Source of the DNA: a virus
Length of the DNA: 64,000 nucleotides
IMG/VR virus record: IMGVR_UViG_3300036832_001149
Location: 1 to 64,000 of that record
Strand: one strand, 5' to 3'
This document shows positions 1-64,000 of this stretch, one piece after another. Position 1 is the stretch's first letter; each line of letters opens with the position of its first letter. The position numbers and the translations under genes are program-made. The notes below the pieces were generated by a model. It saw nothing but the letters and a program-made list of their open reading frames with translations, ran no database searches and was not told where the DNA came from.

Positions 1-2
1 AG

Positions 3-1700
3 AAGTCGATGGCCCACGCGACCCGCGACTTCGTCCACTCCGAGTCGGAGTACATCAAGTCGGTGGCCGAGTCGCTGGACCCGTGGGCCCAGGTCCAGGC
101 CCGGTCGACCACCGACGCCCAGCAGGCGCTGGCCAACATCGACCAGCAGAACAAGATGTTCGCCCAGGCCGGGCAGCAACTGGACCAACTGCGCAAGATG
201 GGCCTGAATCAGAACGTCATCGACGTGCTCGGGCTGTCCGACCCGAAGAACATGCAGCAGTTGAACCGCTTCTTCACCGACGTGGCGGCCAGCCCGGACC
301 TGGTCGGGGCCTTCAACGAATCCATCAAGGGGCGGCTGGACTGGACGGCCGGACTGGCCACCAACGAGTCCTCCACCCAGTGGCAGGCGATGGAGTACCA
401 GTTCAACACGGCGGCCAGCGACGCGGCCGACTCCTTCACCACCACCAGCGACCGGGCCCAGGCCGCGTTCGAGAAGCAGCAGACCCGCTCGGAGACCGCC
501 TTCGACAAGATGCTGGGCCGTAACGCCACCGACTTCCAGACGATGACCCAGCAGTCCCAGGCCGACTTCGCGCTCCAGATGGCCAACATGGCCTCGGACT
601 ACGAGACCTCGGTCCAGCGCTCGCTCAGCGCCGTCAACGACTTCGCCAACGAGGCGTACGGCACCAACGACCAGATCATGTCGGCGGCGATGGCGACCGC
701 CTCGGGGAACATGAAGATCTTCTTCCAGAACATCTCCGACGCCTACGGGGTCATGAAGTCCGGGGTCGATGCCGCCTCGGCCGGGGCCATCGCGGCGGCC
801 GCCGGTGGCTCCCCCGCCCTGGGCACGGCGAACAACCGGAACGCCACAGCCGGGACGCTGGGCTACAACGAGTCCGGTCAGGTCGGCACCTATGACGCCA
901 GTGGCAAGTTCAGCCCGTACACCGGTTTCGTCGGCCAGGCCCTGGCCAACTCGCTGCCCCAGATCGCCAACCCGACGACGGCCAGCAACGCCATCGACGC
1001 CAATACGGCCAACATGACCGTGTCCGACCACATGGCGATCATGAAGAAGGCCCTGGCCATCGCCGGGATGGAGGTCTCGGCGGCCAACCTGAACATGCTC
1101 GACATCCTGATCAGCCACGAATCGGGCTGGAACCCGAATGCGATCAACCTGTGGGACTCCAACGCCAAGGCCGGACACCCGAGCCAGGGGCTGATGCAGA
1201 CCATCCCCTCGACGTTCGAGGGCAACCGGGACAAGCGGCTGCCCGACTCCATCACCAACCCGATAGCCAACATGGTGGCCGGGTTGAACTACGTCAAGAA
1301 CCGCTACGGTTCTCTGGGCAACCTGGCCGGGGAGAAGAGTGTGGCCCACGGTGGTCCCTGGATCGGCTACGCGGCCGGTGGACTGTTCAACGCCCCGAAG
1401 AACATCCAGGTCGGTGAGGCGGGCCCGGAGATGGTGCTGCCGCTGAACAACCGAGGGGTCGACTTCCTGCTCTCGGTGTCCCGGCAACTGAACAACGACG
1501 GCTGGGCCGCCCGCAACTCCAACCAGTATGCGAGCCGGGTGGCCCCGTCCATCTCCACCACCACGGTCGACTCCTCGACCAACTTCACCGGCCCGGTCAC
1601 CGTCCAGGCCCAGGACCCGAACGCGATGGCCGACGCCCTGAAGCAGAAGGCCCGGATGATGGCGCTGACGCGCCCTGACATGGTCTCGGGGCTGGTATGA
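3..1700 (+). CDS. Tape measure protein, C-terminal part (5' end outside window), with transglycosylase domain
   Basis: The frame is open to the window edge, so this is a partial gene; the ATG at 9 is not a supported start. The visible 565 residues have a long Ala/Gln-rich, probably helical region (about 1-330), then a soluble lytic transglycosylase-like segment near residue 368 with the motif ISHESGWNP (putative catalytic Glu) followed by GLMQTIPSTF. Near 470 is the GEAGPEMVLPL motif common at the end of tape measure proteins. The family sets tail length and can carry a muralytic domain that helps DNA entry. It overlaps the next tail gene by 4 nt, as expected for tape measure followed by distal tail. 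Confidence 0.85.
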   Translation, partial: KSMAHATRDFVHSESEYIKSVAESLDPWAQVQARSTTDAQQALANIDQQNKMFAQAGQQLDQLRKMGLNQNVIDVLGLSDPKNMQQLNRFFTDVAASPDLVGAFNESIKGRLDWTAGLATNESSTQWQAMEYQFNTAASDAADSFTTTSDRAQAAFEKQQTRSETAFDKMLGRNATDFQTMTQQSQADFALQMANMASDYETSVQRSLSAVNDFANEAYGTNDQIMSAAMATASGNMKIFFQNISDAYGVMKSGVDAASAGAIAAAAGGSPALGTANNRNATAGTLGYNESGQVGTYDASGKFSPYTGFVGQALANSLPQIANPTTASNAIDANTANMTVSDHMAIMKKALAIAGMEVSAANLNMLDILISHESGWNPNAINLWDSNAKAGHPSQGLMQTIPSTFEGNRDKRLPDSITNPIANMVAGLNYVKNRYGSLGNLAGEKSVAHGGPWIGYAAGGLFNAPKNIQVGEAGPEMVLPLNNRGVDFLLSVSRQLNNDGWAARNSNQYASRVAPSISTTTVDSSTNFTGPVTVQAQDPNAMADALKQKARMMALTRPDMVSGLV

Positions 1701-2206
1701 CCACTCCGTACGACGATTCCCTGCCCGCCGTCGTCATCAGCGGCGGTGATGCCGCTCCGGCCCGCACGGAGGGTGATTTCGTCTTCGCCTGCCGGATGAC
1801 CGGGCCGCAGGGCTGGATCAACCTGGACGACCACGAGCGCTACATCGTCGGGGCGGAATCCTTCGCCACCTCGGCCACCACCTGGCGGCGGGTCCAGGTC
1901 CAGGGACCCTACGTGGCGGGCAAGTTCACCGTCTCGGCCGTGCCCGACCAGGTGACCGAGAACGTCACGGTGTACGTGCTGGGCAGCAGCCAGAGTGATC
2001 TCCAGGCCAACCTGGCCGCCCTGATCGACGCGGTCAGCCAGCCCTACTTCCAGTTCGTCTTCTCGATCGACGAGACCAGCTACATCTGGGACTGCGACTG
2101 CGCCGATTACACGGTGGCCTACACCACCGCCACCCTGAACGCCCGCCAGATCACCGTGAAGCTCCAGATCCTGCGGCATCCACTGCTCACGATGGGGACC
2201 GCCTGA
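1697..2206 (+). CDS. Minor tail protein (distal-tail position)
   Basis: 169 aa; the ATG overlaps the tape measure stop (ATGA). No catalytic motif is visible. The sequence is beta-rich with a central stretch of alternating hydrophobic residues and an unusual WDCDCADY motif near residue 132. The first gene after a tape measure gene is typically a distal tail (Dit-like) or minor tail protein, so the role is inferred from position and composition, not from a recognised motif. The next gene starts on the last base of its stop. Confidence 0.7.
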   Translation: MTTPYDDSLPAVVISGGDAAPARTEGDFVFACRMTGPQGWINLDDHERYIVGAESFATSATTWRRVQVQGPYVAGKFTVSAVPDQVTENVTVYVLGSSQSDLQANLAALIDAVSQPYFQFVFSIDETSYIWDCDCADYTVAYTTATLNARQITVKLQILRHPLLTMGTA

Positions 2207-2652
2207 TGACCAGCTTCGTGTCCAATGCCGGGGCGGCCCACGTGCTGGCCGTGCTGTTCGGGCGCACCGAGACGGCGTTGCCCAACTACTTCGTCGCCCT
2301 GTGCCAGCGGCTGCCCCAGATCAGCGACGCCGGGACGACCCTGGCCGAGCCGGGTCCGAGCAACGGCTACCAGCGGGTGATGCTGCCCAACTACGCCACC
2401 AGTTGGACCCTGTCCGGTTACAACGAGGCGGTCAACGCCATCGACCTCGTCTGGCCCACGGTGACCGACGACTGGGGAAAGCTAACGTCCTTCGCCATCA
2501 CCGATTCCCAGGAGGTCGGCACCGGACGGCTGCTGATCAGCGGACTGCTCAGCCCGCCGTTGCAGCCGCAACTGCTGACCCAGTTGCGGGTCCGGGCCGG
2601 GCAACTGGTCATCAACGCATCCTCGATGACCCCGAGCTATCAACCGACATGA
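2206..2652 (+). CDS. Tail-fibre-like minor tail protein
   Basis: 148 aa, start ATG overlapping the previous TGA by one base. The layout (N-terminal helix, then a strand with YFVALCQ, a SNGYQRVMLPN segment, a W-rich middle and a C-terminal hydrophobic strand GQLVI) resembles a small actinophage structural family whose members usually read 'yvALh.adPg..G.EvsGGsYaR'. The gene at 6006-6377 has the same plan. Probably a baseplate or fibre-tip subunit; the family assignment is by pattern only. Confidence 0.6.
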   Translation: MTSFVSNAGAAHVLAVLFGRTETALPNYFVALCQRLPQISDAGTTLAEPGPSNGYQRVMLPNYATSWTLSGYNEAVNAIDLVWPTVTDDWGKLTSFAITDSQEVGTGRLLISGLLSPPLQPQLLTQLRVRAGQLVINASSMTPSYQPT

Positions 2653-3809
2653 GTGGTGGCATCTGGGGCACCGGCACCTGGGGGGTCGATGTCTGGGGCA
2701 CCCCGGTCATCGTTCCGCCGGACCCGGGCACCGCCCCGCCCGGGTCGGCCGGGGTCGGGCAGCCCGGTGGCAGCGGCTACACCGGGATCGGCGTCGTGGC
2801 CACCATCGAGTTGGGCGCGTCGATGATGATCACCCAGATGATCCAGTACGCCCCGCCCCCGCCCCAGGTGATCCCGCTGCGCAACTACCGCTCGGTGATG
2901 GACTCCTTCCGGGTACTGGGCGGCAAGCCGGTCGCCCCGCCGGTGATCGACGTGTCCATCCCGGTCGGGGTGACGGTCGGGCTGACCCAGGTGCCGGTGC
3001 CGAACTCCGCCCGGGCCCTGCCGCCGGACATCGACACCGGAGCCACCCTGCGCTGGTATGCCGACAGCTACTTCCTGCACTACTCCGGCAGCGGGCACGA
3101 GACCCAGTGGCTGGACACCGAGGGCGACGTGGCCTGGACGGCCTACGACACCTACCAGCCGGTGTTTGCCCCGGGCTACAACTACCTGATCCCGAGCCCG
3201 AACAGCGCCGAGTCGCTGACCCGACCGGCCCTGGTGTTCGACCCGACCCGGGGCACCTGCATGAACACCGATCTGTCCCTGGATGAGGTGAACAGCGTCG
3301 ATGACCTGGAATGGCTGATGGTGGTATGGAGCCACCCCCTGGCGGCCGGGGCCCAGGCCAGCACCATCCTGGACAACGGCGGACCGGTCCAGGGGCTCAT
3401 CGCCATGCCGTTCGCCGTGTCCGACTCGGTCGTCGGGATGCGCCAGGGGCTGTCCCGGTTCACCGGGGACGGGCTGTTGCTGTGGCAGGACCAGACCGGC
3501 TTCCCGATGTGGTGGGCCCAGATCAGCAACGGCCGCCCGGTCCTGGTCCGGGCCCGGTTCGGGGAACACCCGCTGTTGGAGTGCTGGGGGCCCAAGGGGA
3601 TACACATGGTCCACCGCAGCGTGCTCGACCAGCCCCGCCAGGCCCTGGCCTCCAACTACGTGCTGGGCCGGGAGTTCGGTCAGGTCTCGGCCCAGACCAA
3701 CGCCGGGATGCACCTGATGGAGATCAACTACTACGACCACGCCCTGGGCGATGACGAACTGGCCAGCGCCGTCCAGGCCCTCGACGCCTGTTATGCGGTG
3801 TCCTCGTGA
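2649..3809 (+). CDS. Minor tail protein, concanavalin/LamG-like C-terminal region
   Basis: 386 aa from the ATG at 2649, which overlaps the previous stop; reading further upstream in this frame gives only an Arg/Pro-rich shadow. The N-terminus is GIWGTGTWG followed by a Pro/Gly-rich linker. The C-terminal half (about 190-386) has features of a LamG-type jelly roll, including LMEINYYDHALGDDEL, typical of the last strand of such domains. Likely a carbohydrate-binding tail component. It is translationally coupled to the downstream gene (GTGA overlap at 3806). Confidence 0.65.
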   Translation: MSGGIWGTGTWGVDVWGTPVIVPPDPGTAPPGSAGVGQPGGSGYTGIGVVATIELGASMMITQMIQYAPPPPQVIPLRNYRSVMDSFRVLGGKPVAPPVIDVSIPVGVTVGLTQVPVPNSARALPPDIDTGATLRWYADSYFLHYSGSGHETQWLDTEGDVAWTAYDTYQPVFAPGYNYLIPSPNSAESLTRPALVFDPTRGTCMNTDLSLDEVNSVDDLEWLMVVWSHPLAAGAQASTILDNGGPVQGLIAMPFAVSDSVVGMRQGLSRFTGDGLLLWQDQTGFPMWWAQISNGRPVLVRARFGEHPLLECWGPKGIHMVHRSVLDQPRQALASNYVLGREFGQVSAQTNAGMHLMEINYYDHALGDDELASAVQALDACYAVSS

Positions 3810-5995
3810 GCAGGCCGTGGACCCAGCAGGTGGTGGACCGCAGCGATGCCGGGAACCACCGGATCAAGATCACCGCGCCCGGCGGCAGTGCGATCGACGT
3901 CACCTACTTCCGGGGCATCCCGACCCAGTTGGGCAGCTATGCCTTCGGCGACCCGTTCGGGCCGTCGGTGGCCGCGATCGACTTCCCCCAGGTCAGCGTC
4001 TTCGACGCCGTCGGCGGGCCCGGGCTGGAGTGGTTGGTCGAGGGGGCCAATGTCGACATCCTGTGGGAGGAGCCGGACGGCAACCTCACCACGCTGTGGG
4101 AGGGCTTCATCGTCAGCCTGGCCTACAGCCAGGACGAGAACACCTCCAAGGTCTCGGTGCAGTGCAAGGGGGCGCTGTTCCAGGCCGACAACTTCGAGGC
4201 CTATCCGGAGTTCCCGCCGACCCCGATCCCCTACGAACTGTTGATCTACGAGGCGCTCAACCCCCTGCTCCGGCCGTCGTTGCGCACGGCTCCGCTGGTG
4301 ATCGAGTTCCCGGACGACTGGTCGACCGTGGTGCCCGCCTTCGGCGACGACCAGTACTACCTGCGCCCGTACGGGGTCACCCCGGGGGATAGGTGGACCG
4401 GCCTGTCCACCCGCAACACCGGGTCGTGGAACAAGGCACTGACCGGCCAGATCCAGGGCCTGCTGTCGTTGATGTTCACCGCCGACGGGTCGCAGTGGAC
4501 GGTGATGCTCGACCATGGCCGCACCCCTCAGCTACGGGTCCGGCCGGTCCTGTCCGAGCCGGACGAGAACACCCTGGAGGTCTGGGTCGGCCAGCCCGGG
4601 GTGGTGCTCAACCTGTCCGAGGACTGGACCCAGGCGGCCAACGTCTACTACGGCACGGGCACCGACACGTCCGGGGTGACCTACTCCAACACCCGGATCT
4701 CCAGCGACGGCACCCGTACCAGCTATGCCCCGTTCGCGGCCTCCCGCCAGGTCCACCCGTCCTCGATCCTGGTCAACCAGTCCTTCGACGCCTCGGTGAT
4801 GCGCCGGGAGACCCAGATCCAGTTCGACGGGGGGCTTTCCCCGTCGGCGGCGACCGGGGTGGCCCTGAACCAGTTGCAGCGCTCGGCCCATCCCGGCTAC
4901 ACCGGCAGCATCACCCTGAAGCTGGACCCGGCCTGCAACGACGTGACATTCTCCCGCTTCCTGATCCAACCCGGGATGTCGCTGCTGTTGCACGGCTTCA
5001 AGGGGATGCAGTCCGGTCTGTTGGTGCACATCGCCGAGGTCACCGTCAACATCGCCGAAGGATCACTGACACTCACGGTCGATTCCAAGTTCCGCGACCT
5101 GCTCACCATCCAGCAGGTCCAGGCCCGGTCCCGGGATGCGCTGTCCACGCTGCGGGCGTTGAAGCCGGGCAGCTTCTCCCCGGTCATCCAGGACCTGCGC
5201 CGACCGTGGAGCTACGCCGCCGGGTCCGGTGTGATCCCGTCCGCGCCGGGCGGGAAGGACCCGGACGCCACCGCGTTGTTCACCCAGCACGCCAGCGGCA
5301 GCGACACCTTCCCCTGGACCGACCTGACCACGGCGTACCCGCCGAAGTCCTACCCGCAGTTCTACATCGCCATCCCGCCCGCCTCGCCGGACTACAGCCA
5401 GAACTGGGCCCAGACGGTGGACCACTTCGGCATCCCGTGCCTGTTCGCCCAGGGCGGCACCATCCGGCTGACCCAGATCGCCGCCTACGACCAGGACGGC
5501 AAGGTGATGCCGATCCGCTTCCACGTCAGCGTCTACACCGCCAGCGGCATCAACCCGAGCAGCATGCCGATGGTTCCGGGGGCGGGACTGCCGGGCTATC
5601 TGGACAGCCTGGCCGGGCACGTCGGCCAGCACTACCCGTTCTTCCCGGGGGCATTCGAGACGGTCGATCCGAACGGTGCGCCCAAGGGCCCGGGCGATCT
5701 GACCATGAAACAGGACTCCATGATCACCGGCTGGGGCAACTACTACCAGGGGGCCGGGTACTACCCGAACCTGCAGACCGAGGGCGGCCAGCCGACCGGG
5801 ATGCTGGTCGACGAGACGACCTGGACCTTCGACACCACCAGCGACCCGAACTTCCAGTTGCGGCCGAACGAGAACTTCGCCCAGAACGCCGACTCCGGGC
5901 TGTTGTTCTTCATGATCTACGCCGAGAGCATCGTTCCGGGACAGTCGGTCTACTTCCTGGGCCGCTGCTTCCGGGCCGAGCCCGGCACCAGTTAG
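3806..5995 (+). CDS. Large minor tail / baseplate hub-like protein
   Basis: 729 aa, GTG start overlapping the previous TGA. Position after the distal tail genes, size, and a beta-rich N-terminal part with LWEGFIVSLAYSQDENTSKVSV point to a tail-hub (Tal/gp27-like) protein. The C-terminal third (from about 470) is Gly/Pro/aromatic-rich with a GWGNYYQGAGYY stretch and may be a receptor-binding or jelly-roll module. No enzyme motif is visible. It ends 10 nt before the next gene, which has its own ribosome site. Confidence 0.65.
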   Translation: MSRPWTQQVVDRSDAGNHRIKITAPGGSAIDVTYFRGIPTQLGSYAFGDPFGPSVAAIDFPQVSVFDAVGGPGLEWLVEGANVDILWEEPDGNLTTLWEGFIVSLAYSQDENTSKVSVQCKGALFQADNFEAYPEFPPTPIPYELLIYEALNPLLRPSLRTAPLVIEFPDDWSTVVPAFGDDQYYLRPYGVTPGDRWTGLSTRNTGSWNKALTGQIQGLLSLMFTADGSQWTVMLDHGRTPQLRVRPVLSEPDENTLEVWVGQPGVVLNLSEDWTQAANVYYGTGTDTSGVTYSNTRISSDGTRTSYAPFAASRQVHPSSILVNQSFDASVMRRETQIQFDGGLSPSAATGVALNQLQRSAHPGYTGSITLKLDPACNDVTFSRFLIQPGMSLLLHGFKGMQSGLLVHIAEVTVNIAEGSLTLTVDSKFRDLLTIQQVQARSRDALSTLRALKPGSFSPVIQDLRRPWSYAAGSGVIPSAPGGKDPDATALFTQHASGSDTFPWTDLTTAYPPKSYPQFYIAIPPASPDYSQNWAQTVDHFGIPCLFAQGGTIRLTQIAAYDQDGKVMPIRFHVSVYTASGINPSSMPMVPGAGLPGYLDSLAGHVGQHYPFFPGAFETVDPNGAPKGPGDLTMKQDSMITGWGNYYQGAGYYPNLQTEGGQPTGMLVDETTWTFDTTSDPNFQLRPNENFAQNADSGLLFFMIYAESIVPGQSVYFLGRCFRAEPGTS

Positions 5996-6005
5996 GGGAT
6001 GAGAG

Positions 6006-6377
6006 ATGGACGGCGACGTCACCGACTGGCTGGTGGCCCAATGGCTCGGGTCCTTCACTCCGGCCTGGTTCAGCCTGCACGTGGCCAACCCGACCCGGGC
6101 GGGCGACATCGAGTCCGAGGTGGTCGGTGGCTCCTACACCCGGCTGACCGGTGGCTTCACCGCCTACGACGCGCGCACCATCTGGCTCGGGACCCCCCTG
6201 CTCTGGACCGGGATGCCTGCCGTGACGCCGACCTACGTCGGGGTCTGGAACGAGCAGTTCAACGGCCAGATGCTGGCCTCCGGGTCACTGCCCCAGCCGT
6301 ACCCGATAGTGGCCAGTGGGGCCTCGTTCGCCCTGGATGCCTACACATTCGCCATCTCGGTGGGACTGGCGGCCTGA
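6006..6377 (+). CDS. Tail-fibre-like minor tail protein
   Basis: 123 aa; AGGGGATGAGAG lies just upstream of the ATG. It contains FSLHVANPTRAGDIESEVVGG followed by SYTRLTGGF, close to the 'aLh.adP...EvsGGsYtR' signature of small phage fibre-like proteins, and ends in a hydrophobic strand. It shares this plan with the gene at 2206-2652, so the two look like distant paralogues. Last gene of the rightward tail operon. Confidence 0.65.
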   Translation: MDGDVTDWLVAQWLGSFTPAWFSLHVANPTRAGDIESEVVGGSYTRLTGGFTAYDARTIWLGTPLLWTGMPAVTPTYVGVWNEQFNGQMLASGSLPQPYPIVASGASFALDAYTFAISVGLAA

Positions 6378-6387
6378 TTTTGGGCAT

Positions 6388-6430
6388 AAAAAAAGGACCC
6401 GGACCACCCCCTTCGGGGCGATCCGGGTCC
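6388..6430 (-). terminator. Terminator of the leftward operon, between converging operons
   Basis: A 9-bp stem (GGACCCGGA/TCCGGGTCC) is flanked on the + strand by A7, which becomes T7 for leftward transcripts. There is no T-run in the rightward direction, so it mainly stops the leftward operon, although the hairpin may also stop the tail operon. Confidence 0.85.
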
Positions 6431-6439
6431 AATTCGTGT

Positions 6440-6709
6440 TCACACCATTCTGAGTGGGAGTAGCACCAGGGTGATGTACGCCTCTCCATTCGACTGTATG
6501 ACCCATTCGGCTCGACCGACCTGAAAACTGGTCATCAGGTGATTTATCCCGACTGTCCCCGGGACCCCGGCCAGAGCGGGGTTCCAGAACGGCAGGGTGA
6601 TCATGTCGCCGAAGGCGGGAATGGTGGGAACCTCGATGCTCTCCAGCATCGGGAGGAGGTTCTTGCGGTCGATGTCCGGATATTCGGAGTAGTGCAGATG
6701 CACGATCAT
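6440..6709 (-). CDS. Hypothetical protein
   Basis: 89 aa, last gene of the leftward operon that starts near 8615. The ATG at 6709 overlaps the previous stop (ATGA). The sequence is rich in short hydrophobic strands (VHLHYSEYPDI, WVIQSNGEAYITLVLL) without Cys or a recognisable motif; a small beta-protein is likely. Function unknown. Confidence 0.6.
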   Translation of the reverse strand: MIVHLHYSEYPDIDRKNLLPMLESIEVPTIPAFGDMITLPFWNPALAGVPGTVGINHLMTSFQVGRAEWVIQSNGEAYITLVLLPLRMV

Positions 6710-7116
6710 CCGACTTCCTCTTCCACTTCCTCCACCTCATCGGCGGGCCAGCCGCCCTGTTCGGCGGTCAGCAGTGATCCGACGATGAATCCGTCCATCC
6801 ACGAACCCATCATCCGTTGGCGCAGGTGCGGGTTGTTGTGGATGCCGGGGGCCAGGCGCATCAGCACGGCGTTGACCCGGCTGGTGGCCATGTAGTGCAT
6901 GGAATGCACATCGCCGCCCACCAGGGCGATGACCCCGGGGACGGCGCGTTCGGAATAGATGTCCTTGATGACGTCCATCGTTCGCGCGATGCGCGACATC
7001 AGGACGAAGGTCGGCCCGTCAGGGCGATGGGGGAATCTCGGGTCCGGTCGGGGCGGGCCCTGGTCGGCCAGTAGCTCGGCCCACACCTTCCGGGTCAACG
7101 GCGGTGGCTTTCTCAT
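6706..7116 (-). CDS. Hypothetical protein with acidic C-terminus
   Basis: 136 aa from the ATG at 7116, chosen because CAGGAGACTTC lies directly upstream; an in-frame ATG 15 nt earlier has no such site. A central helical segment (SRIARTMDVIKDIY, ALVGGDVHSMHYMA) is followed by a run of Glu at the end. The first 98 nt overlap the end of the upstream gene in another frame, an unusually long overlap. Function unknown. Confidence 0.55.
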   Translation of the reverse strand: MRKPPPLTRKVWAELLADQGPPRPDPRFPHRPDGPTFVLMSRIARTMDVIKDIYSERAVPGVIALVGGDVHSMHYMATSRVNAVLMRLAPGIHNNPHLRQRMMGSWMDGFIVGSLLTAEQGGWPADEVEEVEEEVG

Positions 7117-7531
7117 GAAGTCTCCTGACATCCTCGATCCCGAGCACCGTGACGGCCAGGTAGCCGTACGGGTGTTGCACCAACTGCATCTGGGCATCCG
7201 GTAGCCCCAGGTCGGTCAGGAGACGGTCCATCTCGCTCATGGCGGTCCGGATCGTCTCCCGCTGGTTGAGCACCTTCGAGCGCCGGGCCATCTCCTCATC
7301 CCAGGTCCGCAGGATCTCCCGGGAGGTCAGGGTCACGATCTCGTCCGGCCCGGCGTACTTCATGTCCAGCGCGCCGTGTTCCTTCTTCCAGCCGACGTAG
7401 ACCTCGCCCGCCTGGATCTGGCATAAGAATGACGTGCGTTCGGTTCGGCCCAGCACCGTCACCCGGGCCAGTTGGATGTCCCGTCCGGTGACGGCGTAGT
7501 CGTTGGCGAGCCGAATCTCGCTAGCCCTCAC
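7019..7531 (-). CDS. Hypothetical protein
   Basis: 170 aa, GTG start overlapping the previous TAG. The N-terminal half looks like a small beta-barrel (RLANDYAVTGRDIQLARVTV, GEVYVGWKK), the middle is an amphipathic helix and the C-terminus is Pro/Gly-rich and overlaps the next gene by 98 nt. No family recognised. Confidence 0.55.
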   Translation of the reverse strand: MRASEIRLANDYAVTGRDIQLARVTVLGRTERTSFLCQIQAGEVYVGWKKEHGALDMKYAGPDEIVTLTSREILRTWDEEMARRSKVLNQRETIRTAMSEMDRLLTDLGLPDAQMQLVQHPYGYLAVTVLGIEDVRRLHEKATAVDPEGVGRATGRPGPAPTGPEIPPSP

Positions 7532-7859
7532 GGTGCAGCCCCTGTCGCAGCGGCAGGGTTTCCAGCAGTGAGAGCCGGTCGAAGGAGACGTCCAGGTACC
7601 CCACCTGGGGATCGTCGCTGCCCTTCACCTTGATCAACACCCGGCAGCGCCAGTGCGGATCGGTCGGAAGGCCGTTCTTGTGCTCGTGGATGAGCAGTGG
7701 TTCCAGGACGTGCAGGCCGTCTGGGTCGGCCAGTCGGGCCAGTTCGTCCGGGTCCAGGGCCCGGTTGTACTCGGCCAGGATGGCCGCGTCGTTGATGGCG
7801 ATCAACTGCTCGGTGCTCGCCACCCGGTAGTGACTGTCGTGCTTCTGCACTGCTCTCAC
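7521..7859 (-). CDS. Hypothetical protein
   Basis: 112 aa from a GTG at 7859 preceded by AAGGAGAAC, the ribosome site used across this block; the frame is open further upstream but overlaps the preceding gene. It contains ILAEYNRALDPDELARLADP followed by beta-strands (RCRVLIKVKG). No motif recognised. Confidence 0.55.
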   Translation of the reverse strand: MRAVQKHDSHYRVASTEQLIAINDAAILAEYNRALDPDELARLADPDGLHVLEPLLIHEHKNGLPTDPHWRCRVLIKVKGSDDPQVGYLDVSFDRLSLLETLPLRQGLHREG

Positions 7860-7885
7860 CGTTCTCCTTGTCGTTGTGTCGATGA

Positions 7886-8221
7886 CTACTTCGCGGAGCG
7901 GACCAAAGGCTCGCAGCCGTCGCATTCGCAGAACCACGGGCTCCACCAACGGGGATCTCCTTCTTCCAGCCACTTCATGTAGGTCGGGGTGATCGGGTGC
8001 TCGCTGATCTTCTCCAGGGCGTGTTTGGCGCAGACCGGATTGTCCTGGAACATCAGCAGCGGGACATCGTCCCGGTCCGTGTCATCGGCCCGCACCAGGG
8101 CGTCGCCGCAGACATGGCACAGGATGATCTTCGGGGCGGGCAGATCCGGGTAGCAGGTGGTGTAGTGCAGGAAGGACCGGAGGACCCAGTAGCGCTCGGG
8201 GACCTCGTCACTCCTGTCCAC
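7886..8221 (-). CDS. Cys-rich putative zinc-binding protein
   Basis: 111 aa, GTG start inside the end of the upstream gene (14-nt overlap). CHVCGDALV near residue 35, a CAKH pair near 64 and CECDGCE near the C-terminus give enough Cys/His for one or two zinc sites. The arrangement resembles the small zinc-ribbon proteins common in actinophage accessory operons. Function unknown. Confidence 0.6.
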   Translation of the reverse strand: MDRSDEVPERYWVLRSFLHYTTCYPDLPAPKIILCHVCGDALVRADDTDRDDVPLLMFQDNPVCAKHALEKISEHPITPTYMKWLEEGDPRWWSPWFCECDGCEPLVRSAK

Positions 8222-8615
8222 GGTCGACCACCAGCTTCAGGGTGACCCCGTTGTTGCCCATCAGGCCCAGGACCATCGCGGCGGCCATCTCCTCGGTGAT
8301 CCCCACCGGCGGGATGGTGACCCCGGTCGGGAACTGCTGGTTGGCGTCGTTGGCGTCCGGATTGCTCATCCCGTACTCGTACTGGTAGGCCATCCCGGAC
8401 AGGAAACACCGGGTCATCAGGTCGGTGATCGCATTCGACATGATGGAGTTGGCCCGTTCCTCGTCGTCGGTGGGAACCTCCAGACTGGCCATGGTGTCGG
8501 TGAACACGCTCTGCATGGCCCGGTCTATGCGGTCGCTCTCGTCCGGGTCGAACTGGGACCGGTCGATATGGGTGATCAGGTCGCTTAACTCAGTGGAATC
8601 GTCCGGTTCGGACAT
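8208..8615 (-). CDS. Hypothetical protein
   Basis: 135 aa from the ATG at 8615, preceded by AAGGAGACCC; the frame is open upstream but unsupported. The N-terminal half is acidic and helical, followed by ITDLMTRCFLSGMAYQYEYG and a hydrophobic ITEEMAAAMVLGLMGNNG. First gene of the operon running down to 6440. The 193 bp upstream hold only a terminator and no clear promoter. Function unknown. Confidence 0.6.
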   Translation of the reverse strand: MSEPDDSTELSDLITHIDRSQFDPDESDRIDRAMQSVFTDTMASLEVPTDDEERANSIMSNAITDLMTRCFLSGMAYQYEYGMSNPDANDANQQFPTGVTIPPVGITEEMAAAMVLGLMGNNGVTLKLVVDRGQE

Positions 8616-8764
8616 GGGTCTCCTTGGGTGGATGAGGGTGGAGCAAAGGGTCGCGCGCGTCGCGCAGGTCGTGAGGGACAAGCCCACACCATTCCGGGGC
8701 CGGTTTCGCGCCTTGCCGCTTGGAGAACACTTTTCGCGGTTTGACGCGACGCGCGCTGGTCTGG

Positions 8765-8803
8765 AAAAACAGGAAACCCGCCCCCCAGGGTAGGGGGACG
8801 GGC
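8765..8803 (-). terminator. Leftward terminator after the 8809-9576 gene
   Basis: A stem of CCCGTCCCCC with GGGGGGCGGG (leftward reading) is followed by TTTCCTGTTTTT. It separates the gene at 8809-9576 from the operon at 8615-6440. Confidence 0.75.
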
Positions 8804-8808
8804 TGCGC

Positions 8809-9576
8809 TCATATAGCGGTGTACTTGGTGTGTCCGGATAGCCCCGAGGTGGGGCTGACGTACCTGGCGTCGGCGATGTCTTGCACGTAGTGCGACACCA
8901 ACCTCCAGTGCTCCCAGAGCGGTGCTCGGTCATCGGCCAGTGCGTCCGACTCAGCTTCATAGCTTTCGGCGAACGCCGTGTCGTGATTGCCGTCGTAATT
9001 GCCGAGCATCATGATCACACGCAGGTGTGCCTCCCACGGTCGGTCGAAGCCGACCCGGCGTGCCTCCAACACCAGGTTCCTATCCCACTCGGGATCGGAT
9101 CGCCGGATGACCGGCCGGATCACGTCCCGGTTGTAGTGGGTTACGTCCTGGTGCGGGAGAGATGCTTGCCCCCGGTAACGGGGGGTGGGCCTGATGTGGC
9201 AGTATTTCGAGGCGATCTTGACGTAGACGTTCTTCTGCTGCTCATCGGCCGGGTTCATGGACATGTACCGGAAGATGTCGTCACGGAACTTCAGTACCTT
9301 GCTCGCATGGCGTCCCCGGAACACCGGGACCTTGCGGGAACTGATCTCCTCGCCGTTCTCGTCGTACCTGGTGGGTGGGTCCGCCCAGTGGTCGAATACC
9401 GGGTCCCAGGTCTCCAGAGCCACACACACAGCCTCGATGAGGCTCTGCTGTAGTCCTTTCTCGCTATCGGACAGGTCGACCTCGATGGTCGGTTTGTCCT
9501 CGTATTGCGCTTTCTGATACGCCATCGTGTAACCGATGGGGATATGCCGGTCCGGCAGATAGTTGGTGCGCGGCAT
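8809..9576 (-). CDS. Hypothetical protein in its own transcription unit
   Basis: 255 aa from the ATG at 9576 with TTGGAGAACACC upstream. Mostly helical with many Trp/Tyr (WDPVFDHWADP, YGYVQ-type segments) and somewhat lower GC than its neighbours. It has its own promoter (9628-9633), a 5' UTR hairpin and a dedicated terminator, so it is a single-gene cassette. No catalytic motif is seen; function unknown. Confidence 0.6.
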   Translation of the reverse strand: MPRTNYLPDRHIPIGYTMAYQKAQYEDKPTIEVDLSDSEKGLQQSLIEAVCVALETWDPVFDHWADPPTRYDENGEEISSRKVPVFRGRHASKVLKFRDDIFRYMSMNPADEQQKNVYVKIASKYCHIRPTPRYRGQASLPHQDVTHYNRDVIRPVIRRSDPEWDRNLVLEARRVGFDRPWEAHLRVIMMLGNYDGNHDTAFAESYEAESDALADDRAPLWEHWRLVSHYVQDIADARYVSPTSGLSGHTKYTAI

Positions 9577-9605
9577 CGGTGTTCTCCAATCGTGCAGGGT
9601 AGTAG

Positions 9606-9650
9606 CGCACACTATGTGCGTAATGTGATTATACCACAATGGATAGTAGA
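9606..9650 (-). promoter_or_regulatory. Leftward promoter and 5' UTR hairpin
   Basis: In leftward reading TGTGG precedes a perfect TATAAT at 9633-9628. No good -35 is visible, so it may depend on the extended element. The transcript would begin with a CGCACA/TGTGCG hairpin (9606-9620). It is a divergent member of the TAGTGTGG-TATACT promoter family described under findings. Confidence 0.6.
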
Positions 9651-9701
9651 AGGGCTGCCGCCCAACCCCATGAGCCTGGAGGTGGAACGGCAGCCACTTC
9701 T
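9648..9701 (-). terminator. Leftward terminator-like hairpin
   Basis: GGCTGCCG pairs with CGGCAGCC, extended by AGAAG/CTTCT, with a 27-nt loop. The T-run is weak. It lies 9 nt after the gene ending at 9710 and overlaps the upstream part of the next promoter. Confidence 0.5.
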
Positions 9702-9709
9702 ATCGTGTC

Positions 9710-10042
9710 CTACTCCGAGGAGATCGGAGCTTCTTCTTCTACCGGTTCCAGCCAACCGTCGGCCGGGCGGTAGTTGAACAGCCCACCGGCCATCGGCCGG
9801 AACTCGGCGAAGACCACGTGTTCGGCCTTGGACTGCGGGGTGCTGAAGTGCACGCCGTACCCGGGATCGGACCCCCAGCCCGGGCCGTAGCCCTCACAGG
9901 TGATCACGTCCCCGACCGACAACTGCTGCTGCCAGCCCTGGTGGGCATTGGGGTGCAGACGCATGGGAATCATGCCGTCCAGATACCCCGCCTTGAGCAA
10001 CCGGAACTTCTTCCCCTTCGGCCAGTCGCTACTGGTCGTCAT
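9710..10042 (-). CDS. Hypothetical protein
   Basis: 110 aa; the ATG at 10042 lies inside the last codons of the AAA+ ATPase gene (14-nt overlap), so the two are probably translationally coupled. It has a beta-rich core (LSVGDVITCEGYGPGWG, EHVVFAEFRPMAGG) and an acidic tail. It may act with the ATPase, but this is inference from coupling only. Confidence 0.55.
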   Translation of the reverse strand: MTTSSDWPKGKKFRLLKAGYLDGMIPMRLHPNAHQGWQQQLSVGDVITCEGYGPGWGSDPGYGVHFSTPQSKAEHVVFAEFRPMAGGLFNYRPADGWLEPVEEEAPISSE

Positions 10043-11507
10043 CACTGTCGACCGAGGCCAGCGTGAACCGGTGTTGCTTGTCCCGGTCGTAGATGCCGAC
10101 GTCGCCCCCGGCGATGACCTTGGTGACGACCTTCTGCATCGCCGCGTCCAGGGCATCGGGCGTGATGCCCTCGTGGGCCTCCCGCATCCGGTCCAACTGC
10201 GGGCGCAGCCCCCGGGCGGCGTGGACGAAGTCCTCCGTGGTGAAGAACTCCGCCTTGCCCCCGACCCGGGAGACCGAGTAGAACATCGCCCGGTCGATGG
10301 CCTCCTTGACGAAGGCGGGCAGGAAGCCCGTCATCGCCTCGGAGACCTGGTCGAAGTCGATGGCCGGGTCGAGCTTGCCCTCCGGGACGATGGCCTTGAC
10401 CAACCGCTCGAAGGATTCCCGGTCCAGCGCCCCGATGTCGACCATGCCGTCCAACCGGCCCGGCCGCAGCATCCCCTTGTGGATGCGGTTGACGTGGTTG
10501 GTGGTGAGCACCATCGCCAACTCGGTCCCCTTGGTCTGGATGCCGTCGAACATGTCCAGCAGCTTGCTGATCGCCTCCGGGTCACCGGACAGGGTCAGCT
10601 TGTCCACGTCCTCGTAGAACACCACGGAGGGCTGGTACAGCCGGGCCGTCTGCAGGGTGCGCTTGAGGTCGTCCTCCGGACGGCACTGGATGAACGACCA
10701 GTTGTGGGTGATGGCGATCTGGGCGGTGATCATCGCCGCCATGGACTTGCCGGTCCCGTACGGCCCGCCGAGCAGGATGGCCCGCTTGAGCGGCAGCCCC
10801 AGCGACCGGCAGACGTCGGTCTGCTCCAGCAGCGTCCAGATGTTGGCCCGCAACTGTGCGTTGACCTCGGCGGTGTAGACCACCCGGTCCCGGTCGACGG
10901 TGAACGGGTCGAGGAAGTGTGGCTCCTCGGCCCCGGTGAACGCCTTGCCCTTGTAGATCGAGTTGGTCTGCAACTCGTGCTCGACCAGCTTGAACAGGCC
11001 GTCCACCTGGGCGGCGTGTTTCTTGGCCGCCGTCACCGACATGACGAAGATCAACCCGAACTCGCGGTCCATGGTGGCCCCCAGGTCGATGGTCGCCTGG
11101 AGCGGGGCGAACTGGATGGTTCCCCACGGCACCTGCGCCGTCTGGTCCGGACCGACGTAGATGGTCCGCATCTGCGGCGGGTTGCTGCCGAAGAACGACC
11201 GCTGGGCCACCCCCCGACCGGAGGTGCCCCAGGTCCGCATCAATGCGGCCTGGAAGGCGTGGGCCCCGTCCCACGGCCGGAACCGGAAGGTGTTGGTGAA
11301 AGTGGTCTCCGTCTCCTGGGCCTCGGCATAGTCGATCAGGAACTTGATGTCCTCCGGCAGGGTGGTCACCTCCGGAAGCTGGTACCGGGTGCCCTCCTTA
11401 TGGATCTGGTCGGTGCCGACGCGCTGGCCCGACAGCTTGGCGAGGGTCTCCAGGATGGACTCCTGGATCTTCTCCTCTTGGGACTTGTTCATTACTGCTT
11501 CTGCCAT
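10029..11507 (-). CDS. AAA+ ATPase (FtsH/Cdc48-type module)
   Basis: 492 aa with AAGGAGAACCGCC before the ATG. An N-terminal domain of about 215 residues of unknown fold precedes one AAA+ module: Walker A GGPYGTGKS near 247, Walker B VVFYEDVD near 294 (ED instead of the usual DE), sensor-1 TTNHVNR near 333 and LRPGRLD near 346, the second region of homology with arginine-finger position. Such proteins remodel or unfold substrates. It sits between two small genes of one operon, closed by terminators on both sides. The substrate is unknown; a role in host takeover or protein quality control is inference. Confidence 0.85.
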   Translation of the reverse strand: MAEAVMNKSQEEKIQESILETLAKLSGQRVGTDQIHKEGTRYQLPEVTTLPEDIKFLIDYAEAQETETTFTNTFRFRPWDGAHAFQAALMRTWGTSGRGVAQRSFFGSNPPQMRTIYVGPDQTAQVPWGTIQFAPLQATIDLGATMDREFGLIFVMSVTAAKKHAAQVDGLFKLVEHELQTNSIYKGKAFTGAEEPHFLDPFTVDRDRVVYTAEVNAQLRANIWTLLEQTDVCRSLGLPLKRAILLGGPYGTGKSMAAMITAQIAITHNWSFIQCRPEDDLKRTLQTARLYQPSVVFYEDVDKLTLSGDPEAISKLLDMFDGIQTKGTELAMVLTTNHVNRIHKGMLRPGRLDGMVDIGALDRESFERLVKAIVPEGKLDPAIDFDQVSEAMTGFLPAFVKEAIDRAMFYSVSRVGGKAEFFTTEDFVHAARGLRPQLDRMREAHEGITPDALDAAMQKVVTKVIAGGDVGIYDRDKQHRFTLASVDSDDDQ

Positions 11508-11522
11508 GATTGGCGGTTCTCC

Positions 11523-11768
11523 TTAGCTTTGTCCGTCGGTGGCTTGTTCCATGCAGTACGCGCAGCGACTGTCGTTGCTGTTGTGTACGTGGGTGCCGTA
11601 CAGCACGTCCTCGGTGCTGACTTCTGCGCCGGTGCGGACCGCAAGTGCACCGCCCTTGGGCAGTACGACGGTCTTCAGGTACTTCTCCAGTTCGGTGTGG
11701 ATCTCGCGCAGGTCCTTGGATCGCATGGATGAAGCGCTGACCTGCAATGTGAATCGGTATAACGCCAT
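11523..11768 (-). CDS. Small hypothetical protein upstream of AAA+ ATPase
   Basis: 81 aa with GAGGAGGAGAACCT before the ATG. Sequence MALYRFTLQVSASS suggests a beta-strand start, then a charged helix and a single CAYC motif near the C-terminus. First gene of the ATPase operon. Function unknown. Confidence 0.6.
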   Translation of the reverse strand: MALYRFTLQVSASSMRSKDLREIHTELEKYLKTVVLPKGGALAVRTGAEVSTEDVLYGTHVHNSNDSRCAYCMEQATDGQS

Positions 11769-11803
11769 AGGTTCTCCTCCTCTCTTAGGTGTGGTCGGGG
11801 CAT

Positions 11804-11832
11804 GAAAAAGGACCGCCCGGTCGGGGCGGCCC
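11804..11832 (-). terminator. Leftward terminator
   Basis: GGCCGCCCC/GGGCGGTCC stem followed by TTTTT in leftward reading. It closes the long operon 18602-11863 and separates it from the ATPase operon. Confidence 0.85.
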
Positions 11833-11862
11833 TCGGGCCAACGGCACTGTTCTCCTTCTCGG

Positions 11863-12051
11863 TTAGGGGTTTTCCACCTCTCGGGGGTGCAGCAGAAGTG
11901 CTGTTGCCATCTCGAACAGGTTCAGGTGATGCCCACAGGAGATGCGCCACCAGATGTTGTCGTCCTGGGCATAGGCGGCCAGGAAGTCCTCCAGTGGTGC
12001 CGTGGGCGCTCCGGGATCATCCAGCATCGCCTGGACGGTTGGGGGGATCAT
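11863..12051 (-). CDS. Small hypothetical protein
   Basis: 62 aa; the ATG at 12051 overlaps the previous stop (ATGA), with GGTGGAAGG upstream. Contains DDNIWWRISCGHHLNLFEMA, with one Cys and two adjacent His. Last gene of its operon. Function unknown. Confidence 0.5.
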   Translation of the reverse strand: MIPPTVQAMLDDPGAPTAPLEDFLAAYAQDDNIWWRISCGHHLNLFEMATALLLHPREVENP

Positions 12052-12254
12052 GGGGCCTTCCACCCCTCGGGCGCGGTCGGCATCCCGATGATGACGTAGC
12101 ACTCGGTGCAGCAGAAGTGCCCGTTCTCCATGTTGAGGGTGGCCTCCTCGGCGAGCACGTAGTCGAGTGGTTCGATGTCCTCCCCGGTCTGCTCCGGCCA
12201 GTACTCGGGCAGCACGTCCGGGGTCCGGCGGCAGCGGAAGCAGCGGACGTCCAT
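12048..12254 (-). CDS. Small zinc-ribbon-like protein
   Basis: 68 aa; TGATG junction with the upstream gene. Two Cys pairs, CFRC at residues 5-8 and CCTEC near 50, fit a zinc ribbon. Similar to several other short Cys-pair proteins in this block. Function unknown. Confidence 0.6.
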   Translation of the reverse strand: MDVRCFRCRRTPDVLPEYWPEQTGEDIEPLDYVLAEEATLNMENGHFCCTECYVIIGMPTAPEGWKAP

Positions 12255-12709
12255 CAGGCGGGTTCCTTGTACGGCAGGCCGGTGATGTGGCGTTGCAACG
12301 TCTGGTAGAGCGCGGTGACCAGATTCATGTAGGCGGGGGTGGCGCGCAACGTGCACACGTAGCGCACCAAGCCATCCCACTTGTTCTCCCTGATGTAGGA
12401 AGCACAATCGTCGCATGCGGCCCAGTCCCCATCACTGAAGTTCCCCGGCATCCCCGGCATCTCGAACGATGTTGCCGGGACGATCCACAGGCTGCCCTGC
12501 ACTTGGTCGGCGTTGCAGAAGTCGCACCGGGGGCGGGACACGTCGTTGCGGCGCTGGGGGACCGCGACCGCCGGGTGGTCGGCTTCGGCGTCCCGGTCCT
12601 GGGCCGTGTGCTCGTACTCGGTCTTGTCCCACTGCGGCCACCGCTGTCTGCGGTCGAGCACCCGGCCGCAGACAGCACAGACCATGACCTTCTCATCGTC
12701 GTCTGACAT
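12254..12709 (-). CDS. Multi-Cys zinc-binding protein
   Basis: 151 aa with AAGGAGAACACC before the ATG. CAVCG near residue 11, CDFCN near 62 and CDDCASY near 99 give three CxxC pairs, suggesting two zinc sites; the C-terminal 40 residues are helical. Function unknown; nucleic acid or protein binding is the usual role of such small zinc proteins. Confidence 0.6.
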   Translation of the reverse strand: MSDDDEKVMVCAVCGRVLDRRQRWPQWDKTEYEHTAQDRDAEADHPAVAVPQRRNDVSRPRCDFCNADQVQGSLWIVPATSFEMPGMPGNFSDGDWAACDDCASYIRENKWDGLVRYVCTLRATPAYMNLVTALYQTLQRHITGLPYKEPA

Positions 12710-12719
12710 GGTGTTCTCC

Positions 12720-13844
12720 TTATCTCGCTAAGAGGTTTATATGCGGTCGGAGCAACAGTGGCTTGTCCTCAGGGCCGCAAATCGTGGGATTGATATAGAT
12801 GGCCCGCTGGTACCGCTCACCACCGTGGCCATACCACTGGTTGCGCCAGTGGCCCCGCCGCAGCCAGCGGTGGTCCCACTCGACCTCGATACCGTGTACC
12901 TCGCGCCGGTGCTGCTGTCGGCGCAGGGTGATGACGGTGACCGGACTGGCCGAGAACTTACGCCGTTTCAGCAGCTTGCCCACGGCCCGGTCCGGATAGA
13001 CGTACTCCCGGGCCGCGATGGTCTGCTGACACAGCCGCCAGAAGCAGACCAACTGCTTCAGGTGACTGCCCGCCATGTCCGACGTCACCGTGTCGTAGAC
13101 CGCCTGGATCGCGGCCAACTGTCCCCCGGTGAGGATCGAGTCCTCCTTGGCCACCACCACGTAGTGAGATTTGGTGGTGCTCACGGTGGTGTCCGCGTCG
13201 ATGTCGATGAACGGCTCGGCGCGTACGTCGTACTGGCTGTGCCAGTCCGTCGGCATCCCCGGCACCGCGTTCAACGCCCGGAGTGACTCGGTTTTCGGTG
13301 AGTGTTGGAGCAACTCGCCGAAGTACATCGGTTGGGATGCCATCAACATGTATCGGGCCAGACCGCTGGTGGGCGTCGACCTGAACAGTTGCTGATTGAC
13401 CTCGTCCTCCGGATCGTTCCGATCGGTGAACCAGTCGACCATCACCCCGACCTTCTGGGTATGGGTCGACACATGCTCGTATTGCAGCAACGACCACAGC
13501 ACGGCGTGCGCGTGCAGTGACCGGCCTCGTATGTCGCTGATCGCCAGGGGCTCCGGCAGGTAGAGGAACCCCTGGTTCGACGGCAGATCCTGCGGCATCA
13601 GCGGTTCGTCGGGCATCTCCCGAGCCGCCGCCGCGATCAACTGCGTCATCGGCACGGTGATGGTGAACGTCTCGGCCGCCCGCAGCGTGTCCGCCATCGC
13701 CTGGGCGTGGGTGCCTGGTGGGACGAGACCTCCGACGCTCTTCCTGTCTATCTTGTCGAAGCCGTCGATGTAGCGCTGGTAGAAGTCGGTGTGAAGGTCC
13801 TCCTCCAATCGCAGCTTGGCCAGGTGGGCATCCAGGTAGGCCAT
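12720..13844 (-). CDS. Conserved-type hypothetical protein
   Basis: 374 aa, the second largest protein of this block. Helical N-terminal half; the C-terminus carries WRNQWYGHGGERYQRAIYI then GPEDKPLLL, a pattern I associate with actinobacterial phage and plasmid proteins of unknown function (HWRNQWYp..g..r..wI.py..GP.dkPL). No enzyme motif is evident. It lies in a tight operon of zinc proteins; the start is the ATG at 13844, 3 nt after the upstream stop. Confidence 0.65.
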   Translation of the reverse strand: MAYLDAHLAKLRLEEDLHTDFYQRYIDGFDKIDRKSVGGLVPPGTHAQAMADTLRAAETFTITVPMTQLIAAAAREMPDEPLMPQDLPSNQGFLYLPEPLAISDIRGRSLHAHAVLWSLLQYEHVSTHTQKVGVMVDWFTDRNDPEDEVNQQLFRSTPTSGLARYMLMASQPMYFGELLQHSPKTESLRALNAVPGMPTDWHSQYDVRAEPFIDIDADTTVSTTKSHYVVVAKEDSILTGGQLAAIQAVYDTVTSDMAGSHLKQLVCFWRLCQQTIAAREYVYPDRAVGKLLKRRKFSASPVTVITLRRQQHRREVHGIEVEWDHRWLRRGHWRNQWYGHGGERYQRAIYINPTICGPEDKPLLLRPHINLLAR

Positions 13845-13847
13845 CTA

Positions 13848-14231
13848 TCACACCGCCACCGGGATGGGCTCGGCGGTGGTCTCGCTCCGGCGGATGTGGG
13901 CGTTGTTGTGCAGTCCCCAGCCGGAGCCCATCGTCACCTGCTTGTCGCAGAGCGAACATTGGACCAGGGCCCGGGTTCCGCCCCTCCTCGGCGCGGTGTC
14001 CCGGATCTTCTCGCCCATCCGCGAGCGATCTGGATGGGGTTGTTCGTCCTGGTAGCCGTAGTCGAGGATCTGCCGGACGGTCAGGCTCTCCGTGTGCTCG
14101 GCACAGGCGTCGATCTTGATCAGCTTGCCGTGTTGCAGGATGGTGGTGACCGCTTCGGTGGCGGGCACCTTGGTCTTGTTCTTCTTCAGGTCGATGTCAC
14201 ACCAGACGGACCTGACTAGTTCGACGGCCAC
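13848..14231 (-). CDS. Zinc-finger DNA-binding-like protein
   Basis: 127 aa, GTG start with GAAGGAGAACAAGCA upstream. The N-terminal half (SVWCDIDLKKNKTKVPAT, LIKIDACAEH) resembles a family seen in Streptomyces plasmids and phages in which a small beta domain is followed by a C2H2-like finger; here the finger is CSLCDKQVTMGSGWGLHNNAHIRR split as CSLC...H...H around residues 92-113. Probably binds DNA; the target is unknown. Confidence 0.6.
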   Translation of the reverse strand: MAVELVRSVWCDIDLKKNKTKVPATEAVTTILQHGKLIKIDACAEHTESLTVRQILDYGYQDEQPHPDRSRMGEKIRDTAPRRGGTRALVQCSLCDKQVTMGSGWGLHNNAHIRRSETTAEPIPVAV

Positions 14232-14683
14232 TGCTTGTTCTCCTTCAATGCCTTGATGGTTCGCCCTGACCGGGGCATGTTCTTGGCGTCGTACTCGACG
14301 CCGCTGTCCACTTCGACGTAGTCGCCCCGGCTGACCGATTCCAGCCGCAGCGCGCCTTTACCTTCTGTGTTGACCCGACCGAATCCCTCCAACAGGTACA
14401 GCGGCTGACCGTCCTCGTCGCGGGGGTAGTTCATCCCCTTGGCCACGACGAGTCCGCGTTCGGTCCATTCCTCCCACTTGGTCACCCCGCAGTCACGCAG
14501 GCAGTGGAACGGGACGTACCAGTAGTGGAACCGGATGATGTGCTCGGCCCGGCCGGTCTGGGACCACGAGTGACCTTGCAAACGGCACTGGAGCACCTGG
14601 TCCGACCACTTCTGGGCGGCGTCGGCCACCACCTCGAAGTCGGCATTTCCGTCATTGATGGTCTTGCGGCGGCGTGGTGGCAT
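14216..14683 (-). CDS. Hypothetical protein
   Basis: 155 aa from the ATG at 14683 with GAAGGAGAACTGTA upstream; overlaps the next gene by 16 nt. A basic N-terminus (PPRRRKTIND) precedes CRLQGHSW, HYWYVPFHCLRDCG (a possible Cys/His metal site) and a beta-rich C-terminal half. This C..H/C..C pattern is common in actinophage hypothetical proteins. Function unknown. Confidence 0.6.
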   Translation of the reverse strand: MPPRRRKTINDGNADFEVVADAAQKWSDQVLQCRLQGHSWSQTGRAEHIIRFHYWYVPFHCLRDCGVTKWEEWTERGLVVAKGMNYPRDEDGQPLYLLEGFGRVNTEGKGALRLESVSRGDYVEVDSGVEYDAKNMPRSGRTIKALKENKQWPSN

Positions 14684-14931
14684 TACAGTTCTCCTTCTTC
14701 CTGGGAAGCCCGGTCGAAGACCAGGGCGATGGACTTGACCTGGAGCGACGTGGGACAGGGCCACGGCACCTTGCAGACCGGGCAGTGGGCGAAGCTGTCC
14801 GGGGTGTGCAGGTCGGTCAACAGGACCAGTTCCTTGGCGGCCCAGAGCAGCGCCGACAGCAGCCGGTTGGCCTGGGCCAGGTTGGTTTCAGCCTGCTTGC
14901 GCCAGCGGTCCGCCTCTCTTTCAGTTGCCAT
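14683..14931 (-). CDS. Small helical protein with CxxCxxxWPCP motif
   Basis: 82 aa; its TAA overlaps the next start. A helical N-terminus (ADRWRKQAETNLAQANRLL) precedes HCPVCKVPWPCPT at about residues 49-61. The same 'C..C...WPCPT' signature occurs in the gene at 20226-20657 and is common in actinobacterial and phage small proteins; it is probably a structural zinc site. Function unknown. Confidence 0.6.
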   Translation of the reverse strand: MATEREADRWRKQAETNLAQANRLLSALLWAAKELVLLTDLHTPDSFAHCPVCKVPWPCPTSLQVKSIALVFDRASQEEGEL

Positions 14932-15109
14932 GGATTCTTCCTTTCTCTTTCCGCAGTTCCTTCCAGAACCGGTCGTTCTCCTGCTCCTCCAGCAACTGTT
15001 GGAGGAGTCGTGCTTGGTGTCGGGGTTGGTAGACGTCCCGGTAGCCGATGACGGCAGCGGGACAGACCAGCAGGATGAAGACGATCTCGACGAAAGCGCC
15101 CCAGTTCAT
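14921..15109 (-). CDS. Small single-pass membrane protein
   Basis: 62 aa from the ATG at 15109, which overlaps the previous stop. An N-terminal hydrophobic segment (FVEIVFILLVCPAAVIGY) is followed by a highly charged helical tail (RLLQQLLEEQENDRFWKELR). Topology suggests an N-terminal anchor with a cytoplasmic coiled coil. It could belong to a small membrane complex with the two-TM protein encoded just upstream. Confidence 0.55.
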   Translation of the reverse strand: MNWGAFVEIVFILLVCPAAVIGYRDVYQPRHQARLLQQLLEEQENDRFWKELRKEKGRIHGN

Positions 15110-15372
15110 CGGCGTCCGGTGATGCGACCGATCATCTCGGTGGCTTGGGCCGGGAACGTGACCTGATAGATCAGGAACCAGAGCACCACCAGCGGCCAGA
15201 AGAAGCTGGCCATGAAGGTCAGCACCATGACCGCGAACGGATCGGTCGGGTAGAGGTTCGGCTTGGGCGTCCGCTCCACCAGGTCCTCGTGCAGGGACGC
15301 CCACAGCCGCAGCAGCGCTATCCAGCAGAGCACCGTGCCGAGCAGGTAGAGCAGGATCAGTGGGAGCGTCAC
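15106..15372 (-). CDS. Two-pass membrane protein
   Basis: 88 aa, GTG start overlapping the previous TGA. Two hydrophobic segments (about residues 3-24 and 46-74) are separated by a charged loop (SLHEDLVERTPKPN). Holin-like in size and topology, but the endolysin is 7 kb away; function open. Confidence 0.55.
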   Translation of the reverse strand: MTLPLILLYLLGTVLCWIALLRLWASLHEDLVERTPKPNLYPTDPFAVMVLTFMASFFWPLVVLWFLIYQVTFPAQATEMIGRITGRR

Positions 15373-15512
15373 ACGCCCTCCGGCATCTTCCAGTTGGACG
15401 GGTGCCGGGCGATGGCCGCCTTCCGGTCAGCCTCGTTGATCGGCTCGTCCCATTCCGGTTCCTCGGTCTCGGGCTCATCCGGGTCGGGGACAGTCGACTC
15501 CTGGTCCTTCAC
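15369..15512 (-). CDS. Short acidic protein
   Basis: 47 aa, GTG start with GAGGAGAACCA upstream; stop overlaps the next start (GTGA). The first half is nearly all Asp/Glu/Pro (VPDPDEPETEEPEWDEP), the second a short basic helix ending WKMPEGV. Codon use and perfect coupling support expression. Function unknown. Confidence 0.5.
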   Translation of the reverse strand: MKDQESTVPDPDEPETEEPEWDEPINEADRKAAIARHPSNWKMPEGV

Positions 15513-15724
15513 TGGTTCTCCTCCAGCACGATGACGTCCCGGTAGGCCCGACGACGCCCGAGGGTGACCTCGGTGAAGAGGTTGAACAGGGCGTTGCGGA
15601 CCATCACCGAGGTGTTCTCCGGGGCGTCCACGGTGAAGCCGAAGCTCATCCGTCCGATGGACTTGCCGTTGATTGAGCCCAGGGGGAATCGGACGTGGAT
15701 GGGCAGTGGCGTTGGTTGGCTCAT
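15509..15724 (-). CDS. Small hypothetical protein
   Basis: 71 aa with AAGGAGAACTC before the ATG; GTGA overlap with the next gene. Predicted beta-rich N-terminus (IHVRFPLGSINGKSIGRMSF) and a helix (MVRNALFNLFTEV). Function unknown. Confidence 0.55.
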   Translation of the reverse strand: MSQPTPLPIHVRFPLGSINGKSIGRMSFGFTVDAPENTSVMVRNALFNLFTEVTLGRRRAYRDVIVLEENQ

Positions 15725-16074
15725 GAGTTCTCCTTGTGGGTGACGGTGTCGTTGGATTCGACGGTGATGTCGGCCGTGTCGTGCCAGTCCTCGGCGAAGG
15801 TGTTGTCGGTGTTGACCTTGACGCGCACGGTCATGGCCTGGGGCATCCTCTTGTGCTCGTCGTTGTAGCGCGTCATCCGGGTGCCGATGAAGATCATCAG
15901 GTGATCCATCAGCACGTTCATCGCCTTCTCCGAGAACCCGTACTCCTCGCCGTCGCGGATGATGGCTCCCGGGGTCCGGGCCAGCCGGAACTCGAACTCG
16001 TCTCCGCTCTGGTCGAGGAACTGGTTCCAGATCTCCAGCTTCTGTTCGTCCTCGTCGGGACTGGGGTTGGTCAT
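15721..16074 (-). CDS. Hypothetical protein
   Basis: 117 aa from the ATG at 16074, chosen for AGGAGAACACCAC upstream rather than an ATG 42 nt earlier. Acidic N-terminus, a helical centre (SEKAMNVLMDHLMIFIGTRM) and a beta C-terminus (MTVRVKVNTDNTF). Function unknown. Confidence 0.55.
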   Translation of the reverse strand: MTNPSPDEDEQKLEIWNQFLDQSGDEFEFRLARTPGAIIRDGEEYGFSEKAMNVLMDHLMIFIGTRMTRYNDEHKRMPQAMTVRVKVNTDNTFAEDWHDTADITVESNDTVTHKENS

Positions 16075-16085
16075 GTGGTGTTCTC

Positions 16086-16307
16086 CTAGCTGCTGGATCG
16101 AATGAGGAAGAACCACATCAGCAGCGATGTGGCCAACAGTGTGTAGCGCAGGATCTGGTGTCGCTTCTGCTTGGACAGCCTCAACCAGAAGGGCTGGGCG
16201 TGCTGGTACAGGGCGATGACGGGGATGAACATCACCCAGAGCAGGACGACGTAGACCCCCCAGATCAGCAGGAACGGGGCGGCCAGCCCCAAGAGCAGAA
16301 AGACCAT
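16086..16307 (-). CDS. Two-pass membrane protein
   Basis: 73 aa from the ATG at 16307 with GATAGGAGAACAC upstream. One long hydrophobic stretch (about residues 2-34) and a second (about 54-69) flank a basic loop (RLSKQKRHQ). Holin-like size; part of a run of membrane genes at 14.9-16.8 kb. Function unknown. Confidence 0.55.
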   Translation of the reverse strand: MVFLLLGLAAPFLLIWGVYVVLLWVMFIPVIALYQHAQPFWLRLSKQKRHQILRYTLLATSLLMWFFLIRSSS

Positions 16308-16315
16308 GTGTTCTC

Positions 16316-16675
16316 CTATCGGTCGTTGCTTATCGTTGGATGGGCGTCGACCAACGGGCAGTTGGAGTCGACGTACTTCATTCCGTGCAGCACCCCCAAG
16401 GGCTGCTGGTCGTTGCCTTGGACGAACACGTCCACACAGCCCGGGTGGCTCGTGTTCGGTCGGACGGTGTACACCCCGGCCGAATTGGACCGGGTGCACG
16501 GCAATGGAGAGGCCCGCTTCAGCGGAAGCAGGGTGGTGGACCCCTCCGACCGGCACTCCGGAGCGATGCTCCGGGCCCGATCCTGATTGACGATGGCCTG
16601 CCGCTGGAGCGGCGACGGACGCTCGGGACTGAGCGCTCTGTCGTTCCAGGCCAGCAGCAGGATGGCCAGGACCAC
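16316..16675 (-). CDS. Putative exported protein with four cysteines
   Basis: 119 aa from a GTG at 16675; the ribosome site is weak and an earlier non-standard start cannot be excluded. A short hydrophobic N-terminus (VLAILLLAW) could be a signal anchor. The remaining chain has four Cys (CRSEG, CTRSN, GCVDVF, NCPLV), consistent with disulfides outside the membrane. Surface exclusion is one possible role, but there is no direct evidence. Confidence 0.5.
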   Translation of the reverse strand: MVLAILLLAWNDRALSPERPSPLQRQAIVNQDRARSIAPECRSEGSTTLLPLKRASPLPCTRSNSAGVYTVRPNTSHPGCVDVFVQGNDQQPLGVLHGMKYVDSNCPLVDAHPTISNDR

Positions 16676-16707
16676 AAGAACAGCGAGTATCCGTCGCTGG
16701 ATCTGGT

Positions 16708-16791
16708 TCAGGATTTGATCACCCGCAACACGATCCAGGTCGAACCGATACCGAGCCCCATTCCGATGACACCGGCGGCGAGAACGATCAT
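16708..16791 (-). CDS. Tiny single-pass membrane peptide
   Basis: 27 aa; the ATG at 16791 overlaps the stop of the previous gene (ATGA) and GGAGGA lies immediately before it. Nearly the whole peptide is a Gly-rich transmembrane segment (VLAAGVIGMGLGIGSTWIVL) ending in RVIKS. The tight coupling supports a real product; the very close ribosome site lowers confidence. Confidence 0.4.
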   Translation of the reverse strand: MIVLAAGVIGMGLGIGSTWIVLRVIKS

Positions 16792-17048
16792 TCCTCCGGT
16801 GCCTCTCCGGGACATTCGGTGTCCTGGTTGCCCCAGAACTTGTCGCAGAGGAAGCACACGACGATCGGCGGGACGGCCATGGTCGTGGCGTTCAGTGTCG
16901 TGTGGGTGGGCGGGTTCACGTAGTAGCCCACGTGGGTGAGCCACAGGTGCTGCTTGCGGCTTTCCGCCTCGGCTATCCGCCGCTCGAACTCTTCGTAGAT
17001 CGCATCGACGTCGAGCTTGATCACCCGATCGTCCGGTGTGTCGTTCAC
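16788..17048 (-). CDS. Hypothetical protein, tandem paralogue of the next gene upstream
   Basis: 86 aa, GTG start overlapping the previous TGA. A helical N-terminus precedes HLWLTHVGYYVNPPTH, then CFLCDKFW and ECPGE. The upstream neighbour (17045-17368) has the same order (HLWIATVCFHIPDPP, CYICEEPW, ACPGE), so they are tandem duplicates with three conserved Cys. Probably metal-binding; function unknown. Confidence 0.6.
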   Translation of the reverse strand: MNDTPDDRVIKLDVDAIYEEFERRIAEAESRKQHLWLTHVGYYVNPPTHTTLNATTMAVPPIVVCFLCDKFWGNQDTECPGEAPEE

Positions 17049-17368
17049 TCGCTGGCCTTCGGCCGTGGCTCACCCGGGCAGGCCCGGTAATTCATCTGCT
17101 CCTGCCAGGGCTCCTCGCAGATGTAGCAGCCGACCGCCGGGGAAAACGCCATCGAATCGGCGTCCAGGATCGCCCCGTCGTGCAGCGGCGGGTCGGGGAT
17201 GTGGAAGCAGACCGTGGCGATCCACAGGTGGGTGCGGTATTTGATCGCCTGGTTGTACCGCTGGTCGAACCGCTCCTGGGCGGCGACCTGTCGATCGCCG
17301 CTGATGTGCTGGCTGAACCCGAGCGACTGGAACCGGTGGGCCAGGACGTCCTCTTCGTTGGAGGTCAC
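17045..17368 (-). CDS. Hypothetical protein, tandem paralogue of 16788-17048
   Basis: 107 aa, GTG start in a GTGA overlap with the upstream gene. Its helical first half (ERFDQRYNQAIKYRT) is followed by HLWIATVCFHIPDPP, a variable segment, CYICEEPW and ACPGEP, aligning with the downstream neighbour. Function unknown. Confidence 0.6.
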   Translation of the reverse strand: MTSNEEDVLAHRFQSLGFSQHISGDRQVAAQERFDQRYNQAIKYRTHLWIATVCFHIPDPPLHDGAILDADSMAFSPAVGCYICEEPWQEQMNYRACPGEPRPKASE

Positions 17369-17871
17369 AGTGTCGCCTCGCCGTCCTCACCGGTCTTGAT
17401 GAGCCAGTCCAGACAGGCCACGACATCGGCGTGGGAGGTGCACTCGTTGAACAGCCCGATCCCGGTGTGACTGCAGTTCACGATGCACTCGTCGTCCTGG
17501 CAGCGCTCGGTCGTCAACGGGATGTGCGGGGAGTGCTCCTTGAATCCGTCCGCCGCCCGGTTGATCAGGTCGTACTCCTCCAGGCCCAATGCCTTCACGC
17601 CGATCCTGGCGTAGTCAGGGCTGGGCTCGTAGGGGAGTTCGTCCTCGCGGTGGACCGTGCTGATGTTCCATATGCCGTGCATGTTGCGAGTGGCAACAAG
17701 CAGGCCGGACAGGATAGCCGCATGTCCGGCGACGCAGGCCGGTGTGTTGCACAGGTTGTTCAGGCGGCTCCGGCTCCCGGCCATGGTTATCCAACTGCCC
17801 TGGTCGTGCCGCTCGGGCTCGAACAGGATGATGTCCCGCACCTGGCGGCACCGTTCGACGTTGATGGGCAT
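17365..17871 (-). CDS. Hypothetical protein of the 'CxxGHA' type
   Basis: 168 aa with CGAAAGGAAGTAAGCA before the ATG. The CNTPACVAGHAAILSG segment near residue 42 matches a pattern common in actinobacterial and phage proteins of unknown function ('C.T.aCiAGhA'). A second Cys cluster (CQDDECIVNCSH) and a C-terminal helix (DVVACLDWLIK) follow. Function unknown. Confidence 0.6.
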   Translation of the reverse strand: MPINVERCRQVRDIILFEPERHDQGSWITMAGSRSRLNNLCNTPACVAGHAAILSGLLVATRNMHGIWNISTVHREDELPYEPSPDYARIGVKALGLEEYDLINRAADGFKEHSPHIPLTTERCQDDECIVNCSHTGIGLFNECTSHADVVACLDWLIKTGEDGEATL

Positions 17872-17921
17872 TGCTTACTTCCTTTCGTCGGGGTTGATGA
17901 CGCTGTGCACTGTCGTGTCGA

Positions 17922-18602
17922 TCACGGCGTCGCATCCATCAGTGCGCGTAGCGCTTCGTAGAGACGACCGGCGTTCGTGGCTGAGGCTCGGGCCGGAACG
18001 ATCTCGATCTCCACCTTGTCGGTGTCACGGAAACGGGTGATCCGGTATTCGATCCCGGCCCGGTCGACTGCGACCACACCACGGAGTTCACGGGCATCTG
18101 GTCTGTCACGAAACGATCCGTGAAGATCGTCGGGATTTTCCCCTTTGTTGAGTTCGATCCCGTACCCCTCGGTCGAGAGCACCCAGGCGGCCCGGTCCCA
18201 GGTCAGGTCGCCGTTGGGCATGACCATGGACAGCATCATCTGTTGTGGATTGACCTTCTCCTCTCCGGTGGGTAGGTCGTTGTGACGGCCGAGCATCGTT
18301 TCGGCTACGAGGTTCAGGGCCTGGGCGAGCGACTTCCCGCCATAGCGGGAAGCTAGGGGCGGCAGGGGGAAAAGCTGCACGTTGTACTTGACCGCGTCCA
18401 AGCCGAGTTGGGTGAGTTGTTCGGCCACATCGGTCGGTGGCAGGTCGCGGTAGATCAGCCACAGCGTCGGATACTCGTCCCAGCCCACGTCGTTGATGCT
18501 CTCCTCGATCTGGAGCATCGTGACGGCCAGGGTGGCGGCGGTCGAGTCGCCGGTCTCCTCCAGGTACTTCACTACATCAGGGTGCATTTCTTCTGATTCC
18601 AC
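17922..18602 (-). CDS. Hypothetical protein
   Basis: 226 aa from a GTG at 18602, 10 nt after AGGAG; an ATG 18 nt downstream is an alternative. Mostly helical with a possible beta C-terminal domain (VVAVDRAGIEYRITRF, KVEIEIVPAR). First gene of the long operon to 11863, just after a terminator; no clear promoter of the TAGTGTGG class precedes it. Function unknown. Confidence 0.6.
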   Translation of the reverse strand: MESEEMHPDVVKYLEETGDSTAATLAVTMLQIEESINDVGWDEYPTLWLIYRDLPPTDVAEQLTQLGLDAVKYNVQLFPLPPLASRYGGKSLAQALNLVAETMLGRHNDLPTGEEKVNPQQMMLSMVMPNGDLTWDRAAWVLSTEGYGIELNKGENPDDLHGSFRDRPDARELRGVVAVDRAGIEYRITRFRDTDKVEIEIVPARASATNAGRLYEALRALMDATP

Positions 18603-18642
18603 GAGATGTGCTCTCCTCATTCTGGTGGGGTGGGGAAACGAC

Positions 18643-18670
18643 AAAAGGGGCCACCGGTGTGGTGGCCCCT
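18643..18670 (-). terminator. Leftward terminator
   Basis: GGGGCCACC/GGTGGCCCC stem followed by TTTTG in leftward reading, 9 nt after the stop of the gene at 18679-18891. Confidence 0.8.
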
Positions 18671-18678
18671 TCGGGGTG

Positions 18679-18891
18679 TCAGGCTGTGATGTACATCCAG
18701 GATTCGAGCAACTCCATGATCTGACTGGTGGTCATCCGCTCGGAATTGTCGAGGTAGAAGGCTCTCACGGCATCGTTTCCGTGCCGCTTGGCCTCCTCCA
18801 GACGTTCAGCCTGGCGATCGGACATCTCGATCGCAACATCGAGGAGGACTTGGATGTCCTCCCTGGGGCGATCGTCCTTCTTCTGATCCAT
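18679..18891 (-). CDS. Small helical protein in its own cassette
   Basis: 70 aa from the ATG at 18891 with AAGGAGAACATCCAG upstream. Highly charged and helical (DRPREDIQVLLDVAIEMSDRQ). It has its own promoter, leader hairpin and terminator and is therefore transcribed alone. Function unknown. Confidence 0.6.
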   Translation of the reverse strand: MDQKKDDRPREDIQVLLDVAIEMSDRQAERLEEAKRHGNDAVRAFYLDNSERMTTSQIMELLESWMYITA

Positions 18892-18915
18892 CTGGATGTT
18901 CTCCTTGTGGCATGA

Positions 18916-18976
18916 GGCCCCCTCCCCTGTGGACGGGGCCATGTACTACTATACACCACTAGGATGCTATCTGCAA
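18916..18976 (-). promoter_or_regulatory. Leftward promoter with leader hairpin
   Basis: In leftward reading: -35 TTGCAG (18976-18971), 17-nt spacer ending in CTAGTGGTG, -10 TATAGT (18953-18948). The leader then forms a GGCCCC/GGGGCC hairpin (18940-18916) upstream of the ribosome site. A variant of the shared leftward promoter family. Confidence 0.65.
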
Positions 18977-18990
18977 TAACTGGCTCCTGG

Positions 18991-19578
18991 TCATATATGG
19001 TAATCAACGATGGTCAGCATGGCCTGGTCGGGTAGCCCTTCCAGGAAGTTCTGGTACCAGTCCTCCCAGGCCAGTTGATCCGATTCATCATCGGAGGACT
19101 GGCCGAACCAGCCCAGGCGACCAACCTCATGCCAGATGCCCTCGGCCAGCACGGCGTGGGTGCGCAGTGTTCGCATGGTGTCCCGGTCGATGTCGCCCTT
19201 GCGGGCCCGGTCCACGACGAGCGCACCTTTGGCTCCAGGCTGCTTGAGCAGCAGCAGGCCCGGCCAACGTCCGCCCACCTGATACCAGTCCCACTTGGAC
19301 CTCGGGTTGGCGGTCGACCAGGAGAACAGACCGTAGTCATCAGCGCCATATTCGTCATTGCCGTAGTGAGTGTTCAACCAGGCCGCTACCGCAACCGGGT
19401 CCAACAGATCGACGGTGGATTCGCCATTTTCGACGGCTTTGGCCACCACGGAGACCGGGTATACGGACGGGTCCAGGCCCGGCCGCTCCTTATAGGGTGT
19501 AAACAGAATATTTTCGTTATAAGGGGCCATCTGACCGTCGACATCGTCGCCAACGACCAGCACAGTTGCATGACTCAT
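18991..19578 (-). CDS. Conserved-type hypothetical protein
   Basis: 195 aa from the ATG at 19578 (AAAGAGAATCG upstream). MSHATVLVVGDDVDGQMAPY and the central NPRSKWDWYQVGGRWPGLL match a pattern I know from many actinophage proteins of unknown function (N-terminal phosphoesterase-like strand, later 'NP.skWDWy.vGGRW'). Last gene of the 21452-18991 operon. Function unknown. Confidence 0.65.
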   Translation of the reverse strand: MSHATVLVVGDDVDGQMAPYNENILFTPYKERPGLDPSVYPVSVVAKAVENGESTVDLLDPVAVAAWLNTHYGNDEYGADDYGLFSWSTANPRSKWDWYQVGGRWPGLLLLKQPGAKGALVVDRARKGDIDRDTMRTLRTHAVLAEGIWHEVGRLGWFGQSSDDESDQLAWEDWYQNFLEGLPDQAMLTIVDYHI

Positions 19579-19799
19579 GATTCGATTCTCTTTCGTTGGT
19601 GGGATGGTGATTCGTGCCGCATGATCCGACAAGTACGACAGGTGGGCTGGTCGTCCTCGGTGGTGAACCGGCCCAGGTAGATGTTGACCGGTCGCCCGCA
19701 GAGCGTCTGGCCCGAGGGACCGATGCCGGGCAGATCGAGCACCGCGTGCAGTTGGCCGCCGCCCCGTCCGCTGAAGTAGAACCACTCCAGGTCAGACAT
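19575..19799 (-). CDS. Small Cys-rich protein
   Basis: 74 aa; start overlaps the upstream gene and its stop overlaps the next start. LCGRPV near residue 33 and CRTCR near 54 fit a zinc site; this 'H.v......C.G......C..C' plan is widespread in actinobacterial small proteins. Function unknown. Confidence 0.6.
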   Translation of the reverse strand: MSDLEWFYFSGRGGGQLHAVLDLPGIGPSGQTLCGRPVNIYLGRFTTEDDQPTCRTCRIMRHESPSHQRKRIES

Positions 19800-20229
19800 C
19801 GTCCTGGCCGTCCTTCAGGAGCATCAGCGGTGTCGCCCGTTCCAGGGCCAAGGCCGCCCGCACCAGGGCCACCGCCACCCGGTGCCCCTCCACCGCCTCG
19901 TCCTCGGTGGCGTAGCGCCACATGTTCTCATCCAGCGCACCGCCGAAGATCATCGTCTCGAAGATGATCGGCGGACCGATCCGGGCGTAGTTCATGTCCA
20001 TGCCGATCCAGACCGTGGAGATCCGTACCTCGTCCTCGCTGCCCAGGCCCAGGATCGTCTCGGCGACCCGCATATAGCCGCGCGGGTAGTCCGGTCTGTC
20101 CTCCCGCCGTTTGGCCCAGCACATCAGGCACAGCGTCTTGCCCTGCCGGTCGTAGTACATCGGCAGGTACGACGGTCCGGCGGAGTCATCGTGCCCGCAG
20201 TCCCGCCAGAAGCCGTTCTGGTCGGTCAT
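19792..20229 (-). CDS. Hypothetical protein with Cys/His site
   Basis: 145 aa from the ATG at 20229 (ATGA overlap with the upstream gene). CGHDDS near residue 10 and CLMCW near 35 could bind zinc. The C-terminal half contains RYATEDEAVEGHRVAVALVR, a 'Y.tedeA..gH...v' pattern common in phage proteins of unknown function. Confidence 0.6.
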   Translation of the reverse strand: MTDQNGFWRDCGHDDSAGPSYLPMYYDRQGKTLCLMCWAKRREDRPDYPRGYMRVAETILGLGSEDEVRISTVWIGMDMNYARIGPPIIFETMIFGGALDENMWRYATEDEAVEGHRVAVALVRAALALERATPLMLLKDGQDDV

Positions 20230-20657
20230 GGCTCCCGCTCTACCTCCTCGTCGTCGGACGGGTCCCAGGGTGAGAACAGCGCGTCCCGCGTGCTGTCCCG
20301 GTTCGCCCAGGCGTAGGTCGGGCACGGCCACGCCCAGCCGCACTCGTTGCAGTCACCGGTCGTGCCGCCGTGCTCGTCGACCTGCTTGGCGTGCATCTCG
20401 GCAATGCGCTGCATCCGTTGTTCCACGCCGCTCGTCACGCTTTCCTTCCCGTCGGCATGGTCGGCGGCGATGGTCAGCACGGCCGCCAGTCGGCGGGCCC
20501 CGGCCGGGGTCAGCACGATGAGTTCTTCGGGTCGGGCCGGGTAGATCGTCACGGTCCGGTACCGGCTGGACGTGCCGTCCGCCCCGATGTCGCAGCCGAT
20601 GCCGGTATGGAAGGTGCGGACCCCGTCGTAGTCGGAGTACTCCACGTCGTCGGTCAT
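20226..20657 (-). CDS. Protein with CxxCxxxWPCP motif
   Basis: 143 aa from the ATG at 20657, overlapping the previous stop. A beta N-terminal half (YRTVTIYPARPEELIVL) is followed by a helix and CNECGWAWPCPTY near residue 110, the same signature as in 14683-14931. Acidic tail. Function unknown. Confidence 0.6.
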   Translation of the reverse strand: MTDDVEYSDYDGVRTFHTGIGCDIGADGTSSRYRTVTIYPARPEELIVLTPAGARRLAAVLTIAADHADGKESVTSGVEQRMQRIAEMHAKQVDEHGGTTGDCNECGWAWPCPTYAWANRDSTRDALFSPWDPSDDEEVEREP

Positions 20658-20914
20658 TTCCCGACCCTTTCCAGCCACTCACGCAGTGCCGCTGCCACGT
20701 CCGCGCGACTTGCTTGGCCACCGTTCATCAGCAGGCCGATGACCAGGGCACCCATCCCGTCGACCAATATGGTCATGTCACCGGCGGCGTCCACCTGGTC
20801 CCAGACCTGCTGGCGCAGCACGTCGTCGCGGGTCACCCCGGACAGGGTGTAGCTCAGGGCCAGCCGTATGCAGGCGTTGCTGTAGTCGTCGTCCGATCCC
20901 CATCGCGCGCTCAT
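20654..20914 (-). CDS. Small helical protein
   Basis: 86 aa in ATGA overlap with its neighbours. Helical with a hydrophobic centre (MTILVDGMGALVIGLLM). No motif recognised. Confidence 0.55.
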   Translation of the reverse strand: MSARWGSDDDYSNACIRLALSYTLSGVTRDDVLRQQVWDQVDAAGDMTILVDGMGALVIGLLMNGGQASRADVAAALREWLERVGK

Positions 20915-21183
20915 TGCTCGGCCTTTACAGGACCGGTCCAGTCATGGCACGCCCCGCAGTAGCGTTCCTTGATGTCGTTCTCGTTGTACGACCTGCGTCC
21001 GCAGCGGGGGCAGGTGAACCACCACTCGACAAGTGGCTTCAGGTCCTGACCCTGGGCCCCCCAGCACCACTCGCACGCGGCACAGGACAACTCCGGCCCG
21101 CTGCCGATGTCATAGGGCTCCCGCACCGCCACCACGCCGCAGCTTGGGCAGGTCGTGGGTAATCGCCTCGGCTCGGTCATCAC
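20911..21183 (-). CDS. Zinc-ribbon protein
   Basis: 90 aa (or 89 from the second ATG at 21180). Four CxxC pairs: CPSC, CAACEWC, CPRCG and CGAC, giving two likely zinc ribbons. Function unknown; small double zinc ribbons often bind nucleic acids or RNA polymerase parts. Confidence 0.6.
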   Translation of the reverse strand: MMTEPRRLPTTCPSCGVVAVREPYDIGSGPELSCAACEWCWGAQGQDLKPLVEWWFTCPRCGRRSYNENDIKERYCGACHDWTGPVKAEQ

Positions 21184-21452
21184 TCGGCCCCGCTGACGTC
21201 ATCGGGGATGGCGATGAGTTCCAGCTTCAGCCCCATGGCCTGGAACATCGCCACCAGGTGGCCGAACAGTTCACCGAGGGCCTCCTTGGGGTCGTCGTAG
21301 CCGTGCAGGACGATCCCGCCCGTCACGTCGTCGGACAGGAACACGATGCACTTGTCCTTCTCCTGGCTCTCCGGATGAGCGTCGAAGGTGTCGGTCATCG
21401 CATCGCAGATGCGGGTCAGGCGGTCCATCGGTTGGGAGGATTTCTTTACCAT
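21180..21452 (-). CDS. Hypothetical protein
   Basis: 90 aa from the ATG at 21452, because GGAGAACCCG precedes it rather than the ATG 12 nt upstream. An alpha/beta pattern (CIVFLSDDVTGGIVLHGY, GELFGHLVAMFQAMG). First gene of the operon to 18991; between it and the terminator upstream is an inverted repeat TTGGT-CGGAA-ACCAA (21467-21481). Function unknown. Confidence 0.55.
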   Translation of the reverse strand: MVKKSSQPMDRLTRICDAMTDTFDAHPESQEKDKCIVFLSDDVTGGIVLHGYDDPKEALGELFGHLVAMFQAMGLKLELIAIPDDVSGAE

Positions 21453-21478
21453 CGGGTTCTCCATTCTTGGTCGGAAAC

Positions 21479-21508
21479 CAAAAAAGGGCCGCCTGGGCAG
21501 GCGGCCCC
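21479..21508 (-). terminator. Leftward terminator
   Basis: GGGCCGCC/GGCGGCCC stem followed by TTTTTT in leftward reading; ends the single-gene unit 21735-21523. Confidence 0.9.
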
Positions 21509-21522
21509 TTCGGGGTCGGTGG

Positions 21523-21735
21523 TCAGTCAGACGTGCCGGGTCGGTTGACCTTGATGATGGGCCGGGATGGCTCTATCACCCGGGTTGTCATCTGCCTCCG
21601 GAGGAGGTCCAGGATCTCGTCGCTCTTGGCTTCCAAGAGTTCGATCTTGATCTCCAGGGCCCGGATGGCGGCGCTGGTTTCACGCAGCCGCACCAGGCTG
21701 ATGGCCAGCAACCGGCTCTCTTCCGATTCTGTCAT
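21523..21735 (-). CDS. Short coiled-coil protein in its own cassette
   Basis: 70 aa with CACAGGAGAACAC before the ATG. Residues 5-48 are a heptad-like amphipathic helix (LVRLRETSAAIRALEIKIEL), followed by a basic tail. Own promoter, leader hairpin and terminator. Function unknown. Confidence 0.6.
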   Translation of the reverse strand: MTESEESRLLAISLVRLRETSAAIRALEIKIELLEAKSDEILDLLRRQMTTRVIEPSRPIIKVNRPGTSD

Positions 21736-21753
21736 GTGTTCTCCTGTGGGTAT

Positions 21754-21817
21754 GGCTCCCCCACCCCTGTGGCGGGGGTAGCTCGGCTAGTCTACCACAC
21801 TATTACATCTGCCGTAA
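21754..21817 (-). promoter_or_regulatory. Leftward promoter with leader hairpin
   Basis: Leftward: -35 TTACGG (21817-21812), 17-nt spacer CAGATGTAATAGTGTGG, -10 TAGACT (21794-21789). A GC-rich hairpin (21783-21754; CCCCC/GGGGG) follows in the leader. The spacer is almost identical to that of the promoter at 44863-44891. Confidence 0.75.
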
Positions 21818-21879
21818 CCAGGCCGCTATCTTCGCCGGATGCGGACACGTGCGGGGACACGGTGGGAAGACTTGAGGCT

Positions 21880-22065
21880 ATGAGCACCGTGCGCAGGACG
21901 ACGATCCTGATCCTGCTCGGTGTCGCCGTGCTCGTCCTGGCGATCTTGATCCTGATCCGGAATCGCTCGCTGGACACCGATCTGCTGGCCGTCATCGGCG
22001 TGCTCGGGGGCGTGGCCATCGTGGTGGTGTCCCTGCCGACGACGAAGGACAAGGATGACGATTGA
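21880..22065 (+). CDS. Two-pass membrane protein, holin candidate
   Basis: 61 aa on the + strand inside a leftward block. TTGAGGCT precedes the ATG at 21880. Two hydrophobic segments (TTILILLGVAVLVLAILILI and LLAVIGVLGGVAIVVVSL) with a short polar loop and a charged tail (KDKDDD) fit a class II holin. It converges on the endolysin gene 95 nt further on and is coupled (TTGA) to a second membrane peptide. Holin role is inferred from topology and position. Confidence 0.55.
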   Translation: MSTVRRTTILILLGVAVLVLAILILIRNRSLDTDLLAVIGVLGGVAIVVVSLPTTKDKDDD

Positions 22066-22157
22066 GCCGGGGTGACTGCTGGCTGCGGCTGTTCCTGCTG
22101 GTCGGGGCGCTGCTCGTCCTGGAGGTGCTCGTCTGGTGGTGGTGGTACGTCGGCTGA
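22062..22157 (+). CDS. Tiny membrane peptide coupled to holin candidate
   Basis: 31 aa from a TTG at 22062 overlapping the previous TGA. One hydrophobic segment (LRLFLLVGALLVLEVLV) runs into WWWWYVG. The gene ends 3 nt before the endolysin stop on the other strand. Start codon is weak, so existence is moderately supported; if real it would be an antiholin or holin partner. Confidence 0.4.
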   Translation: MSRGDCWLRLFLLVGALLVLEVLVWWWWYVG

Positions 22158-22160
22158 GCC

Positions 22161-23264
22161 CTACCAGGTGAACAGGTGCTGCCAGTCGTCGTTCCAGATC
22201 TCGCCGTAGCGGCTGGTGGTGGCCGCGTAGCGGTCCCGCTGCCACCGGGAGACGCCGTCGGCGGTCGGCTGCTCGAACAGCCCGTCGGCGAACCCGGCGT
22301 CGTAGCCCAGTTCGTTGATGCGGTCCTGGATGGCCTTCACGTCGGGCTGCTCGTTGGCGTTGAAACCGCCGTGCGACTCGTTCGGGCCGGTGATCAGGCC
22401 GAAGTACTCGCTGGTGGGCATGTAGCTCGGCCAGGGTCGGCGTAGCTGGCCACCACCGGGCGGCTGCGGGGCCGGGGTCGAGCCGCCGCCCCCGAACAGC
22501 GCGGACCAGTCGTCCGGGTGGATCAGGCCGGTCTGGGGCCGTCCGGTGGCGGCCTGCCAGCGCACCACCCCGTCGACCGTCTGCTGCTCGTACAGCCCGT
22601 CCACGTAGCCCGCGTTGAAGCCCAGGTCGTTGATCTTGTTCTGGATCTGGGTGACCCCGTTGCGCACGACGTCGTCGTCGTACTCATACGCCCCGGAGTG
22701 CTGCTCGTTCGGCCCGGTGACGATGCCGTACCAGTGCCCGGGCGGCAGGGACCAGACCCCGGGCGCGGGCATCGGGACCGGGGGAGCGCTGCCGCCCCCG
22801 GCGTTGATGACGTCGGCGATGGTGGCCAGCCGGTTGGTGTCGTTGGCGTAGGCCCGATAGAAGGAAAGGTGCACATGCCACAAATGGGACGAATCCCATT
22901 CGCCGTTGCCCTCGTGGCCGTTGGACAGGTCGTAGCTCTTGGTCACGCTGCCGTTGGTGGTCCCGCCGAACTCGCGCAGCCCGGATAGCCGGGAGTCGCC
23001 CGCCTTGGCTGCATCGAGCAGCCGCTGGGTCACCAGCTTCATGTCCCCGGAGTTGAAGGACACGTCCAGGGCCGAGGCGGCCTGGCCGTCGCCCTGCTTG
23101 TCCAGGGCGAGTTGGCGGGAGTAGTCGTTGGAGGGCAGCACGTCCCGGCAGCGGTGGTAGCCGTAGGTGTGGGCCGAGTCGCCGATGATGCCGGACATCT
23201 GCTTGCTGCCGATGGTGATGCGGTTGTACACGTTCTGAATCGCAGCGGGAGCGTATTCGGTCAT
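22161..23264 (-). CDS. Endolysin: M15-type peptidase with two C-terminal peptidoglycan-binding repeats
   Basis: 367 aa. The N-terminal part (about 20-135) has the pattern of D-Ala-D-Ala carboxypeptidase/M15 family enzymes in actinophage lysins: HTYGYHRCRD, SALDVSF and SSHLWHVHLSFYR (zinc ligands expected among these His/Asp). A Pro-rich linker leads to two homologous repeats, each with (Y/F)G(I/L)(V/I)TGPNExHxG, an internal DGLxEQxTxDGVxRWQ and DDWxxLF (about 170-255 and 285-367), typical of cell-wall binding modules. Function: cleaves peptide cross-bridges of host peptidoglycan at lysis. No signal peptide is visible, so release would need a holin. Confidence 0.88.
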   Translation of the reverse strand: MTEYAPAAIQNVYNRITIGSKQMSGIIGDSAHTYGYHRCRDVLPSNDYSRQLALDKQGDGQAASALDVSFNSGDMKLVTQRLLDAAKAGDSRLSGLREFGGTTNGSVTKSYDLSNGHEGNGEWDSSHLWHVHLSFYRAYANDTNRLATIADVINAGGGSAPPVPMPAPGVWSLPPGHWYGIVTGPNEQHSGAYEYDDDVVRNGVTQIQNKINDLGFNAGYVDGLYEQQTVDGVVRWQAATGRPQTGLIHPDDWSALFGGGGSTPAPQPPGGGQLRRPWPSYMPTSEYFGLITGPNESHGGFNANEQPDVKAIQDRINELGYDAGFADGLFEQPTADGVSRWQRDRYAATTSRYGEIWNDDWQHLFTW

Positions 23265-23300
23265 GCTCGCAGGCTAAACCCGAATGAGGTCCGGACATAG

Positions 23301-23338
23301 GAAAGCCCCGCCTCCCGGGCTGGGATGGCGGGGCTTTC
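23301..23338 (-). terminator. Terminator (effective in both directions by symmetry)
   Basis: GAAAGCCCCGCC/GGCGGGGCTTTC, a 12-bp perfect stem, 6 nt after the stop of the gene at 23345-23692. TTTCC follows in leftward reading. Confidence 0.85.
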
Positions 23339-23344
23339 GGGTCC

Positions 23345-23692
23345 CTAGTTGATCGTCTGCCACGAGTTTCCGTCGGACGACACCAGCACCTTGTGCTCGG
23401 CGGCGGGGTAGGAGCCGACGGTGACCTGGCACTCGAAGTAGTGGGCGTTCTCGTGGATGCAGTTGGCCGAGACGGTGGAGCCGTCGGTCACCTTGTCCTG
23501 GTAGCTCTGCTCGACCGACGTGGAGAGGGTTGCCTCGTCCATGTAGGTGGCGGATGAGCCGCTGTCGCCGCTGCTGTCGTTGTTGCTGTGCTCGCCGATG
23601 GCGATGACCACAACGGCCAGGATCAGCGCGATCCAGATCTTCCGGTGGCTCTTCTTCTTGGCCGGGGCCGGAGGGGTGGCGTCTTCGAACAT
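23345..23692 (-). CDS. Membrane-anchored exported protein (DUF4333-like pattern)
   Basis: 115 aa from the ATG at 23692 with AAGGAGAACAAC upstream. Basic cytoplasmic start (PAPAKKKSHRK), one TM segment (IWIALILAVVVIAIG), a Ser/Asp/Gly linker and a small domain with two Cys (SANCIHENAHYFECQVTV), like the small extracytoplasmic domains (DUF4333 type) of actinobacteria. Own promoter and terminator. A moron-like superinfection or envelope function is a hypothesis. Confidence 0.6.
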   Translation of the reverse strand: MFEDATPPAPAKKKSHRKIWIALILAVVVIAIGEHSNNDSSGDSGSSATYMDEATLSTSVEQSYQDKVTDGSTVSANCIHENAHYFECQVTVGSYPAAEHKVLVSSDGNSWQTIN

Positions 23693-23714
23693 GTTGTTCT
23701 CCTTGGGGTAGTCG

Positions 23715-23776
23715 GGCAGGTATCTCCTGCCTTTCACTATTACCCAGTATACCACATGATTAATTAACGGGCATAA
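23715..23776 (-). promoter_or_regulatory. Leftward promoter with leader hairpin
   Basis: Leftward: -10 TATACT (23751-23746) preceded by CATGTGG; a TTATGC -35 candidate lies 19 nt upstream. The leader forms GGCAGG-AGATA-CCTGCC (23731-23715). The same AGATA loop occurs in the leader of the next promoter (24136-24152). Confidence 0.65.
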
Positions 23777-23813
23777 GGAAAGCCCCACCGCTCAATTGAT
23801 TGCGGTGGGGCTC
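23776..23813 (-). terminator. Leftward terminator
   Basis: AGCCCCACCGC/GCGGTGGGGCT stem with TTTCCTTATG in leftward reading; ends the unit 24112-23840. Confidence 0.8.
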
Positions 23814-23839
23814 TCGGCTAGCGGTGGATCGGGATCGAC

Positions 23840-24112
23840 CTAGTCGTTGATGGCCTGCCAGGCGGCACCGAGGGCGGTAACGGCTCCCAGCGGCGGGTAG
23901 ATCGCGGTGGCGGCTGCGGTGGCCAGGACCCGGCGGGTGTTCCGCTTGAAGCGGGGGGTAACCCGCAACAGGGCCTGGTCGTCGTCGCCATCCAAGCTCA
24001 CGAACTTGCGGCTGGGGCGCTTCGGCGTCTCGGTCGCCGTGGCCTGGGTCGGTTCCGTCTCCGGAACCTCGGCCTCGACAGCGACGGTGGTCTTCTCGTT
24101 CTTCTCGCTCAT
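23840..24112 (-). CDS. Small protein with hydrophobic C-terminus in its own cassette
   Basis: 90 aa from the ATG at 24112 (AAAGAGAACACA upstream; the open frame continues upstream without support). The acidic/Thr-rich N-terminal half (VAVEAEVPETEPTQA) precedes a basic stretch (RFKRNTRR) and a C-terminal hydrophobic segment (VLATAAATAIYPPLGAVTAL). It could insert its C-terminus in the membrane. Function unknown. Confidence 0.55.
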   Translation of the reverse strand: MSEKNEKTTVAVEAEVPETEPTQATATETPKRPSRKFVSLDGDDDQALLRVTPRFKRNTRRVLATAAATAIYPPLGAVTALGAAWQAIND

Positions 24113-24135
24113 TGTGTTCTCTTTTCTCTGGGGTG

Positions 24136-24193
24136 GGGAGCTATCTGCTCCCTCACTGACTCCACTATAACACACTATGATTTCTGTTGTCAA
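24136..24193 (-). promoter_or_regulatory. Strong leftward promoter with leader hairpin
   Basis: Leftward: consensus -35 TTGACA (24193-24188), 18-nt spacer ending ATCATAGTGTGT, -10 TATAGT (24169-24164). The leader folds GGGAGC-AGATA-GCTCCC (24152-24136). Best match to consensus among the shared leftward promoters. Confidence 0.8.
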
Positions 24194-24207
24194 GGTGAAA
24201 CGTGGAA

Positions 24208-24264
24208 AGCCACCTGAAATGGGTGGCTCGCTCTGCTGTTGACTGTACCACACTATAACAAGGA
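24208..24264 (-). promoter_or_regulatory. Second leftward promoter-like element and hairpin
   Basis: Leftward TTATAGTGTGG precedes TACAGT (24247-24242) but no -35 is evident. Ten bases downstream AGCCACC/GGTGGCT (24228-24208) forms a hairpin followed by TTTCC. It may be a weak upstream promoter with an immediate terminator or leader hairpin, placed just before the strong promoter. Confidence 0.45.
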
Positions 24265-24284
24265 AGGCGAACAGACGGGCCCGG

Positions 24285-24326
24285 AAAAGCCGAAGAGCCA
24301 CCCGGTGTGAGGGGAGTGGCTCTTCG
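24285..24326 (-). terminator. Leftward terminator
   Basis: CGAAGAGCCAC/GTGGCTCTTCG, 11-bp stem, with GGCTTTTCC in leftward reading. It follows the operon 25398-24393. Confidence 0.8.
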
Positions 24327-24392
24327 ATGTGGTTACGCAGTGTTCAGTTGTACCGCCGAGAATACGTCTTCCCCTTCCGGGGAGCGAAGGGT

Positions 24393-24554
24393 TTACTCCT
24401 CCTCCAGTACGGCCACCACCTGGTCCAGCTTGGCATCCACCTCGTCCAGCTTGGAGACCAGCGTGGAGATCATCCGGGACATCTCCTGGATAACGGTGCC
24501 GAGCCGGTCGGCCACAGCGTTGGCCACCTCGTCGTTGTGCTGATCGTCAGCCAT
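24393..24554 (-). CDS. Short coiled-coil protein
   Basis: 53 aa from the ATG at 24554 with GAAGGAG 8 nt upstream; another ATG at 24560 overlaps the previous stop. Leu/Val heptads run along ADRLGTVIQEMSRMISTLVS and SKLDEVDAKLDQVVAVLEEE. Similar in style to the coiled-coil protein at 21523-21735. Function unknown. Confidence 0.55.
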   Translation of the reverse strand: MADDQHNDEVANAVADRLGTVIQEMSRMISTLVSKLDEVDAKLDQVVAVLEEE

Positions 24555-24556
24555 TC

Positions 24557-24781
24557 TCATGCTCCTTCGGTTACTTCGGCGGATTCCAGGGCGTGGAGTA
24601 TCTCGTACAGCGCGGAACAGATGCCCTCAATGGTGGCATCCACGTCCAGACCGGACATGGAGACGACCAGGGATACCTCATCCTGGTCCGGAGCCAACTC
24701 CACCAACAGGTAGGGGGTATCCCCGATCAGCCGGTAGTGCTCATAGGCAGTGGGTTCGTCTCGGAAAGCCACGTCCTCCAT
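24557..24781 (-). CDS. Hypothetical protein
   Basis: 74 aa. Alpha/beta pattern: YRLIGDTPYLLVELAPDQDE, then VSLVVSMSG and a helix. The first 55 nt overlap the end of the SLOG gene. Function unknown. Confidence 0.5.
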   Translation of the reverse strand: MEDVAFRDEPTAYEHYRLIGDTPYLLVELAPDQDEVSLVVSMSGLDVDATIEGICSALYEILHALESAEVTEGA

Positions 24782-25398
24782 ACCGGAATCCTCTTCTCCT
24801 CGGCGGTCCGGATACAGTCTGCGGTACCCCGACCACCGGAGAAGGCCACCAGTATTCCGGGAGCGAAGTGCTCCAGCATCAGCCGGTTCCGCAGCGGTCC
24901 GGCCCGATTCCCGTAGAGGTTCCAGTCCGGTAGGTAGACCCGGACCGGACAGCCCGTCTTCACCGCCCAGCGGGCCGCGAGGGTATCGGCCCCGGCTGCC
25001 CCACCGTGGGCCAGCACCGAGATATCCAGCGAGTTCAGGGTTCGGGCCAGGTACCGGTCATCGGCGAAGTTCCGGCCTCCGGTCACCGCCACCCGTAATC
25101 CGGTCTCCCGGGGCGGGAACTGTTCCGGGTCGATGACCTTCCGCTGAGCGGTGGCCGCACATCCGGCATGCTGCAGAGCCCACCAGTTCCTCTCGGGTCG
25201 GATCAGCAGTTGACCGGCGTAGATCCGCATCCCGCACAGCCGACAGCGCTTGCCGATCAGCGACCCGGTCGCCCGGACCAACCGGACGGTGGAGGACTCA
25301 TCCTCACCCTCGGAGGGGATGAGCGGTGCTTCACCGTGGGGTGCGGCCGGACGATCGGAGTCCACTGGGGAAGCATAGGGCCCCGACCGGGTTGCCAT
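24727..25398 (-). CDS. SLOG-superfamily protein (DUF2493/YspA-like) with N-terminal zinc ribbon
   Basis: 223 aa from the ATG at 25398 (weak ribosome site). After a disordered 45 residues comes CRLCGMRIYAGQLLI...HAGC, a probable zinc-binding segment, then from about 100 the Rossmann-like SLOG core: RVAVTGGRNFAD, VLAHGGAAGADTLAARWA, VRVYLPDWNLYGNRAGPLRN and LVAFSGGRGTADCIRTAEEK. These are the signature motifs of DUF2493 proteins, thought to bind nucleotide-type ligands. The phage role is unknown; signalling-nucleotide binding or counter-defence is speculation. Confidence 0.85.
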   Translation of the reverse strand: MATRSGPYASPVDSDRPAAPHGEAPLIPSEGEDESSTVRLVRATGSLIGKRCRLCGMRIYAGQLLIRPERNWWALQHAGCAATAQRKVIDPEQFPPRETGLRVAVTGGRNFADDRYLARTLNSLDISVLAHGGAAGADTLAARWAVKTGCPVRVYLPDWNLYGNRAGPLRNRLMLEHFAPGILVAFSGGRGTADCIRTAEEKRIPVWRTWLSETNPLPMSTTG

Positions 25399-25440
25399 CC
25401 GTATGTCGGGGCCCTGCTGCGGTGCTACGCATTACCAGTT

Positions 25441-25858
25441 ATACCCGTTTGTGGAACAACCACACCAGGAAACCCTTGTCGGGGAAAGCAGTCCCCACCC
25501 GGCTGCCGGGGGCCGCAGGCGGCCCCAAAGACACAAGACCCCCAGCGCATCCTCACCAGAAAAAATCATTCCTGGCTGCATCTTCTCCGCAACGGTCACC
25601 GGCTGTGAGGGAATCCCTCGGCTTGCCCGCCTACGTCAGCGGGTTCCGGCATGGCCGTACAACCTCCACTGACGAGGGTTTGACCTCGGGGGTAAGCCGG
25701 GCTCCAGTAGTAACTTCGCAAGCTGAGGGATCGTCGCTCCGACGTAGTACTCTGGGCTTGCGTTCTAGACAATCGCCACCCTACAACCGACCTCGGTCGG
25801 GGACCAGGGCGCGTAACGCCCGATTTGGGGATTGCACCCCGGTCGGGCGTTACTTTTT
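25441..25858 (+). ncRNA. Hairpin-rich intergenic region, candidate structured RNA (or origin)
   Basis: About 460 bp between diverging gene blocks hold no convincing gene but many inverted repeats: TGTGG/CCACA (25450-25464), GGGGCCG/CGGCCCC near 25510, GAGGG/CCCTC near 25608, a branched CGTCAG...CTGACG stem (25633-25674), CGAGG/CCTCG near 25673, CGCAAGC/GCTTGCG (25717-25761) enclosing CGTCG/CGACG, and CCGAC/GTCGG near 25790. It ends in a strong rightward terminator. I could not match it to a known RNA class, and no good rightward promoter is obvious, so ncRNA versus replication origin is open. Confidence 0.45.
25813..25858 (+). terminator. Rightward terminator
   Basis: GTAACGCCCGA/TCGGGCGTTAC, an 11-bp perfect stem with an inner GGGG/CCCC hairpin, followed by TTTTT. 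It lies only 4 nt before the ATG at 25863, which is unusual. Confidence 0.8.
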
Positions 25859-25862
25859 CCCC

Positions 25863-26054
25863 ATGACGATCACCGAGCAGGCGGCGGCCCTGGCGGCCCG
25901 GTTGCCGCCCGACACGCGGGACGCGCTGGATGACTTGTATGACGAGGACCAGCGAGCAGAATGGCAGCGACGGTACTTCCTGTCCTGCGCTCGTCGCCGC
26001 CGCACAATGATCTTCTTGGCCCTCCGGGAGGCCGGGTACAGCACGTCCCCCTGA
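25863..26054 (+). CDS. Small hypothetical protein
   Basis: 63 aa with good phage codon use: helical, acidic then very basic (DEDQRAEWQRRYFLS, ARRRRTMIF). No Shine-Dalgarno is present, since the ATG sits directly after the terminator T-run; the frame is open far upstream without a credible protein. Possible DNA-binding peptide. Translation would have to be leaderless. Confidence 0.45.
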   Translation: MTITEQAAALAARLPPDTRDALDDLYDEDQRAEWQRRYFLSCARRRRTMIFLALREAGYSTSP

Positions 26055-26109
26055 GTCCGGTGAACCTTCACCCGGTTCTCCATTGGAGTCTGTCCTACTC
26101 TGGTGCATC

Positions 26110-26138
26110 TTGATCTAATCGTAATGTCCGAGTAGAAC
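26110..26138 (+). promoter_or_regulatory. Rightward promoter of the replication operon (leaderless)
   Basis: -35 TTGATC (26110-26115), 17-nt spacer, -10 TAGAAC (26133-26138). The helicase ATG begins 6 nt after the -10, so the transcript would start at or next to the start codon. No ribosome site is visible before the ATG, in agreement with a leaderless message. Confidence 0.55.
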
Positions 26139-26144
26139 TGTGCC

Positions 26145-27368
26145 ATGCGGTTGCCATCGCCTGAAGCCCTCCTGCTCTCCTCCGTCCTGAACACCTCAGA
26201 CCTCTCCGAAGCCCTGCGCCGGGGTGTGTGCCCCGAGCACTTCACCGGCTACCGGGCCGAATGGGAGTTCCTGACCCGGTACAGCCGGGACTACCACGAC
26301 ACCCCGTCCCTGGACGTGGTGCTGTCGGTCTATCCGGAGTTCCCCTACCGCACCGGGGCGACCGAGGTGGCCTTCTTCGCCGACCAGGTCATCGAGCGGC
26401 ACAACCACCGCTCGGTCAAGGCGATGCTGCTGGCCTCGGCCGACCACCTGGCCTCGGGCGACCTGGGCCAGGCCGTGTCCGCGATGCGCTCGGTCAGCGT
26501 CACCGGGACATCCCTGCCGCCGACCGACGCCGTCCGCAGCTACTGCGTGGCCGACGAACTGGACGCCGAGCGGCAGAACGCGGTCCCCTATCCCTGGGCC
26601 ACCCTCCAGTCCCACACCGGGGGGATGTGGCCCGGGGATTTCGCTGTCTTCGCCGCCCGCACCACGGTGGGCAAGTCCTGGGGGCTGATCTACGCCGCCG
26701 TCAACGCGGTGATGCTCGGGCACACGGTGCGCTACTACAGCCTGGAGATGCCGACCGCCCAGATCGTGGCCCGGGTCCATGCGGTGCTGGGCAACCTGCT
26801 CGGCTTCCGCCTGTCCCACACCGCGCTGCACCACCGCAGCGTCGACCGCATCCTGTACAAGCGGCTGCTGGCCGAGATGGAGAAGAAGGTCCCGGGCGTG
26901 TTCGAGGTGATCGACACCAGTTCCGGGCGGATCACCCCGGCCTCGGTCGCCAACTGCACCGGGGTGGACCTGGTGCTGGTCGACCACATCGGCCTGATGA
27001 GCCAGCCCGACGGCCGCCGGGCCATCGAGGACTGGCGGGTGATGGCCACGGTGTCCAACATGCTCAAGGAGGTGGCCATCTCCTCGGCCGTGCCGGTCCT
27101 GGTCGCCTCCCAGATCAACCGGGAGGGCGGTCGGGGCAAGGCACTGCCGGGGATAGCCGATCTGGCCCAGAGCGACGCGATCGGGCAGGACGCCGACGTG
27201 CTGGTGACGATGCGCCGGATGGCCGGGCCGGTGATGAAGTACGCCCTGCCCAAGAACCGGCACGGGCTGAACGAGGTGAACTTCTATGGCCGGTTCGACC
27301 CGGACTACGGTCGGCTGTCCGAGATCACCCGGGAGACGGCGGAGGACCTGTGCGATGAGACCACGTGA
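26145..27368 (+). CDS. DnaB-like replicative helicase
   Basis: 407 aa. A short N-terminal helical domain is followed by a RecA-fold helicase core: PGDFAVFAARTTVGKS (Walker A, about 163-178), VDLVLVDHIGLM (Walker B, about 274-285), VLVASQINREGGRG (motif H3/H4 region) and SDAIGQDADVLVTM. It lacks part of the usual bacterial N-terminal domain. It unwinds DNA ahead of the phage polymerase, with the primase encoded two genes later. The stop overlaps the next gene. Confidence 0.85.
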   Translation: MRLPSPEALLLSSVLNTSDLSEALRRGVCPEHFTGYRAEWEFLTRYSRDYHDTPSLDVVLSVYPEFPYRTGATEVAFFADQVIERHNHRSVKAMLLASADHLASGDLGQAVSAMRSVSVTGTSLPPTDAVRSYCVADELDAERQNAVPYPWATLQSHTGGMWPGDFAVFAARTTVGKSWGLIYAAVNAVMLGHTVRYYSLEMPTAQIVARVHAVLGNLLGFRLSHTALHHRSVDRILYKRLLAEMEKKVPGVFEVIDTSSGRITPASVANCTGVDLVLVDHIGLMSQPDGRRAIEDWRVMATVSNMLKEVAISSAVPVLVASQINREGGRGKALPGIADLAQSDAIGQDADVLVTMRRMAGPVMKYALPKNRHGLNEVNFYGRFDPDYGRLSEITRETAEDLCDETT

Positions 27369-27768
27369 GGGGGCGAACCCGGACCAGTGGGACATCATGG
27401 ACGTCGGCTTCCTGGATTACTTCCGGGTGCTGGACTACATGGAACGCGGCAAGGACCTGGGCGGGACGGACATCTGGATCTCCCAGTGGTTCGACGCGCC
27501 GCACTGGCGGACCCTGCTCTACGGCCACTGCACCCATGAGGACACCGTGAGCCAGGGCGTGTACACCGTCCCGGACGACGTGCTGGCCACTACCAGCGAC
27601 CTGCCCCGGTTGACCGCCCTGGCCTTCATGGCCGCCCTGCGCGAGGCGTACCGGCGGTGCGGGATCTGGCCGTCGGGCTGGAAGGAGTGCCCGGACTGTG
27701 CCGGGGAGGGCATCGCCGATGGCGAACAGTGCGAGATGTGCCACGGCGAGGGGGGTTGGCATGACTGA
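27355..27768 (+). CDS. Hypothetical protein with DnaJ-type zinc motif
   Basis: 137 aa; the ATG overlaps the helicase end by 14 nt. Acidic, aromatic-rich body; the C-terminus has two Cys pairs CPDCAGEG and CEMCHGEG, as in the DnaJ Cys-rich domain. Located between helicase and primase, so a role in the replisome is possible but not shown. Confidence 0.6.
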   Translation: MRPREGANPDQWDIMDVGFLDYFRVLDYMERGKDLGGTDIWISQWFDAPHWRTLLYGHCTHEDTVSQGVYTVPDDVLATTSDLPRLTALAFMAALREAYRRCGIWPSGWKECPDCAGEGIADGEQCEMCHGEGGWHD

Positions 27769-27940
27769 TCCGACGCAGACCTGCCAGATATGCGGCCGGG
27801 TCGTCACCGTCACCCCGGACGGTCGGGGCTTTCCGCCGGACATCGCCAAGCGGAAGCTGGCCAAGCTCTGCCGGGAGGACGGGCACAAGTCCGACCCGAG
27901 ATACCGGGCCGGTCTGTACCTCGTTCCCAAACAACCGTGA
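27761..27940 (+). CDS. Small zinc-finger-like protein
   Basis: 59 aa, ATG overlapping the previous gene by 8 nt. CQICGR near residue 8 and a later single Cys, with basic helix AKRKLAKLCRED. Probably a small DNA-binding protein of the replication operon; unproven. Confidence 0.55.
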   Translation: MTDPTQTCQICGRVVTVTPDGRGFPPDIAKRKLAKLCREDGHKSDPRYRAGLYLVPKQP

Positions 27941-28758
27941 TCACGCTGACCCAGGCCCTGGCCAACGGCACCGGGACCGAGCGCAAGTTCTCCTGTCCGG
28001 TGCACCACGACACCAATCCATCGGCGTCGGTCAACGTGGTCAAGGGCAAGTGGTTCTGCTACGTCTGTCACGCCCACGGCACCCTGGACGGCGCGGTCTA
28101 CGACGATCTGGACGCCTACGCCATCCTGGACACCATCACCGCGATGCTCGACGAGCCCGAGAGCGAGTACCACTCGGAGGGGTGGCTGGACCAGTTCGAC
28201 GCCGGACGGCCGTGCGAGTACTGGCTGGCCCGCTTCGAGCCGGAGACGGTGGCCCACTTCCGGCTGGGCTATGACGCGGTCAAGGACGCGGCGACCTACC
28301 CGCTGCGCTCCCCGGCCGGGAACCTGATCGGGGTGGTCCGGCGCGACCTGGTCGGAACCTCGACCAAGTACCGCTACCCGTACCGGACCCGGACCACCGA
28401 CCTGTTGTTCAACTACGGCTTCGACCAGGTCGAGCAGGTGCTGCTGACCGAGGGCGCGACCGACGCCATGGCCGCCTGGGAGGCGGGCTACACGCCGGAG
28501 AACGGCAGCCTGGCGGTGGCCTGCTTCTCCAACCGGCTCTCGGCCCATCAGACGTGGCTGCTGAACCGGATCAGCCCGGAACGGATCGTGGTCTGCTTCG
28601 ACGACGACGAGGCCGGACGGGTCGGAGTCGCGCAGGTCCAACAGGCGCTGGCCGGAGAATACCCTGTGTTTCGCGCGGTATTCGGTGGGGCCAAGGACCT
28701 GGCCGAACTGTCCCCCGACCTCCGCAGGAAGAGCGTCCGGCAGGCTATTGCACTCTGA
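27937..28758 (+). CDS. DnaG-type DNA primase
   Basis: 273 aa from a GTG at 27937 (GTGA overlap). A CHC2-type zinc finger at the N-terminus: CPVHHDTNPS (Cys20, His23/24) and WFCYVCHAHG (Cys41, Cys44). A Toprim domain follows with VLLTEGATDAMAAWEAG (Glu near 172) and VVCFDDDEAGR (acidic triad near 222). Smaller than bacterial DnaG (about 600 aa); the C-terminal helicase-interaction domain is missing. Makes RNA primers in concert with the DnaB-like protein. Confidence 0.85.
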   Translation: MITLTQALANGTGTERKFSCPVHHDTNPSASVNVVKGKWFCYVCHAHGTLDGAVYDDLDAYAILDTITAMLDEPESEYHSEGWLDQFDAGRPCEYWLARFEPETVAHFRLGYDAVKDAATYPLRSPAGNLIGVVRRDLVGTSTKYRYPYRTRTTDLLFNYGFDQVEQVLLTEGATDAMAAWEAGYTPENGSLAVACFSNRLSAHQTWLLNRISPERIVVCFDDDEAGRVGVAQVQQALAGEYPVFRAVFGGAKDLAELSPDLRRKSVRQAIAL

Positions 28759-28767
28759 CTAAAACAG

Positions 28768-28784
28768 GGATACGTTTGGTATCC
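28768..28784. promoter_or_regulatory. Inverted repeat before 28818, possible operator
   Basis: GGATAC-GTTTG-GTATCC lies in the only real intergenic gap (59 nt) of the replication operon. It could be an operator or an mRNA hairpin. A weak promoter (TTTGGT...ATAGTC) may overlap it. Confidence 0.4.
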
Positions 28785-28817
28785 AGAAAGTGAACCATAG
28801 TCAGAGGAGAGACGATC

Positions 28818-29255
28818 ATGACAGCCTTGCGGGTCACCCGTTCCGGGGCCCCTCCCGGGAACTACGCCGCGAAGATAACCGCCCTGGCCCAGGGGTTGAA
28901 GAACGCCAAGGAAGCACTGGAGGCGGCCCAGGAGGCCGTGACGGTGCTCCAGAACGAGATGCTGACGGCGATGTCGGCCCAGGGGTTGGCGTCCACGACC
29001 GTCGCGCTGGGCGATGCCCGCTACAAGGTCACCATGGTGGCCGGGGAGCGGCTGGAGATCGACGAGGGCGGCCTGCGCAAGGACCTGTCCGCGCCGGTGT
29101 TCGACAAGCTGTGCAACCTGAAGATCGACCGCACCAAGCTGGAACTGGCCATCGCCGAAGGCCGGGTCGACCCCGTCGTGGTGGCCTCCCACACCACCCA
29201 TCGGCACAACCGGCCGTTCGTGAAGCTGACCGTGGTGGCCGGGAGCGAGCAGTGA
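28818..29255 (+). CDS. Coiled-coil hypothetical protein
   Basis: 145 aa with CAGAGGAGAGACGATC before the ATG. Residues 18-55 form a likely coiled coil (GLKNAKEALEAAQEAVTVLQ), then a beta/alpha region (KVTMVAGERLEIDEGGLR). Host-nuclease inhibitor-like proteins have a similar plan, but I cannot assign one. Confidence 0.6.
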   Translation: MTALRVTRSGAPPGNYAAKITALAQGLKNAKEALEAAQEAVTVLQNEMLTAMSAQGLASTTVALGDARYKVTMVAGERLEIDEGGLRKDLSAPVFDKLCNLKIDRTKLELAIAEGRVDPVVVASHTTHRHNRPFVKLTVVAGSEQ

Positions 29256-29683
29256 TGGTCACCAAGGCGAAGCCGAAGCTGGCCCAGTTGGCCCGGGGGA
29301 AAACTGTCACACCGGTGGTGCAGGATGCCGTTGTCGAGGAAGGCGATGGGCGGGGCAACCCGGTCCACCGTTTCGTGGCCCAGTTGCGGGAGAAGGACGG
29401 CATCAACTACCTGACCACCGCCGAGGTGGCCAAGACGCTCGGTGTCTCGACCAACTGGGTCCGCAAGATCCAGCGACAGAAGATGTTCGGGGTGCCGAGC
29501 CTGGCCACCCAGTTGGGCCAGATCACCGTCTACCTCTACACGCCCGAGGACGTGGACAAGGTTCGCCGGTACCTGGCCGATCGACAGACCGTTTTTACCA
29601 ACCCGGCCCAGGGACGGGCCGATTCATGGGAGGACGTGGTGAGTCGCCGTGAGCGAACCCCGCAAGATGAAGATCGTCCGTAG
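29255..29683 (+). CDS. Helix-turn-helix DNA-binding protein
   Basis: 142 aa from the ATG at 29255 (overlapping the previous stop). The central part LTTAEVAKTLGVSTNWVRKI is a typical MerR/excisionase-like HTH, followed by a wing-like strand (GQITVYLYTPEDVDKVRRYL). Probable transcriptional or recombination-directionality regulator; its place in the replication operon favours regulation. Confidence 0.7.
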   Translation: MVTKAKPKLAQLARGKTVTPVVQDAVVEEGDGRGNPVHRFVAQLREKDGINYLTTAEVAKTLGVSTNWVRKIQRQKMFGVPSLATQLGQITVYLYTPEDVDKVRRYLADRQTVFTNPAQGRADSWEDVVSRRERTPQDEDRP

Positions 29684-29972
29684 TTCCGTCAGTGCGCCGA
29701 GGACGATCGAGGCCGAACCGGCCAAGGAAGTCGTCCGGCCGCTGGACGAGCAGGACTCGATCCAGCCGCTGCACTCGGGTGACCGGATCGAGTACGGGGT
29801 CACCCACGAACTGAGCGTGGACGGCGACAAGGCCTGGGTGCGCTACGGCGTCACCAGCACGCTGTCCGAGGGTGAGTCGGTCGAGGCGGCCAACCGCCGG
29901 GTGACCGAGTTCGTCAATGCAGTTGTCATGCAGTCCGCCACCGAGGTGGCTCAACAGATCATGCGAGGTTGA
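29649..29972 (+). CDS. Hypothetical protein
   Basis: 107 aa, GTG start with a 35-nt overlap of the HTH gene. The sequence SIQPLHSGDRIEYGVTHELS and DKAWVRYGVTSTLSEGE is a beta-sandwich-like pattern, ending in a helix (AANRRVTEFVNAVVMQSATE). This looks like the small family found beside phage ssDNA-binding proteins; function unknown. Confidence 0.6.
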   Translation: MSEPRKMKIVRSSVSAPRTIEAEPAKEVVRPLDEQDSIQPLHSGDRIEYGVTHELSVDGDKAWVRYGVTSTLSEGESVEAANRRVTEFVNAVVMQSATEVAQQIMRG

Positions 29973-30874
29973 TTAAATTGAAGTTCGGCAGACGTGTCGG
30001 CGAGGCTGGCATCACCAATCAGAGCGCCGCGACGGGGGATTGGCCCAAGAGCCTGCGCAAGGGCGAGACCCGGGTCCGGTTCCTGTCCGAGATCAGCGAC
30101 TGGAACGAGTACTGGGAGCACTTCGACGATACGGTGAAGTTCTTCCCCTGCACCGGGGACAAGAGCACCTGCCCCGGCTGCACCAGCCCGGTCGAGCGCA
30201 CGGCCAAGGCGTCCAAGCGCTACCTGGCCCCGGTCCTGGACCCCAAGACCGGCAAGGTCTGGGGATTGAAGATGGGGATCGACCTGGCTAACCGGATGAG
30301 CCTGCGCAGTGACCGCAACAACGGCACGGTGGTCAACCGGGACTACACCCTGATCCGCACCGGCGACGGCCTGGACACCGAGTACGACGTGGAGCAGGAG
30401 GAGATCGTCGCCATCAACCTGGACGTCTACCGCGAGTCCATCGACATGGACGAACTGTTGATGACCCAGTTCCTGGCCGCCTGGCCGGACGCCCCGGAGA
30501 TGAACGGTAACCGGCCGAGCGCACCCCCGGTCAAGGCGACGGCCAAGGCCGCTCCCCGGGCCCCCCGGCAGCGCAAGCCCGAGCCGGAGGACGAGCCGAC
30601 CGAGTCCCAGAAGATCACCGAGAACCTGCGGGCCAAGGCCAAGGCCAAGGCGGAGGCCGAACTGGCCAGTGATGAGCCCCCTTTTGAGCAGAAGGCCGGG
30701 GACGAGACCGACGCCTCCAGCGACGAGCAGACGGTGGAGATCACCGAGGAGGACCTGCGCAAGATGCCCCGGCAGGACCTGATCAAGCTGGCCCGGCAGG
30801 CCGACATCTCGATCACCCTGACGATGAGCCGGGAGGAGATCGTCAACCTCTTCCTGGACCAGTTCGCGGTCTGA
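29969..30874 (+). CDS. Single-stranded DNA-binding protein (gp32-like type)
   Basis: 301 aa, TTG start in a TTGA overlap. The N-terminal domain has GETRVRFLSEISDWNEYWEH, FFPCTGDKSTCPGC (Cys pair for zinc) and KRYLAPVLD, a layout I associate with T4 gp32-type proteins in actinophages. A Pro/Ala/Lys linker and an acidic region follow; the last 40 residues (EEDLRKMPRQDLIKLARQAD) look like a small Rho-N/SAP-type helical domain. Coats ssDNA during replication and recombination. Confidence 0.7.
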   Translation: MIKLKFGRRVGEAGITNQSAATGDWPKSLRKGETRVRFLSEISDWNEYWEHFDDTVKFFPCTGDKSTCPGCTSPVERTAKASKRYLAPVLDPKTGKVWGLKMGIDLANRMSLRSDRNNGTVVNRDYTLIRTGDGLDTEYDVEQEEIVAINLDVYRESIDMDELLMTQFLAAWPDAPEMNGNRPSAPPVKATAKAAPRAPRQRKPEPEDEPTESQKITENLRAKAKAKAEAELASDEPPFEQKAGDETDASSDEQTVEITEEDLRKMPRQDLIKLARQADISITLTMSREEIVNLFLDQFAV

Positions 30875-30901
30875 CAGCGGGCCCGCGAGGAGTGGACTTC
30901 G

Positions 30902-31315
30902 ATGAAGTTCCGCAGGTGTGTGGTGTGCGGCCTGCTGGTGGCGGGCGGACAGGTCATGCACCGCTCCTGCGGGACCGTGGCATTCGAGCCATCGTCCATG
31001 AATGGACGCAATGACAACGAGGCTCAGCGCGATGGAGGGATAGCAGCGCTGCCTCGTTCGGGTACCAAACGCCGATTGATTTACGACGAGATCATCGCGG
31101 CTGAGCGTGAAGGTCGCATCAATGACGAACTGTGCGACGCAATCGATATCCCATACAACAGTGTCGGACCTCGGGTACGTGAACTGCGCGGCGCGAAGAT
31201 TCTGGGGTCGGACCCGCCTCGGTATCACCCGATCCTGGTGAAGGACTCCGGTCGCAGACGTCCGGGGAAGTCTGGTGTCGGACAGATGATCTGGATAGGG
31301 GTGCAATACCAATGA
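30902..31315 (+). CDS. Winged-helix-like protein with N-terminal Cys motif
   Basis: 137 aa with GAGGAGTGGACTTCG before the ATG. CVVCGLL and a third Cys at the start, then TKRRLIYDEIIAAEREGRI and PYNSVGPRVRELRGAKIL, a winged-helix pattern. Base composition drops slightly in the middle (around 31.0-31.2 kb), suggesting separate ancestry. Likely DNA-binding; target unknown. Confidence 0.6.
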   Translation: MKFRRCVVCGLLVAGGQVMHRSCGTVAFEPSSMNGRNDNEAQRDGGIAALPRSGTKRRLIYDEIIAAEREGRINDELCDAIDIPYNSVGPRVRELRGAKILGSDPPRYHPILVKDSGRRRPGKSGVGQMIWIGVQYQ

Positions 31316-31605
31316 GGATGCTGGTCGACAGGGAGGATTGTCTGCTCTGTCCGAGGTGCGGTTTCGAGTACACGCACGTCGATCTGGTCACGGTGGCGGC
31401 CAGGCAGACCGAAGACGAGCAAGAGATCTTCTTTCAGATGGATAGCCGGGGAGGCGTCTCCGAGTACGTCGAAGCGCCGGTCGGGCGGCGTGTCGGCGAC
31501 GGTCGCAGGCACCGGTTCGTGTTGCACGGGACCTGCGAGAACGGGTGCCGGTTCGCGCTCGTCTTCACCCAGCACAAGGGCATCACACTCGTGGAGGCGG
31601 TCTGA
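31312..31605 (+). CDS. Zinc-ribbon hypothetical protein
   Basis: 97 aa, ATGA overlap. CLLCPRCGFEYTHVD at the start and CENGCRFALVF near the end give the 'C.rCG..y.H......C..GC.f.l' pattern widespread in actinophages. Function unknown. Confidence 0.65.
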   Translation: MRMLVDREDCLLCPRCGFEYTHVDLVTVAARQTEDEQEIFFQMDSRGGVSEYVEAPVGRRVGDGRRHRFVLHGTCENGCRFALVFTQHKGITLVEAV

Positions 31606-31833
31606 ATGACCGAGGATCAGGACCCCGTTCAGGTAGCCCGGTTGCTGGCCTCGCTCAATGAACACCGGCATGTCATCCAGTTCCGGGACGACGGGTGGAC
31701 CATCGCCCACCCGTTGCCCGAACGCCTGGACGGCTCGCTGTTCGACTGCCCGATGATCTGGCGGGACGACGACCCCGGCGTGCGTGGCCGCTTCTGGCTC
31801 GGTGAGGACGGCACGCTCGGGGGGCCTCTATGA
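31606..31833 (+). CDS. Small hypothetical protein
   Basis: 75 aa with GGAGGCGG before the ATG. Contains IQFRDDGWTIAHPLPERLDG and LFDCPM, a 'dgW.i.HPl..R.....d.C' pattern common in actinophage and Streptomyces small proteins. Function unknown. Confidence 0.6.
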   Translation: MTEDQDPVQVARLLASLNEHRHVIQFRDDGWTIAHPLPERLDGSLFDCPMIWRDDDPGVRGRFWLGEDGTLGGPL

Positions 31834-32075
31834 GGCTTCGCCGCAGACTGAACGACGCCGAGGTGCACATGTTCATGAACGCGCTCACCCCGGGCGTGGT
31901 GGTGGAGTACCTCGGCCGGGACCGGGTTCGTCTCACCATGCCCGACGACTACTGGTACCCGTTGCGGGTGCGGCTCAAATACGGCAAGGAGCCGCACACC
32001 ATCACGCTGAGCCGGACGCGCCACGGCGTGAAGAAGAACGTCTGGCGACTCATCGACGAAGGATTCATGCAATGA
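31830..32075 (+). CDS. Small hypothetical protein
   Basis: 81 aa, ATGA overlaps at both ends. Basic and beta-rich (GVVVEYLGRDRVRLTM, HTITLSRTRHGVKKN). Directly before the polymerase gene and translationally coupled to it; function unknown. Confidence 0.55.
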   Translation: MRLRRRLNDAEVHMFMNALTPGVVVEYLGRDRVRLTMPDDYWYPLRVRLKYGKEPHTITLSRTRHGVKKNVWRLIDEGFMQ

Positions 32076-34720
32076 GGTTCAGCCGACACTCCGACGAGGT
32101 CTTCGGACATCTGCACGTCCACTCGACCTACTCCAGTGGCGACGCCATCTCCTCGGTCGCCACCCTGGTCGCCCAGGCCACGGCCAACGGCCAGCCGATG
32201 CTGGGGCTGACCGACCACGGCAACATGTCCGGGGCGGTCAGCCTCTACACCGAGGCCATGAAGGCGGGCATCAGGCCGTTCATCGGCGAGGAGTTCTACA
32301 TCGTGCGCGACCGGGCCGACAAGAAGGCCAAGCGCCACCATCTCGGGGTGTTGGCCACCACGTCGGAGGGCTACCGCAACATCGTCGCGCTGTCCTCGCG
32401 CAGCCACGCGCAGTTCTACCACAAGCCCCTGCTCGACCTGAACGATCTCGCTGAGATCGCCGATGACGGTCGGTTGCGGGGGCTTGTCGCGTTGTCCGGG
32501 TGCTACTCCGGGCTGCCGACCCAGGATCTGCTCAACTACGGCGCGGACCAGGCCCGGACGATGCTGGGCTGCTACAGCCGGTGGTTCGACCAGGTCTACG
32601 TGGAACTGATGAACCACGGCATCATCTGGGACGACCTGTCCACCGACGCCGACATCAACGACGCCCTGTTCGACCTGGCCCAGCAGATGGGGCTGCCGGT
32701 GCTGGTGACCGGGGACGTGCACTACTGCCATCCCGAGCAGAAGCACCTGCACGACTCGTTCAAGCGGCTGGTCTCCTACGGCTCGGGTGATGACGACGGG
32801 GTGTTCCGGGGCGCGGGCTACTACCTGGCCGACACCCCGACGATGAAGAAGGCCCATCCCGCCGCACACTGGATTCAGGGATTGGCCGGGGCGAAGGACA
32901 TACAACAGCGGTGGGACCTGTCGATTCCGCAACTGGACCACTACTCCTACCGGGTTCCCATCATCTCGGCCGACCCGGTGGCCGAACTCCGCAAGAGGGT
33001 TGGGGGCCACGCCGGGGAGCAGCACCTACAACTGCTGGACGAGGAACTCGGCGTCATCGAGAAGACCGGCATGTCCGGCTACATGCTGCTGGTGGCCGAG
33101 GTGACCGACTACCTGCGCGAGCAGGGCATCATCTACCAGGTCCGGGGCTCGGCCTCGGGCAGCCTGGTCTGCTACCGGCTGGGGATCACCGCCGTGGACC
33201 CGGTCGCCCGCAAGCTGCGCTACGAGCGGTTCATCAGCACCGACCGGACCAAGCCACCGGACATCGACATCGACGTGGACTTCCTGCGCCGGGGTGAGGT
33301 GCTGGACTGGCTGCGGGAGCACTTCTCGGTGCACCAGATCGGCACCTACCTCGACCTCGGGCTCACCGACGGCGAGGACGGCAAGGGCAGCCTGGTGGTG
33401 AAGTACATGGCCAAGTCCCGGGCCAAAGGCCTGTTGATCTCCTGGGACCAGGTCCCGGAGGAGGACAAGATCACGCTGGCGGCGTTGGCCAACATCAAGG
33501 TCAACTCCGGCTACGGGGTGCACGCGGCCGGGCTGGTGCTGACCACGTCGGAGGCCGAGTTCGCCACCCTGGTGCCGACCATGTTCGTGGCCTCGTCCAA
33601 GACCACGGTCAGCCAGTACACGATGGGCGACGTCGAGCGGCTCGGGCTGGTCAAGCTGGACCTGCTCGGGCTGCGGGCGCTGTCGACCATCCGGGGCTGC
33701 CTGGAGAACATCGACCGTGATCCCCGGGCCGGGCTGGACTGGATACCGGAGAACGACGCCGAGACGCTGAACACGGTCCGCCGGGGCGACACCGTCGGGG
33801 TGTTCCAGTTCGACGGCTACACCAACCGGCGCGGGGCCAGGGACATGCGGGTCACCAACCTGGACGACATCATCGCGGTGATGGCGCTGTACCGCCCGGC
33901 GGTGATGGGCAGCGGCGGCACGGCCGAGTACCTGGCCCGCCGCTTCGGCAAGCACAAGGTGCCCACCCTGCACCCGGTGCTGGCCGCCTCGCTGCACGAC
34001 ACGCACGGGTTGGTCGTCTTCCAGGAGCAGGTCATCGACATCCTGCGGGCGCTCGGGATGAACCCGGACGACCTGACCGCGCTGCTGAAGGCGGTGAAGG
34101 CGTCCAACAACAACGTGGTCGCCGCCGCCGAGGTGATCGCCTCCTACGGCAGCCAGGTGTTCACGATGGCCGACAAGGCCGGGGTGCCCGAGGCCGAGGC
34201 CAACCTGCTGTGGCGCGCCATCGAGGGCTATGCCGACTATGGGTTCAACCGGGCCCACGCCACCGTCTACGGGCTGACGGCCTACCGCACGGCCTACCTG
34301 AAGACCCACCACACGGTGGCCTACTTCGCCGCCCTGCTGTCCAGCTTCGAGGGGACCAAGGAGAAGGAGCCGTTCTACCGCAGCGACGCCCGCAACCACG
34401 GGGTGCGCATCCGCCCGGCGGTGATCAACGTCAGCAACGTCTCCTACACCTACGACCGGTCCACCGGGACGGTGCGGCGTGGGCTGTGCTCGATCAAGGG
34501 GATCGGGGTCAAGGCGGCCGAACACCTGGCCGCCCACGGTCCCTACACCTCGCTGGCCGACCTCATCGCCAAGTGCGGCACCAAGCCGGTGACCGGGGGC
34601 AAGGACTACCTGCGGACCGGGTTGCTGACCGATCTGTGCGGAACCCTGGAGGTCCTGTACCTGTCCGGGGCGCTGGACGACCTGGACCTGATGCTGCCCG
34701 AACCGGTGGTGAAGGCATGA
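32072..34720 (+). CDS. dnaE: DNA polymerase III alpha subunit (DnaE-type)
   Basis: 882 aa from the ATG at 32072 (ATGA overlap). PHP domain: HLHVHSTYSSGD, LTDHGNMSG, EEFYI, HHLGVLA and GDVHY, with the metal ligands apparently kept, so proofreading activity is possible. Polymerase core: VRGSASGSLVCYRLGIT, PPDIDIDVDF (catalytic Asp pair near 396-403), NSGYGVHAAGLV, FGFNRAH-type YGFNRAHATVYG. Helix-hairpin-helix SIKGIGVKAAEHL near 810. Shorter than bacterial DnaE (about 1160 aa): OB and tau-binding domains are missing. Main replicative polymerase of the phage. Confidence 0.92.
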   Translation: MRFSRHSDEVFGHLHVHSTYSSGDAISSVATLVAQATANGQPMLGLTDHGNMSGAVSLYTEAMKAGIRPFIGEEFYIVRDRADKKAKRHHLGVLATTSEGYRNIVALSSRSHAQFYHKPLLDLNDLAEIADDGRLRGLVALSGCYSGLPTQDLLNYGADQARTMLGCYSRWFDQVYVELMNHGIIWDDLSTDADINDALFDLAQQMGLPVLVTGDVHYCHPEQKHLHDSFKRLVSYGSGDDDGVFRGAGYYLADTPTMKKAHPAAHWIQGLAGAKDIQQRWDLSIPQLDHYSYRVPIISADPVAELRKRVGGHAGEQHLQLLDEELGVIEKTGMSGYMLLVAEVTDYLREQGIIYQVRGSASGSLVCYRLGITAVDPVARKLRYERFISTDRTKPPDIDIDVDFLRRGEVLDWLREHFSVHQIGTYLDLGLTDGEDGKGSLVVKYMAKSRAKGLLISWDQVPEEDKITLAALANIKVNSGYGVHAAGLVLTTSEAEFATLVPTMFVASSKTTVSQYTMGDVERLGLVKLDLLGLRALSTIRGCLENIDRDPRAGLDWIPENDAETLNTVRRGDTVGVFQFDGYTNRRGARDMRVTNLDDIIAVMALYRPAVMGSGGTAEYLARRFGKHKVPTLHPVLAASLHDTHGLVVFQEQVIDILRALGMNPDDLTALLKAVKASNNNVVAAAEVIASYGSQVFTMADKAGVPEAEANLLWRAIEGYADYGFNRAHATVYGLTAYRTAYLKTHHTVAYFAALLSSFEGTKEKEPFYRSDARNHGVRIRPAVINVSNVSYTYDRSTGTVRRGLCSIKGIGVKAAEHLAAHGPYTSLADLIAKCGTKPVTGGKDYLRTGLLTDLCGTLEVLYLSGALDDLDLMLPEPVVKA

Positions 34721-35214
34721 GCAGCCATGCCTACCGGGTGGCCCGGGAACGGTCCGACGGGCGGTGCGAGGTGATGGTCAGCACCGGGTTGATCTGGGAC
34801 CGCTGCCCGCACGACGCCACCGACGTGCACCATGCGCTGCCCCGCTCGCGCGGCGGCCTGCTGCTGGACCTGGCCAAGGAGAGCTACCACCTGATCTGCG
34901 TCTGTCGGGGCCATCACAGCCTCGCCCACGGCAACCCGACGAAGGCCATCTACAGCGGGTTGACCATCGAGGGATTCGTGGTCACGGACAAGAACACGCT
35001 TCGGCCGGTCTACACCGGGCCCGATCACTTCCTGAGCCAGAGGTACGGACCGAACAGAGGGACGAACCATGTCATTGAAGAAGCTGTTGGCGGTGGATCT
35101 GCCCATCACACCGCGCCACGACCGCTGGCTGGGCCTGCACGCCGACGACCCGCTGCCGAAGTGGGTCGCGGACTGGGTCGCCGGGCAACTGATCACGCCC
35201 CAGAGAAACCGTGA
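34717..35214 (+). CDS. HNH endonuclease
   Basis: 165 aa, ATG overlapping the polymerase stop. Core motif: RCEVMVSTG, then DVHHALPRSRGGLLLDLA and LICVCRGHHSLAHGNP, i.e. the two-His/Asn HNH fold with HH and a final HxxxAH. The last 48 residues overlap the exonuclease gene by 146 nt and look like out-of-frame sequence (Arg/Pro/Ala-rich), so the original stop may have been lost. Such free-standing HNH genes often sit next to polymerase genes. Confidence 0.8.
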   Translation: MSSHAYRVARERSDGRCEVMVSTGLIWDRCPHDATDVHHALPRSRGGLLLDLAKESYHLICVCRGHHSLAHGNPTKAIYSGLTIEGFVVTDKNTLRPVYTGPDHFLSQRYGPNRGTNHVIEEAVGGGSAHHTAPRPLAGPARRRPAAEVGRGLGRRATDHAPEKP

Positions 35215-35851
35215 CGCCACCTTCTCGGCCTCCTCGACCGGGCGGTGCGAGCGCCAGCAGGTGCTGCGCTTCCTGGCCCATCCGGTGTCCGAGAGCTACG
35301 ACCCGCAGTTGAACCACCGGTTCCAGGTCGGGGACTGGGGCCATCTGCGGTGGCAGGCCCAGGGGCTGTCGGCCGGGTGGCTGGCCCGGGCCGAGGTGCC
35401 GGTGCGGCTGGACGAGTTCGACATGTCCGGGACGATGGACGGCCTGCTCGACACCGGGGAGGGCTTCGAGTTCAAGACGATCAACCATCCCGGGTTCAAC
35501 ACGGTGATGAAGGACAAGGCCCCGAAGTACGACCACGTCCTGCAGGTCACCGCCTACATGATGGCGACCGGGATCAAGCGGTTCTCGATCGTCTACGAGT
35601 CGACATTCTCCGGGGAGTGGAAGGAGTTCGTCGTCGAGCACAGCCCGGAACTGGAGTCCCTGGTCATCGAGGCGCTGGAGCGGATGGCCCGGTCCCGGGC
35701 GGACCGGGTGCTGCCCCCGGTGCGCAGCGAGTGCGAGGACAAGGTGGGCACCGTCTACGCCCAGTGCCCGTACCGCAAGGACTGCCTGACCTGGCACCGG
35801 GGAGGTGTGACATGGCCGAGTCGGACGCTGCGCATCCCGATCGAAGTCTGA
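35069..35851 (+). CDS. PD-(D/E)XK exonuclease (Cas4/RecB-like)
   Basis: 260 aa with GAGGGACGAACC before the ATG. SSTGRCERQQVLRFL near 50 is the usual entry motif; MSGTMDGLLDTGEGFEFKTI near 125-147 holds the catalytic Asp and ExK; KYDHVLQVTAYMMATG is motif QxxxY. A late Cys pair CPYRKDC suggests the Fe-S cluster type of Cas4, although the early Cys ligand is a single residue. Likely acts in recombination or DNA processing with the neighbouring resolvase. Confidence 0.82.
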   Translation: MSLKKLLAVDLPITPRHDRWLGLHADDPLPKWVADWVAGQLITPQRNRDATFSASSTGRCERQQVLRFLAHPVSESYDPQLNHRFQVGDWGHLRWQAQGLSAGWLARAEVPVRLDEFDMSGTMDGLLDTGEGFEFKTINHPGFNTVMKDKAPKYDHVLQVTAYMMATGIKRFSIVYESTFSGEWKEFVVEHSPELESLVIEALERMARSRADRVLPPVRSECEDKVGTVYAQCPYRKDCLTWHRGGVTWPSRTLRIPIEV

Positions 35852-36255
35852 CCATCCCGGTCCGGCACCGCCGGATGGCGATGACCCGACGGCTGCGGGA
35901 CGTGCCGCTGGCCATCGGGCTGCCGACCCTGGAGGAGTTGGAGGATGAGTTCTTCGGCTACGTGGACGTCCTGCTCGGCCGCCAGGAACCACCCATCGAC
36001 AACGGCATCATGACGCTGATGGAGGTGTCCGATGCCTATCTGGCCCGGGGCTACGAGGTGGAGATGATGATCCTGGCCGCCGAGCGCAGCAAGGACATCA
36101 TGCGTTCCAGCCCGTACTCCAAGTTCCGCACCGGCGAACTGCGCAGCTTCATCGAACTGGCCCGCAAGGCGACCGACCTGGGCTCGCGCCGGTTGACGAT
36201 GGCCCGGCTGGAGCACGACATGAAGGGCGACATGGGCATGGTGGAGCGCTCGTGA
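35812..36255 (+). CDS. Hypothetical protein
   Basis: 147 aa; GGGGAGGTGTGAC precedes the ATG, and the gene overlaps the exonuclease end by 40 nt. Helical, with AYLARGYEVEMMILAAERSK and RTGELRSFIELARKATDLGS. This pattern (small helical protein between Cas4-like and RuvC-like genes) recurs in actinophages; function unknown. Confidence 0.6.
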   Translation: MAESDAAHPDRSLTIPVRHRRMAMTRRLRDVPLAIGLPTLEELEDEFFGYVDVLLGRQEPPIDNGIMTLMEVSDAYLARGYEVEMMILAAERSKDIMRSSPYSKFRTGELRSFIELARKATDLGSRRLTMARLEHDMKGDMGMVERS

Positions 36256-36773
36256 TCTGCATCGGCATCGACCCGGCCAAGTGGGGTTTCGACGCGATCT
36301 CACTGGCCGACGAGCACATCGTGGACAAGCGCACGTTCCTGTCGGACATGAATACCACCTACAAACTACCGGCAACCTCGTTGCAGTTGGTCAAGTCCTC
36401 GATCCGAATGATGATGGATAAAGCGATGCGGCAGAATCACGCCGTGGCCGTGTTCTGCGAGGAGCCGGTGGCGGCCGGGGCGCGCAACCTGCGTACCTAC
36501 GGCCAGTTGGCGATGACGGTGGGGGCGATCATCAGTGCGGTAGCCGAATACACTCCGCGTTGCTATTTAGTTCCGGTAGCCAAGTGGAAAATGAATACGG
36601 TGGGTAAGGGGAACGCATCGAAGACAGAGGTTGGACTCTGGCTCAATCAGACACACCCGAGATACGCTGCGGCCTGTGGTGGCCGCCAAGACCTCATTGA
36701 TGCCTGTTGCATATCGCTCTACGGGATCGGTGTACTCGCCGACGCAGAGAGCTTCACCCCGCAGCCGGAGTGA
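36252..36773 (+). CDS. RuvC-like Holliday junction resolvase
   Basis: 173 aa, GTG start overlapping the previous stop. RNase H-fold motifs: ICIGIDPAKWGF (first Asp), VFCEEPVAAGARNLRTYGQL (Glu), VPVAKWKMNTVGKGNASKTE and GRQDLIDACCISLYG (Asp pair). The middle part is lower in GC than its neighbours. Expected to resolve recombination or replication branches before packaging. Confidence 0.8.
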   Translation: MICIGIDPAKWGFDAISLADEHIVDKRTFLSDMNTTYKLPATSLQLVKSSIRMMMDKAMRQNHAVAVFCEEPVAAGARNLRTYGQLAMTVGAIISAVAEYTPRCYLVPVAKWKMNTVGKGNASKTEVGLWLNQTHPRYAAACGGRQDLIDACCISLYGIGVLADAESFTPQPE

Positions 36774-36783
36774 TGCGGTCGGC

Positions 36784-37242
36784 TTGTTCACCGGTCAGTG
36801 GAACTATCCGAACTGGTATGACCAGGGAAGCTGTCTGGACCTTCCATTGGCGATGTTCTTCGGCGAGGAGAACGAGACCGACACCCAGTTGATCGGACCC
36901 AGCGTCCTGCATCGGGCCCAACGGATATGCGCAGGCTGTCCGGTACAGGCGCAGTGCCTGACGTACTCACTGGACAAACACATCCTGCACGGGATCTGGG
37001 CCGGGACATCCGGCCGGACCCGGGCCCGGATCTGGGCGATGGAACGACGGGGCGAGGTCACCCGGACCGAGGTCCTCGACGACTTCGCCAGCGGCAACGG
37101 AGAGCGCTACGAGAAGCTCCCGCGCCGTCGGTCAACTGGAGACGTCACGTTCGATCAGCCGGTAGATGCTGGTCTTGGACAGGTCGGCCAGAGCTTCCGG
37201 GGCCACCTTGAACCCCGTGTAGGGCAGCCACTCCACCCGTAG
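36784..37242 (+). CDS. WhiB-family transcription factor
   Basis: The conserved core is clear: CLDLPLAMFFGEENE, then CAGCPVQAQCLTYSL (four Cys for a [4Fe-4S] cluster) and GIWAGTSGRTR (the G[I/V]WGG-type turn), then a basic tail. The start is uncertain; I use the TTG at 36784, but in-frame GTG at 36730 is possible. The 3' 110 nt overlap an antisense gene. Phage WhiB proteins can take over host WhiB/sigma A control. A good candidate for the factor acting on the unusual leftward promoters. Confidence 0.85.
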   Translation: MFTGQWNYPNWYDQGSCLDLPLAMFFGEENETDTQLIGPSVLHRAQRICAGCPVQAQCLTYSLDKHILHGIWAGTSGRTRARIWAMERRGEVTRTEVLDDFASGNGERYEKLPRRRSTGDVTFDQPVDAGLGQVGQSFRGHLEPRVGQPLHP

Positions 37243-37413
37243 CGGGCGCAGCGACATCACCTGATACCACGCCTTGTCCCCCTTGCCCGGCCCGACCTGG
37301 ATCGGGAAGACGGCCCCGACGATCTCGCCGTACGCCAGCATCCGGGTCCGCGCCCGCGCCTCATCCAGGGTGAGAACGGTGTTGTCCGACGCCTGGGCCG
37401 TGATCACTGTCAT
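37132..37413 (-). CDS. Putative small HTH-type regulator, antisense to WhiB end
   Basis: 93 aa, the only leftward gene between 26 and 44 kb. The body has a beta pattern (MLAYGEIVGAVFPIQVG) and the C-terminus LADLSKTSIYRLIERD resembles an excisionase-like HTH. No ribosome site; CAATAT lies 6 nt before the ATG, so a leaderless message is possible. It converges with WhiB and overlaps it by 110 nt. Confidence 0.55.
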   Translation of the reverse strand: MTVITAQASDNTVLTLDEARARTRMLAYGEIVGAVFPIQVGPGKGDKAWYQVMSLRPLRVEWLPYTGFKVAPEALADLSKTSIYRLIERDVSS

Positions 37414-37422
37414 GCCCCAATA

Positions 37423-37452
37423 TTGACAGAAAACGATTAATCCCTCTACGAG
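37423..37452 (+). promoter_or_regulatory. Rightward promoter before the DUF6131 gene
   Basis: Consensus -35 TTGACA (37423-37428), 18-nt spacer, -10 TACGAG (37447-37452). AGGAAGGGGG and GAGA lie upstream of the ATG at 37485. Confidence 0.5.
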
Positions 37453-37484
37453 AGATTCAGCCAGGAAGGGGGTACACAGAGAAC

Positions 37485-37640
37485 ATGCTCATCCTCGGTG
37501 TGATCCTGCTGGTCCTCGGCTTCGTGCTCGGTATCTCGATCCTGTGGATCATCGGGATACTGCTGGTCATCGTCGGTGCGGTGCTCTGGCTGCTGGGCGG
37601 CACCGGCCGCCCGGTCGGCGGTCGCCGCTATTGGTATTGA
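37485..37640 (+). CDS. DUF6131-type small membrane protein
   Basis: 51 aa: MLILGVILLVLGFVLGISIL then WIIGILLVIVGAVLWLLG and a GRPVGGRRYWY tail. This matches the very common actinobacterial DUF6131 peptide almost end to end, so it was probably taken from a host. Two membrane segments. It has its own promoter and terminator, i.e. it is a stand-alone cassette. Function of the family is unknown. Confidence 0.8.
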   Translation: MLILGVILLVLGFVLGISILWIIGILLVIVGAVLWLLGGTGRPVGGRRYWY

Positions 37641-37662
37641 CGCTGCGCCGCCTGCAGCACAA

Positions 37663-37703
37663 AGGACCCACTCCGGATCAAATGGAGTGGGTCCTCTGCT
37701 TTT
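37663..37703 (+). terminator. Rightward terminator
   Basis: AGGACCCACTCC/GGAGTGGGTCCT, a 12-bp perfect stem, followed by CTGCTTTT. Confidence 0.85.
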
Positions 37704-37792
37704 CAGGACTCAGGATGGCACGGGGGGGCAACAACCCTGAGCACATTCCAGGGTACGTCCGTTTGGGACCGGGAGGCTTTATCCTCACCCGT

Positions 37793-38407
37793 GTGGAATC
37801 TGTGGAATCCGGTGACGAGCAGCAGAGCAACCGGGTCCTCCGATTGGTGCTGCGCCGCCCGGATGCGGAGGCCCAGGTCGAGGAGTTGGCCGCCATCCCG
37901 GACGGCTTCGACAAGATCTTCACCAAGCCCTACTACGCCCACCAGTTGCGGCTGGCCGGGCACGACTGGGTCTGGATCGCGGCCAAGATCGGCTACAAGA
38001 CCCCGTACACGGCCGAGGCGGCGGTGCGCCGCTGGCTGACCAAGAAGGTCGAGGGCAAGCACCTGCCCAACACCCGGGCGATGTTGCAAGCCGAGGCGGT
38101 CAAGCTCGACCTGGACCGGTTGGACCGGCTGATGGCCGCCTACTGGGACGAGGCGATCGGCGGTGACCTGGACTCGGCCAAGTACGTGCTCCAGGTGATC
38201 GCCCAACGGGCCAAGCATCTCGCGCCGGATAACGCTGGCGGGGTCGCGGCCGTCACCGCCCAGTTCAACACCCTGGTCGTGGGCGGGTCGGAGACGGAGT
38301 ATGTCGGGGCCCTGCTGCGGGCCCGGGATTCCCTGGGCCCGGCCCACCGGTCGACCGAGCCGGATGACGAGCCGCGCGTGGTGGACTTGGAACCGGTGAA
38401 GGAGTGA
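37793..38407 (+). CDS. Terminase small subunit-like protein
   Basis: 204 aa from the GTG at 37793 (a GTG at 37802 is an alternative; ribosome site GGGAGG is distant). The central part LAGHDWVWIAAKIGYKTPYTAEAAVRRWL is a probable HTH; LDLDRLDRLMAAYWDEAIGG and SAKYVLQVIAQRAKHLAPD match the 'le.lRlD.l..a.w..a..Gd..A...vL.I..rra.L.Gld' pattern of actinophage small terminases. It would recognise the packaging site, so cos/pac is probably nearby. Confidence 0.75.
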   Translation: MESVESGDEQQSNRVLRLVLRRPDAEAQVEELAAIPDGFDKIFTKPYYAHQLRLAGHDWVWIAAKIGYKTPYTAEAAVRRWLTKKVEGKHLPNTRAMLQAEAVKLDLDRLDRLMAAYWDEAIGGDLDSAKYVLQVIAQRAKHLAPDNAGGVAAVTAQFNTLVVGGSETEYVGALLRARDSLGPAHRSTEPDDEPRVVDLEPVKE

Positions 38408-38411
38408 TGAC

Positions 38412-39110
38412 ATGGGCAATCTGCACACCCCGCTGACCAACACCCCGGTCGTGGACTGGACCGATACCGCCGTCGGCCCGGACGTGCCGCAGTCGATGAT
38501 GAACGCGCTCGGCTCACTGGAGCGCTACGCCAACGTCCCGGTCCCGGACGCGCCCACCCGCGAGACCCTGATGCCGACGGCGCAGCGCTACGTCGGCCAG
38601 GTCACCTACAACGTGGCGACCGACACCTTCGAGTACTGGAACGGCACGAAGTGGAACGCGCTCAACCGGGCGGCCACGCTACCCGGCACGATCCACACCA
38701 TGAGTTATCCGGGAGTTGTCCTCCAACCCAACGCCTACTACGACTACCGGGTCGCGGTGAATATCACCTCGCCCTGCGTCGTGGTGATCTGGGGCAAGAT
38801 CGGTGGTTACACCAATATCGGCCCTGGTCAGTGGGGCGGCCTGCTCATCCAGATGTTGCACAACGAGGGGGTGTGGGCCAATCACGGAGGAGTGAACGCC
38901 TTCTACCCGGCCAGCTACGGTGGTGGCCAGTTGGACCTCGGAAGTTGGGGGCGCTGGGTCTGTGATCCGGGTGCGCACACGTTCGGGGTACGGGCCGTGG
39001 CCCAGGGGGGAAGCAACGCCGTCTATCTAGGTTTGACGAGTGTGATGTTGATGAAGGTCTCCGGGGTGGCCAACAGCGCGGCCGGGGTCAACGCCTACGG
39101 GGACTGGTGA
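38412..39110 (+). CDS. Virion structural protein, fibre-like
   Basis: 232 aa. N-terminus has the 'hTPltn.p..dwtdt..gP.vp.s.m' adaptor style and VTYNVATDTFEYWNGTKWNAL, as in fibre proteins; the C-terminal half is beta-rich and may be a jelly roll (VNITSPCVVVIWGKIGGY). Lies with four more structural genes between the terminase subunits. Confidence 0.6.
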   Translation: MGNLHTPLTNTPVVDWTDTAVGPDVPQSMMNALGSLERYANVPVPDAPTRETLMPTAQRYVGQVTYNVATDTFEYWNGTKWNALNRAATLPGTIHTMSYPGVVLQPNAYYDYRVAVNITSPCVVVIWGKIGGYTNIGPGQWGGLLIQMLHNEGVWANHGGVNAFYPASYGGGQLDLGSWGRWVCDPGAHTFGVRAVAQGGSNAVYLGLTSVMLMKVSGVANSAAGVNAYGDW

Positions 39111-39111
39111 G

Positions 39112-40002
39112 ATGTCCGTCGACACCCAGGTGACCGACCCTGTCCCGGACCAGCAACTTGTCGCGGCGGCGATGTACAACCCGAAGCCGCAACCGGTCAC
39201 GGCCGAGCAGTTCCTGGCCGCGAAGACGGCGATGACCTTGACGACGTTGCTGGCGACGACGACCGACTACACGATCAATCCGACCGGGGTGCGCTCGGCC
39301 CACTGCCAGTCCCATGCGGACTCGGGCAAGGCGTATGTCATGAACGACACGGACTGGCTGGTGCTCGGCCCGAACCTGGAGGCGATCTACACCAACACCC
39401 AGTTCACCGCGCTGTTCGGTGCCGCGCCAGGCAACTCGATGTCCTTCTCGTTCGGCCCGACCCCGTCCGATCCGATGACGGTGCAGGTGATCGTCTTCAT
39501 CGGCGGGGCGGCCGGAACGGTGGACATCGACTGGGGTGACAACACCACGCACTACACCGGGTCGGTCGGGGTCGGCATCAACCCCACGCTCACCCACACC
39601 TACACGACGGAGTCCTTCTTCACGCTCTGGGTGGCCTACTCGGTCGGGGGTGTACAGACGGTGGCCCAGGGCGGCAGCTTCCAGGCGAAGGCACCCATCC
39701 CGCCCCAGAGCGCTATCTCCATGATGGGGCCGGGCGGTCAGCCGATCACCGAGGGTGGTCCGATGCCCACCTCGGCGGCGGGGAACTATGGCTTCGCCCT
39801 GCCGCCCGGGAACAACCCGACCGGTATCGGAATGTTCGTCACCGCGCCGGACATGCCGTACCGGGATGCGGGCTTGTATGGCGAGGGGATCGGAAGCATG
39901 GGAACGTACACGGACGAGGAGATGGCTGCCTTGAACGAGCAGAATCCCTACTTCGAGGCACCGACCCAGCCGACCCCGCCGCCGGGCGCACCAACACCGT
40001 GA
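39112..40002 (+). CDS. Virion structural protein with PKD-like domain
   Basis: 296 aa. The segment GTVDIDWGDNTTHYTGSVGV then LTHTYTTESFFTLWVAY is a PKD/Ig-like domain (WGDG...HTY signature). N-terminal half of unknown fold; C-terminal 90 residues are Pro/Gly-rich and probably disordered. PKD domains on phage virions bind cell surfaces or carbohydrates weakly. Confidence 0.65.
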   Translation: MSVDTQVTDPVPDQQLVAAAMYNPKPQPVTAEQFLAAKTAMTLTTLLATTTDYTINPTGVRSAHCQSHADSGKAYVMNDTDWLVLGPNLEAIYTNTQFTALFGAAPGNSMSFSFGPTPSDPMTVQVIVFIGGAAGTVDIDWGDNTTHYTGSVGVGINPTLTHTYTTESFFTLWVAYSVGGVQTVAQGGSFQAKAPIPPQSAISMMGPGGQPITEGGPMPTSAAGNYGFALPPGNNPTGIGMFVTAPDMPYRDAGLYGEGIGSMGTYTDEEMAALNEQNPYFEAPTQPTPPPGAPTP

Positions 40003-40012
40003 GGAGGCGACC

Positions 40013-40789
40013 ATGTCGGCTGGAGTAGCGGATTTCGTCATCGAACAGGGTGCGGACTGGGCCGTGCAGGTCTACTGGCGCAACGAACAGAGCGGTCACG
40101 CCATCCCGGCCCAGGGGCCGATGGACATGGACATCGTCTCGGCGGTGACCGGCCAGCGGCTGATCCGGCTGGATGACGGGGCCAATGGCGGCATCCAGAA
40201 CGGTGGTGCGCCCTTCGGCATCATCCAGTTGGAGATCACCCGGGACACCACGATCAACTTCGCGGTCGGCAACTACGTCTACGACCTCTACGTCTACTCG
40301 GTCGGGCCGCCGCTCAGCCGGGTCCGGATACTGCGGGGCAGCGTCAGTGTGGCGTCGGCGATCACCGATCTCGGGGTGACGACGGGCGTCAATCCCGGGG
40401 TGCAGCCGCCGGACATCATCATGAACACCTCGGTGGCGGGCGGCGTGGTCTATTTCAGTTTCGACGGCAACAATCCGACCAACCAGTACGACAACCCAGA
40501 GAACGGCCTGCCCCAGCGGGCCGGTCTGATCGGGGCGGGCGGTTACCCGCCCGCCGCCACGGTGGTCTATGGCGGGAGTGCCGGGAGCGGTGCGCTGGCC
40601 GACCCGCAGGGCCGGGCGATCACCGGGAACCAGGTGAATGCCTGGCTGGCCGCAGGCGCGATCATCACGATGATCTACAACGTGACCACCAAGGGCATGA
40701 CCATCAGCAAGGTGGAGACCACTCCCGGTGGCCTGCCCTCACCGCCGACGGCGATGCTGCTGGCCGGGGCCGATTCAGGAGGTGAGTGA
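40013..40789 (+). CDS. Virion structural protein
   Basis: 258 aa with GTGAGGAGGCGACC before the ATG. The start DFVIEQGADWAVQVYWRNEQ recalls the BppU-type N-terminal domain of baseplate and fibre proteins ('qG.dw...v.l'); the C-terminal half is a Gly/Asn-rich beta region. Function inferred from context. Confidence 0.6.
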   Translation: MSAGVADFVIEQGADWAVQVYWRNEQSGHAIPAQGPMDMDIVSAVTGQRLIRLDDGANGGIQNGGAPFGIIQLEITRDTTINFAVGNYVYDLYVYSVGPPLSRVRILRGSVSVASAITDLGVTTGVNPGVQPPDIIMNTSVAGGVVYFSFDGNNPTNQYDNPENGLPQRAGLIGAGGYPPAATVVYGGSAGSGALADPQGRAITGNQVNAWLAAGAIITMIYNVTTKGMTISKVETTPGGLPSPPTAMLLAGADSGGE

Positions 40790-41193
40790 TGCCCGATCAG
40801 GTAGTGCGAGTGACCAACGGTTCATCGTTGGTGGTGCGGACCGGTTCGATCCTCGGGGTGGGCCCGTCCGGTCCCATCGGCCCGCAGGGCTCACCCGGCC
40901 CGCAGGGCGTTCAGGGCACCATCCTGTTCACCAGCCCGACCCCACCACCGTCCAACTACAGTCCGGCCCCGCGCACCGGTGACCTGTGGGTGGACCCGGC
41001 CACCGGCCTGTTGTCCGTCTACAACTCCACCACCGGCAACTGGGTGGCGGGCACGACCAGCATCAAGGGCCCGCAGGGCATCCAGGGCATCCTCGGCCCG
41101 ACCGGTCCGCAGGGCATCCAGGGCATCCCGGGAACGGCGGCCAACGGGTTCAACACCTTCAACGACCTGCTCCCACCGGCCAAGCGGCACTAG
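40789..41193 (+). CDS. Collagen-like fibre protein
   Basis: 134 aa from the ATG at 40789 with CAGGAGGTGAGTG upstream. Two short Gly-X-Y blocks (GPSGPIGPQGSPGPQGVQG and GPQGIQGILGPTGPQGIQG) flank a GDLWVDPATGLLSVYN segment. Collagen repeats form trimeric shafts in phage fibres. Confidence 0.7.
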   Translation: MPDQVVRVTNGSSLVVRTGSILGVGPSGPIGPQGSPGPQGVQGTILFTSPTPPPSNYSPAPRTGDLWVDPATGLLSVYNSTTGNWVAGTTSIKGPQGIQGILGPTGPQGIQGIPGTAANGFNTFNDLLPPAKRH

Positions 41194-41199
41194 CGCCCG

Positions 41200-41943
41200 G
41201 TGACCGTACCCACCACTCCGACCGGGCCGAGCACCGCTGAACTTCATCCCCGGCTCGCCCAGCGGTCGCTCTCACCCGGAGCGAGCGGCAGTTCCGTCGC
41301 GCTGGCCGAGATCGCCGGTCGGGTGGCGGAAGTAGAGCAGGACCTGACTGATCTGCCCTCGCTGGATGCGCTCGCCGGTATGCCCACGGGCGGGGCCACG
41401 GGCACCATCCTGACCAAGAAGACCGAGCAGAACTATGACACGGCGTGGACGGCAGTCACCCGGGCCGAACCTCCGAGCATCGCCCTCAGGGTCGGCGCGA
41501 ACCAGGTCATCAGTACGGTCAACGGGACGTTCTACCGGCCGGACATGAGCGTGTACGTCGACCCGTCAGGGCCACTGGCGAACAATCAGACGTTCTTCAC
41601 CGCCATAACCGGCGGTGGAAACACCCGGGTCCAGGTCCTCCAGGACGGCACCTACGCCATCAGCGCCTCGTTGAAGATCTCGCAGGCCCCGGCCGCCCCC
41701 TACACGCTCCTGCTGAGTCAGTACCTGTCCTGGACGGGGGCAGGCCGCCGGGTGCTCGCACACTCCGGTGTTCCTTCCGGGGTCTGGGAATCGGCGGTCT
41801 CGGCCGTGACCCGGCTCAACGCCGGGGTCTTCCTCGACGTCCAGATCGAGGCATTGAGCACCGGTACCGCTACCGTCTATAGGGATTCGCTCACGGGCGG
41901 TCTGGTCTCCGATGCCGGGAACTTCACCGTCGTCAAGCTCTGA
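41200..41943 (+). CDS. Fibre protein with C1q-like C-terminal domain
   Basis: 247 aa, GTG start. After a helical trimerisation-like region (VALAEIAGRVAEVEQDLTDL) the C-terminal half (TFFTAITGGGNTRVQVLQDG, TYAISASLKIS, ... NAGVFLDVQIEAL) has the beta-sandwich pattern of C1q/TNF-like heads found on phage fibres. Probably host-binding. Confidence 0.6.
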   Translation: MTVPTTPTGPSTAELHPRLAQRSLSPGASGSSVALAEIAGRVAEVEQDLTDLPSLDALAGMPTGGATGTILTKKTEQNYDTAWTAVTRAEPPSIALRVGANQVISTVNGTFYRPDMSVYVDPSGPLANNQTFFTAITGGGNTRVQVLQDGTYAISASLKISQAPAAPYTLLLSQYLSWTGAGRRVLAHSGVPSGVWESAVSAVTRLNAGVFLDVQIEALSTGTATVYRDSLTGGLVSDAGNFTVVKL

Positions 41944-41955
41944 CCAGGAGGCACC

Positions 41956-42552
41956 ATGACCACTCCACCGCCAGGGGACGGTCGTAACCAGGTGGTCGAC
42001 CTGTCGGTGATCGACACGGACTGGGGCAATGCCATCGCCGACCGGACCGTCCAGTCCTACGCCAACCAGTCCGATCTGAACTCCGTGTGGGGCGCGGCCC
42101 GCAACGGCTCGACGGCCTACACCGTCGACACCGACGAGTTCTGGGTCCGCCAGGGCGGGGTCTGGAAGCGGACTCCGGGCGGGTATATCGGCGGGGTGGT
42201 CGGTCCGGCCGTCCAGATCGCCTGCCAGGCCTGGACCACCCTGATCGAGTACGACTTCCCGGCCAAGGTCGGCCGGAGATACCTGCTCGACGGCTACGTC
42301 GATTCACAGCAGATCACCGCCAACGGGGCAACCGGGGTCGTGATCCGGGACGACCAGGGTCTCCAGCGGTGGCTCAAATACGAGAGCATCCTGGTCCCGG
42401 GTGCATCCCTGGCCGGGTCGTGCACGATGATCTACACCCCGACCGCGACCAAGACGGCCGCGATCCAGTTGGTTGGGGGGACCTCGGCCGGACAACTGGT
42501 CATCCCGGCCAACTGGGCCCAGATCCAGGTCATCGACATCGGCGGATTATGA
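41956..42552 (+). CDS. Virion structural protein, fibre-like
   Basis: 198 aa with CCAGGAGGCACC before the ATG. VIDTDWGNAIADRTVQSYAN and EFWVRQGGVWKRTP match the small fibre/adaptor proteins of this locus; the C-terminal half looks like a jelly roll. Overlaps the large terminase start by 4 nt. Confidence 0.6.
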   Translation: MTTPPPGDGRNQVVDLSVIDTDWGNAIADRTVQSYANQSDLNSVWGAARNGSTAYTVDTDEFWVRQGGVWKRTPGGYIGGVVGPAVQIACQAWTTLIEYDFPAKVGRRYLLDGYVDSQQITANGATGVVIRDDQGLQRWLKYESILVPGASLAGSCTMIYTPTATKTAAIQLVGGTSAGQLVIPANWAQIQVIDIGGL

Positions 42553-44069
42553 CCGGAACGCTGCAACTGCTCCGGCCCCCGAAGACGAGGACCGAGCTTT
42601 ATCTGCTCACCCAGGTCCTGTGGAACGTCACCATCCCATCCAAACGGGTCTGCCCGCACCACTCCAGCCCGTTCGACGCCTACGCCGAGGCGTTCTTCGC
42701 CGAGACCCCGGTCAGCGTCTGGCTGGCCAGTCGCGGTCTGGGCGGCAAGAGCCGCACACTGGCCTACCTGACCCTGACCGAGGCGGTCGTGCTCGGGGCC
42801 AACGCCACCCTGCTCGGCGGCTCGCTGGCCCAGTCCCAGAACGTCCACGAGGCGATGCAGGAGGGCTGGGAGGCCCCGCTCGCCCCGACCCAGATGGTCC
42901 GCAGCGACACCTCGACCAAGCTGGTGCTGACCAATGACGCCACCGTCCGCCCGCTGACCGCGTCGCAGCGCACCGTGCGTGGTCCCCACCCGCACCGGCT
43001 GCGGATGGACGAGGCCGACGAGATGGACCAGGCGATCTTCGACGCGGCCCTGGGCCAGGCGCTGGCCAGCAAGGGCATCCAGAGCCACACGGCGGTCTCC
43101 TCGACCCACCAGTACCCGAACGGCACCTTCACCGAGGTGCTGCGCCGGGCCGGTGAGCGGAACTGGCCGGTGCACCGCTGGTGCTGGAAGGAGTCCAGCA
43201 ACGACTACGACGGCTGGCTCACGCCGGAGATGATCGAGCGCAAGCGCGCCGAGATCCCGGAGGAGATGTGGAAGGTCGAGTTCGACCTCCAGGAGCCCTC
43301 GGTCGGCAACCGGGCCTTCAACACCGATGCGGTCGAGCGGATGTTCTCGCTGCCATCCGAGCAGGAGTACACCCGCACGGTGCGTGTCGACCTGGAGCGC
43401 TACGAGTTCGAGCCGCCCCAGCGGGCGGCCGAGTACGTGATCGCGGCCGACTGGGCCAAGGAGCAGGACTACACGGTCATCTGCGTGTTCCGCACCGAGC
43501 GCCGCCCGATGAAGCTGGTCTGGTACTACCGGGCCCGGCGGCGGCCCTACCCGGTGATGATCAAGGAGTTCAACGACCAGATGCAGCGCTACTACGCGCG
43601 CGGCATCCACGACGCGACCGGGGTCGGCAACGCCATCAACGACCTGCTGGACATGCGGGCGACCAAGTTCGTGATGGTGGGCCGGGAGCGGGACGACCTG
43701 CTGTCGGAGTATGTGGCGGCGGTGGAGCGCGACCTGGTCCGGGCCCCGCGCATCCCCTCGGCCTACACAGCCCACCTGTACTGCTCGGTGGAGGACCTGT
43801 ACATGCACCGCGAGTACTACTCCAGCCACCTGCCGGACGAGGTCTGCTCGATGGCCCTGTGCTGGCACCTGGCCAAGCGCGGGGTGCTCATCGGCCCCGA
43901 CGTGGTGCCGCGCAGCGAGGAGCCCTCGGACATCATGTCCAAGCTGGTCGGCACCGCCTCGAAGTCCTCGATGGTCGAGTACAACCTGCCGGACGGGCTG
44001 AAGTTCCCCTGGGTGCCTGACGGACAAGTCCATCGCCAGGATTACGGAACACACTTCTTGGATGTGTGA
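42549..44069 (+). CDS. terL: Terminase large subunit
   Basis: 506 aa. ATPase: WLASRGLGGKSRTLAYL (Walker A near 61-70), LRMDEADEMD (Walker B near 153) and SSTHQYPNG (coupling motif). Nuclease: EYVIAADWAKEQDYTVICVF (first Asp near 300), GIHDATGVGNAINDLL (second) and a late acidic site. It pumps DNA into proheads and cuts it at the end of packaging. The last about 28 nt overlap an antisense HNH gene, and the final residues (VHRQDYGTHFLDV) follow closely after a typical core. Confidence 0.9.
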   Translation: MTGTLQLLRPPKTRTELYLLTQVLWNVTIPSKRVCPHHSSPFDAYAEAFFAETPVSVWLASRGLGGKSRTLAYLTLTEAVVLGANATLLGGSLAQSQNVHEAMQEGWEAPLAPTQMVRSDTSTKLVLTNDATVRPLTASQRTVRGPHPHRLRMDEADEMDQAIFDAALGQALASKGIQSHTAVSSTHQYPNGTFTEVLRRAGERNWPVHRWCWKESSNDYDGWLTPEMIERKRAEIPEEMWKVEFDLQEPSVGNRAFNTDAVERMFSLPSEQEYTRTVRVDLERYEFEPPQRAAEYVIAADWAKEQDYTVICVFRTERRPMKLVWYYRARRRPYPVMIKEFNDQMQRYYARGIHDATGVGNAINDLLDMRATKFVMVGRERDDLLSEYVAAVERDLVRAPRIPSAYTAHLYCSVEDLYMHREYYSSHLPDEVCSMALCWHLAKRGVLIGPDVVPRSEEPSDIMSKLVGTASKSSMVEYNLPDGLKFPWVPDGQVHRQDYGTHFLDV

Positions 44070-44506
44070 CTTGATCTCGCTCGACAGTTGATGCGATTGC
44101 ATTCTCGACACTTGCGCTTGGTCGGTTGACGGGGCCAACGGTAAGTGTTCTCTGGTGTGTACTCATGTCCCAGTGGGCAGTGTGTCTTGTTCAGTTCGTG
44201 GTGGTGACCGTGCGCGATCTTGTCGAGCATGTTCTCCGACTTGGTGCCCCAACGCAGGTTGGCCGCACGATTGTCCAAACGATCTCCGTTGAGATGACGA
44301 ACCTCGTGCCCCGGTGGACGACTGCCATGGAACGCTTCACAGACCAGTTGGTGGACGCGACGAGCCGAAGAATAATGGCCGTTCCAGGCATTGAAGACCT
44401 CGTAGCCCTGCTTGGTTACTTTTGTCTTGCGAACGCTCTTGGGTCCCTGGATAAGGCCATCATCGCTGGCGAAGTAGCCAGGGAGACTCGGGATGGGTAG
44501 CCACAT
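44042..44506 (-). CDS. NUMOD4-HNH homing-type endonuclease
   Basis: 154 aa on the opposite strand. WLPIPSLPGYFASDDGLIQG is a NUMOD4 motif; VHQLVCEAFHGSRPPGHEVR, HLNGDRLDNRAANLRWGT is the HNH_3 core; the C-terminus has CPLGHEYTPENT and CRECNRINCRAR, a common zinc add-on. AT content is higher than in neighbours, a sign of transfer. TAGTAT lies 6 nt before the ATG, so it may be transcribed as a leaderless message. Its 3' end runs into the terminase 3' end. Confidence 0.85.
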   Translation of the reverse strand: MWLPIPSLPGYFASDDGLIQGPKSVRKTKVTKQGYEVFNAWNGHYSSARRVHQLVCEAFHGSRPPGHEVRHLNGDRLDNRAANLRWGTKSENMLDKIAHGHHHELNKTHCPLGHEYTPENTYRWPRQPTKRKCRECNRINCRARSSHTSKKCVP

Positions 44507-44534
44507 GGAGACATACTAGGGGAAGTTCCTGTTT

Positions 44535-44857
44535 TTGGGCATAAAAAAAGGCCCCCGAAGGGGCCTGGTGCGGTGAACCAGCCAGGGGCTTCCTCTCTTC
44601 CTGGCTGGTCCGCCACATCCCCCCGGTGACGCTGAGGGGAGGGTCTTGAGGTGAACCGTGATGGTCACAGTGTTCGATAGTCACGTTCGGGGAGGGTAAC
44701 CGTTCACTCTTACCGGCTACCGGTCCCCTACTGCCTTTCTAGTTACGGACCATGGTTGACGGTCCTGTATCGCGCGCCGGGTTCTCCTCGTCGGGTCTCC
44801 GTCGAAACTCACTGTTCGATCGTGCCTCGATGTTCTGGATCGTCGTCGTCGGCGATG
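44535..44857 (-). ncRNA. Candidate leftward non-coding RNA
   Basis: A promoter of the shared leftward class (44863-44891) and a strong terminator (44543-44566) enclose about 320 nt with no gene that has a ribosome site in the right place; open frames either run through the terminator or are under 45 codons. Stems are visible: CCAGCCAGG/CCTGGCTGG (44578-44608), ACCGG/CCGGT near 44715 and GTGAC repeats near 44660. No known RNA family recognised. Confidence 0.5.
44543..44566 (-). terminator. Leftward terminator
   Basis: AGGCCCC-TTCG-GGGGCC followed by TTTTTTT in leftward reading, a textbook intrinsic terminator. It lies upstream of the HNH start, so it isolates HNH from the 44863 promoter. Confidence 0.92.
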
Positions 44858-44862
44858 TCTTC

Positions 44863-44891
44863 ATACTACCACACTATTACATCAGTACAAA
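44863..44891 (-). promoter_or_regulatory. Leftward promoter
   Basis: Leftward: -35 TTTGTA (44891-44886), 17-nt spacer CTGATGTAATAGTGTGG, -10 TAGTAT (44868-44863). Twelve or more spacer positions equal those of the promoter at 21789-21817. Confidence 0.75.
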
Positions 44892-44898
44892 CACCGAA

Positions 44899-44921
44899 GG
44901 CCCCGGATTTCTCCGGGGCCC
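44899..44921 (-). terminator. Leftward terminator-like hairpin
   Basis: GGCCCCGGA/TCCGGGGCC, 9-bp stem with a 4-nt loop, 7 nt after the stop of the 59-aa gene. Only a weak T-run (TTCGGTGTTT). Confidence 0.65.
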
Positions 44922-44927
44922 TCCTGG

Positions 44928-45107
44928 TCACAGTCCGTTGATCCGTCGTATGCGCGCCTTCTCCTGCTCCTCGATGAGCCGGGCGATCTGTCGGTCCTCC
45001 CGCTCGATGCGGGTGGTCTCCTGCTGGATCTTCCGGGAGGTCTTGGTGCGCTTGTTGCGCGGACCCAGGAACTGACTTGCGACGATGAGCAGGTCGATGG
45101 GGTTCAT
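44928..45107 (-). CDS. Small charged helical protein in its own cassette
   Basis: 59 aa; GAAAGGAGAAGCG precedes the ATG at 45107. A hydrophobic start (NPIDLLIVASQFLG) leads into a highly charged helix (SRKIQQETTRIEREDRQIAR) ending RRINGL. Own promoter 24 nt upstream and own terminator. It could be a tail-anchored or coiled-coil peptide; function unknown. Confidence 0.65.
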   Translation of the reverse strand: MNPIDLLIVASQFLGPRNKRTKTSRKIQQETTRIEREDRQIARLIEEQEKARIRRINGL

Positions 45108-45130
45108 CGCTTCTCCTTTCTGTCACTGTC

Positions 45131-45159
45131 AGTATACCACACTATGATATCGGACATAA
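45131..45159 (-). promoter_or_regulatory. Leftward promoter
   Basis: Leftward: -35 TTATGT (45159-45154), 17-nt spacer CCGATATCATAGTGTGG, -10 TATACT (45136-45131). The leader is short (about 17 nt) and, unlike the others, has no clear hairpin. Confidence 0.75.
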
Positions 45160-45162
45160 GAA

Positions 45163-45232
45163 GAGGGGACCGCGCCAACCTTCCTCAACCGGCTGGGGGG
45201 AGACCTATCCGGTGTGAAGGCGCGATCCCCTC
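45163..45232 (-). terminator. Leftward terminator with long stem
   Basis: GAGGGGATCGCGCC pairs with GGCGCGGTCCCCTC (14 bp, one G-U) across a 42-nt loop; TTCTTATG follows in leftward reading. The loop itself contains CCGG repeats. Confidence 0.6.
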
Positions 45233-45405
45233 AACGTGCCGAGCCCCGACTCGAACGGGGAGCAGACCACGACTGCTCGGCGACCGACACCAGCAAGAGA
45301 CGTGCTATTGGATCTTGGCCCCGATCGTGGGCCGGTTATGTTCGGAGAACTCTTCCGGCCCGACGATGCTCGCGCTGTCCGCACACGACTGCTCGGTGTG
45401 GTGTC
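45163..45405 (-). ncRNA. Candidate leftward structured RNA with tRNA-like T-arm
   Basis: Between a consensus promoter (45412-45441) and a long terminator stem (45163-45232) lie about 170 nt without a supported gene. Visible stems: CACAC/GTGTG, GGCCGG/CCGGCC, and near the end CCCCG-TTCGAGT-CGGGG (45260-45244), which equals a tRNA T-arm, next to an AGCAG/CTGCT arm with a 7-nt loop and a possible GTGTCGG/TCGGCAC closing stem (45236-45290). No D-arm and no CCA are seen, so it is not a normal tRNA. Could be a degenerate tRNA or a tRNA-like regulatory RNA. Confidence 0.5.
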
Positions 45406-45411
45406 CCTGTC

Positions 45412-45441
45412 ACTATACATCACTATGACATCGGCTGTCAA
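45412..45441 (-). promoter_or_regulatory. Strong leftward promoter
   Basis: Leftward: consensus -35 TTGACA (45441-45436), 18-nt spacer GCCGATGTCATAGTGATG, -10 TATAGT (45417-45412). It diverges from the portal gene 43 nt away. Confidence 0.8.
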
Positions 45442-45483
45442 TAGAGCAATGTCCGTACTTCCAGGTCGGGCGATGCGACCATC

Positions 45484-47232
45484 ATGACCATGACCAGCGC
45501 CGGTGGAGACATCCGAGGATATGGGCCCGGTTCGGGTCCGGGCACGACCAACGTGCCGAACAACGCCAGTGTGGGCCAGGAGGAGGTGCCCAACCGCACC
45601 AGCCCGTACCAGGAACTCGGCGTCACCGGCCTCAAGCGCTGGTCGGGCTATGTCGACGAGGAGTTCCTGCCCGCGCTGCGCGGGCGCAAGGCCATCCAGA
45701 TCTTCAAGGAGATGAGCGAGAACGACGCCATCGTCGGCTCGCTGCTGTTCTCCATCGACATGCTGATCCGCGCGGTCGACTGGCATGTGCAGCCCGCCTC
45801 GTCCTCCCAGCCCGACCAGATGGCGGCCCAGTTCGTCGAGTCGTGCATGAAGGACATGTCCCACACCTGGGACGAACTGGTCTCCGAGATCCTGTCCATG
45901 CTGGTCTACGGCTGGTCGTGGCACGAGGTGGTGTACAAGAAGCGCGCCGGTCCCAACCGCAACCAGGAACTGAACTCCAACTACGACGATGGCCTGATCG
46001 GCTGGCGCAAGATCCCCATCCGGGCCCAGGAGACCTGGCTGCAGTGGGTGTTCGACGACTCCGGCGAGACCACGGCCTTGGTCCAACTGGCCCCGCCGAC
46101 CTACCAGCGCACGGTCATCCCCCGGTCCAAGAGCCTGCTGTTCCGCTACAGCACGGCCAAGAACAACCCCGAGGGCCGCTCCATCCTGCGCAACTCCTAC
46201 CGGTCCTGGTACTTCAAGAAGCGGCTGGAGGAGTTCGAGGGCATCGGCATCGAGCGCGACCTGGCCGGTCTGCCGGTGGCCTACATCCCGGCCGACTACC
46301 TCAACGCCAAGCCGGACACCCCGCAGTACAAGATCGTCGATGCCTTCCGCCGCATGGTGCGCAGCGTGCGCCGCGACGAGCAGGAGGGGGTCATCATGCC
46401 GATGGCCTACGACGAGGACACCAAGCAGCCGCTGTACAAGTTCGAGTTGATGACCTCGGGCGGGGCCCGGCAGTTCGACACCAACACCATCATCAGCCGC
46501 TACGAGCAGCGCATCCTGATGACCGTGCTGGCCGACTTCATCATGGTCGGGCACCAGGACACCGGCAGCTACGCGCTGCACGTGGACAAGACCGGCATCT
46601 TCCGCTCGGCCCTGAACGCGGTGGTCAAGTCCGTCGCCGACGTGTTCAACCGCATCGAGATCCCGAGGCTGTTCGCCCTCAACGGCTGGTCGATCGAGTC
46701 GTTGCCGGTGCTCACCCCGACCGACGTGGACCCGCCCGACCTGGCCCAGTTGGGCGCGTTCGTCCAGCAGATGAGCGCGGCCGGGATGACCTTCTTCCCG
46801 GACGAGGACCTGGAGGCGTTCCTGCGCACCACGGCCAAGCTGCCCCCGGTCAGCCCCGAGGTGGCGGCCGAGCGCACGCAGCAGGCGAACCAGCAGCAGG
46901 CGATGGAACTGGCCCAGCAGCAGATGGAACTGGCCACCTCCCACCAGGGGCTGGAACAGGGCCAGCAGGGCATGGAACAGACCGACCAGTCGATGTCCCA
47001 CGCCGACCAGCAGCAGCAACTGGCCCAACAGCAGGCCGAGATGCAGGCCCAGACCGCCCAGTCGAACCTGGCCACCGGTTCCGAGCAGGCCCAGCAGCAG
47101 CGGGAGACGCACACGATGAACGTGGCCCGCTTCGTGCAGAGCTACAAGGACTCCGAGGCGGCCCGGCGCAACCCGAACGTGCAGGGCCCGGGTCAGGGCA
47201 AGACCACCGGCAAGTACACCGCGAAGAGATGA
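45484..47232 (+). CDS. Portal protein (DUF935-type)
   Basis: 582 aa; an ATG at 45490 is also possible and no ribosome site is obvious. GLKRWSGYVDEEFLPALRGR, IFKEMSENDAIVGSLLFSID and VYGWSWHEVVYKKR, then WYFKKRLEEFEGIGIERDLAG and ISRYEQRILMTVLADFIMVG match DUF935/Mu-gp29-like portals. The last 130 residues are a Gln-rich coiled-coil tail (QQQAMELAQQQMELATSHQG). It forms the dodecameric ring for DNA entry and docks the terminase. Confidence 0.85.
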   Translation: MTMTSAGGDIRGYGPGSGPGTTNVPNNASVGQEEVPNRTSPYQELGVTGLKRWSGYVDEEFLPALRGRKAIQIFKEMSENDAIVGSLLFSIDMLIRAVDWHVQPASSSQPDQMAAQFVESCMKDMSHTWDELVSEILSMLVYGWSWHEVVYKKRAGPNRNQELNSNYDDGLIGWRKIPIRAQETWLQWVFDDSGETTALVQLAPPTYQRTVIPRSKSLLFRYSTAKNNPEGRSILRNSYRSWYFKKRLEEFEGIGIERDLAGLPVAYIPADYLNAKPDTPQYKIVDAFRRMVRSVRRDEQEGVIMPMAYDEDTKQPLYKFELMTSGGARQFDTNTIISRYEQRILMTVLADFIMVGHQDTGSYALHVDKTGIFRSALNAVVKSVADVFNRIEIPRLFALNGWSIESLPVLTPTDVDPPDLAQLGAFVQQMSAAGMTFFPDEDLEAFLRTTAKLPPVSPEVAAERTQQANQQQAMELAQQQMELATSHQGLEQGQQGMEQTDQSMSHADQQQQLAQQQAEMQAQTAQSNLATGSEQAQQQRETHTMNVARFVQSYKDSEAARRNPNVQGPGQGKTTGKYTAKR

Positions 47233-47239
47233 GGGCGGC

Positions 47240-50200
47240 ATGAGCACGATGGCCAAGCGCAAGCCGGTCCGGCTGGACCACCACCACTTCGGCGAGTCGC
47301 CGGACGACCCCACCTTCAACATCGACGCCGCCCGCCAGTCCCACGCCGATGTGATGCGGCGCTGGGACGACCCGGTCGAGGGGGACGACTTCAAGGCGCT
47401 GATGCTGCACACCATCCAGAACGCCACCGCCGTGCAGATCGAGAAGCACCGGGCCGACATCCAGGCGTTCCTGGACGCCTTCGGGGCCACCCAGAAGGAG
47501 ACGGTGGGCAAGGCCATCGTCAAGGCGTATGTGGCCAACTCGGTCAGCGCCGCCCGGGAGTTCGGCATCAAGGACGCCGGACAGCAGTTCGGCAAGGACT
47601 CCGCCTGGGATGAGAGCAAGTGGACGCGCAACCACGGCCAGTTCAGCAGTTACCGGGGCGGCCGGGTGGGTCAGAAGCTGTCCGACCGACGCTTCGAACC
47701 GGCCGCCACCGGGGCTGATCTCGGCTACGGCAGTCAGGGGCGCAGCTACGACGAGCACCTGCGCCAGCAGGCCCTGTTGGCCCAGGCCGCCCGCATCGGG
47801 GCGGCGGCCGGGAGCCGGGAACAGGAGGTGCTGTACCGGATCAAGGACAAGAAGGGCAACGTCCGCGACGTGGTCCCGGGCAAGGGCCAGGTGCCCAAGC
47901 TCAAGCGCGGCGAGCGGCTGCTCGGCCCCCGGGGCACCGGCATCAAGGGCGACGACCTGACGATGAACGACGTCGGCTTCAACCTGATCCAGGCGCTGGG
48001 CGTCCCGGCCGAGAAGGCCCGGCGGTCGGTCGATGCCGCCGGTCGCACGGTGGGTGCGGGCAGCGACTTCGCCACCGAGTGGAACAACCACGCCAACGCC
48101 AATTACGGCACCGAGAAGGGCGCGGCCTACCACAACATCAAGGCCGGGGCCGATGCGCTGCAGGCCATCGCGGGCGGCAACCCCAAGGCCCAGGTGGCCA
48201 TCACCGTCGGCAAGTGGGTCGGCACCCACGGCCCGGAGGCGGAGAAGGTGCTCGGCCCGCACGCCCGCAAGACGGCCTACAAGTACCGGGGGGTCGAGCG
48301 GGCCGCCCGGGACCTGCCGATCCGGCAGGGCGGCATGACCGACCGGGACTACCACGACCGGCTGGTGGCCAAGATCGCGGGCAACATCCCCTCGGCCGGG
48401 GTGCACGCGCTCAACCTGGCCTCGGGCCACACCGCGCCCAGCCACGGCTACCTGATCAACGACAAGGGCAAGGTCATCACCGAGGCGCACGGCTACGGGG
48501 ACGACCACTACCTGCCGTTCAAGCTCTCCGTGCTGAACCGGATGCGGGGCGGCTCCTACATCCGCACCCGCTCGACCGGGGGTCCCACCACCGAGGACAT
48601 CTACGCCACCGCGATCAGCGGGGGCACCGGGTTCACCGTGGCCAGCCGCCAGGGCACCTACGAGGTGGCCTTCGACTCCGACTTCACCCACCACAAGCGC
48701 TTCGGCGACATCGCGCTGGGGATGAGCAAGCGCTACGGCAAGATCCTGGACGCGGTGTCCAGCGGCAAGGTGGTGGCCAAGGGCGAGGTGACCGACAAGC
48801 AGTACCAGGACTGGGTCGTCAAGGGGATGGAGCAGTTCGAGCACGACCCCAACCAGTTCCAATTGGCCCACGACTACGCCAAGGGGCTGGCCGAGCAGCA
48901 GGAGAGCAAGCACGGCCGCCCGCTGTCCCTCGACGGCGAGGGCTACGAATACGCGCTGAAGGCGTTGCACAGCCAGTACCCGTACTACATCGCCAGCACG
49001 GCCTACACCCGGCCCAACGACCAGCGGTTCTGGGACATCAGCGGCGAGGACGGGCACATCGCCCGGATCGGCAGCAGCCACGAGCGGGACACCGGCTACG
49101 TCAAGGCCCGGCACATCAAGTCGGCCGACGCCCTGGTCGGTTACTACGACCCGAGCATCGCCGGGGAGTCCAAGGGCCCCACCGGCCAGCCCACCGGCTC
49201 GGGCAAGGTGAGCGGCGACCTGGCCCACTACGCCAACTGGCGGCACAACCCCTACAACGCCGACAGCCCGGCAGCCCGCAAGGCCCAGGGCGAGGCGGAC
49301 CGGCGGTCCCGGGAGCAGGCCGAGGCCCAGGCCCGACACGCGGCCGAGAACCGGGCCCAGCACGGTGCGACCGGCGGGGTCGGGTCCAACACCGTCCAGC
49401 AGGGCAGCCAACTGCGCAACACCGGCCAGGGGGCGGGCCGGGTCAGCCTGGCGACCGGGCTGGACGCCCGGGGCCAGCGGCTGATGGACATGGTCAAGGC
49501 GGTGCACACGTACCGCACCCAGCACGGCCAGGGGGTCGGGGCCGAGATCGTGCAGTGGCACGCCAACCCCGACGCCTTCGCCCAGGACTACGCGGCCAAC
49601 CCGAACAAGGTCGAGGCCCAGGTGATGGAGCGGTACAACCGGCTGCCGGGCAACCCCACCTCCATCTCGCTGCGCCAGCACCCGGACGAGGAGGTGGACA
49701 CGAGGATGAACCAGGCCGACGACGAGTGGGCGATGAATGAACTGCGCAGCCACCTGCAGACGCCCGAGTCCCAGGACATCCGGGAGGCGCTGGCCGAGAC
49801 GGGCGGGGTGATGTACCACGAGGACCCGGACACGCATGTCGACGCCGACCCGGCGGCGCGGTGGGACGCCTATCACTTCGTGCTGCCCCGACAGGACCTG
49901 TTGAACCGGGCGTTCGAGGACGTCGAGGACCCGGGCGAGAAGGCGGGGCTGATCCACCGGGCCAACGAGATGATGGACAAGGAGCTTGAACTGGACCAGA
50001 TCGAGCAGAACAACGAGGTTCCCTACGAGGACAAGTGGAACCCGGAGGATGCCGACTACGAGGCCGAAGGAGAACCGAAGGAGGCGCACATCCCGGGAAT
50101 CAGCCATGAGCAGGCGCGGGCGCTGCAGGTCTCGGCCGTGGGCAGTGCCCTGACCCAGGTCGCCGACGCCCACCGCCTGGAAAAGCCCACCGGGGCGGGC

Positions 50201-50575
50201 ATCGAGGACCTGGACGACCGGCTGCGGTGGGAGAAGCAGCGGGCGGCCCTGAACAACCACATCGCGGCCTGGGAGGAGAACCCGATGGACGAGGATGACT
50301 ACCGGGATGCCGTGTTCGGCCTGGGGACGTTGCTGAAGGACCCGACCACGGCCGACCTGGGTGGCTATGAGGTGGACCTGCCGGGCGGGCGGGCCACCCT
50401 GAGCCAACTGCACCGGGGCCTGGCCCTGACGGCCGAGCAGAAGCGCCACGGCCTGGGCAAGCGGTACACGGTCGTCAAGCGCACCCCTCGGTACCGCAGC
50501 ACGGGCTGGAGTGCCCGGCCAGCCGTGCTCAAGGTGCGGGTGAAGCGGACCGGGGTGAAGGAAAGGACACGGTGA
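47240..50575 (+). CDS. Large unrecognised head-module protein (1111 aa)
   Basis: GAGGGCGGC precedes the ATG. The N-terminal 120 residues are helical (TAVQIEKHRADIQAFLDAFG); WTRNHGQFSSYRGG near 130 resembles the short 'h.r..GkFa' tags of head-associated phage proteins. The middle holds PAEKARRSVDAAGRTVGAGS and AAYKYRGVERAARDLP, then YPYYIASTAYTRPNDQRFWD and DTGYVKARHIKSADALVGYY; the C-terminal 250 residues are acidic, then basic. No catalytic motif is certain. Placed between portal and MuF, it is probably inside the head or injected; function unknown. Confidence 0.6.
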   Translation: MSTMAKRKPVRLDHHHFGESPDDPTFNIDAARQSHADVMRRWDDPVEGDDFKALMLHTIQNATAVQIEKHRADIQAFLDAFGATQKETVGKAIVKAYVANSVSAAREFGIKDAGQQFGKDSAWDESKWTRNHGQFSSYRGGRVGQKLSDRRFEPAATGADLGYGSQGRSYDEHLRQQALLAQAARIGAAAGSREQEVLYRIKDKKGNVRDVVPGKGQVPKLKRGERLLGPRGTGIKGDDLTMNDVGFNLIQALGVPAEKARRSVDAAGRTVGAGSDFATEWNNHANANYGTEKGAAYHNIKAGADALQAIAGGNPKAQVAITVGKWVGTHGPEAEKVLGPHARKTAYKYRGVERAARDLPIRQGGMTDRDYHDRLVAKIAGNIPSAGVHALNLASGHTAPSHGYLINDKGKVITEAHGYGDDHYLPFKLSVLNRMRGGSYIRTRSTGGPTTEDIYATAISGGTGFTVASRQGTYEVAFDSDFTHHKRFGDIALGMSKRYGKILDAVSSGKVVAKGEVTDKQYQDWVVKGMEQFEHDPNQFQLAHDYAKGLAEQQESKHGRPLSLDGEGYEYALKALHSQYPYYIASTAYTRPNDQRFWDISGEDGHIARIGSSHERDTGYVKARHIKSADALVGYYDPSIAGESKGPTGQPTGSGKVSGDLAHYANWRHNPYNADSPAARKAQGEADRRSREQAEAQARHAAENRAQHGATGGVGSNTVQQGSQLRNTGQGAGRVSLATGLDARGQRLMDMVKAVHTYRTQHGQGVGAEIVQWHANPDAFAQDYAANPNKVEAQVMERYNRLPGNPTSISLRQHPDEEVDTRMNQADDEWAMNELRSHLQTPESQDIREALAETGGVMYHEDPDTHVDADPAARWDAYHFVLPRQDLLNRAFEDVEDPGEKAGLIHRANEMMDKELELDQIEQNNEVPYEDKWNPEDADYEAEGEPKEAHIPGISHEQARALQVSAVGSALTQVADAHRLEKPTGAGIEDLDDRLRWEKQRAALNNHIAAWEENPMDEDDYRDAVFGLGTLLKDPTTADLGGYEVDLPGGRATLSQLHRGLALTAEQKRHGLGKRYTVVKRTPRYRSTGWSARPAVLKVRVKRTGVKERTR

Positions 50576-50595
50576 ACAAGGAAGGAAAATGGCAT

Positions 50596-50627
50596 AAAAA
50601 AAGAGCCGACCCACTATGGTCGACTCT
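50596..50627 (-). terminator. Terminator facing leftward inside the head operon
   Basis: AGAGTCGACC-ATAGTG-GGTCGGCTCT followed by TTTTTTT in leftward reading. Genes on both sides are rightward, so it would stop antisense transcription, or serve as an mRNA hairpin between genes. Confidence 0.75.
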
Positions 50628-50667
50628 GATGAAATCGGACATCCCCCTCCGTGGAAAGGAGTAGCTC

Positions 50668-52503
50668 ATGACCTCAGCGGTGTCGAGATCATCTTCTCTT
50701 GATCTGGATGAGGGCCTCGCGGGCTCGTCCCTCTTCCAGCCCTACGATCCGATGAATCTCTTCTCCCCTGATGTCCTGGCATCTCCTTCCACTACCCCCT
50801 CCGGGCAACGACCCTTTGTTTCCGGGCCTAGTTCAGTCGCTCGACACCACCACAACGAAGCGCTGATTGCATCAGCCCTTCTCCTTGGTGCTGTCTCGCT
50901 CCTTCACCACTCTAACAAACGAGATAAAGAAATATCACAGGTTTCTGTGATTCCTGGCATCCGGGGGTCACAAATTGGTAACAGTTCTGCACCACTGAGT
51001 TTCTACCTCAACTCGGCGGCGTGGTTACGCGGTGCGGTAATGGCCGATACCGCCACCCAGATGGCCTCGGTACTGCCCGGAATACTGCAGCCAGCCGCCC
51101 AGGCTGGCATCAAGTTGGGTATGGATGCTTTGTTCCGCCACACCCTTGGCGGTGGCCTTCCCGCTGCACAACGCAGAGAACTGGCCAACTCCACCAACCT
51201 GGTCTCCCGGACCTGGCTGCACCGCTATGCGGCCCAACTGGGGAAAGGAGTCGGAGAGGCATCCGCTGACGGGCTGTTGGTCTCGCTGTCCACGCTGCAG
51301 CGCAGTTCCCTGACCGAAGACCTGGCCTGGCGGGTACTGCATTCAGCGGCCGGACTACCACCGGGTCAGAGTGTCTCCGTGCTGCGGGTGGCCCAGAATC
51401 GGCTGAACACAGCGCTGAACACCCGTAAGCCCATCACTCCGCTAGATCTCGGTCAGGATGTCGGCCAACTGCTGCTGGCGCGCCGGGCGCGCCTGATCGC
51501 AGACAACGAGTCCGTCGTGGCCCGCAACTTCGGTACCCAGTTGCTGCTGATGAACGCGGTCAAGCAGGGCTACCTGCCCGCCGATGCCAAGAAGGTATGG
51601 GTCACCGCTGTGGATGAACGGGTCTGCCCGGTCTGCGCTCCGATGGACTCGGTGGCGGTGGGGATCGAGGAGTCCTTCACCGTCCGCCCGCATAGGGGAG
51701 TGCTGAGCCATGAGGTCCGGCTGTGGGTGCCACCGGCCCATCCGCTGTGCCGCTGCCGCATCGTCCCGGAACGGGCCATCGAACACGGCATCATCACCCG
51801 CACCGCGCGGTTCAGCCGCACGGATGGGAGGGCCCGGCTCACCAGCCGACTGGATGACCTGGTGGCCCGTCACACCACTCCGGGCTGGATGGACTCCGAG
51901 GTCGACAAGGGCTGGTCCCAGGCACTGCACCCGCGTTCCACCTCAGGCAAGTTCATCGTGGCCGGGGCTGTGGTCGGCGCGGTCGCCGCTCGTGAGCTTG
52001 CCGATCTGCGCCGTATCCAGTTGCAGACCAAGCAGGGCTACGCGGTGTCCTCCGGCTTCGTGCCGCGCAAGCGCTATCGCACCATTCGGGGCATCAGCGA
52101 CGCCCCGGCCGGAACGGTGATCACCCAGGCCAACCATCCCGAAGGCACCTACCTGGTGTCCTCCGCCGCGCTGCGCAACTACCGGTTCTCACCGGCCCGG
52201 CGGCCCGAGGGACACATGGAGCATCTGACCGAGGCGATGCGGCGACAGGGTTTCACCCAGCCGATCCAGATGCGGATCTACAGCGGCGATTCCCCGCGCG
52301 CCGCCGAGGTGTGGGACGGTCATCACCGCCTGTCGGTGGCTGACCAATTGGGCATCAAGGCGGTTCCGGCCACGGTGGTGCATGTCGATGAGCCGCCATT
52401 CCGGCCGACCAAGGTGTTGCACGTCTGGCGGATCACCCATCAACGTTGGCATGGGCGCACCCTGGCGCATGCAGCAGTGACCGGACAGACCAAGGAGGCT
52501 TGA
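50668..52503 (+). CDS. MuF-like head protein fused to a ParB-like domain
   Basis: 611 aa with GGAAAGGAGTAGCTC before the ATG. MuF region about 270-370: RLIADNESVVARNFGTQLLL, WVTAVDERVCPVCAPMDSV (Cys near 320) and PPAHPLCRCRIVPE (near 356). The C-terminus (about 480-590) is ParB/sulfiredoxin-like: EGTYLVSSAALRNYRF, MEHLTEAMRRQGFTQPIQMR and VWDGHHRLSVADQLGIKAVP. MuF proteins attach to the portal and can carry variable C-terminal effector domains that enter the host. The ParB-like part could be a nuclease, NTPase or ADP-ribosylation-type module; activity unknown. Confidence 0.8.
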   Translation: MTSAVSRSSSLDLDEGLAGSSLFQPYDPMNLFSPDVLASPSTTPSGQRPFVSGPSSVARHHHNEALIASALLLGAVSLLHHSNKRDKEISQVSVIPGIRGSQIGNSSAPLSFYLNSAAWLRGAVMADTATQMASVLPGILQPAAQAGIKLGMDALFRHTLGGGLPAAQRRELANSTNLVSRTWLHRYAAQLGKGVGEASADGLLVSLSTLQRSSLTEDLAWRVLHSAAGLPPGQSVSVLRVAQNRLNTALNTRKPITPLDLGQDVGQLLLARRARLIADNESVVARNFGTQLLLMNAVKQGYLPADAKKVWVTAVDERVCPVCAPMDSVAVGIEESFTVRPHRGVLSHEVRLWVPPAHPLCRCRIVPERAIEHGIITRTARFSRTDGRARLTSRLDDLVARHTTPGWMDSEVDKGWSQALHPRSTSGKFIVAGAVVGAVAARELADLRRIQLQTKQGYAVSSGFVPRKRYRTIRGISDAPAGTVITQANHPEGTYLVSSAALRNYRFSPARRPEGHMEHLTEAMRRQGFTQPIQMRIYSGDSPRAAEVWDGHHRLSVADQLGIKAVPATVVHVDEPPFRPTKVLHVWRITHQRWHGRTLAHAAVTGQTKEA

Positions 52504-52506
52504 TAC

Positions 52507-53907
52507 ATGGATGCCAGTGACGCGGTGGCCACCCTGCACCGGATCGATCCCGATTTCCGGGACATCTGCGCGGCGTTGTATCCCGGCCTGGAGCCGCGCG
52601 AGGTGGCCGATGCCGTCTACGGTGTTGCCACCAACGGCGGCGTAGCCAAGGGCGAACCGGACAGTGCTGACGTGCATGTGCCGACGACCAACTGGCGCAA
52701 CGGTCGTGGTCACACCAAGGGCCGGGGTCGACGCAAGATCGACACCGACGTGACCTCCACCCGGTTCGTAGCCAAGGCCGTCACCTCGACCATGCCCGGT
52801 CAGACCAACCACTCCGGCGCGGCCCGCAAGATCGGTCTGGCCACCACGGCGGTCGGCACCGGCATCAGCGCGGTGTCGCTGCCCAAGCACCTCAAGCACC
52901 TGCCCGCCGCGATGAAGAACGCCAAGACCGGCCCCAGTGTGGGCGAGGGCATCAAGAGTTCGGTCCGGGCGGTGCGACAGTTCTCCAAGCCCGAGGGCGA
53001 CTCGGCCCTCAAGGGCACGGCCGGGGCGGTGAAGGCCGGGCTGAACGTCGCCCGGGAGAACCCACGCATCAGTGCTGGGCTGCTGCTGGGGGCGACCGCC
53101 GTGCACACGGCCAACCTCGGTGGTGAGGCCATCGCCACCCACGTGCTGCACAGTGGCGGGACGAAGCCGCCCACGATCGACCAGCCCGACATCCACAAGT
53201 CGTGGGCCACGGCCCAGGCGATGTTGGTGCAGGCCAACCGAGCGGGCCTGATCACCAAGGCCGAGGCGCTGCGGCTGGGTCGGGCCGTCTACACCGACCT
53301 GGCCAAGACCGACGGCCACGAGATCATCTCCGGCAACCTGAAGCTGACCCAGTTGAAGGCCCCGCCGCCGGTGAAGGTCGACCAGCCCAAGCTGTCCCCG
53401 ACCCGCATCGGGCTGCCCAAGCCGGGCAAGTCCGGCGCGGGATCGTCCGGCAAGACCAGCAACAAGAGCGTGAAAAAGAGCGAGCCGTCCATCGAGATGT
53501 CCGGTGAGATCTCCAAGCTCAACGAGGACAAGCAGCAGTGCTTCGGCTGGTGCAGCGTGGTCAAGGTCGACGGCAAGGACGTCGTGGACAAGCAGAACGA
53601 CCTGATCGACATCGACGACCTGGAGACCTCGGCCTACGACTACATGCTCACCTCGCGCAAGGGCGGCGACATGCACCGGCGCGCCTCCGACGGCGGGGTG
53701 CACCACGTGGCCGACGTGATCGAGTCCTTCGTGCTGACCCCGGAGAAGATCTCCAAGATGGGCCTGCCTGACAATATGCAGCAGGGCTGGTGGATCGGCA
53801 TGCAGGTGCACGACGACGGGCTGTGGGACGACGTGAAATCGGGCCGCAAGCGGAGGTTCTCCGTGCACGGGACCGGGAAGAGATCCGAGGTGTTGGTCGA
53901 TGCGTGA
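52507..53907 (+). CDS. XkdF-like prohead protease with long N-terminal extension
   Basis: 466 aa. The C-terminal domain (about 345-460) has FGWCSVVKVDGKDVVDKQND, a DxxxDxxxx segment, GVHHVADVIESFVLTPEKIS and QGWWIGMQVHDDGLWDDVKS then KRRFSVHGTGKR, the pattern of XkdF/S78-type maturation proteases. The N-terminal 340 residues are Gly/Ala-rich with a hydrophobic stretch (ISAGLLLGATAVHTANLGGE) and a Lys/Ser/Pro linker, unusual for a protease. The 'EISLVD.PAN' segment that normally ends such proteins is absent here and appears at 63713. Confidence 0.75.
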   Translation: MDASDAVATLHRIDPDFRDICAALYPGLEPREVADAVYGVATNGGVAKGEPDSADVHVPTTNWRNGRGHTKGRGRRKIDTDVTSTRFVAKAVTSTMPGQTNHSGAARKIGLATTAVGTGISAVSLPKHLKHLPAAMKNAKTGPSVGEGIKSSVRAVRQFSKPEGDSALKGTAGAVKAGLNVARENPRISAGLLLGATAVHTANLGGEAIATHVLHSGGTKPPTIDQPDIHKSWATAQAMLVQANRAGLITKAEALRLGRAVYTDLAKTDGHEIISGNLKLTQLKAPPPVKVDQPKLSPTRIGLPKPGKSGAGSSGKTSNKSVKKSEPSIEMSGEISKLNEDKQQCFGWCSVVKVDGKDVVDKQNDLIDIDDLETSAYDYMLTSRKGGDMHRRASDGGVHHVADVIESFVLTPEKISKMGLPDNMQQGWWIGMQVHDDGLWDDVKSGRKRRFSVHGTGKRSEVLVDA

Positions 53908-54265
53908 TGCGTTCGGGGTGGAACGACCCGACCTGGACGGAGTAGCCAAGGCGGCCTACAAGGACAGCAACCAGACGCTGTCCGGTCCCGGGAAGGCGGC
54001 CGTCACCGGTGGGGCCGGTCTCACGGGGGCGGGCGGTGGACTGCTGCACGGTGGATACAAGACGGTCCAGCGGACCAAGTGGGCCGGTCAGCCCCAGGCC
54101 CATCTGGCCAACGGGGTCAAGCTGATGCCCAATCCCAGCCACCCGGACGTGGCCGCACTGCGGTTGGGCCGCCAGGCGGTACGCGGCGGGGCGGCCACCA
54201 CCGCCCTCGGCGTGGGTCTGGGTGCGGCCGGGCTGGCCCGGGGCTGGCAGCGCAAGAACCGGTAG
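53900..54265 (+). CDS. Small Gly-rich protein, possible ejection protein
   Basis: 121 aa, ATG overlapping the protease end by 8 nt. DAFGVERPDLDGVAKA at the start is echoed inside the protein at 61723 (DAFGVARDDLVAKA). Two Gly/Ala-rich hydrophobic helices (AAVTGGAGLTGAGGGLLHGG and GGAATTALGVGLGAAGLARG) suggest membrane insertion. Role inferred only. Confidence 0.55.
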   Translation: MRDAFGVERPDLDGVAKAAYKDSNQTLSGPGKAAVTGGAGLTGAGGGLLHGGYKTVQRTKWAGQPQAHLANGVKLMPNPSHPDVAALRLGRQAVRGGAATTALGVGLGAAGLARGWQRKNR

Positions 54266-54274
54266 GAGGCGGAT

Positions 54275-54364
54275 ATGACCGAGATTCAGGGCTGGTTCCT
54301 CGTGGTCGAGGTCGGCATCATCGCGTTGGCGGTGCTGCTCGGGGACCGCTGGCCGCGCCGATGA
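54275..54364 (+). CDS. Tiny single-pass membrane peptide
   Basis: 29 aa with GGTAGGAGGCGGAT before the ATG; the stop overlaps the next start (ATGA). MTEIQGWFLVVEVGIIALAV is one transmembrane helix ending LLGDRWPRR. Strong ribosome site and coupling support it. Function unknown. Confidence 0.5.
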   Translation: MTEIQGWFLVVEVGIIALAVLLGDRWPRR

Positions 54365-54807
54365 CCGACGTCTATCCCACCACCGCGCTGCTGCGCTCGC
54401 GCCGGGAACAGCCGCCGCCGGTCACCACCTACGGTGGGCCGGTCGAGGTGACGACCTTCACCACCACCTCGGTCATCGCGCTGCCCCAGCCGGTCAACCT
54501 GTCCCTGTACGCCGGGGATGACTTCTACCTCGACCTGGTGCTGACCAGCGCCGTGGACGCCTCCGCGCTCGACCTGTCCGGGTGCAGTTGCCAGGCCCAG
54601 ATCCGGGCCACCGCCGCCGACAGCACGGTGCTGGCCGCGTTCGTGACCTCCATCCTGGGCAACGTCGTCACCCTGCACCTGTCGCACACCGTCTCGGCCA
54701 CCCTGGTCCCGGGTGTGTGGGATGCCCAGTTGATCGCGGCCAACGGCGATATCGTCACCCTGGTCGCCGGATCGGTGACCGTGGCCCCGGAGGTGACCCG
54801 CCCATGA
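54361..54807 (+). CDS. Virion structural protein, paralogue of 58854-59201
   Basis: 148 aa. [56 protein letters not shown] and TLVAGSVTVAPEVTRP align with the gene at 58854. This is the BppU-like N-terminal domain pattern ('l..GDd..l.l.v') that attaches fibres to a baseplate or capsid. Confidence 0.65.
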   Translation: MTDVYPTTALLRSRREQPPPVTTYGGPVEVTTFTTTSVIALPQPVNLSLYAGDDFYLDLVLTSAVDASALDLSGCSCQAQIRATAADSTVLAAFVTSILGNVVTLHLSHTVSATLVPGVWDAQLIAANGDIVTLVAGSVTVAPEVTRP

Positions 54808-54980
54808 CCGAGCCCGGCGTCGACCAGCAGCAGTTCACCACCGCCACGCCCCAGTCCGTGCCGGTCGCGGTGGTCATAAAGCCCTCCGGACCGCCGCCGG
54901 TGATCACCTTCCCGACCGGGTCCGAGCCGCCGCTGGCCGGGATCGCCAACGGCACCCTGCTGGTCGAGTACACCCCGTGA
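54804..54980 (+). CDS. Small structural-type protein
   Basis: 58 aa, ATGA overlap. Thr/Pro-rich with GVDQQQFTTATPQSVPVAVV. Like the N-terminus of the fibre at 59198, it follows directly after a BppU-like gene, so it may be a truncated fibre remnant or a small adaptor. Confidence 0.5.
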   Translation: MTEPGVDQQQFTTATPQSVPVAVVIKPSGPPPVITFPTGSEPPLAGIANGTLLVEYTP

Positions 54981-54990
54981 AGGAGATGCC

Positions 54991-55536
54991 ATGAGCGCCA
55001 TAGTCCCCGGCGAGATATTGCTGAAGTACTCGACCACCTCCGGGTCGGCCGGGAACACCACCACCGGAGCGCCCACCACCTCGCTGGGCAAGTACATCTC
55101 CAGCACCCAGTGGGTCGGGGGTGGGTCCAACGACCTGTTCGACGACATCAGCGCGGCCGAGAACGCGGCCTCGACCGTCGACTACCGCTGTGTGTTCGTG
55201 CACAACACCAACGCCGCCAACGCCATGCAGAACACCGTCGCGTACCTCTCGGCCGAGGTCGCGGGCGGGGCCAGCATCGCCATCGGGGTCGATACCACCG
55301 CCGCGTCCGCGCTCGGCTCGGCCGCCGCCCAGGCGCTGTCCATCGCCAACGAGACGACCGCCCCGGTCGGGGTGACCTTCTCCTCGCCGACGAGCGCCGG
55401 GGCCGGTATCCCCCTCGGCTCGATCGCTGTCGGGCAGGTCCGGGCGTTCTGGGTCCGGCGCACGGCGGCCAACACCTCCGCGCTGTCCAACGACGGCGTC
55501 ACGATCGCCGTCCAGTGCGACACCGGCAGCCTCTGA
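54991..55536 (+). CDS. Virion structural protein
   Basis: 181 aa with GAAGGAGATGCC before the ATG. SNDLFDDISAAENAASTVDY then RCVFVHNTNAAN is a pattern I know from a widespread small phage structural family ('LFd.is..e...g...YR.vfv.N'). Beta-sandwich C-terminus with VGVTFSSPTSAGAGIPLGSI. Capsid decoration or fibre-associated protein is likely. Confidence 0.65.
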   Translation: MSAIVPGEILLKYSTTSGSAGNTTTGAPTTSLGKYISSTQWVGGGSNDLFDDISAAENAASTVDYRCVFVHNTNAANAMQNTVAYLSAEVAGGASIAIGVDTTAASALGSAAAQALSIANETTAPVGVTFSSPTSAGAGIPLGSIAVGQVRAFWVRRTAANTSALSNDGVTIAVQCDTGSL

Positions 55537-55563
55537 TCGACCCCACCCGAAAGGGGTGAGACA

Positions 55564-58500
55564 GTGGCTTCTTTGGATGACCGTTCGATTTTTGGTGTCC
55601 GTTCGATCACCCCCTCGGCGACCCCCGGTGGGGATGGCGGGCCACTGACGAACACGGTCCCGTCGATCGTTACCAGCGACAAGCTCGTCGCGTTCTGCCT
55701 CATCGACGACAATCTGCCGCTGTCCGCCCCGGTGAACGCGGGCTACACGTGGGTGCCACTGGGACCGCAGGTCGGTCCTACGACCACCGGCCCCAGCGGC
55801 GGCGTCAATATGGCGGCGTTCCTCTGCGCCGCGCCCGCTGCCGGGTCCAACGTCGTGTTCACCCACGGGTCCGGTTCGGGCGGCGACGACAAGGTCCAGA
55901 GCATCTGGGTGCTCATCGGGGCCGGGGCGGTCGATGCCGTTGCCAGTACGACGGATGCGGTGGCGACGCCCGGTAGCGCGCTGGCCCCGTCGGCCAACCC
56001 GACCACCGTGGGCGACATCCTGATATGCGCGATCGAGTTGGACGCAGGCCAGGTGACCGTCGTTCCTCCGGCCGCCATGACGGCCGGGGCACCGGTCAAG
56101 AACGACTACCTCTCCTACGGCGACGCCTACAAGATTCTGTCCTCGTCCGGCGCGACCGGGACCCAGGCGTTCTCCGGCGTGACCGCCGGGCAGCATTACA
56201 ACGCACTGAGCATCACCATCGCCTCGGCCGCCGCCGCCTCCGCCCTCACCACCCGGGCGACGACGTGGAACGTGGCGTCCACCACGACGACGGTGTCCAC
56301 CACCCGCACCACCAACTGGGCGGTGGTGGCCGGGCCGGTGGCCGCCTACAACTTCAACGAGGGCACCGGCACCACCTCGGTCGACTGCACCGGCAACGGC
56401 CACACCGCCACCGTCAAGGCCGGGGCCTGGGTCACCGGCCACACCGGCACCGGCATCGGCAGCATCGCCAACGCGGCCACCGCCATGCCGTACCCGAGTG
56501 TGCCGAACACGTTCACGATGATGTGCTGGGTCCAGTTGACCGGCTACGGCTGGGCCGCCTGGATCAGCAACAACGGCGGGTCGAGCGGCCTGTCGGTCTT
56601 CCTGCAGGCCGATCCGTCCGGCACGCCCTACTTCGGCACGTACTACGGCGAGGCGCACACCACCACGCCGATCCCGCTCAACACCTGGACCCACCTGGCC
56701 GGGACGTGGGACGGGTCCCTGCTGAGGTTGTTCGTCAACGGTGTGAACGTCGCCTCGGGGCCGATGAACGCGAACGCATCCGGCTTCTTCTCGCCCGGAC
56801 AGACGTTCACCCTCGGGGTCGGGGCCAACCTGATCCAGGACGACACCCGGTTCTTCGCCTTCGACCTGTCGGCGGCCGACATCGTCGCCTACATGAACAC
56901 CCCGGTCGCGCCACCGGTCGTGACGGCGCGGGCCAGCCGGTCCACCACCTGGAACGTGGCCTCCGGCCTCACCACGGTCGGCGGCGTCACCCGCGCCACC
57001 ACCTGGAAGATCGCCGGGCGGGCCACCGTCCAGCGGGCGACCTCCTGGAGCCTGATCGGCCTCAACCCCTTCGCCAAGTCGGTGCACCCCAGCGGGCGCT
57101 ACCTGCTCGACCAGTTCGGCCAGCCCTACTTCGTCCTGGGTGACGGGCAGTGGACGATGCCATCGCGGATACTGTCCGCGAGTGACCGGGCGACGTACTG
57201 GACCAACCGGGCGGCCAATGGGTTCAACTGCGTCCTGATCGACGTCATCGACGGGCCGGGCAAGTTCAACCCGACCTCGGACCCCAGCCATTACCTGACG
57301 TTCGCCGGTGACTACCCGTTCGGCGGGGTCAACCACGACGACATCACCAGCCTCACCCCGTCCCACTGGAACCGGATCGACACCATCGTCAACGAGGCCG
57401 AGGCGGCCGGGAACACGGTGTGGCTGGTTCCCACCAACGGCCAGGACATGATCGCCACCCTGAACAACGCCGGGACGGCGAACTGCCAGGCCTACGGGGT
57501 GCTGCTGGGCAACCGGTACAAGAACAAGACGAACCTCATCTGGCTGTTCGGCGAGGATTACACCCCGACGACCCAGGCCGACGCCTCGCAACTGGCCGTC
57601 ATGGCCGGTATCCGCAGCACCGGCGACACCCACCTGTCCTCCATGGAGATGTTCAACATGTTCTCCATCTCCTCGGACTGGACCCACTACCCCGGGAACA
57701 TCAACATCAACTGGGTCTACTCCTACCCGGCGGTCTACTCCGAGACCCGGCTGGCCTACGCGGCCAATGCCGGACCGACCCTGATGGGCGAGTCGGCCTA
57801 CGAGAACGAGTGGTCCTCCACGGACCTCACCCACCACAAGGAGATGGGCTGGGCCCTCACCTCCGGGGCCGCCGCCGGGTTCATCAAGGGCAACAACCCG
57901 TGCTGGAACATCCACTTGGCCGGTCCCAGCGGCGGTCCCAACGGACCGTGGACGAACATCACCAACACCAACGTCGACATCGCGTTCGGCAAGCTCAAGG
58001 CCTGGTACACCGGCCTGATCGGCTGGTTCCGGCTGGCCCCGGACCTGGCCAACACCTTCCTCACGGCCGGGATGGGCGTGAAGAAGGACACCAGTACCTC
58101 CACGACCAACGACGACTCCGACTACGGCACGGCGGCGCTGGCGACCGATCGCTCGTTCGGGCTCATCTTCGCCCCGGCCAACCGGGACCTCACGGTGGAC
58201 ACGACCCAGGTCAACGCGGTCTCCTCGACGTCCTGGGTCGACGCCAGCAACCCGCAGCACACCGTGGCCGCCCCCTCGACCGGGACCCCCACCGCCACCG
58301 TGTTCGCCTACCCGGGGTTGAACCAGAACGGCGACTACGCCTGGTACCTGCTCATCCAGGGCGTGCCCCTGGTCCAGGTCACCACCAGTCGGGCCACCAC
58401 CTGGACGGTCCGGACGTCGGTCGGGGTGAGCCGGTCCACCATCTGGAACGTCAACGCCACGCTGGTCCATGTCACGATCAGCCGGGCCACCACCTGGACC

Positions 58501-58791
58501 GTCGCCGCCGCCACGACGGTCCCGGTCACCACCAGCCGGTCGACCACCTGGACCGTCCGGACGCCGGTCTCGGCCAACCGGACCACCACCTGGACGGTCC
58601 GCACGTCGGTCCCGGTCACCCGGATGACCTGGTGGAAGGTCGCCTCGACCAGGATCGCCCTGGGATCGGTCGTCATCGACGGGGTGCGCACGCCGGTGGC
58701 CAGCCTGGGGGTGGTCATCGACGGGGTGAACAAGCCGGTGGTCAACCAGTGGGTCGTCAGCGGCGGGGTGAAGAAGGCGGTCGTCGGCTGA
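55564..58791 (+). CDS. Multidomain fibre with LamG-like and apiosidase-like (DUF4038) domains
   Basis: 1075 aa, GTG start after CGAAAGGGGTGAGACA. Order: N-terminal beta domain (1-220); short R-x-T-T-W-x-V repeats; LamG-type lectin (about 255-450; TFTMMCWVQLTGYGW, TWTHLAGTWDG); more repeats; a glycosidase-like domain (about 500-900; VHPSGRYLLDQFGQPYFVLG, YWTNRAANGFNCVLIDVID, IWLFGEDYTP, GESAYENEW) resembling DUF4038/apiosidase-like TIM barrels; six further R-x-T-T-W repeats; a basic C-terminus. Probably binds and degrades host surface glycan. Confidence 0.75.
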   Translation: MASLDDRSIFGVRSITPSATPGGDGGPLTNTVPSIVTSDKLVAFCLIDDNLPLSAPVNAGYTWVPLGPQVGPTTTGPSGGVNMAAFLCAAPAAGSNVVFTHGSGSGGDDKVQSIWVLIGAGAVDAVASTTDAVATPGSALAPSANPTTVGDILICAIELDAGQVTVVPPAAMTAGAPVKNDYLSYGDAYKILSSSGATGTQAFSGVTAGQHYNALSITIASAAAASALTTRATTWNVASTTTTVSTTRTTNWAVVAGPVAAYNFNEGTGTTSVDCTGNGHTATVKAGAWVTGHTGTGIGSIANAATAMPYPSVPNTFTMMCWVQLTGYGWAAWISNNGGSSGLSVFLQADPSGTPYFGTYYGEAHTTTPIPLNTWTHLAGTWDGSLLRLFVNGVNVASGPMNANASGFFSPGQTFTLGVGANLIQDDTRFFAFDLSAADIVAYMNTPVAPPVVTARASRSTTWNVASGLTTVGGVTRATTWKIAGRATVQRATSWSLIGLNPFAKSVHPSGRYLLDQFGQPYFVLGDGQWTMPSRILSASDRATYWTNRAANGFNCVLIDVIDGPGKFNPTSDPSHYLTFAGDYPFGGVNHDDITSLTPSHWNRIDTIVNEAEAAGNTVWLVPTNGQDMIATLNNAGTANCQAYGVLLGNRYKNKTNLIWLFGEDYTPTTQADASQLAVMAGIRSTGDTHLSSMEMFNMFSISSDWTHYPGNININWVYSYPAVYSETRLAYAANAGPTLMGESAYENEWSSTDLTHHKEMGWALTSGAAAGFIKGNNPCWNIHLAGPSGGPNGPWTNITNTNVDIAFGKLKAWYTGLIGWFRLAPDLANTFLTAGMGVKKDTSTSTTNDDSDYGTAALATDRSFGLIFAPANRDLTVDTTQVNAVSSTSWVDASNPQHTVAAPSTGTPTATVFAYPGLNQNGDYAWYLLIQGVPLVQVTTSRATTWTVRTSVGVSRSTIWNVNATLVHVTISRATTWTVAAATTVPVTTSRSTTWTVRTPVSANRTTTWTVRTSVPVTRMTWWKVASTRIALGSVVIDGVRTPVASLGVVIDGVNKPVVNQWVVSGGVKKAVVG

Positions 58792-58853
58792 ACAGACACC
58801 CCCGGCACACTTAGAGCGCAAGGAGGCGTGATGCCGACCCACCAGGACACCCC

Positions 58854-59201
58854 ATGACCAGCCCGGCCACCACCGTCACCGCGCTGCCGATCGAGGTCGA
58901 TCTCGTCCTCTATCAGGGCGACGACTTCTACCTCGACCTGATCGTGTCCAACCCGGACGGCACCGACGCCGACCTGTCCACCGCGATCGCCACGGCCGAG
59001 ATCCACACGAACACCGCCACCACCACCCCGCTGGCCGTGTTCAACGCCACCATCATCGGCAACGTGATCCATCTGCACCTGCCCAGCGGCGAGTCGACCA
59101 ATCTCACCGCCCCGGGCGTGTGGGACTGCCAGATCGCCACCCCCGACATCACCACGCTGGTGGCCGGGAGGGTCACCCCCACCGCCGAGGTGACCCGATG
59201 A
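58854..59201 (+). CDS. Virion structural protein, paralogue of 54361-54807
   Basis: 115 aa. [74 protein letters not shown] and TAEVTR align with 54361. Same position relative to a following fibre gene (ATGA overlap). Probable fibre attachment domain. Confidence 0.65.
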
Positions 59202-61357
59202 ACGAGGGATATCAGGTCTCGGCCGAGACCACTCAGCCCTACCAGGTCGCCACCGCCACCCGGGCCGCGTCCACCGTCGCCGCCAGTGGCAGTGGCCCCC
59301 AGGGTGAACAGGGACCACCGGGTCCGGTCGGCCCCCAGGGACCACAGGGCACTACCGGGAACACCGGCCCGACCGGCAGCACCGGCCCCCAGGGCGTCCA
59401 GGGGCCCACCGGGGCCAAGGGCAATACCGGCAGCGCCGGGCCGGTTGGCAGCACCGGTCCAACCGGCAGCACCGGGCCGCAGGGTGGCTCGGGGGTCCAG
59501 GGCATCCAGGGGATACCGGGCCTGGCCGGTCTGGTCCCCAACATCCAGATATTCACCGTCAATGGGAACTCCACCTGGACCAAACCGGCCAACGCGGTCA
59601 CCGTGGACGTGTTCCTCATCGGCGCGGGCGGCGCTGGTGGTGGTGGCGCGAAGACGACCGCCGGGACCGCCTGCTCCGGTGGTGCGGGTGGCGCGTCGGG
59701 CGGCATCAGCATGGCCACGTTCCAGGCTTCGGACCTACCGGCCACGGCGACGGTCGGCGTCCGCGCCGGTGGCACGGGCGGTGTCGGCGCGACTGCCGTC
59801 GGCTCGGGTGGGACCGGATCAACCGTCGGCAACTGCACGTGGTTCGGGCCGGACGTAAACAGTTACAACTCCTGGCTCCAGGCGCGCCAGGGTAGCTCCG
59901 GTGGCGGTGGTCTGATCAACACCGTGGCGACGGGCGGCATCATCCAGCCCGCCAGCGGCACCGAGCAGGTGAGCGTTGCGGGTCAGTCATCCGGCAACGG
60001 CGCGGCGTTAGCGCCCGGGATCGCGTATCCGGGTTGCGTACCCGGATCGGCGGGCGCTGGTATCGCCGCAGCAGGCAGCGTGTTCATCGCCGGTGGCTCT
60101 GGCGGCGTAACGATCTGGGCGCAGCAGGGTCCGGCAGCCGCAGCCGGTGGCGCGACGGACGGCGCGAGCGGGGCCAACTGGACCCTGGCCAGCCCGGGTG
60201 GACCCGGTGGCGGTGGCGGGGGTGGGGCGTCGAGCATCGCCGGGAACGGTGGTAACGGCGGTAGCGGCGGCTACGGTTCCGGTGGGGCCGGGGGCGGGTC
60301 CTCCATCGGCGGGAACGGCGGGAACGGCGGGAACGGCGGTGGCGGCTTAGCCATTATCACCGCGTGGTGCACCCAGTCCTCAGCCGCAGGCAATCCGGGT
60401 CCGACCGGCCCGGCTGGACCACAGGGTGCGACTGGCCCGACCGGACCTGCGGGTGCCACCGGTCCACAGGGCAATGCTGGTCCCACCGGGTCAACGGGGC
60501 CAGCGGGGCCTGCCGGATCGGCACCACAAATAACGGCCTACACGGTTGCTGGCTCGTTCACGTACAACATTCCGACCGGCACAACGTTGCTCGACATTCA
60601 GTTGGGCGGCCCCGGTGGTGGCGGTGGGTCCGGTGCCTGCACGGCCAGCGGGACGGCTTGCAGCGGCGGCAGTGGTGGCGGTGGTGGTGGGTACTCGCAT
60701 CGCCTCATCCCCGTTGCATCGCTTAGTTCAACGACGCTCAACGTGTACACGATGGCGGGCGGGGCAGGTGGCGCGGCGCAATCGACCGCGAGCGCGACCG
60801 GACTACCCGGGTCGAACGGTGTGGGGAACTGCTCTGTCCGAGCCGGGGGCCTGTATCTGACCATCGCGACCCCCGGTCAGGGCGGGCCCGGTGGCGTCAT
60901 CAATGGCACAGCCGCTTCGGCAGCGGGTGGATATGGTTCTGACTACCAATCGACAGCAGGCGCGGCGGCTCCGGTCGGCGGAACCTCCGGACGCCAGTCC
61001 ACCTCGTTCGGGTGCGCGGCGGGTGGGGCTGGGGCCGGACTCGCTGCCGCGCCGGTCGGGCTCGTCGGGACGGGTGGCGGGTGTGGGGCCGGAACATCGC
61101 CCGCGAGCAGTGGTGGAGCCCCGGGTGTAGCCGGTGGAGGCAATGCTGGAATACCCTCGCCCGTCATTTGGATCGGTCCCGGCGCTGGCGGCGGTGGCGG
61201 TGGCTCGAACGCGGCTGGGACGGGTGGAGCGGGCGGAAGTGGTGTCTATGGCGGCGGCGGCGGCGGTGGCGGCGCGTCGCTCAACGGGTCACTGTCTGGA
61301 GCGGGAGCACCGGGCGCTGATGGTTGGTGTCTCATCACGGCCTACGGTGCCCCGTAG
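59198..61357 (+). CDS. Collagen-like / glycine-rich tail fibre with two repeats
   Basis: 719 aa. After about 30 residues comes a collagen block (about 32-110, [19 protein letters not shown]), a beta domain starting [20 protein letters not shown], a long Gly-rich region (polyglycine-II type), a second collagen block ([19 protein letters not shown]) and a second similar domain ([20 protein letters not shown]) with its own Gly-rich tip. Gly-rich loops of this kind form the adhesin tip in some phages. Duplicated architecture is clear. Confidence 0.8.
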
Positions 61358-61393
61358 TGATCGCAGAAGCAGCATGACGAACGGAGAAGACCG

Positions 61394-61663
61394 ATGAGCT
61401 ACCTGACACAGACCGAGATAGCTGAGGACTGGTTCATGCGCAACCGCGTGGCCGCTGCCGCAGCGGACGAGCACGTCGAGGGCGATCCTGACCTCTGGTC
61501 CCAGGAGCATCGTCGGGAGTGGGCTGGTGCCCCGGGCTGGGATGCGGCCTGGGAGTCGGCCAAGGTCAGCCACGAGGACGAACCCGACTACCAGCCCGGC
61601 CATGACGAGTCCGTCATCACCGACGAGATGATCCTGTCCCAGGTCCAGTCGATGAACCCCTGA
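61394..61663 (+). CDS. Small hypothetical protein
   Basis: 89 aa with GAACGGAGAAGACCG before the ATG. Acidic, helical (TQTEIAEDWFMRNRVAAAAA) with Trp/Glu-rich centre. Between fibre and ejection-type genes; function unknown. Confidence 0.55.
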   Translation: MSYLTQTEIAEDWFMRNRVAAAAADEHVEGDPDLWSQEHRREWAGAPGWDAAWESAKVSHEDEPDYQPGHDESVITDEMILSQVQSMNP

Positions 61664-61722
61664 CAATGACACCGCTGGGCTGAGCAGACAGTCCTAGCAC
61701 ACTGGTCACCAAGGAGGTGCAG

Positions 61723-62769
61723 ATGCCGTTTGCCAGCAAGGCCCAGGCGCGGTACCTGCATGCCCGGCACCCGGGCATCGCCGCCCGCTGGGAGAAGCAC
61801 ACCCCGGCCAAGAAGCGCCGCGCGCTGCCCGAGCACGTCGGCAAGGCGGGGGAGACCAAGGTCCAGCGCTATCAGCGCCACCAGCGCCAGGCTGCCGCCG
61901 CCATCACCGCCACCACCGCCATCCCGGCCCTGCTGGCGCTGCGCTCGGGTCGGATGGCCACACTGGCCGGGGCGGGCACGGCCGAACATGCGCTGCACTC
62001 CGGCACGCAGTTGCGCCACGCGGCCACCGCGACCGGGCTGGGCGGCCTGGCCGGGGCGACCAACGCCCTGCCCACCCCGAAGCGGTTTCTCCAACAGAAC
62101 AAGCACAATCAGGCCCCGAAGAAGCCAGCCGCCTCGGGCTATGTCAAGACTGGTATCACCGCCAAGCGGGACACAACGGAAGTAGGTAGGGCAATGACGT
62201 ACATCGACGCTTTCGGAGTGGCTCGGGACGACCTGGTCGCCAAGGCCGACAAGAAGAATGCGACATCGGGCCGGTTGGCCACCGGAGCACTGTTCCCCGG
62301 GGTCCACGGGGCCGTCGCCGGGAAGCCCGGGAAGAAGCTGAAGGCGGCCGGGACCGAGTTGGGGATCGGACTGGCCGGGGGGATGCTGGGGCACGCCATC
62401 CACCCGGCTGCCGCCACGGCCGGTAACCTCGTCGGGGCGGCAGCCGGGACCAACATCGCCCACAACCAGGGCTACCTGAAGCCGCAGAAGACCAGGGTGA
62501 TCAAGGCCAACCGGAAGACCCCCTCGGTGGGCCGGTTGGCCACTGGTGGGGTCTTCCCCGGCTTCCATGGGGCGGTGGCGGGCAAGCCGGGCCAGTACCG
62601 CAAGTTGAAGGCGGCCGGGACCGAACTCGGTTCGTCCACGCTCGGGAGTGCGGTCGGGCATGCCGTCGGCGGTCCGGTGGGCAGTTCGGCCGGGAACCTG
62701 GCCGGAGCGGTGGGCGGCACCGCCATCGCCCACAACCAGGGCTGGCTGAAGCGACAGAAGAAGGCGTAG
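61723..62769 (+). CDS. Gly-rich virion protein with internal duplication (ejection-type candidate)
   Basis: 348 aa from the ATG at 61723, 5 nt after AAGGAGG. FASKAQARYLHARHPGIAAR at the start is a tag seen on small head-associated actinophage proteins. After DAFGVARDDLVAKA (near 160) two copies of about 75 aa follow: SGRLATGALFPGVHGAVAGK...NIAHNQGYLK and VGRLATGGVFPGFHGAVAGK...AIAHNQGWLK, full of GxxxG/GxxxA zipper spacing. Such helices could insert into membranes. Role inferred. Confidence 0.6.
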   Translation: MPFASKAQARYLHARHPGIAARWEKHTPAKKRRALPEHVGKAGETKVQRYQRHQRQAAAAITATTAIPALLALRSGRMATLAGAGTAEHALHSGTQLRHAATATGLGGLAGATNALPTPKRFLQQNKHNQAPKKPAASGYVKTGITAKRDTTEVGRAMTYIDAFGVARDDLVAKADKKNATSGRLATGALFPGVHGAVAGKPGKKLKAAGTELGIGLAGGMLGHAIHPAAATAGNLVGAAAGTNIAHNQGYLKPQKTRVIKANRKTPSVGRLATGGVFPGFHGAVAGKPGQYRKLKAAGTELGSSTLGSAVGHAVGGPVGSSAGNLAGAVGGTAIAHNQGWLKRQKKA

Positions 62770-62772
62770 GAG

Positions 62773-63681
62773 ATGAGCCCCATCCCTGATGCGTTCAAAG
62801 AACACGCCGGACGCCATCACTTCACCCCCGACGCGCCGAGCGCCAAGGCCGCCCAGAAGAAGCACGCCGGTCGCTTCCACCCGGACTTCGTGCGCCACAT
62901 CGGCGCGCACACCTTCGACGGCAAGGACTCCAAGGAATCCAAGGACTCTCCGAAGAAGTCGAAGGACCCGAAGGACGACGGCGACACCGGTCGGTTCGTG
63001 TTTCCGGCCAAGAAGGGGCACAAGAGCAAGCCCCGGCGTCCGGCCGCGTTCTCCGAGACTGGCATCGGCAAGTTCGGTCCGTCCGGTTCCGGGTACCAGC
63101 GGCCGAAGCAGAGTCCCGGGCAGGTGGGCGCGAGCGTGGGCGGGGCCGTCGCCGGGTTGGCGTCGGAGAAGGTGCGGCCCGGCTCGACCGCTGCCGGTCA
63201 CCTGATGCGCAGCACCAACCTGCCCAAGCTGGCCGGTGGGATGGGCGCGGGCCATTACACCCCCGGAACCCCGAGGAACTTCGGCAGTCCCACGCTGGGC
63301 ACCTCGGCCACCGGGGCGGCCGTCCACGCCTTCCGCCAACCGGCGGCCGAAGGGGCGGCGGCGGGCACGCTGCCCAAGCTGGGCCGGGCGGCCGGTGCCT
63401 TCGCCCGGGGCATTCCGCGCTCGCCCGGGGCGGCCGTCGTCGCGGGCGGGACGCTGGCCGGGGCCGGGATCGGCGCGGAGGTCAGCCACCACCGCAAGCA
63501 GAAGCAGCAGTCGTTCAACCCGTACCTGGCCAAGGGCTTCCACCCGAAGGCGCGCCCGGCGGTCGTGGCCCCGGTGGTGCCCGAGGTCTGGGACCGGCCG
63601 TCGTGGGACATGGTCCCGCTGCGCACGGTGGACGGAATCCCGGACAACCAGCACGGTTCCTACACCGAGCGGTTCGGGTGA
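62773..63681 (+). CDS. Basic, Gly/Ala-rich virion-type protein
   Basis: 302 aa. The N-terminal 100 residues are Lys/Asp/His-rich and probably disordered (KDSKESKDSPKKSKDPKDD); the middle has Gly-zipper stretches (QVGASVGGAVAGLASEK, AAVVAGGTLAGAGIGAEVSH). It resembles its upstream neighbour in composition. Possibly packaged in the head. GGAG abuts the ATG, so the start is not certain. Confidence 0.55.
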   Translation: MSPIPDAFKEHAGRHHFTPDAPSAKAAQKKHAGRFHPDFVRHIGAHTFDGKDSKESKDSPKKSKDPKDDGDTGRFVFPAKKGHKSKPRRPAAFSETGIGKFGPSGSGYQRPKQSPGQVGASVGGAVAGLASEKVRPGSTAAGHLMRSTNLPKLAGGMGAGHYTPGTPRNFGSPTLGTSATGAAVHAFRQPAAEGAAAGTLPKLGRAAGAFARGIPRSPGAAVVAGGTLAGAGIGAEVSHHRKQKQQSFNPYLAKGFHPKARPAVVAPVVPEVWDRPSWDMVPLRTVDGIPDNQHGSYTERFG

Positions 63682-63712
63682 CAAGACAGCCCTTGCCAGA
63701 ATGGGGAGCGAG

Positions 63713-64000
63713 ATGAAGCGAGTCAACAAGCTCAGCAACATGGCGATCGACGAGGTATCCCTGGTCGATTCGGACGCCAATGGCTACGCCGAGATGCTTA
63801 TCGCAAAACGGGACACGACGGAGGAGCAGATGCCCGAAAACGAAGATGAACTGACCTTCTCCGAGGACGATCTCGTCTACGACGACGCGGGGAACGCCTA
63901 CCTGCCGATCCAGGTCGGTGACGACGGTGGTGGGGACGGTGAGGGGCCGGAGTACTACGTCGAGGACGACGACGACGATGCCGAGGCCGAGGACACGTCC
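63713..64000 (+). CDS. Acidic head protein, partial (3' end outside window)
   Basis: 96 codons seen; TGGGGAGCGAG precedes the ATG. KLSNMAIDEVSLVDSDANGY and AEMLIAKRDTTE match the 'v.EiSLVd.pAN..A.i.l.Kr' segment usually found at the end of XkdF-type proteases. A very acidic region follows (YYVEDDDDDAEAEDT), typical of scaffolding proteins. Likely scaffold/protease-tail gene just before the major capsid gene. Confidence 0.65.
   Translation, partial: MKRVNKLSNMAIDEVSLVDSDANGYAEMLIAKRDTTEEQMPENEDELTFSEDDLVYDDAGNAYLPIQVGDDGGGDGEGPEYYVEDDDDDAEAEDTS

Follow-up and report, generated by a model that had tools for sequence, protein, structure and literature searches.

The DNA analysed here is a 64-kb window (the whole stretch that was examined) of a 75.5-kb IMG/VR virus record. 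Between two diverging gene blocks it contains a 464-bp interval, which a sequence-only reading had described as hairpin-rich and as either an undescribed structured RNA or a replication origin. The question is whether this interval specifies an RNA and, if not, what else could account for it. We consider a structured RNA plausible. Our preferred reading, to which we assign a probability of about one half, is that a fast-evolving divergent control region here specifies a noncoding RNA or leader that is particular to this lineage and ends at a terminator.

Gene neighbourhood and coding status

The window encodes a SLOG-domain protein, an endolysin, a DnaB-like helicase, a primase, a DnaE-like polymerase, a tape measure protein, a portal protein and a WhiB-like protein. 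Judged from this gene content, it appears to belong to a tailed actinophage-like virus. The closest named phages are the Gordonia phages GMA6 and ChisanaKitsune, whose DnaB proteins are only 29-30% identical and whose polymerases are 36-38% identical. DnaB alignment retrieved closer relatives, L013 (62% identity) and L014 (58%), as well as a further set near 40%, while GenBank-scale bacterial genomes yielded no relative. The interval and the genes around it are as follows.

24727-25398 (-): SLOG gene with a YspA/cpYpsA-related domain (Pfam YAcAr), the left border of the interval
25399-25862 (+): noncoding interval of 464 bp, delimited by gene borders and coding scores
25863-26054 (+): conserved 63-aa gene without an assigned function, which starts 4 nt after the T tract of the terminator
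26110-26138 (+): likely leaderless dnaB promoter, TTGATC-N17-TAGAAC-N6-ATG, from a promoter scan
26145-27368 (+): dnaB-like replicative helicase gene, followed by genes for a primase, an ssDNA-binding-like protein and a DnaE-like polymerase

These coordinates confirmed that diverging gene blocks flank the interval, which fills the gap exactly, from the leftward ATG ending at 25398 to the rightward ATG starting at 25863. The leftward operon comprises the SLOG protein and the lysis genes. On the right, the 63-aa gene shares 48% identity with its counterpart in L013 and 45% with that in L014, the start codon being in register; by this comparison it is a genuine gene, and no further copies were found in the viral collection beyond those two. 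It separates the interval from dnaB, which has its own likely promoter, so the interval does not sit directly before the replication genes, as had been proposed.

The earlier impression that the interval holds no convincing gene was borne out: from 25400 to 25800 the codon score is below zero in each of the six frames. Two open reading frames, 25403-25672 (+) and 25432-25599 (-), were rejected as coding, both having a negative codon score and no Pfam match.

TTGATC-N17-TAGAAC was the only promoter-like site on either strand between 25350 and 26150, and TAGAAC, TAGAAA or TAGGAA elements are found 6 nt before dnaB in L013, L014 and L015. Transcription of the helicase gene probably begins at the start codon itself, and this likely leaderless promoter would make the gene independent of the interval. 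Within the interval, the generic-consensus scan, which could miss a promoter, recognised none; promoter prediction is reported to fail in phage Kampy too (PMC4626039).

Terminator, competing helices and repeat

The structural elements of the interval and its left edge are listed below.

25377-25415 (no strand assigned): perfect 11-bp dyad, AGGGCCCCGAC-N17-GTCGGGGCCCT, spanning the SLOG start codon
25401-25422 (+): 22-bp repeat, with an exact second copy at 38299-38320
25613-25626 (+): 5' strand (ATCCCTCGGCTTGC) of P1, a 14-bp long-range helix
25617-25701 (+): branched hairpin domain with the CGTCAG/CTGACG stem (25634-25639/25669-25674), whose basal helix competes with P1
25717-25762 (+): hairpin CGCAAGC...GCTTGCG, competing with P1
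25718-25731 (+): 3' strand (GCAAGCTGAGGGAT) of P1, doubling as the 5' part of the hairpin at 25717-25762
25813-25858 (+): intrinsic terminator with an 11-bp perfect stem, a nested 4-bp stem and TTTTT

The 11-bp terminator stem with TTTTT noted from the sequence is present and shows the features of an intrinsic terminator, a GC-rich stem followed by a T tract. Its fold z-score is -4.7. It is the only terminator with a stem of at least 8 bp on the + strand of the window; four others end leftward transcripts, and six Markov controls contained no equivalent. Upstream of it there is no rightward gene to terminate, as the neighbouring gene faces left. This rightward terminator without a preceding rightward gene is the main reason why we infer a rightward noncoding transcript.

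The description of the interval as hairpin-rich stood only in part. The stems that had been named are present, with the CGTCAG...CTGACG element at 25634-25674 and the CGCAAGC...GCTTGCG hairpin at 25717-25762, but the richness itself is unexceptional. The whole 464-nt interval has fold z-scores of -2.95 (+) and -3.12 (-), against -1.76 (+) and -0.74 (-) for 25416-25805, from which the terminator and the left dyad are removed. The excess of the whole interval is due to the terminator, the left dyad and the 14-bp long-range helix. Moreover, among 58 221-nt windows from elsewhere in this phage, eight have z <= -2, so counts of 5-8 bp stems are no evidence here; generic hairpin richness of this degree is ordinary for this GC-rich genome.

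P1, absent from the stems listed in the sequence-only reading, is the sole helix of 14 bp at such spacing on the + strand of the window, against an expectation of 0.4 per 64 kb. The domain that it closes (25613-25731) has a fold z-score of -3.1, a value inflated by the region having been picked after the helix was seen; the genome-wide helix count is a fairer test of P1 than this z-score. The 5' strand of P1 also takes part in closing the branched domain. In the full transcript, separate hairpins are preferred by 6.8 kcal/mol (minimum free energy -124.8 kcal/mol versus -118.0 kcal/mol with P1 forced), and in the folding of partial transcripts P1 was favoured only in those ending near 25744-25752. 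A two-state fold is therefore predicted, in which the branched domain (25617-25701) and the hairpin (25717-25762) alternate with P1. Mutually exclusive helices, seen here in predicted folds, mark riboswitch and attenuator leaders, as does overlap of a switch helix with a terminator or a ribosome site; no such overlap was found, P1 and its competitors ending at 25762 and the terminator starting at 25813. Because the terminator lies outside these helices, the two folds give no reason to assume a classic attenuator switch.

At the left edge, the 11-bp dyad has a z-score of -3.6 on the - strand and is a candidate operator or 5'UTR hairpin. It is overlapped by the 25401-25422 copy of the 22-bp repeat, whose other copy lies within a coding gene (PHROG 645). 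This exact repeat exceeds the longest repeat in all 36 Markov controls, and an IMG/VR pattern scan found no match to it elsewhere in viral contigs.

The same slot in related phages

An Rfam search and a collection of homologous phage intervals, both proposed in the sequence-only reading, gave nothing credible. There was no match anywhere in the window to Rfam 15 at the gathering threshold, and relaxed thresholds over 25300-26150 returned only sub-threshold, chance-level matches. The interval had no match by blastn against phages and plasmids or, for its core stem, in an IMG/VR pattern scan, and no homologue of it was found in eight whole relative records; a single-sequence covariance model run against 68 sources detected only the interval itself. 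Smith-Waterman comparison with the upstream gaps of relatives, scored against shuffles, gave best z-scores of 3.9 for L013, on the opposite strand, and 3.3 for L018, which are not convincing among 36 tests once multiple testing is considered. The dnaB-bearing relatives, L013 and L014 included, thus yielded no sequence homologue of the interval.

L014 has no interval at all. Its orthologues of the SLOG gene (38% identity) and of the adjoining 74-aa gene (35%) lie on the + strand immediately before the 63-aa gene, and comparison of window positions 24557-25398 with L014:3841-4700 shows the two genes inverted. Since they point left here and lie on the + strand in L014, the interval is located at an inversion boundary; since L014, with 58% DnaB identity, does without any such interval, it is dispensable in the group. 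L013, the nearest relative with a gap, carries a different structured noncoding stretch of 348 nt in this slot (z = -3.5). Farther away, at about 40% DnaB identity, five relatives have in common an RNA of about 125 nt upstream of dnaB.

L015:3815-3940: L015-type RNA
L016:496-623: L015-type RNA
L018:4328-4455: L015-type RNA
L019:577-698: L015-type RNA
L020:4811-4939: L015-type RNA

In an alignment of only four distinct sequences, seven of the 24 pairs of this RNA show compensatory change, a count above that of all 500 shuffles. It has no Rfam match and probably represents a structured RNA, not described before, that belongs to this group of phages. Like the interval, it occupies the slot that separates a leftward gene from dnaB; it differs in its helices and its length, and its covariance model (R1) found no match in the interval or in the window. 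In L016 and L018, an HNH-endonuclease-like frame, read by eye, lies on the opposite strand between this RNA and dnaB.

Noncoding divergent gaps of 0.4-1.2 kb were also found in GMA6, ChisanaKitsune and other Gordonia phages, as well as in Cantare. Those of the Gordonia phages GMA6, ChisanaKitsune and DalanDe and of Brevibacterium phage Cantare resemble the interval in being large and in preceding the dnaB/primase block, but they have no significant sequence similarity to it, and the Gordonia phages also have intervening rightward genes. Taken with L013 and the L015-type RNA, these gaps indicate that noncoding, structured DNA recurs in the slot with a sequence that turns over. No pattern emerged when the DNA ahead of dnaB in relatives was scanned for perfect-stem terminators.

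Possible roles of the interval

We propose that the interval may serve as a divergent control region, with the leftward operon (SLOG and lysis genes) on one side and the rightward replication block on the other. Rightward transcription of its right-hand portion would yield a branched noncoding RNA of about 200-400 nt that stops at 25813-25858. Such an RNA might be free, or it might be a leader in which the terminator restricts read-through into the 63-aa gene, 4 nt further on; the two-state fold could determine how stable this RNA is or along which path it folds, and dnaB would be uncoupled from the RNA through its own leaderless promoter. This reading is favoured by the sole strong + strand terminator, the lack of coding capacity, the rare 14-bp helix, the structured slots of relatives and the precedents of transcribed intergenic noncoding RNAs in actinophages WC1, Kampy and D29 (PMC10986025, PMC4626039). 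Like the interval, WC1 nc_1 to nc_3 and the Kampy and D29 RNAs occupy noncoding gaps at transcription boundaries of actinophage-like genomes and have no assigned function. They differ in lying at genome ends or in the middle and in having been seen by RNA-seq, whereas we infer transcription of the interval; sequence likeness to them was covered by the phage-wide blastn alone. Against an RNA stand the failure to recognise a promoter inside, the ordinary stability of the interior, the lack of a homologue, and hence of covariation, and the missing interval in L014.

The next most likely explanation is an ordinary intergenic scar of the SLOG/74-aa inversion relative to L014, with an insulating terminator that does no more than keep stray rightward transcription out of the replication block; the remaining sequence would have no function as an RNA. 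The + strand position of the SLOG and 74-aa orthologues before the 63-aa gene in L014, the unexceptional interior z-scores and the lack of conservation agree with a scar; the rarity of the 14-bp helix, the compactness of phage genomes and the structured noncoding DNA that several relatives keep in the slot do not, and we hold this explanation to be possible but somewhat doubtful. Read leftward, the interval could instead act as an untranslated leader at the 5' end of the SLOG/lysis operon, a role that the ~800-nt Gordonia gap may have too. Its - strand folds as well as its + strand over the whole length, the dyad encloses the SLOG start codon, and the Gordonia phages have a left-pointing TTGACT/TTGACA-type promoter element at the distal end of their gap. 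However, no leftward promoter-like site was found here, the interior - strand z-score is -0.74 and the terminator reads rightward, and such a leader seems decidedly unlikely. The proposed replication origin fares worst. Although dnaB and the primase gene are nearby and dyads are present, the iterons or initiator boxes and the AT-rich unwinding element expected of an origin were not found in the interval (62% versus 66% GC). DnaA boxes are not enriched, with nine matches in the window against 11.8 expected and none in the interval; the GC-skew analysis that had been suggested revealed no extremum in the window, and L014 lacks the interval. With these marks absent, the position beside dnaB is the sole argument left, and we judge an origin very improbable.

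Within the preferred reading of a terminator-ended RNA, a more ambitious version would make it a bistable regulatory RNA and one lineage's instance of a broader practice, so far undescribed, in which phages of this group put a structured RNA ahead of the replicative helicase block to time or limit the switch to replication; this extension is speculative and, on present evidence, unlikely. If transcribed, the interval would add one more actinophage noncoding RNA without an assigned function. Several lineages that have this dnaB in common carry structured noncoding DNA of differing sequence ahead of the helicase gene, and one of them has a covarying RNA absent from Rfam; the slots of these relatives are defined loci for asking what role such RNAs have when phage replication begins.

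Other elements were observed near dnaB in relatives. About 150-300 nt before this gene, L028, L045, L046 and L065 have a TATAAT-like element followed by GGGGAGGGGG(C/A)AGUAUG; this motif is accompanied by a very short reading frame and, upstream of dnaB, by a hairpin that resembles a terminator. The leftward noncoding gap of the Gordonia phages, of about 650-850 nt (L006:1790-2640 (-) and L004:1972-2620 (-)), lies behind the TTGACT/TTGACA-type promoter element and carries repeated GUACUGCGA...CACGCGAGCU motifs. Just 5' of dnaB, these phages also have a hairpin with an invariant loop, TTGCGCGA, on a changing stem (L004:3955, L006:3958, L007:3949 and, in L008-L012, near 3956), which is a possible protein-binding site.
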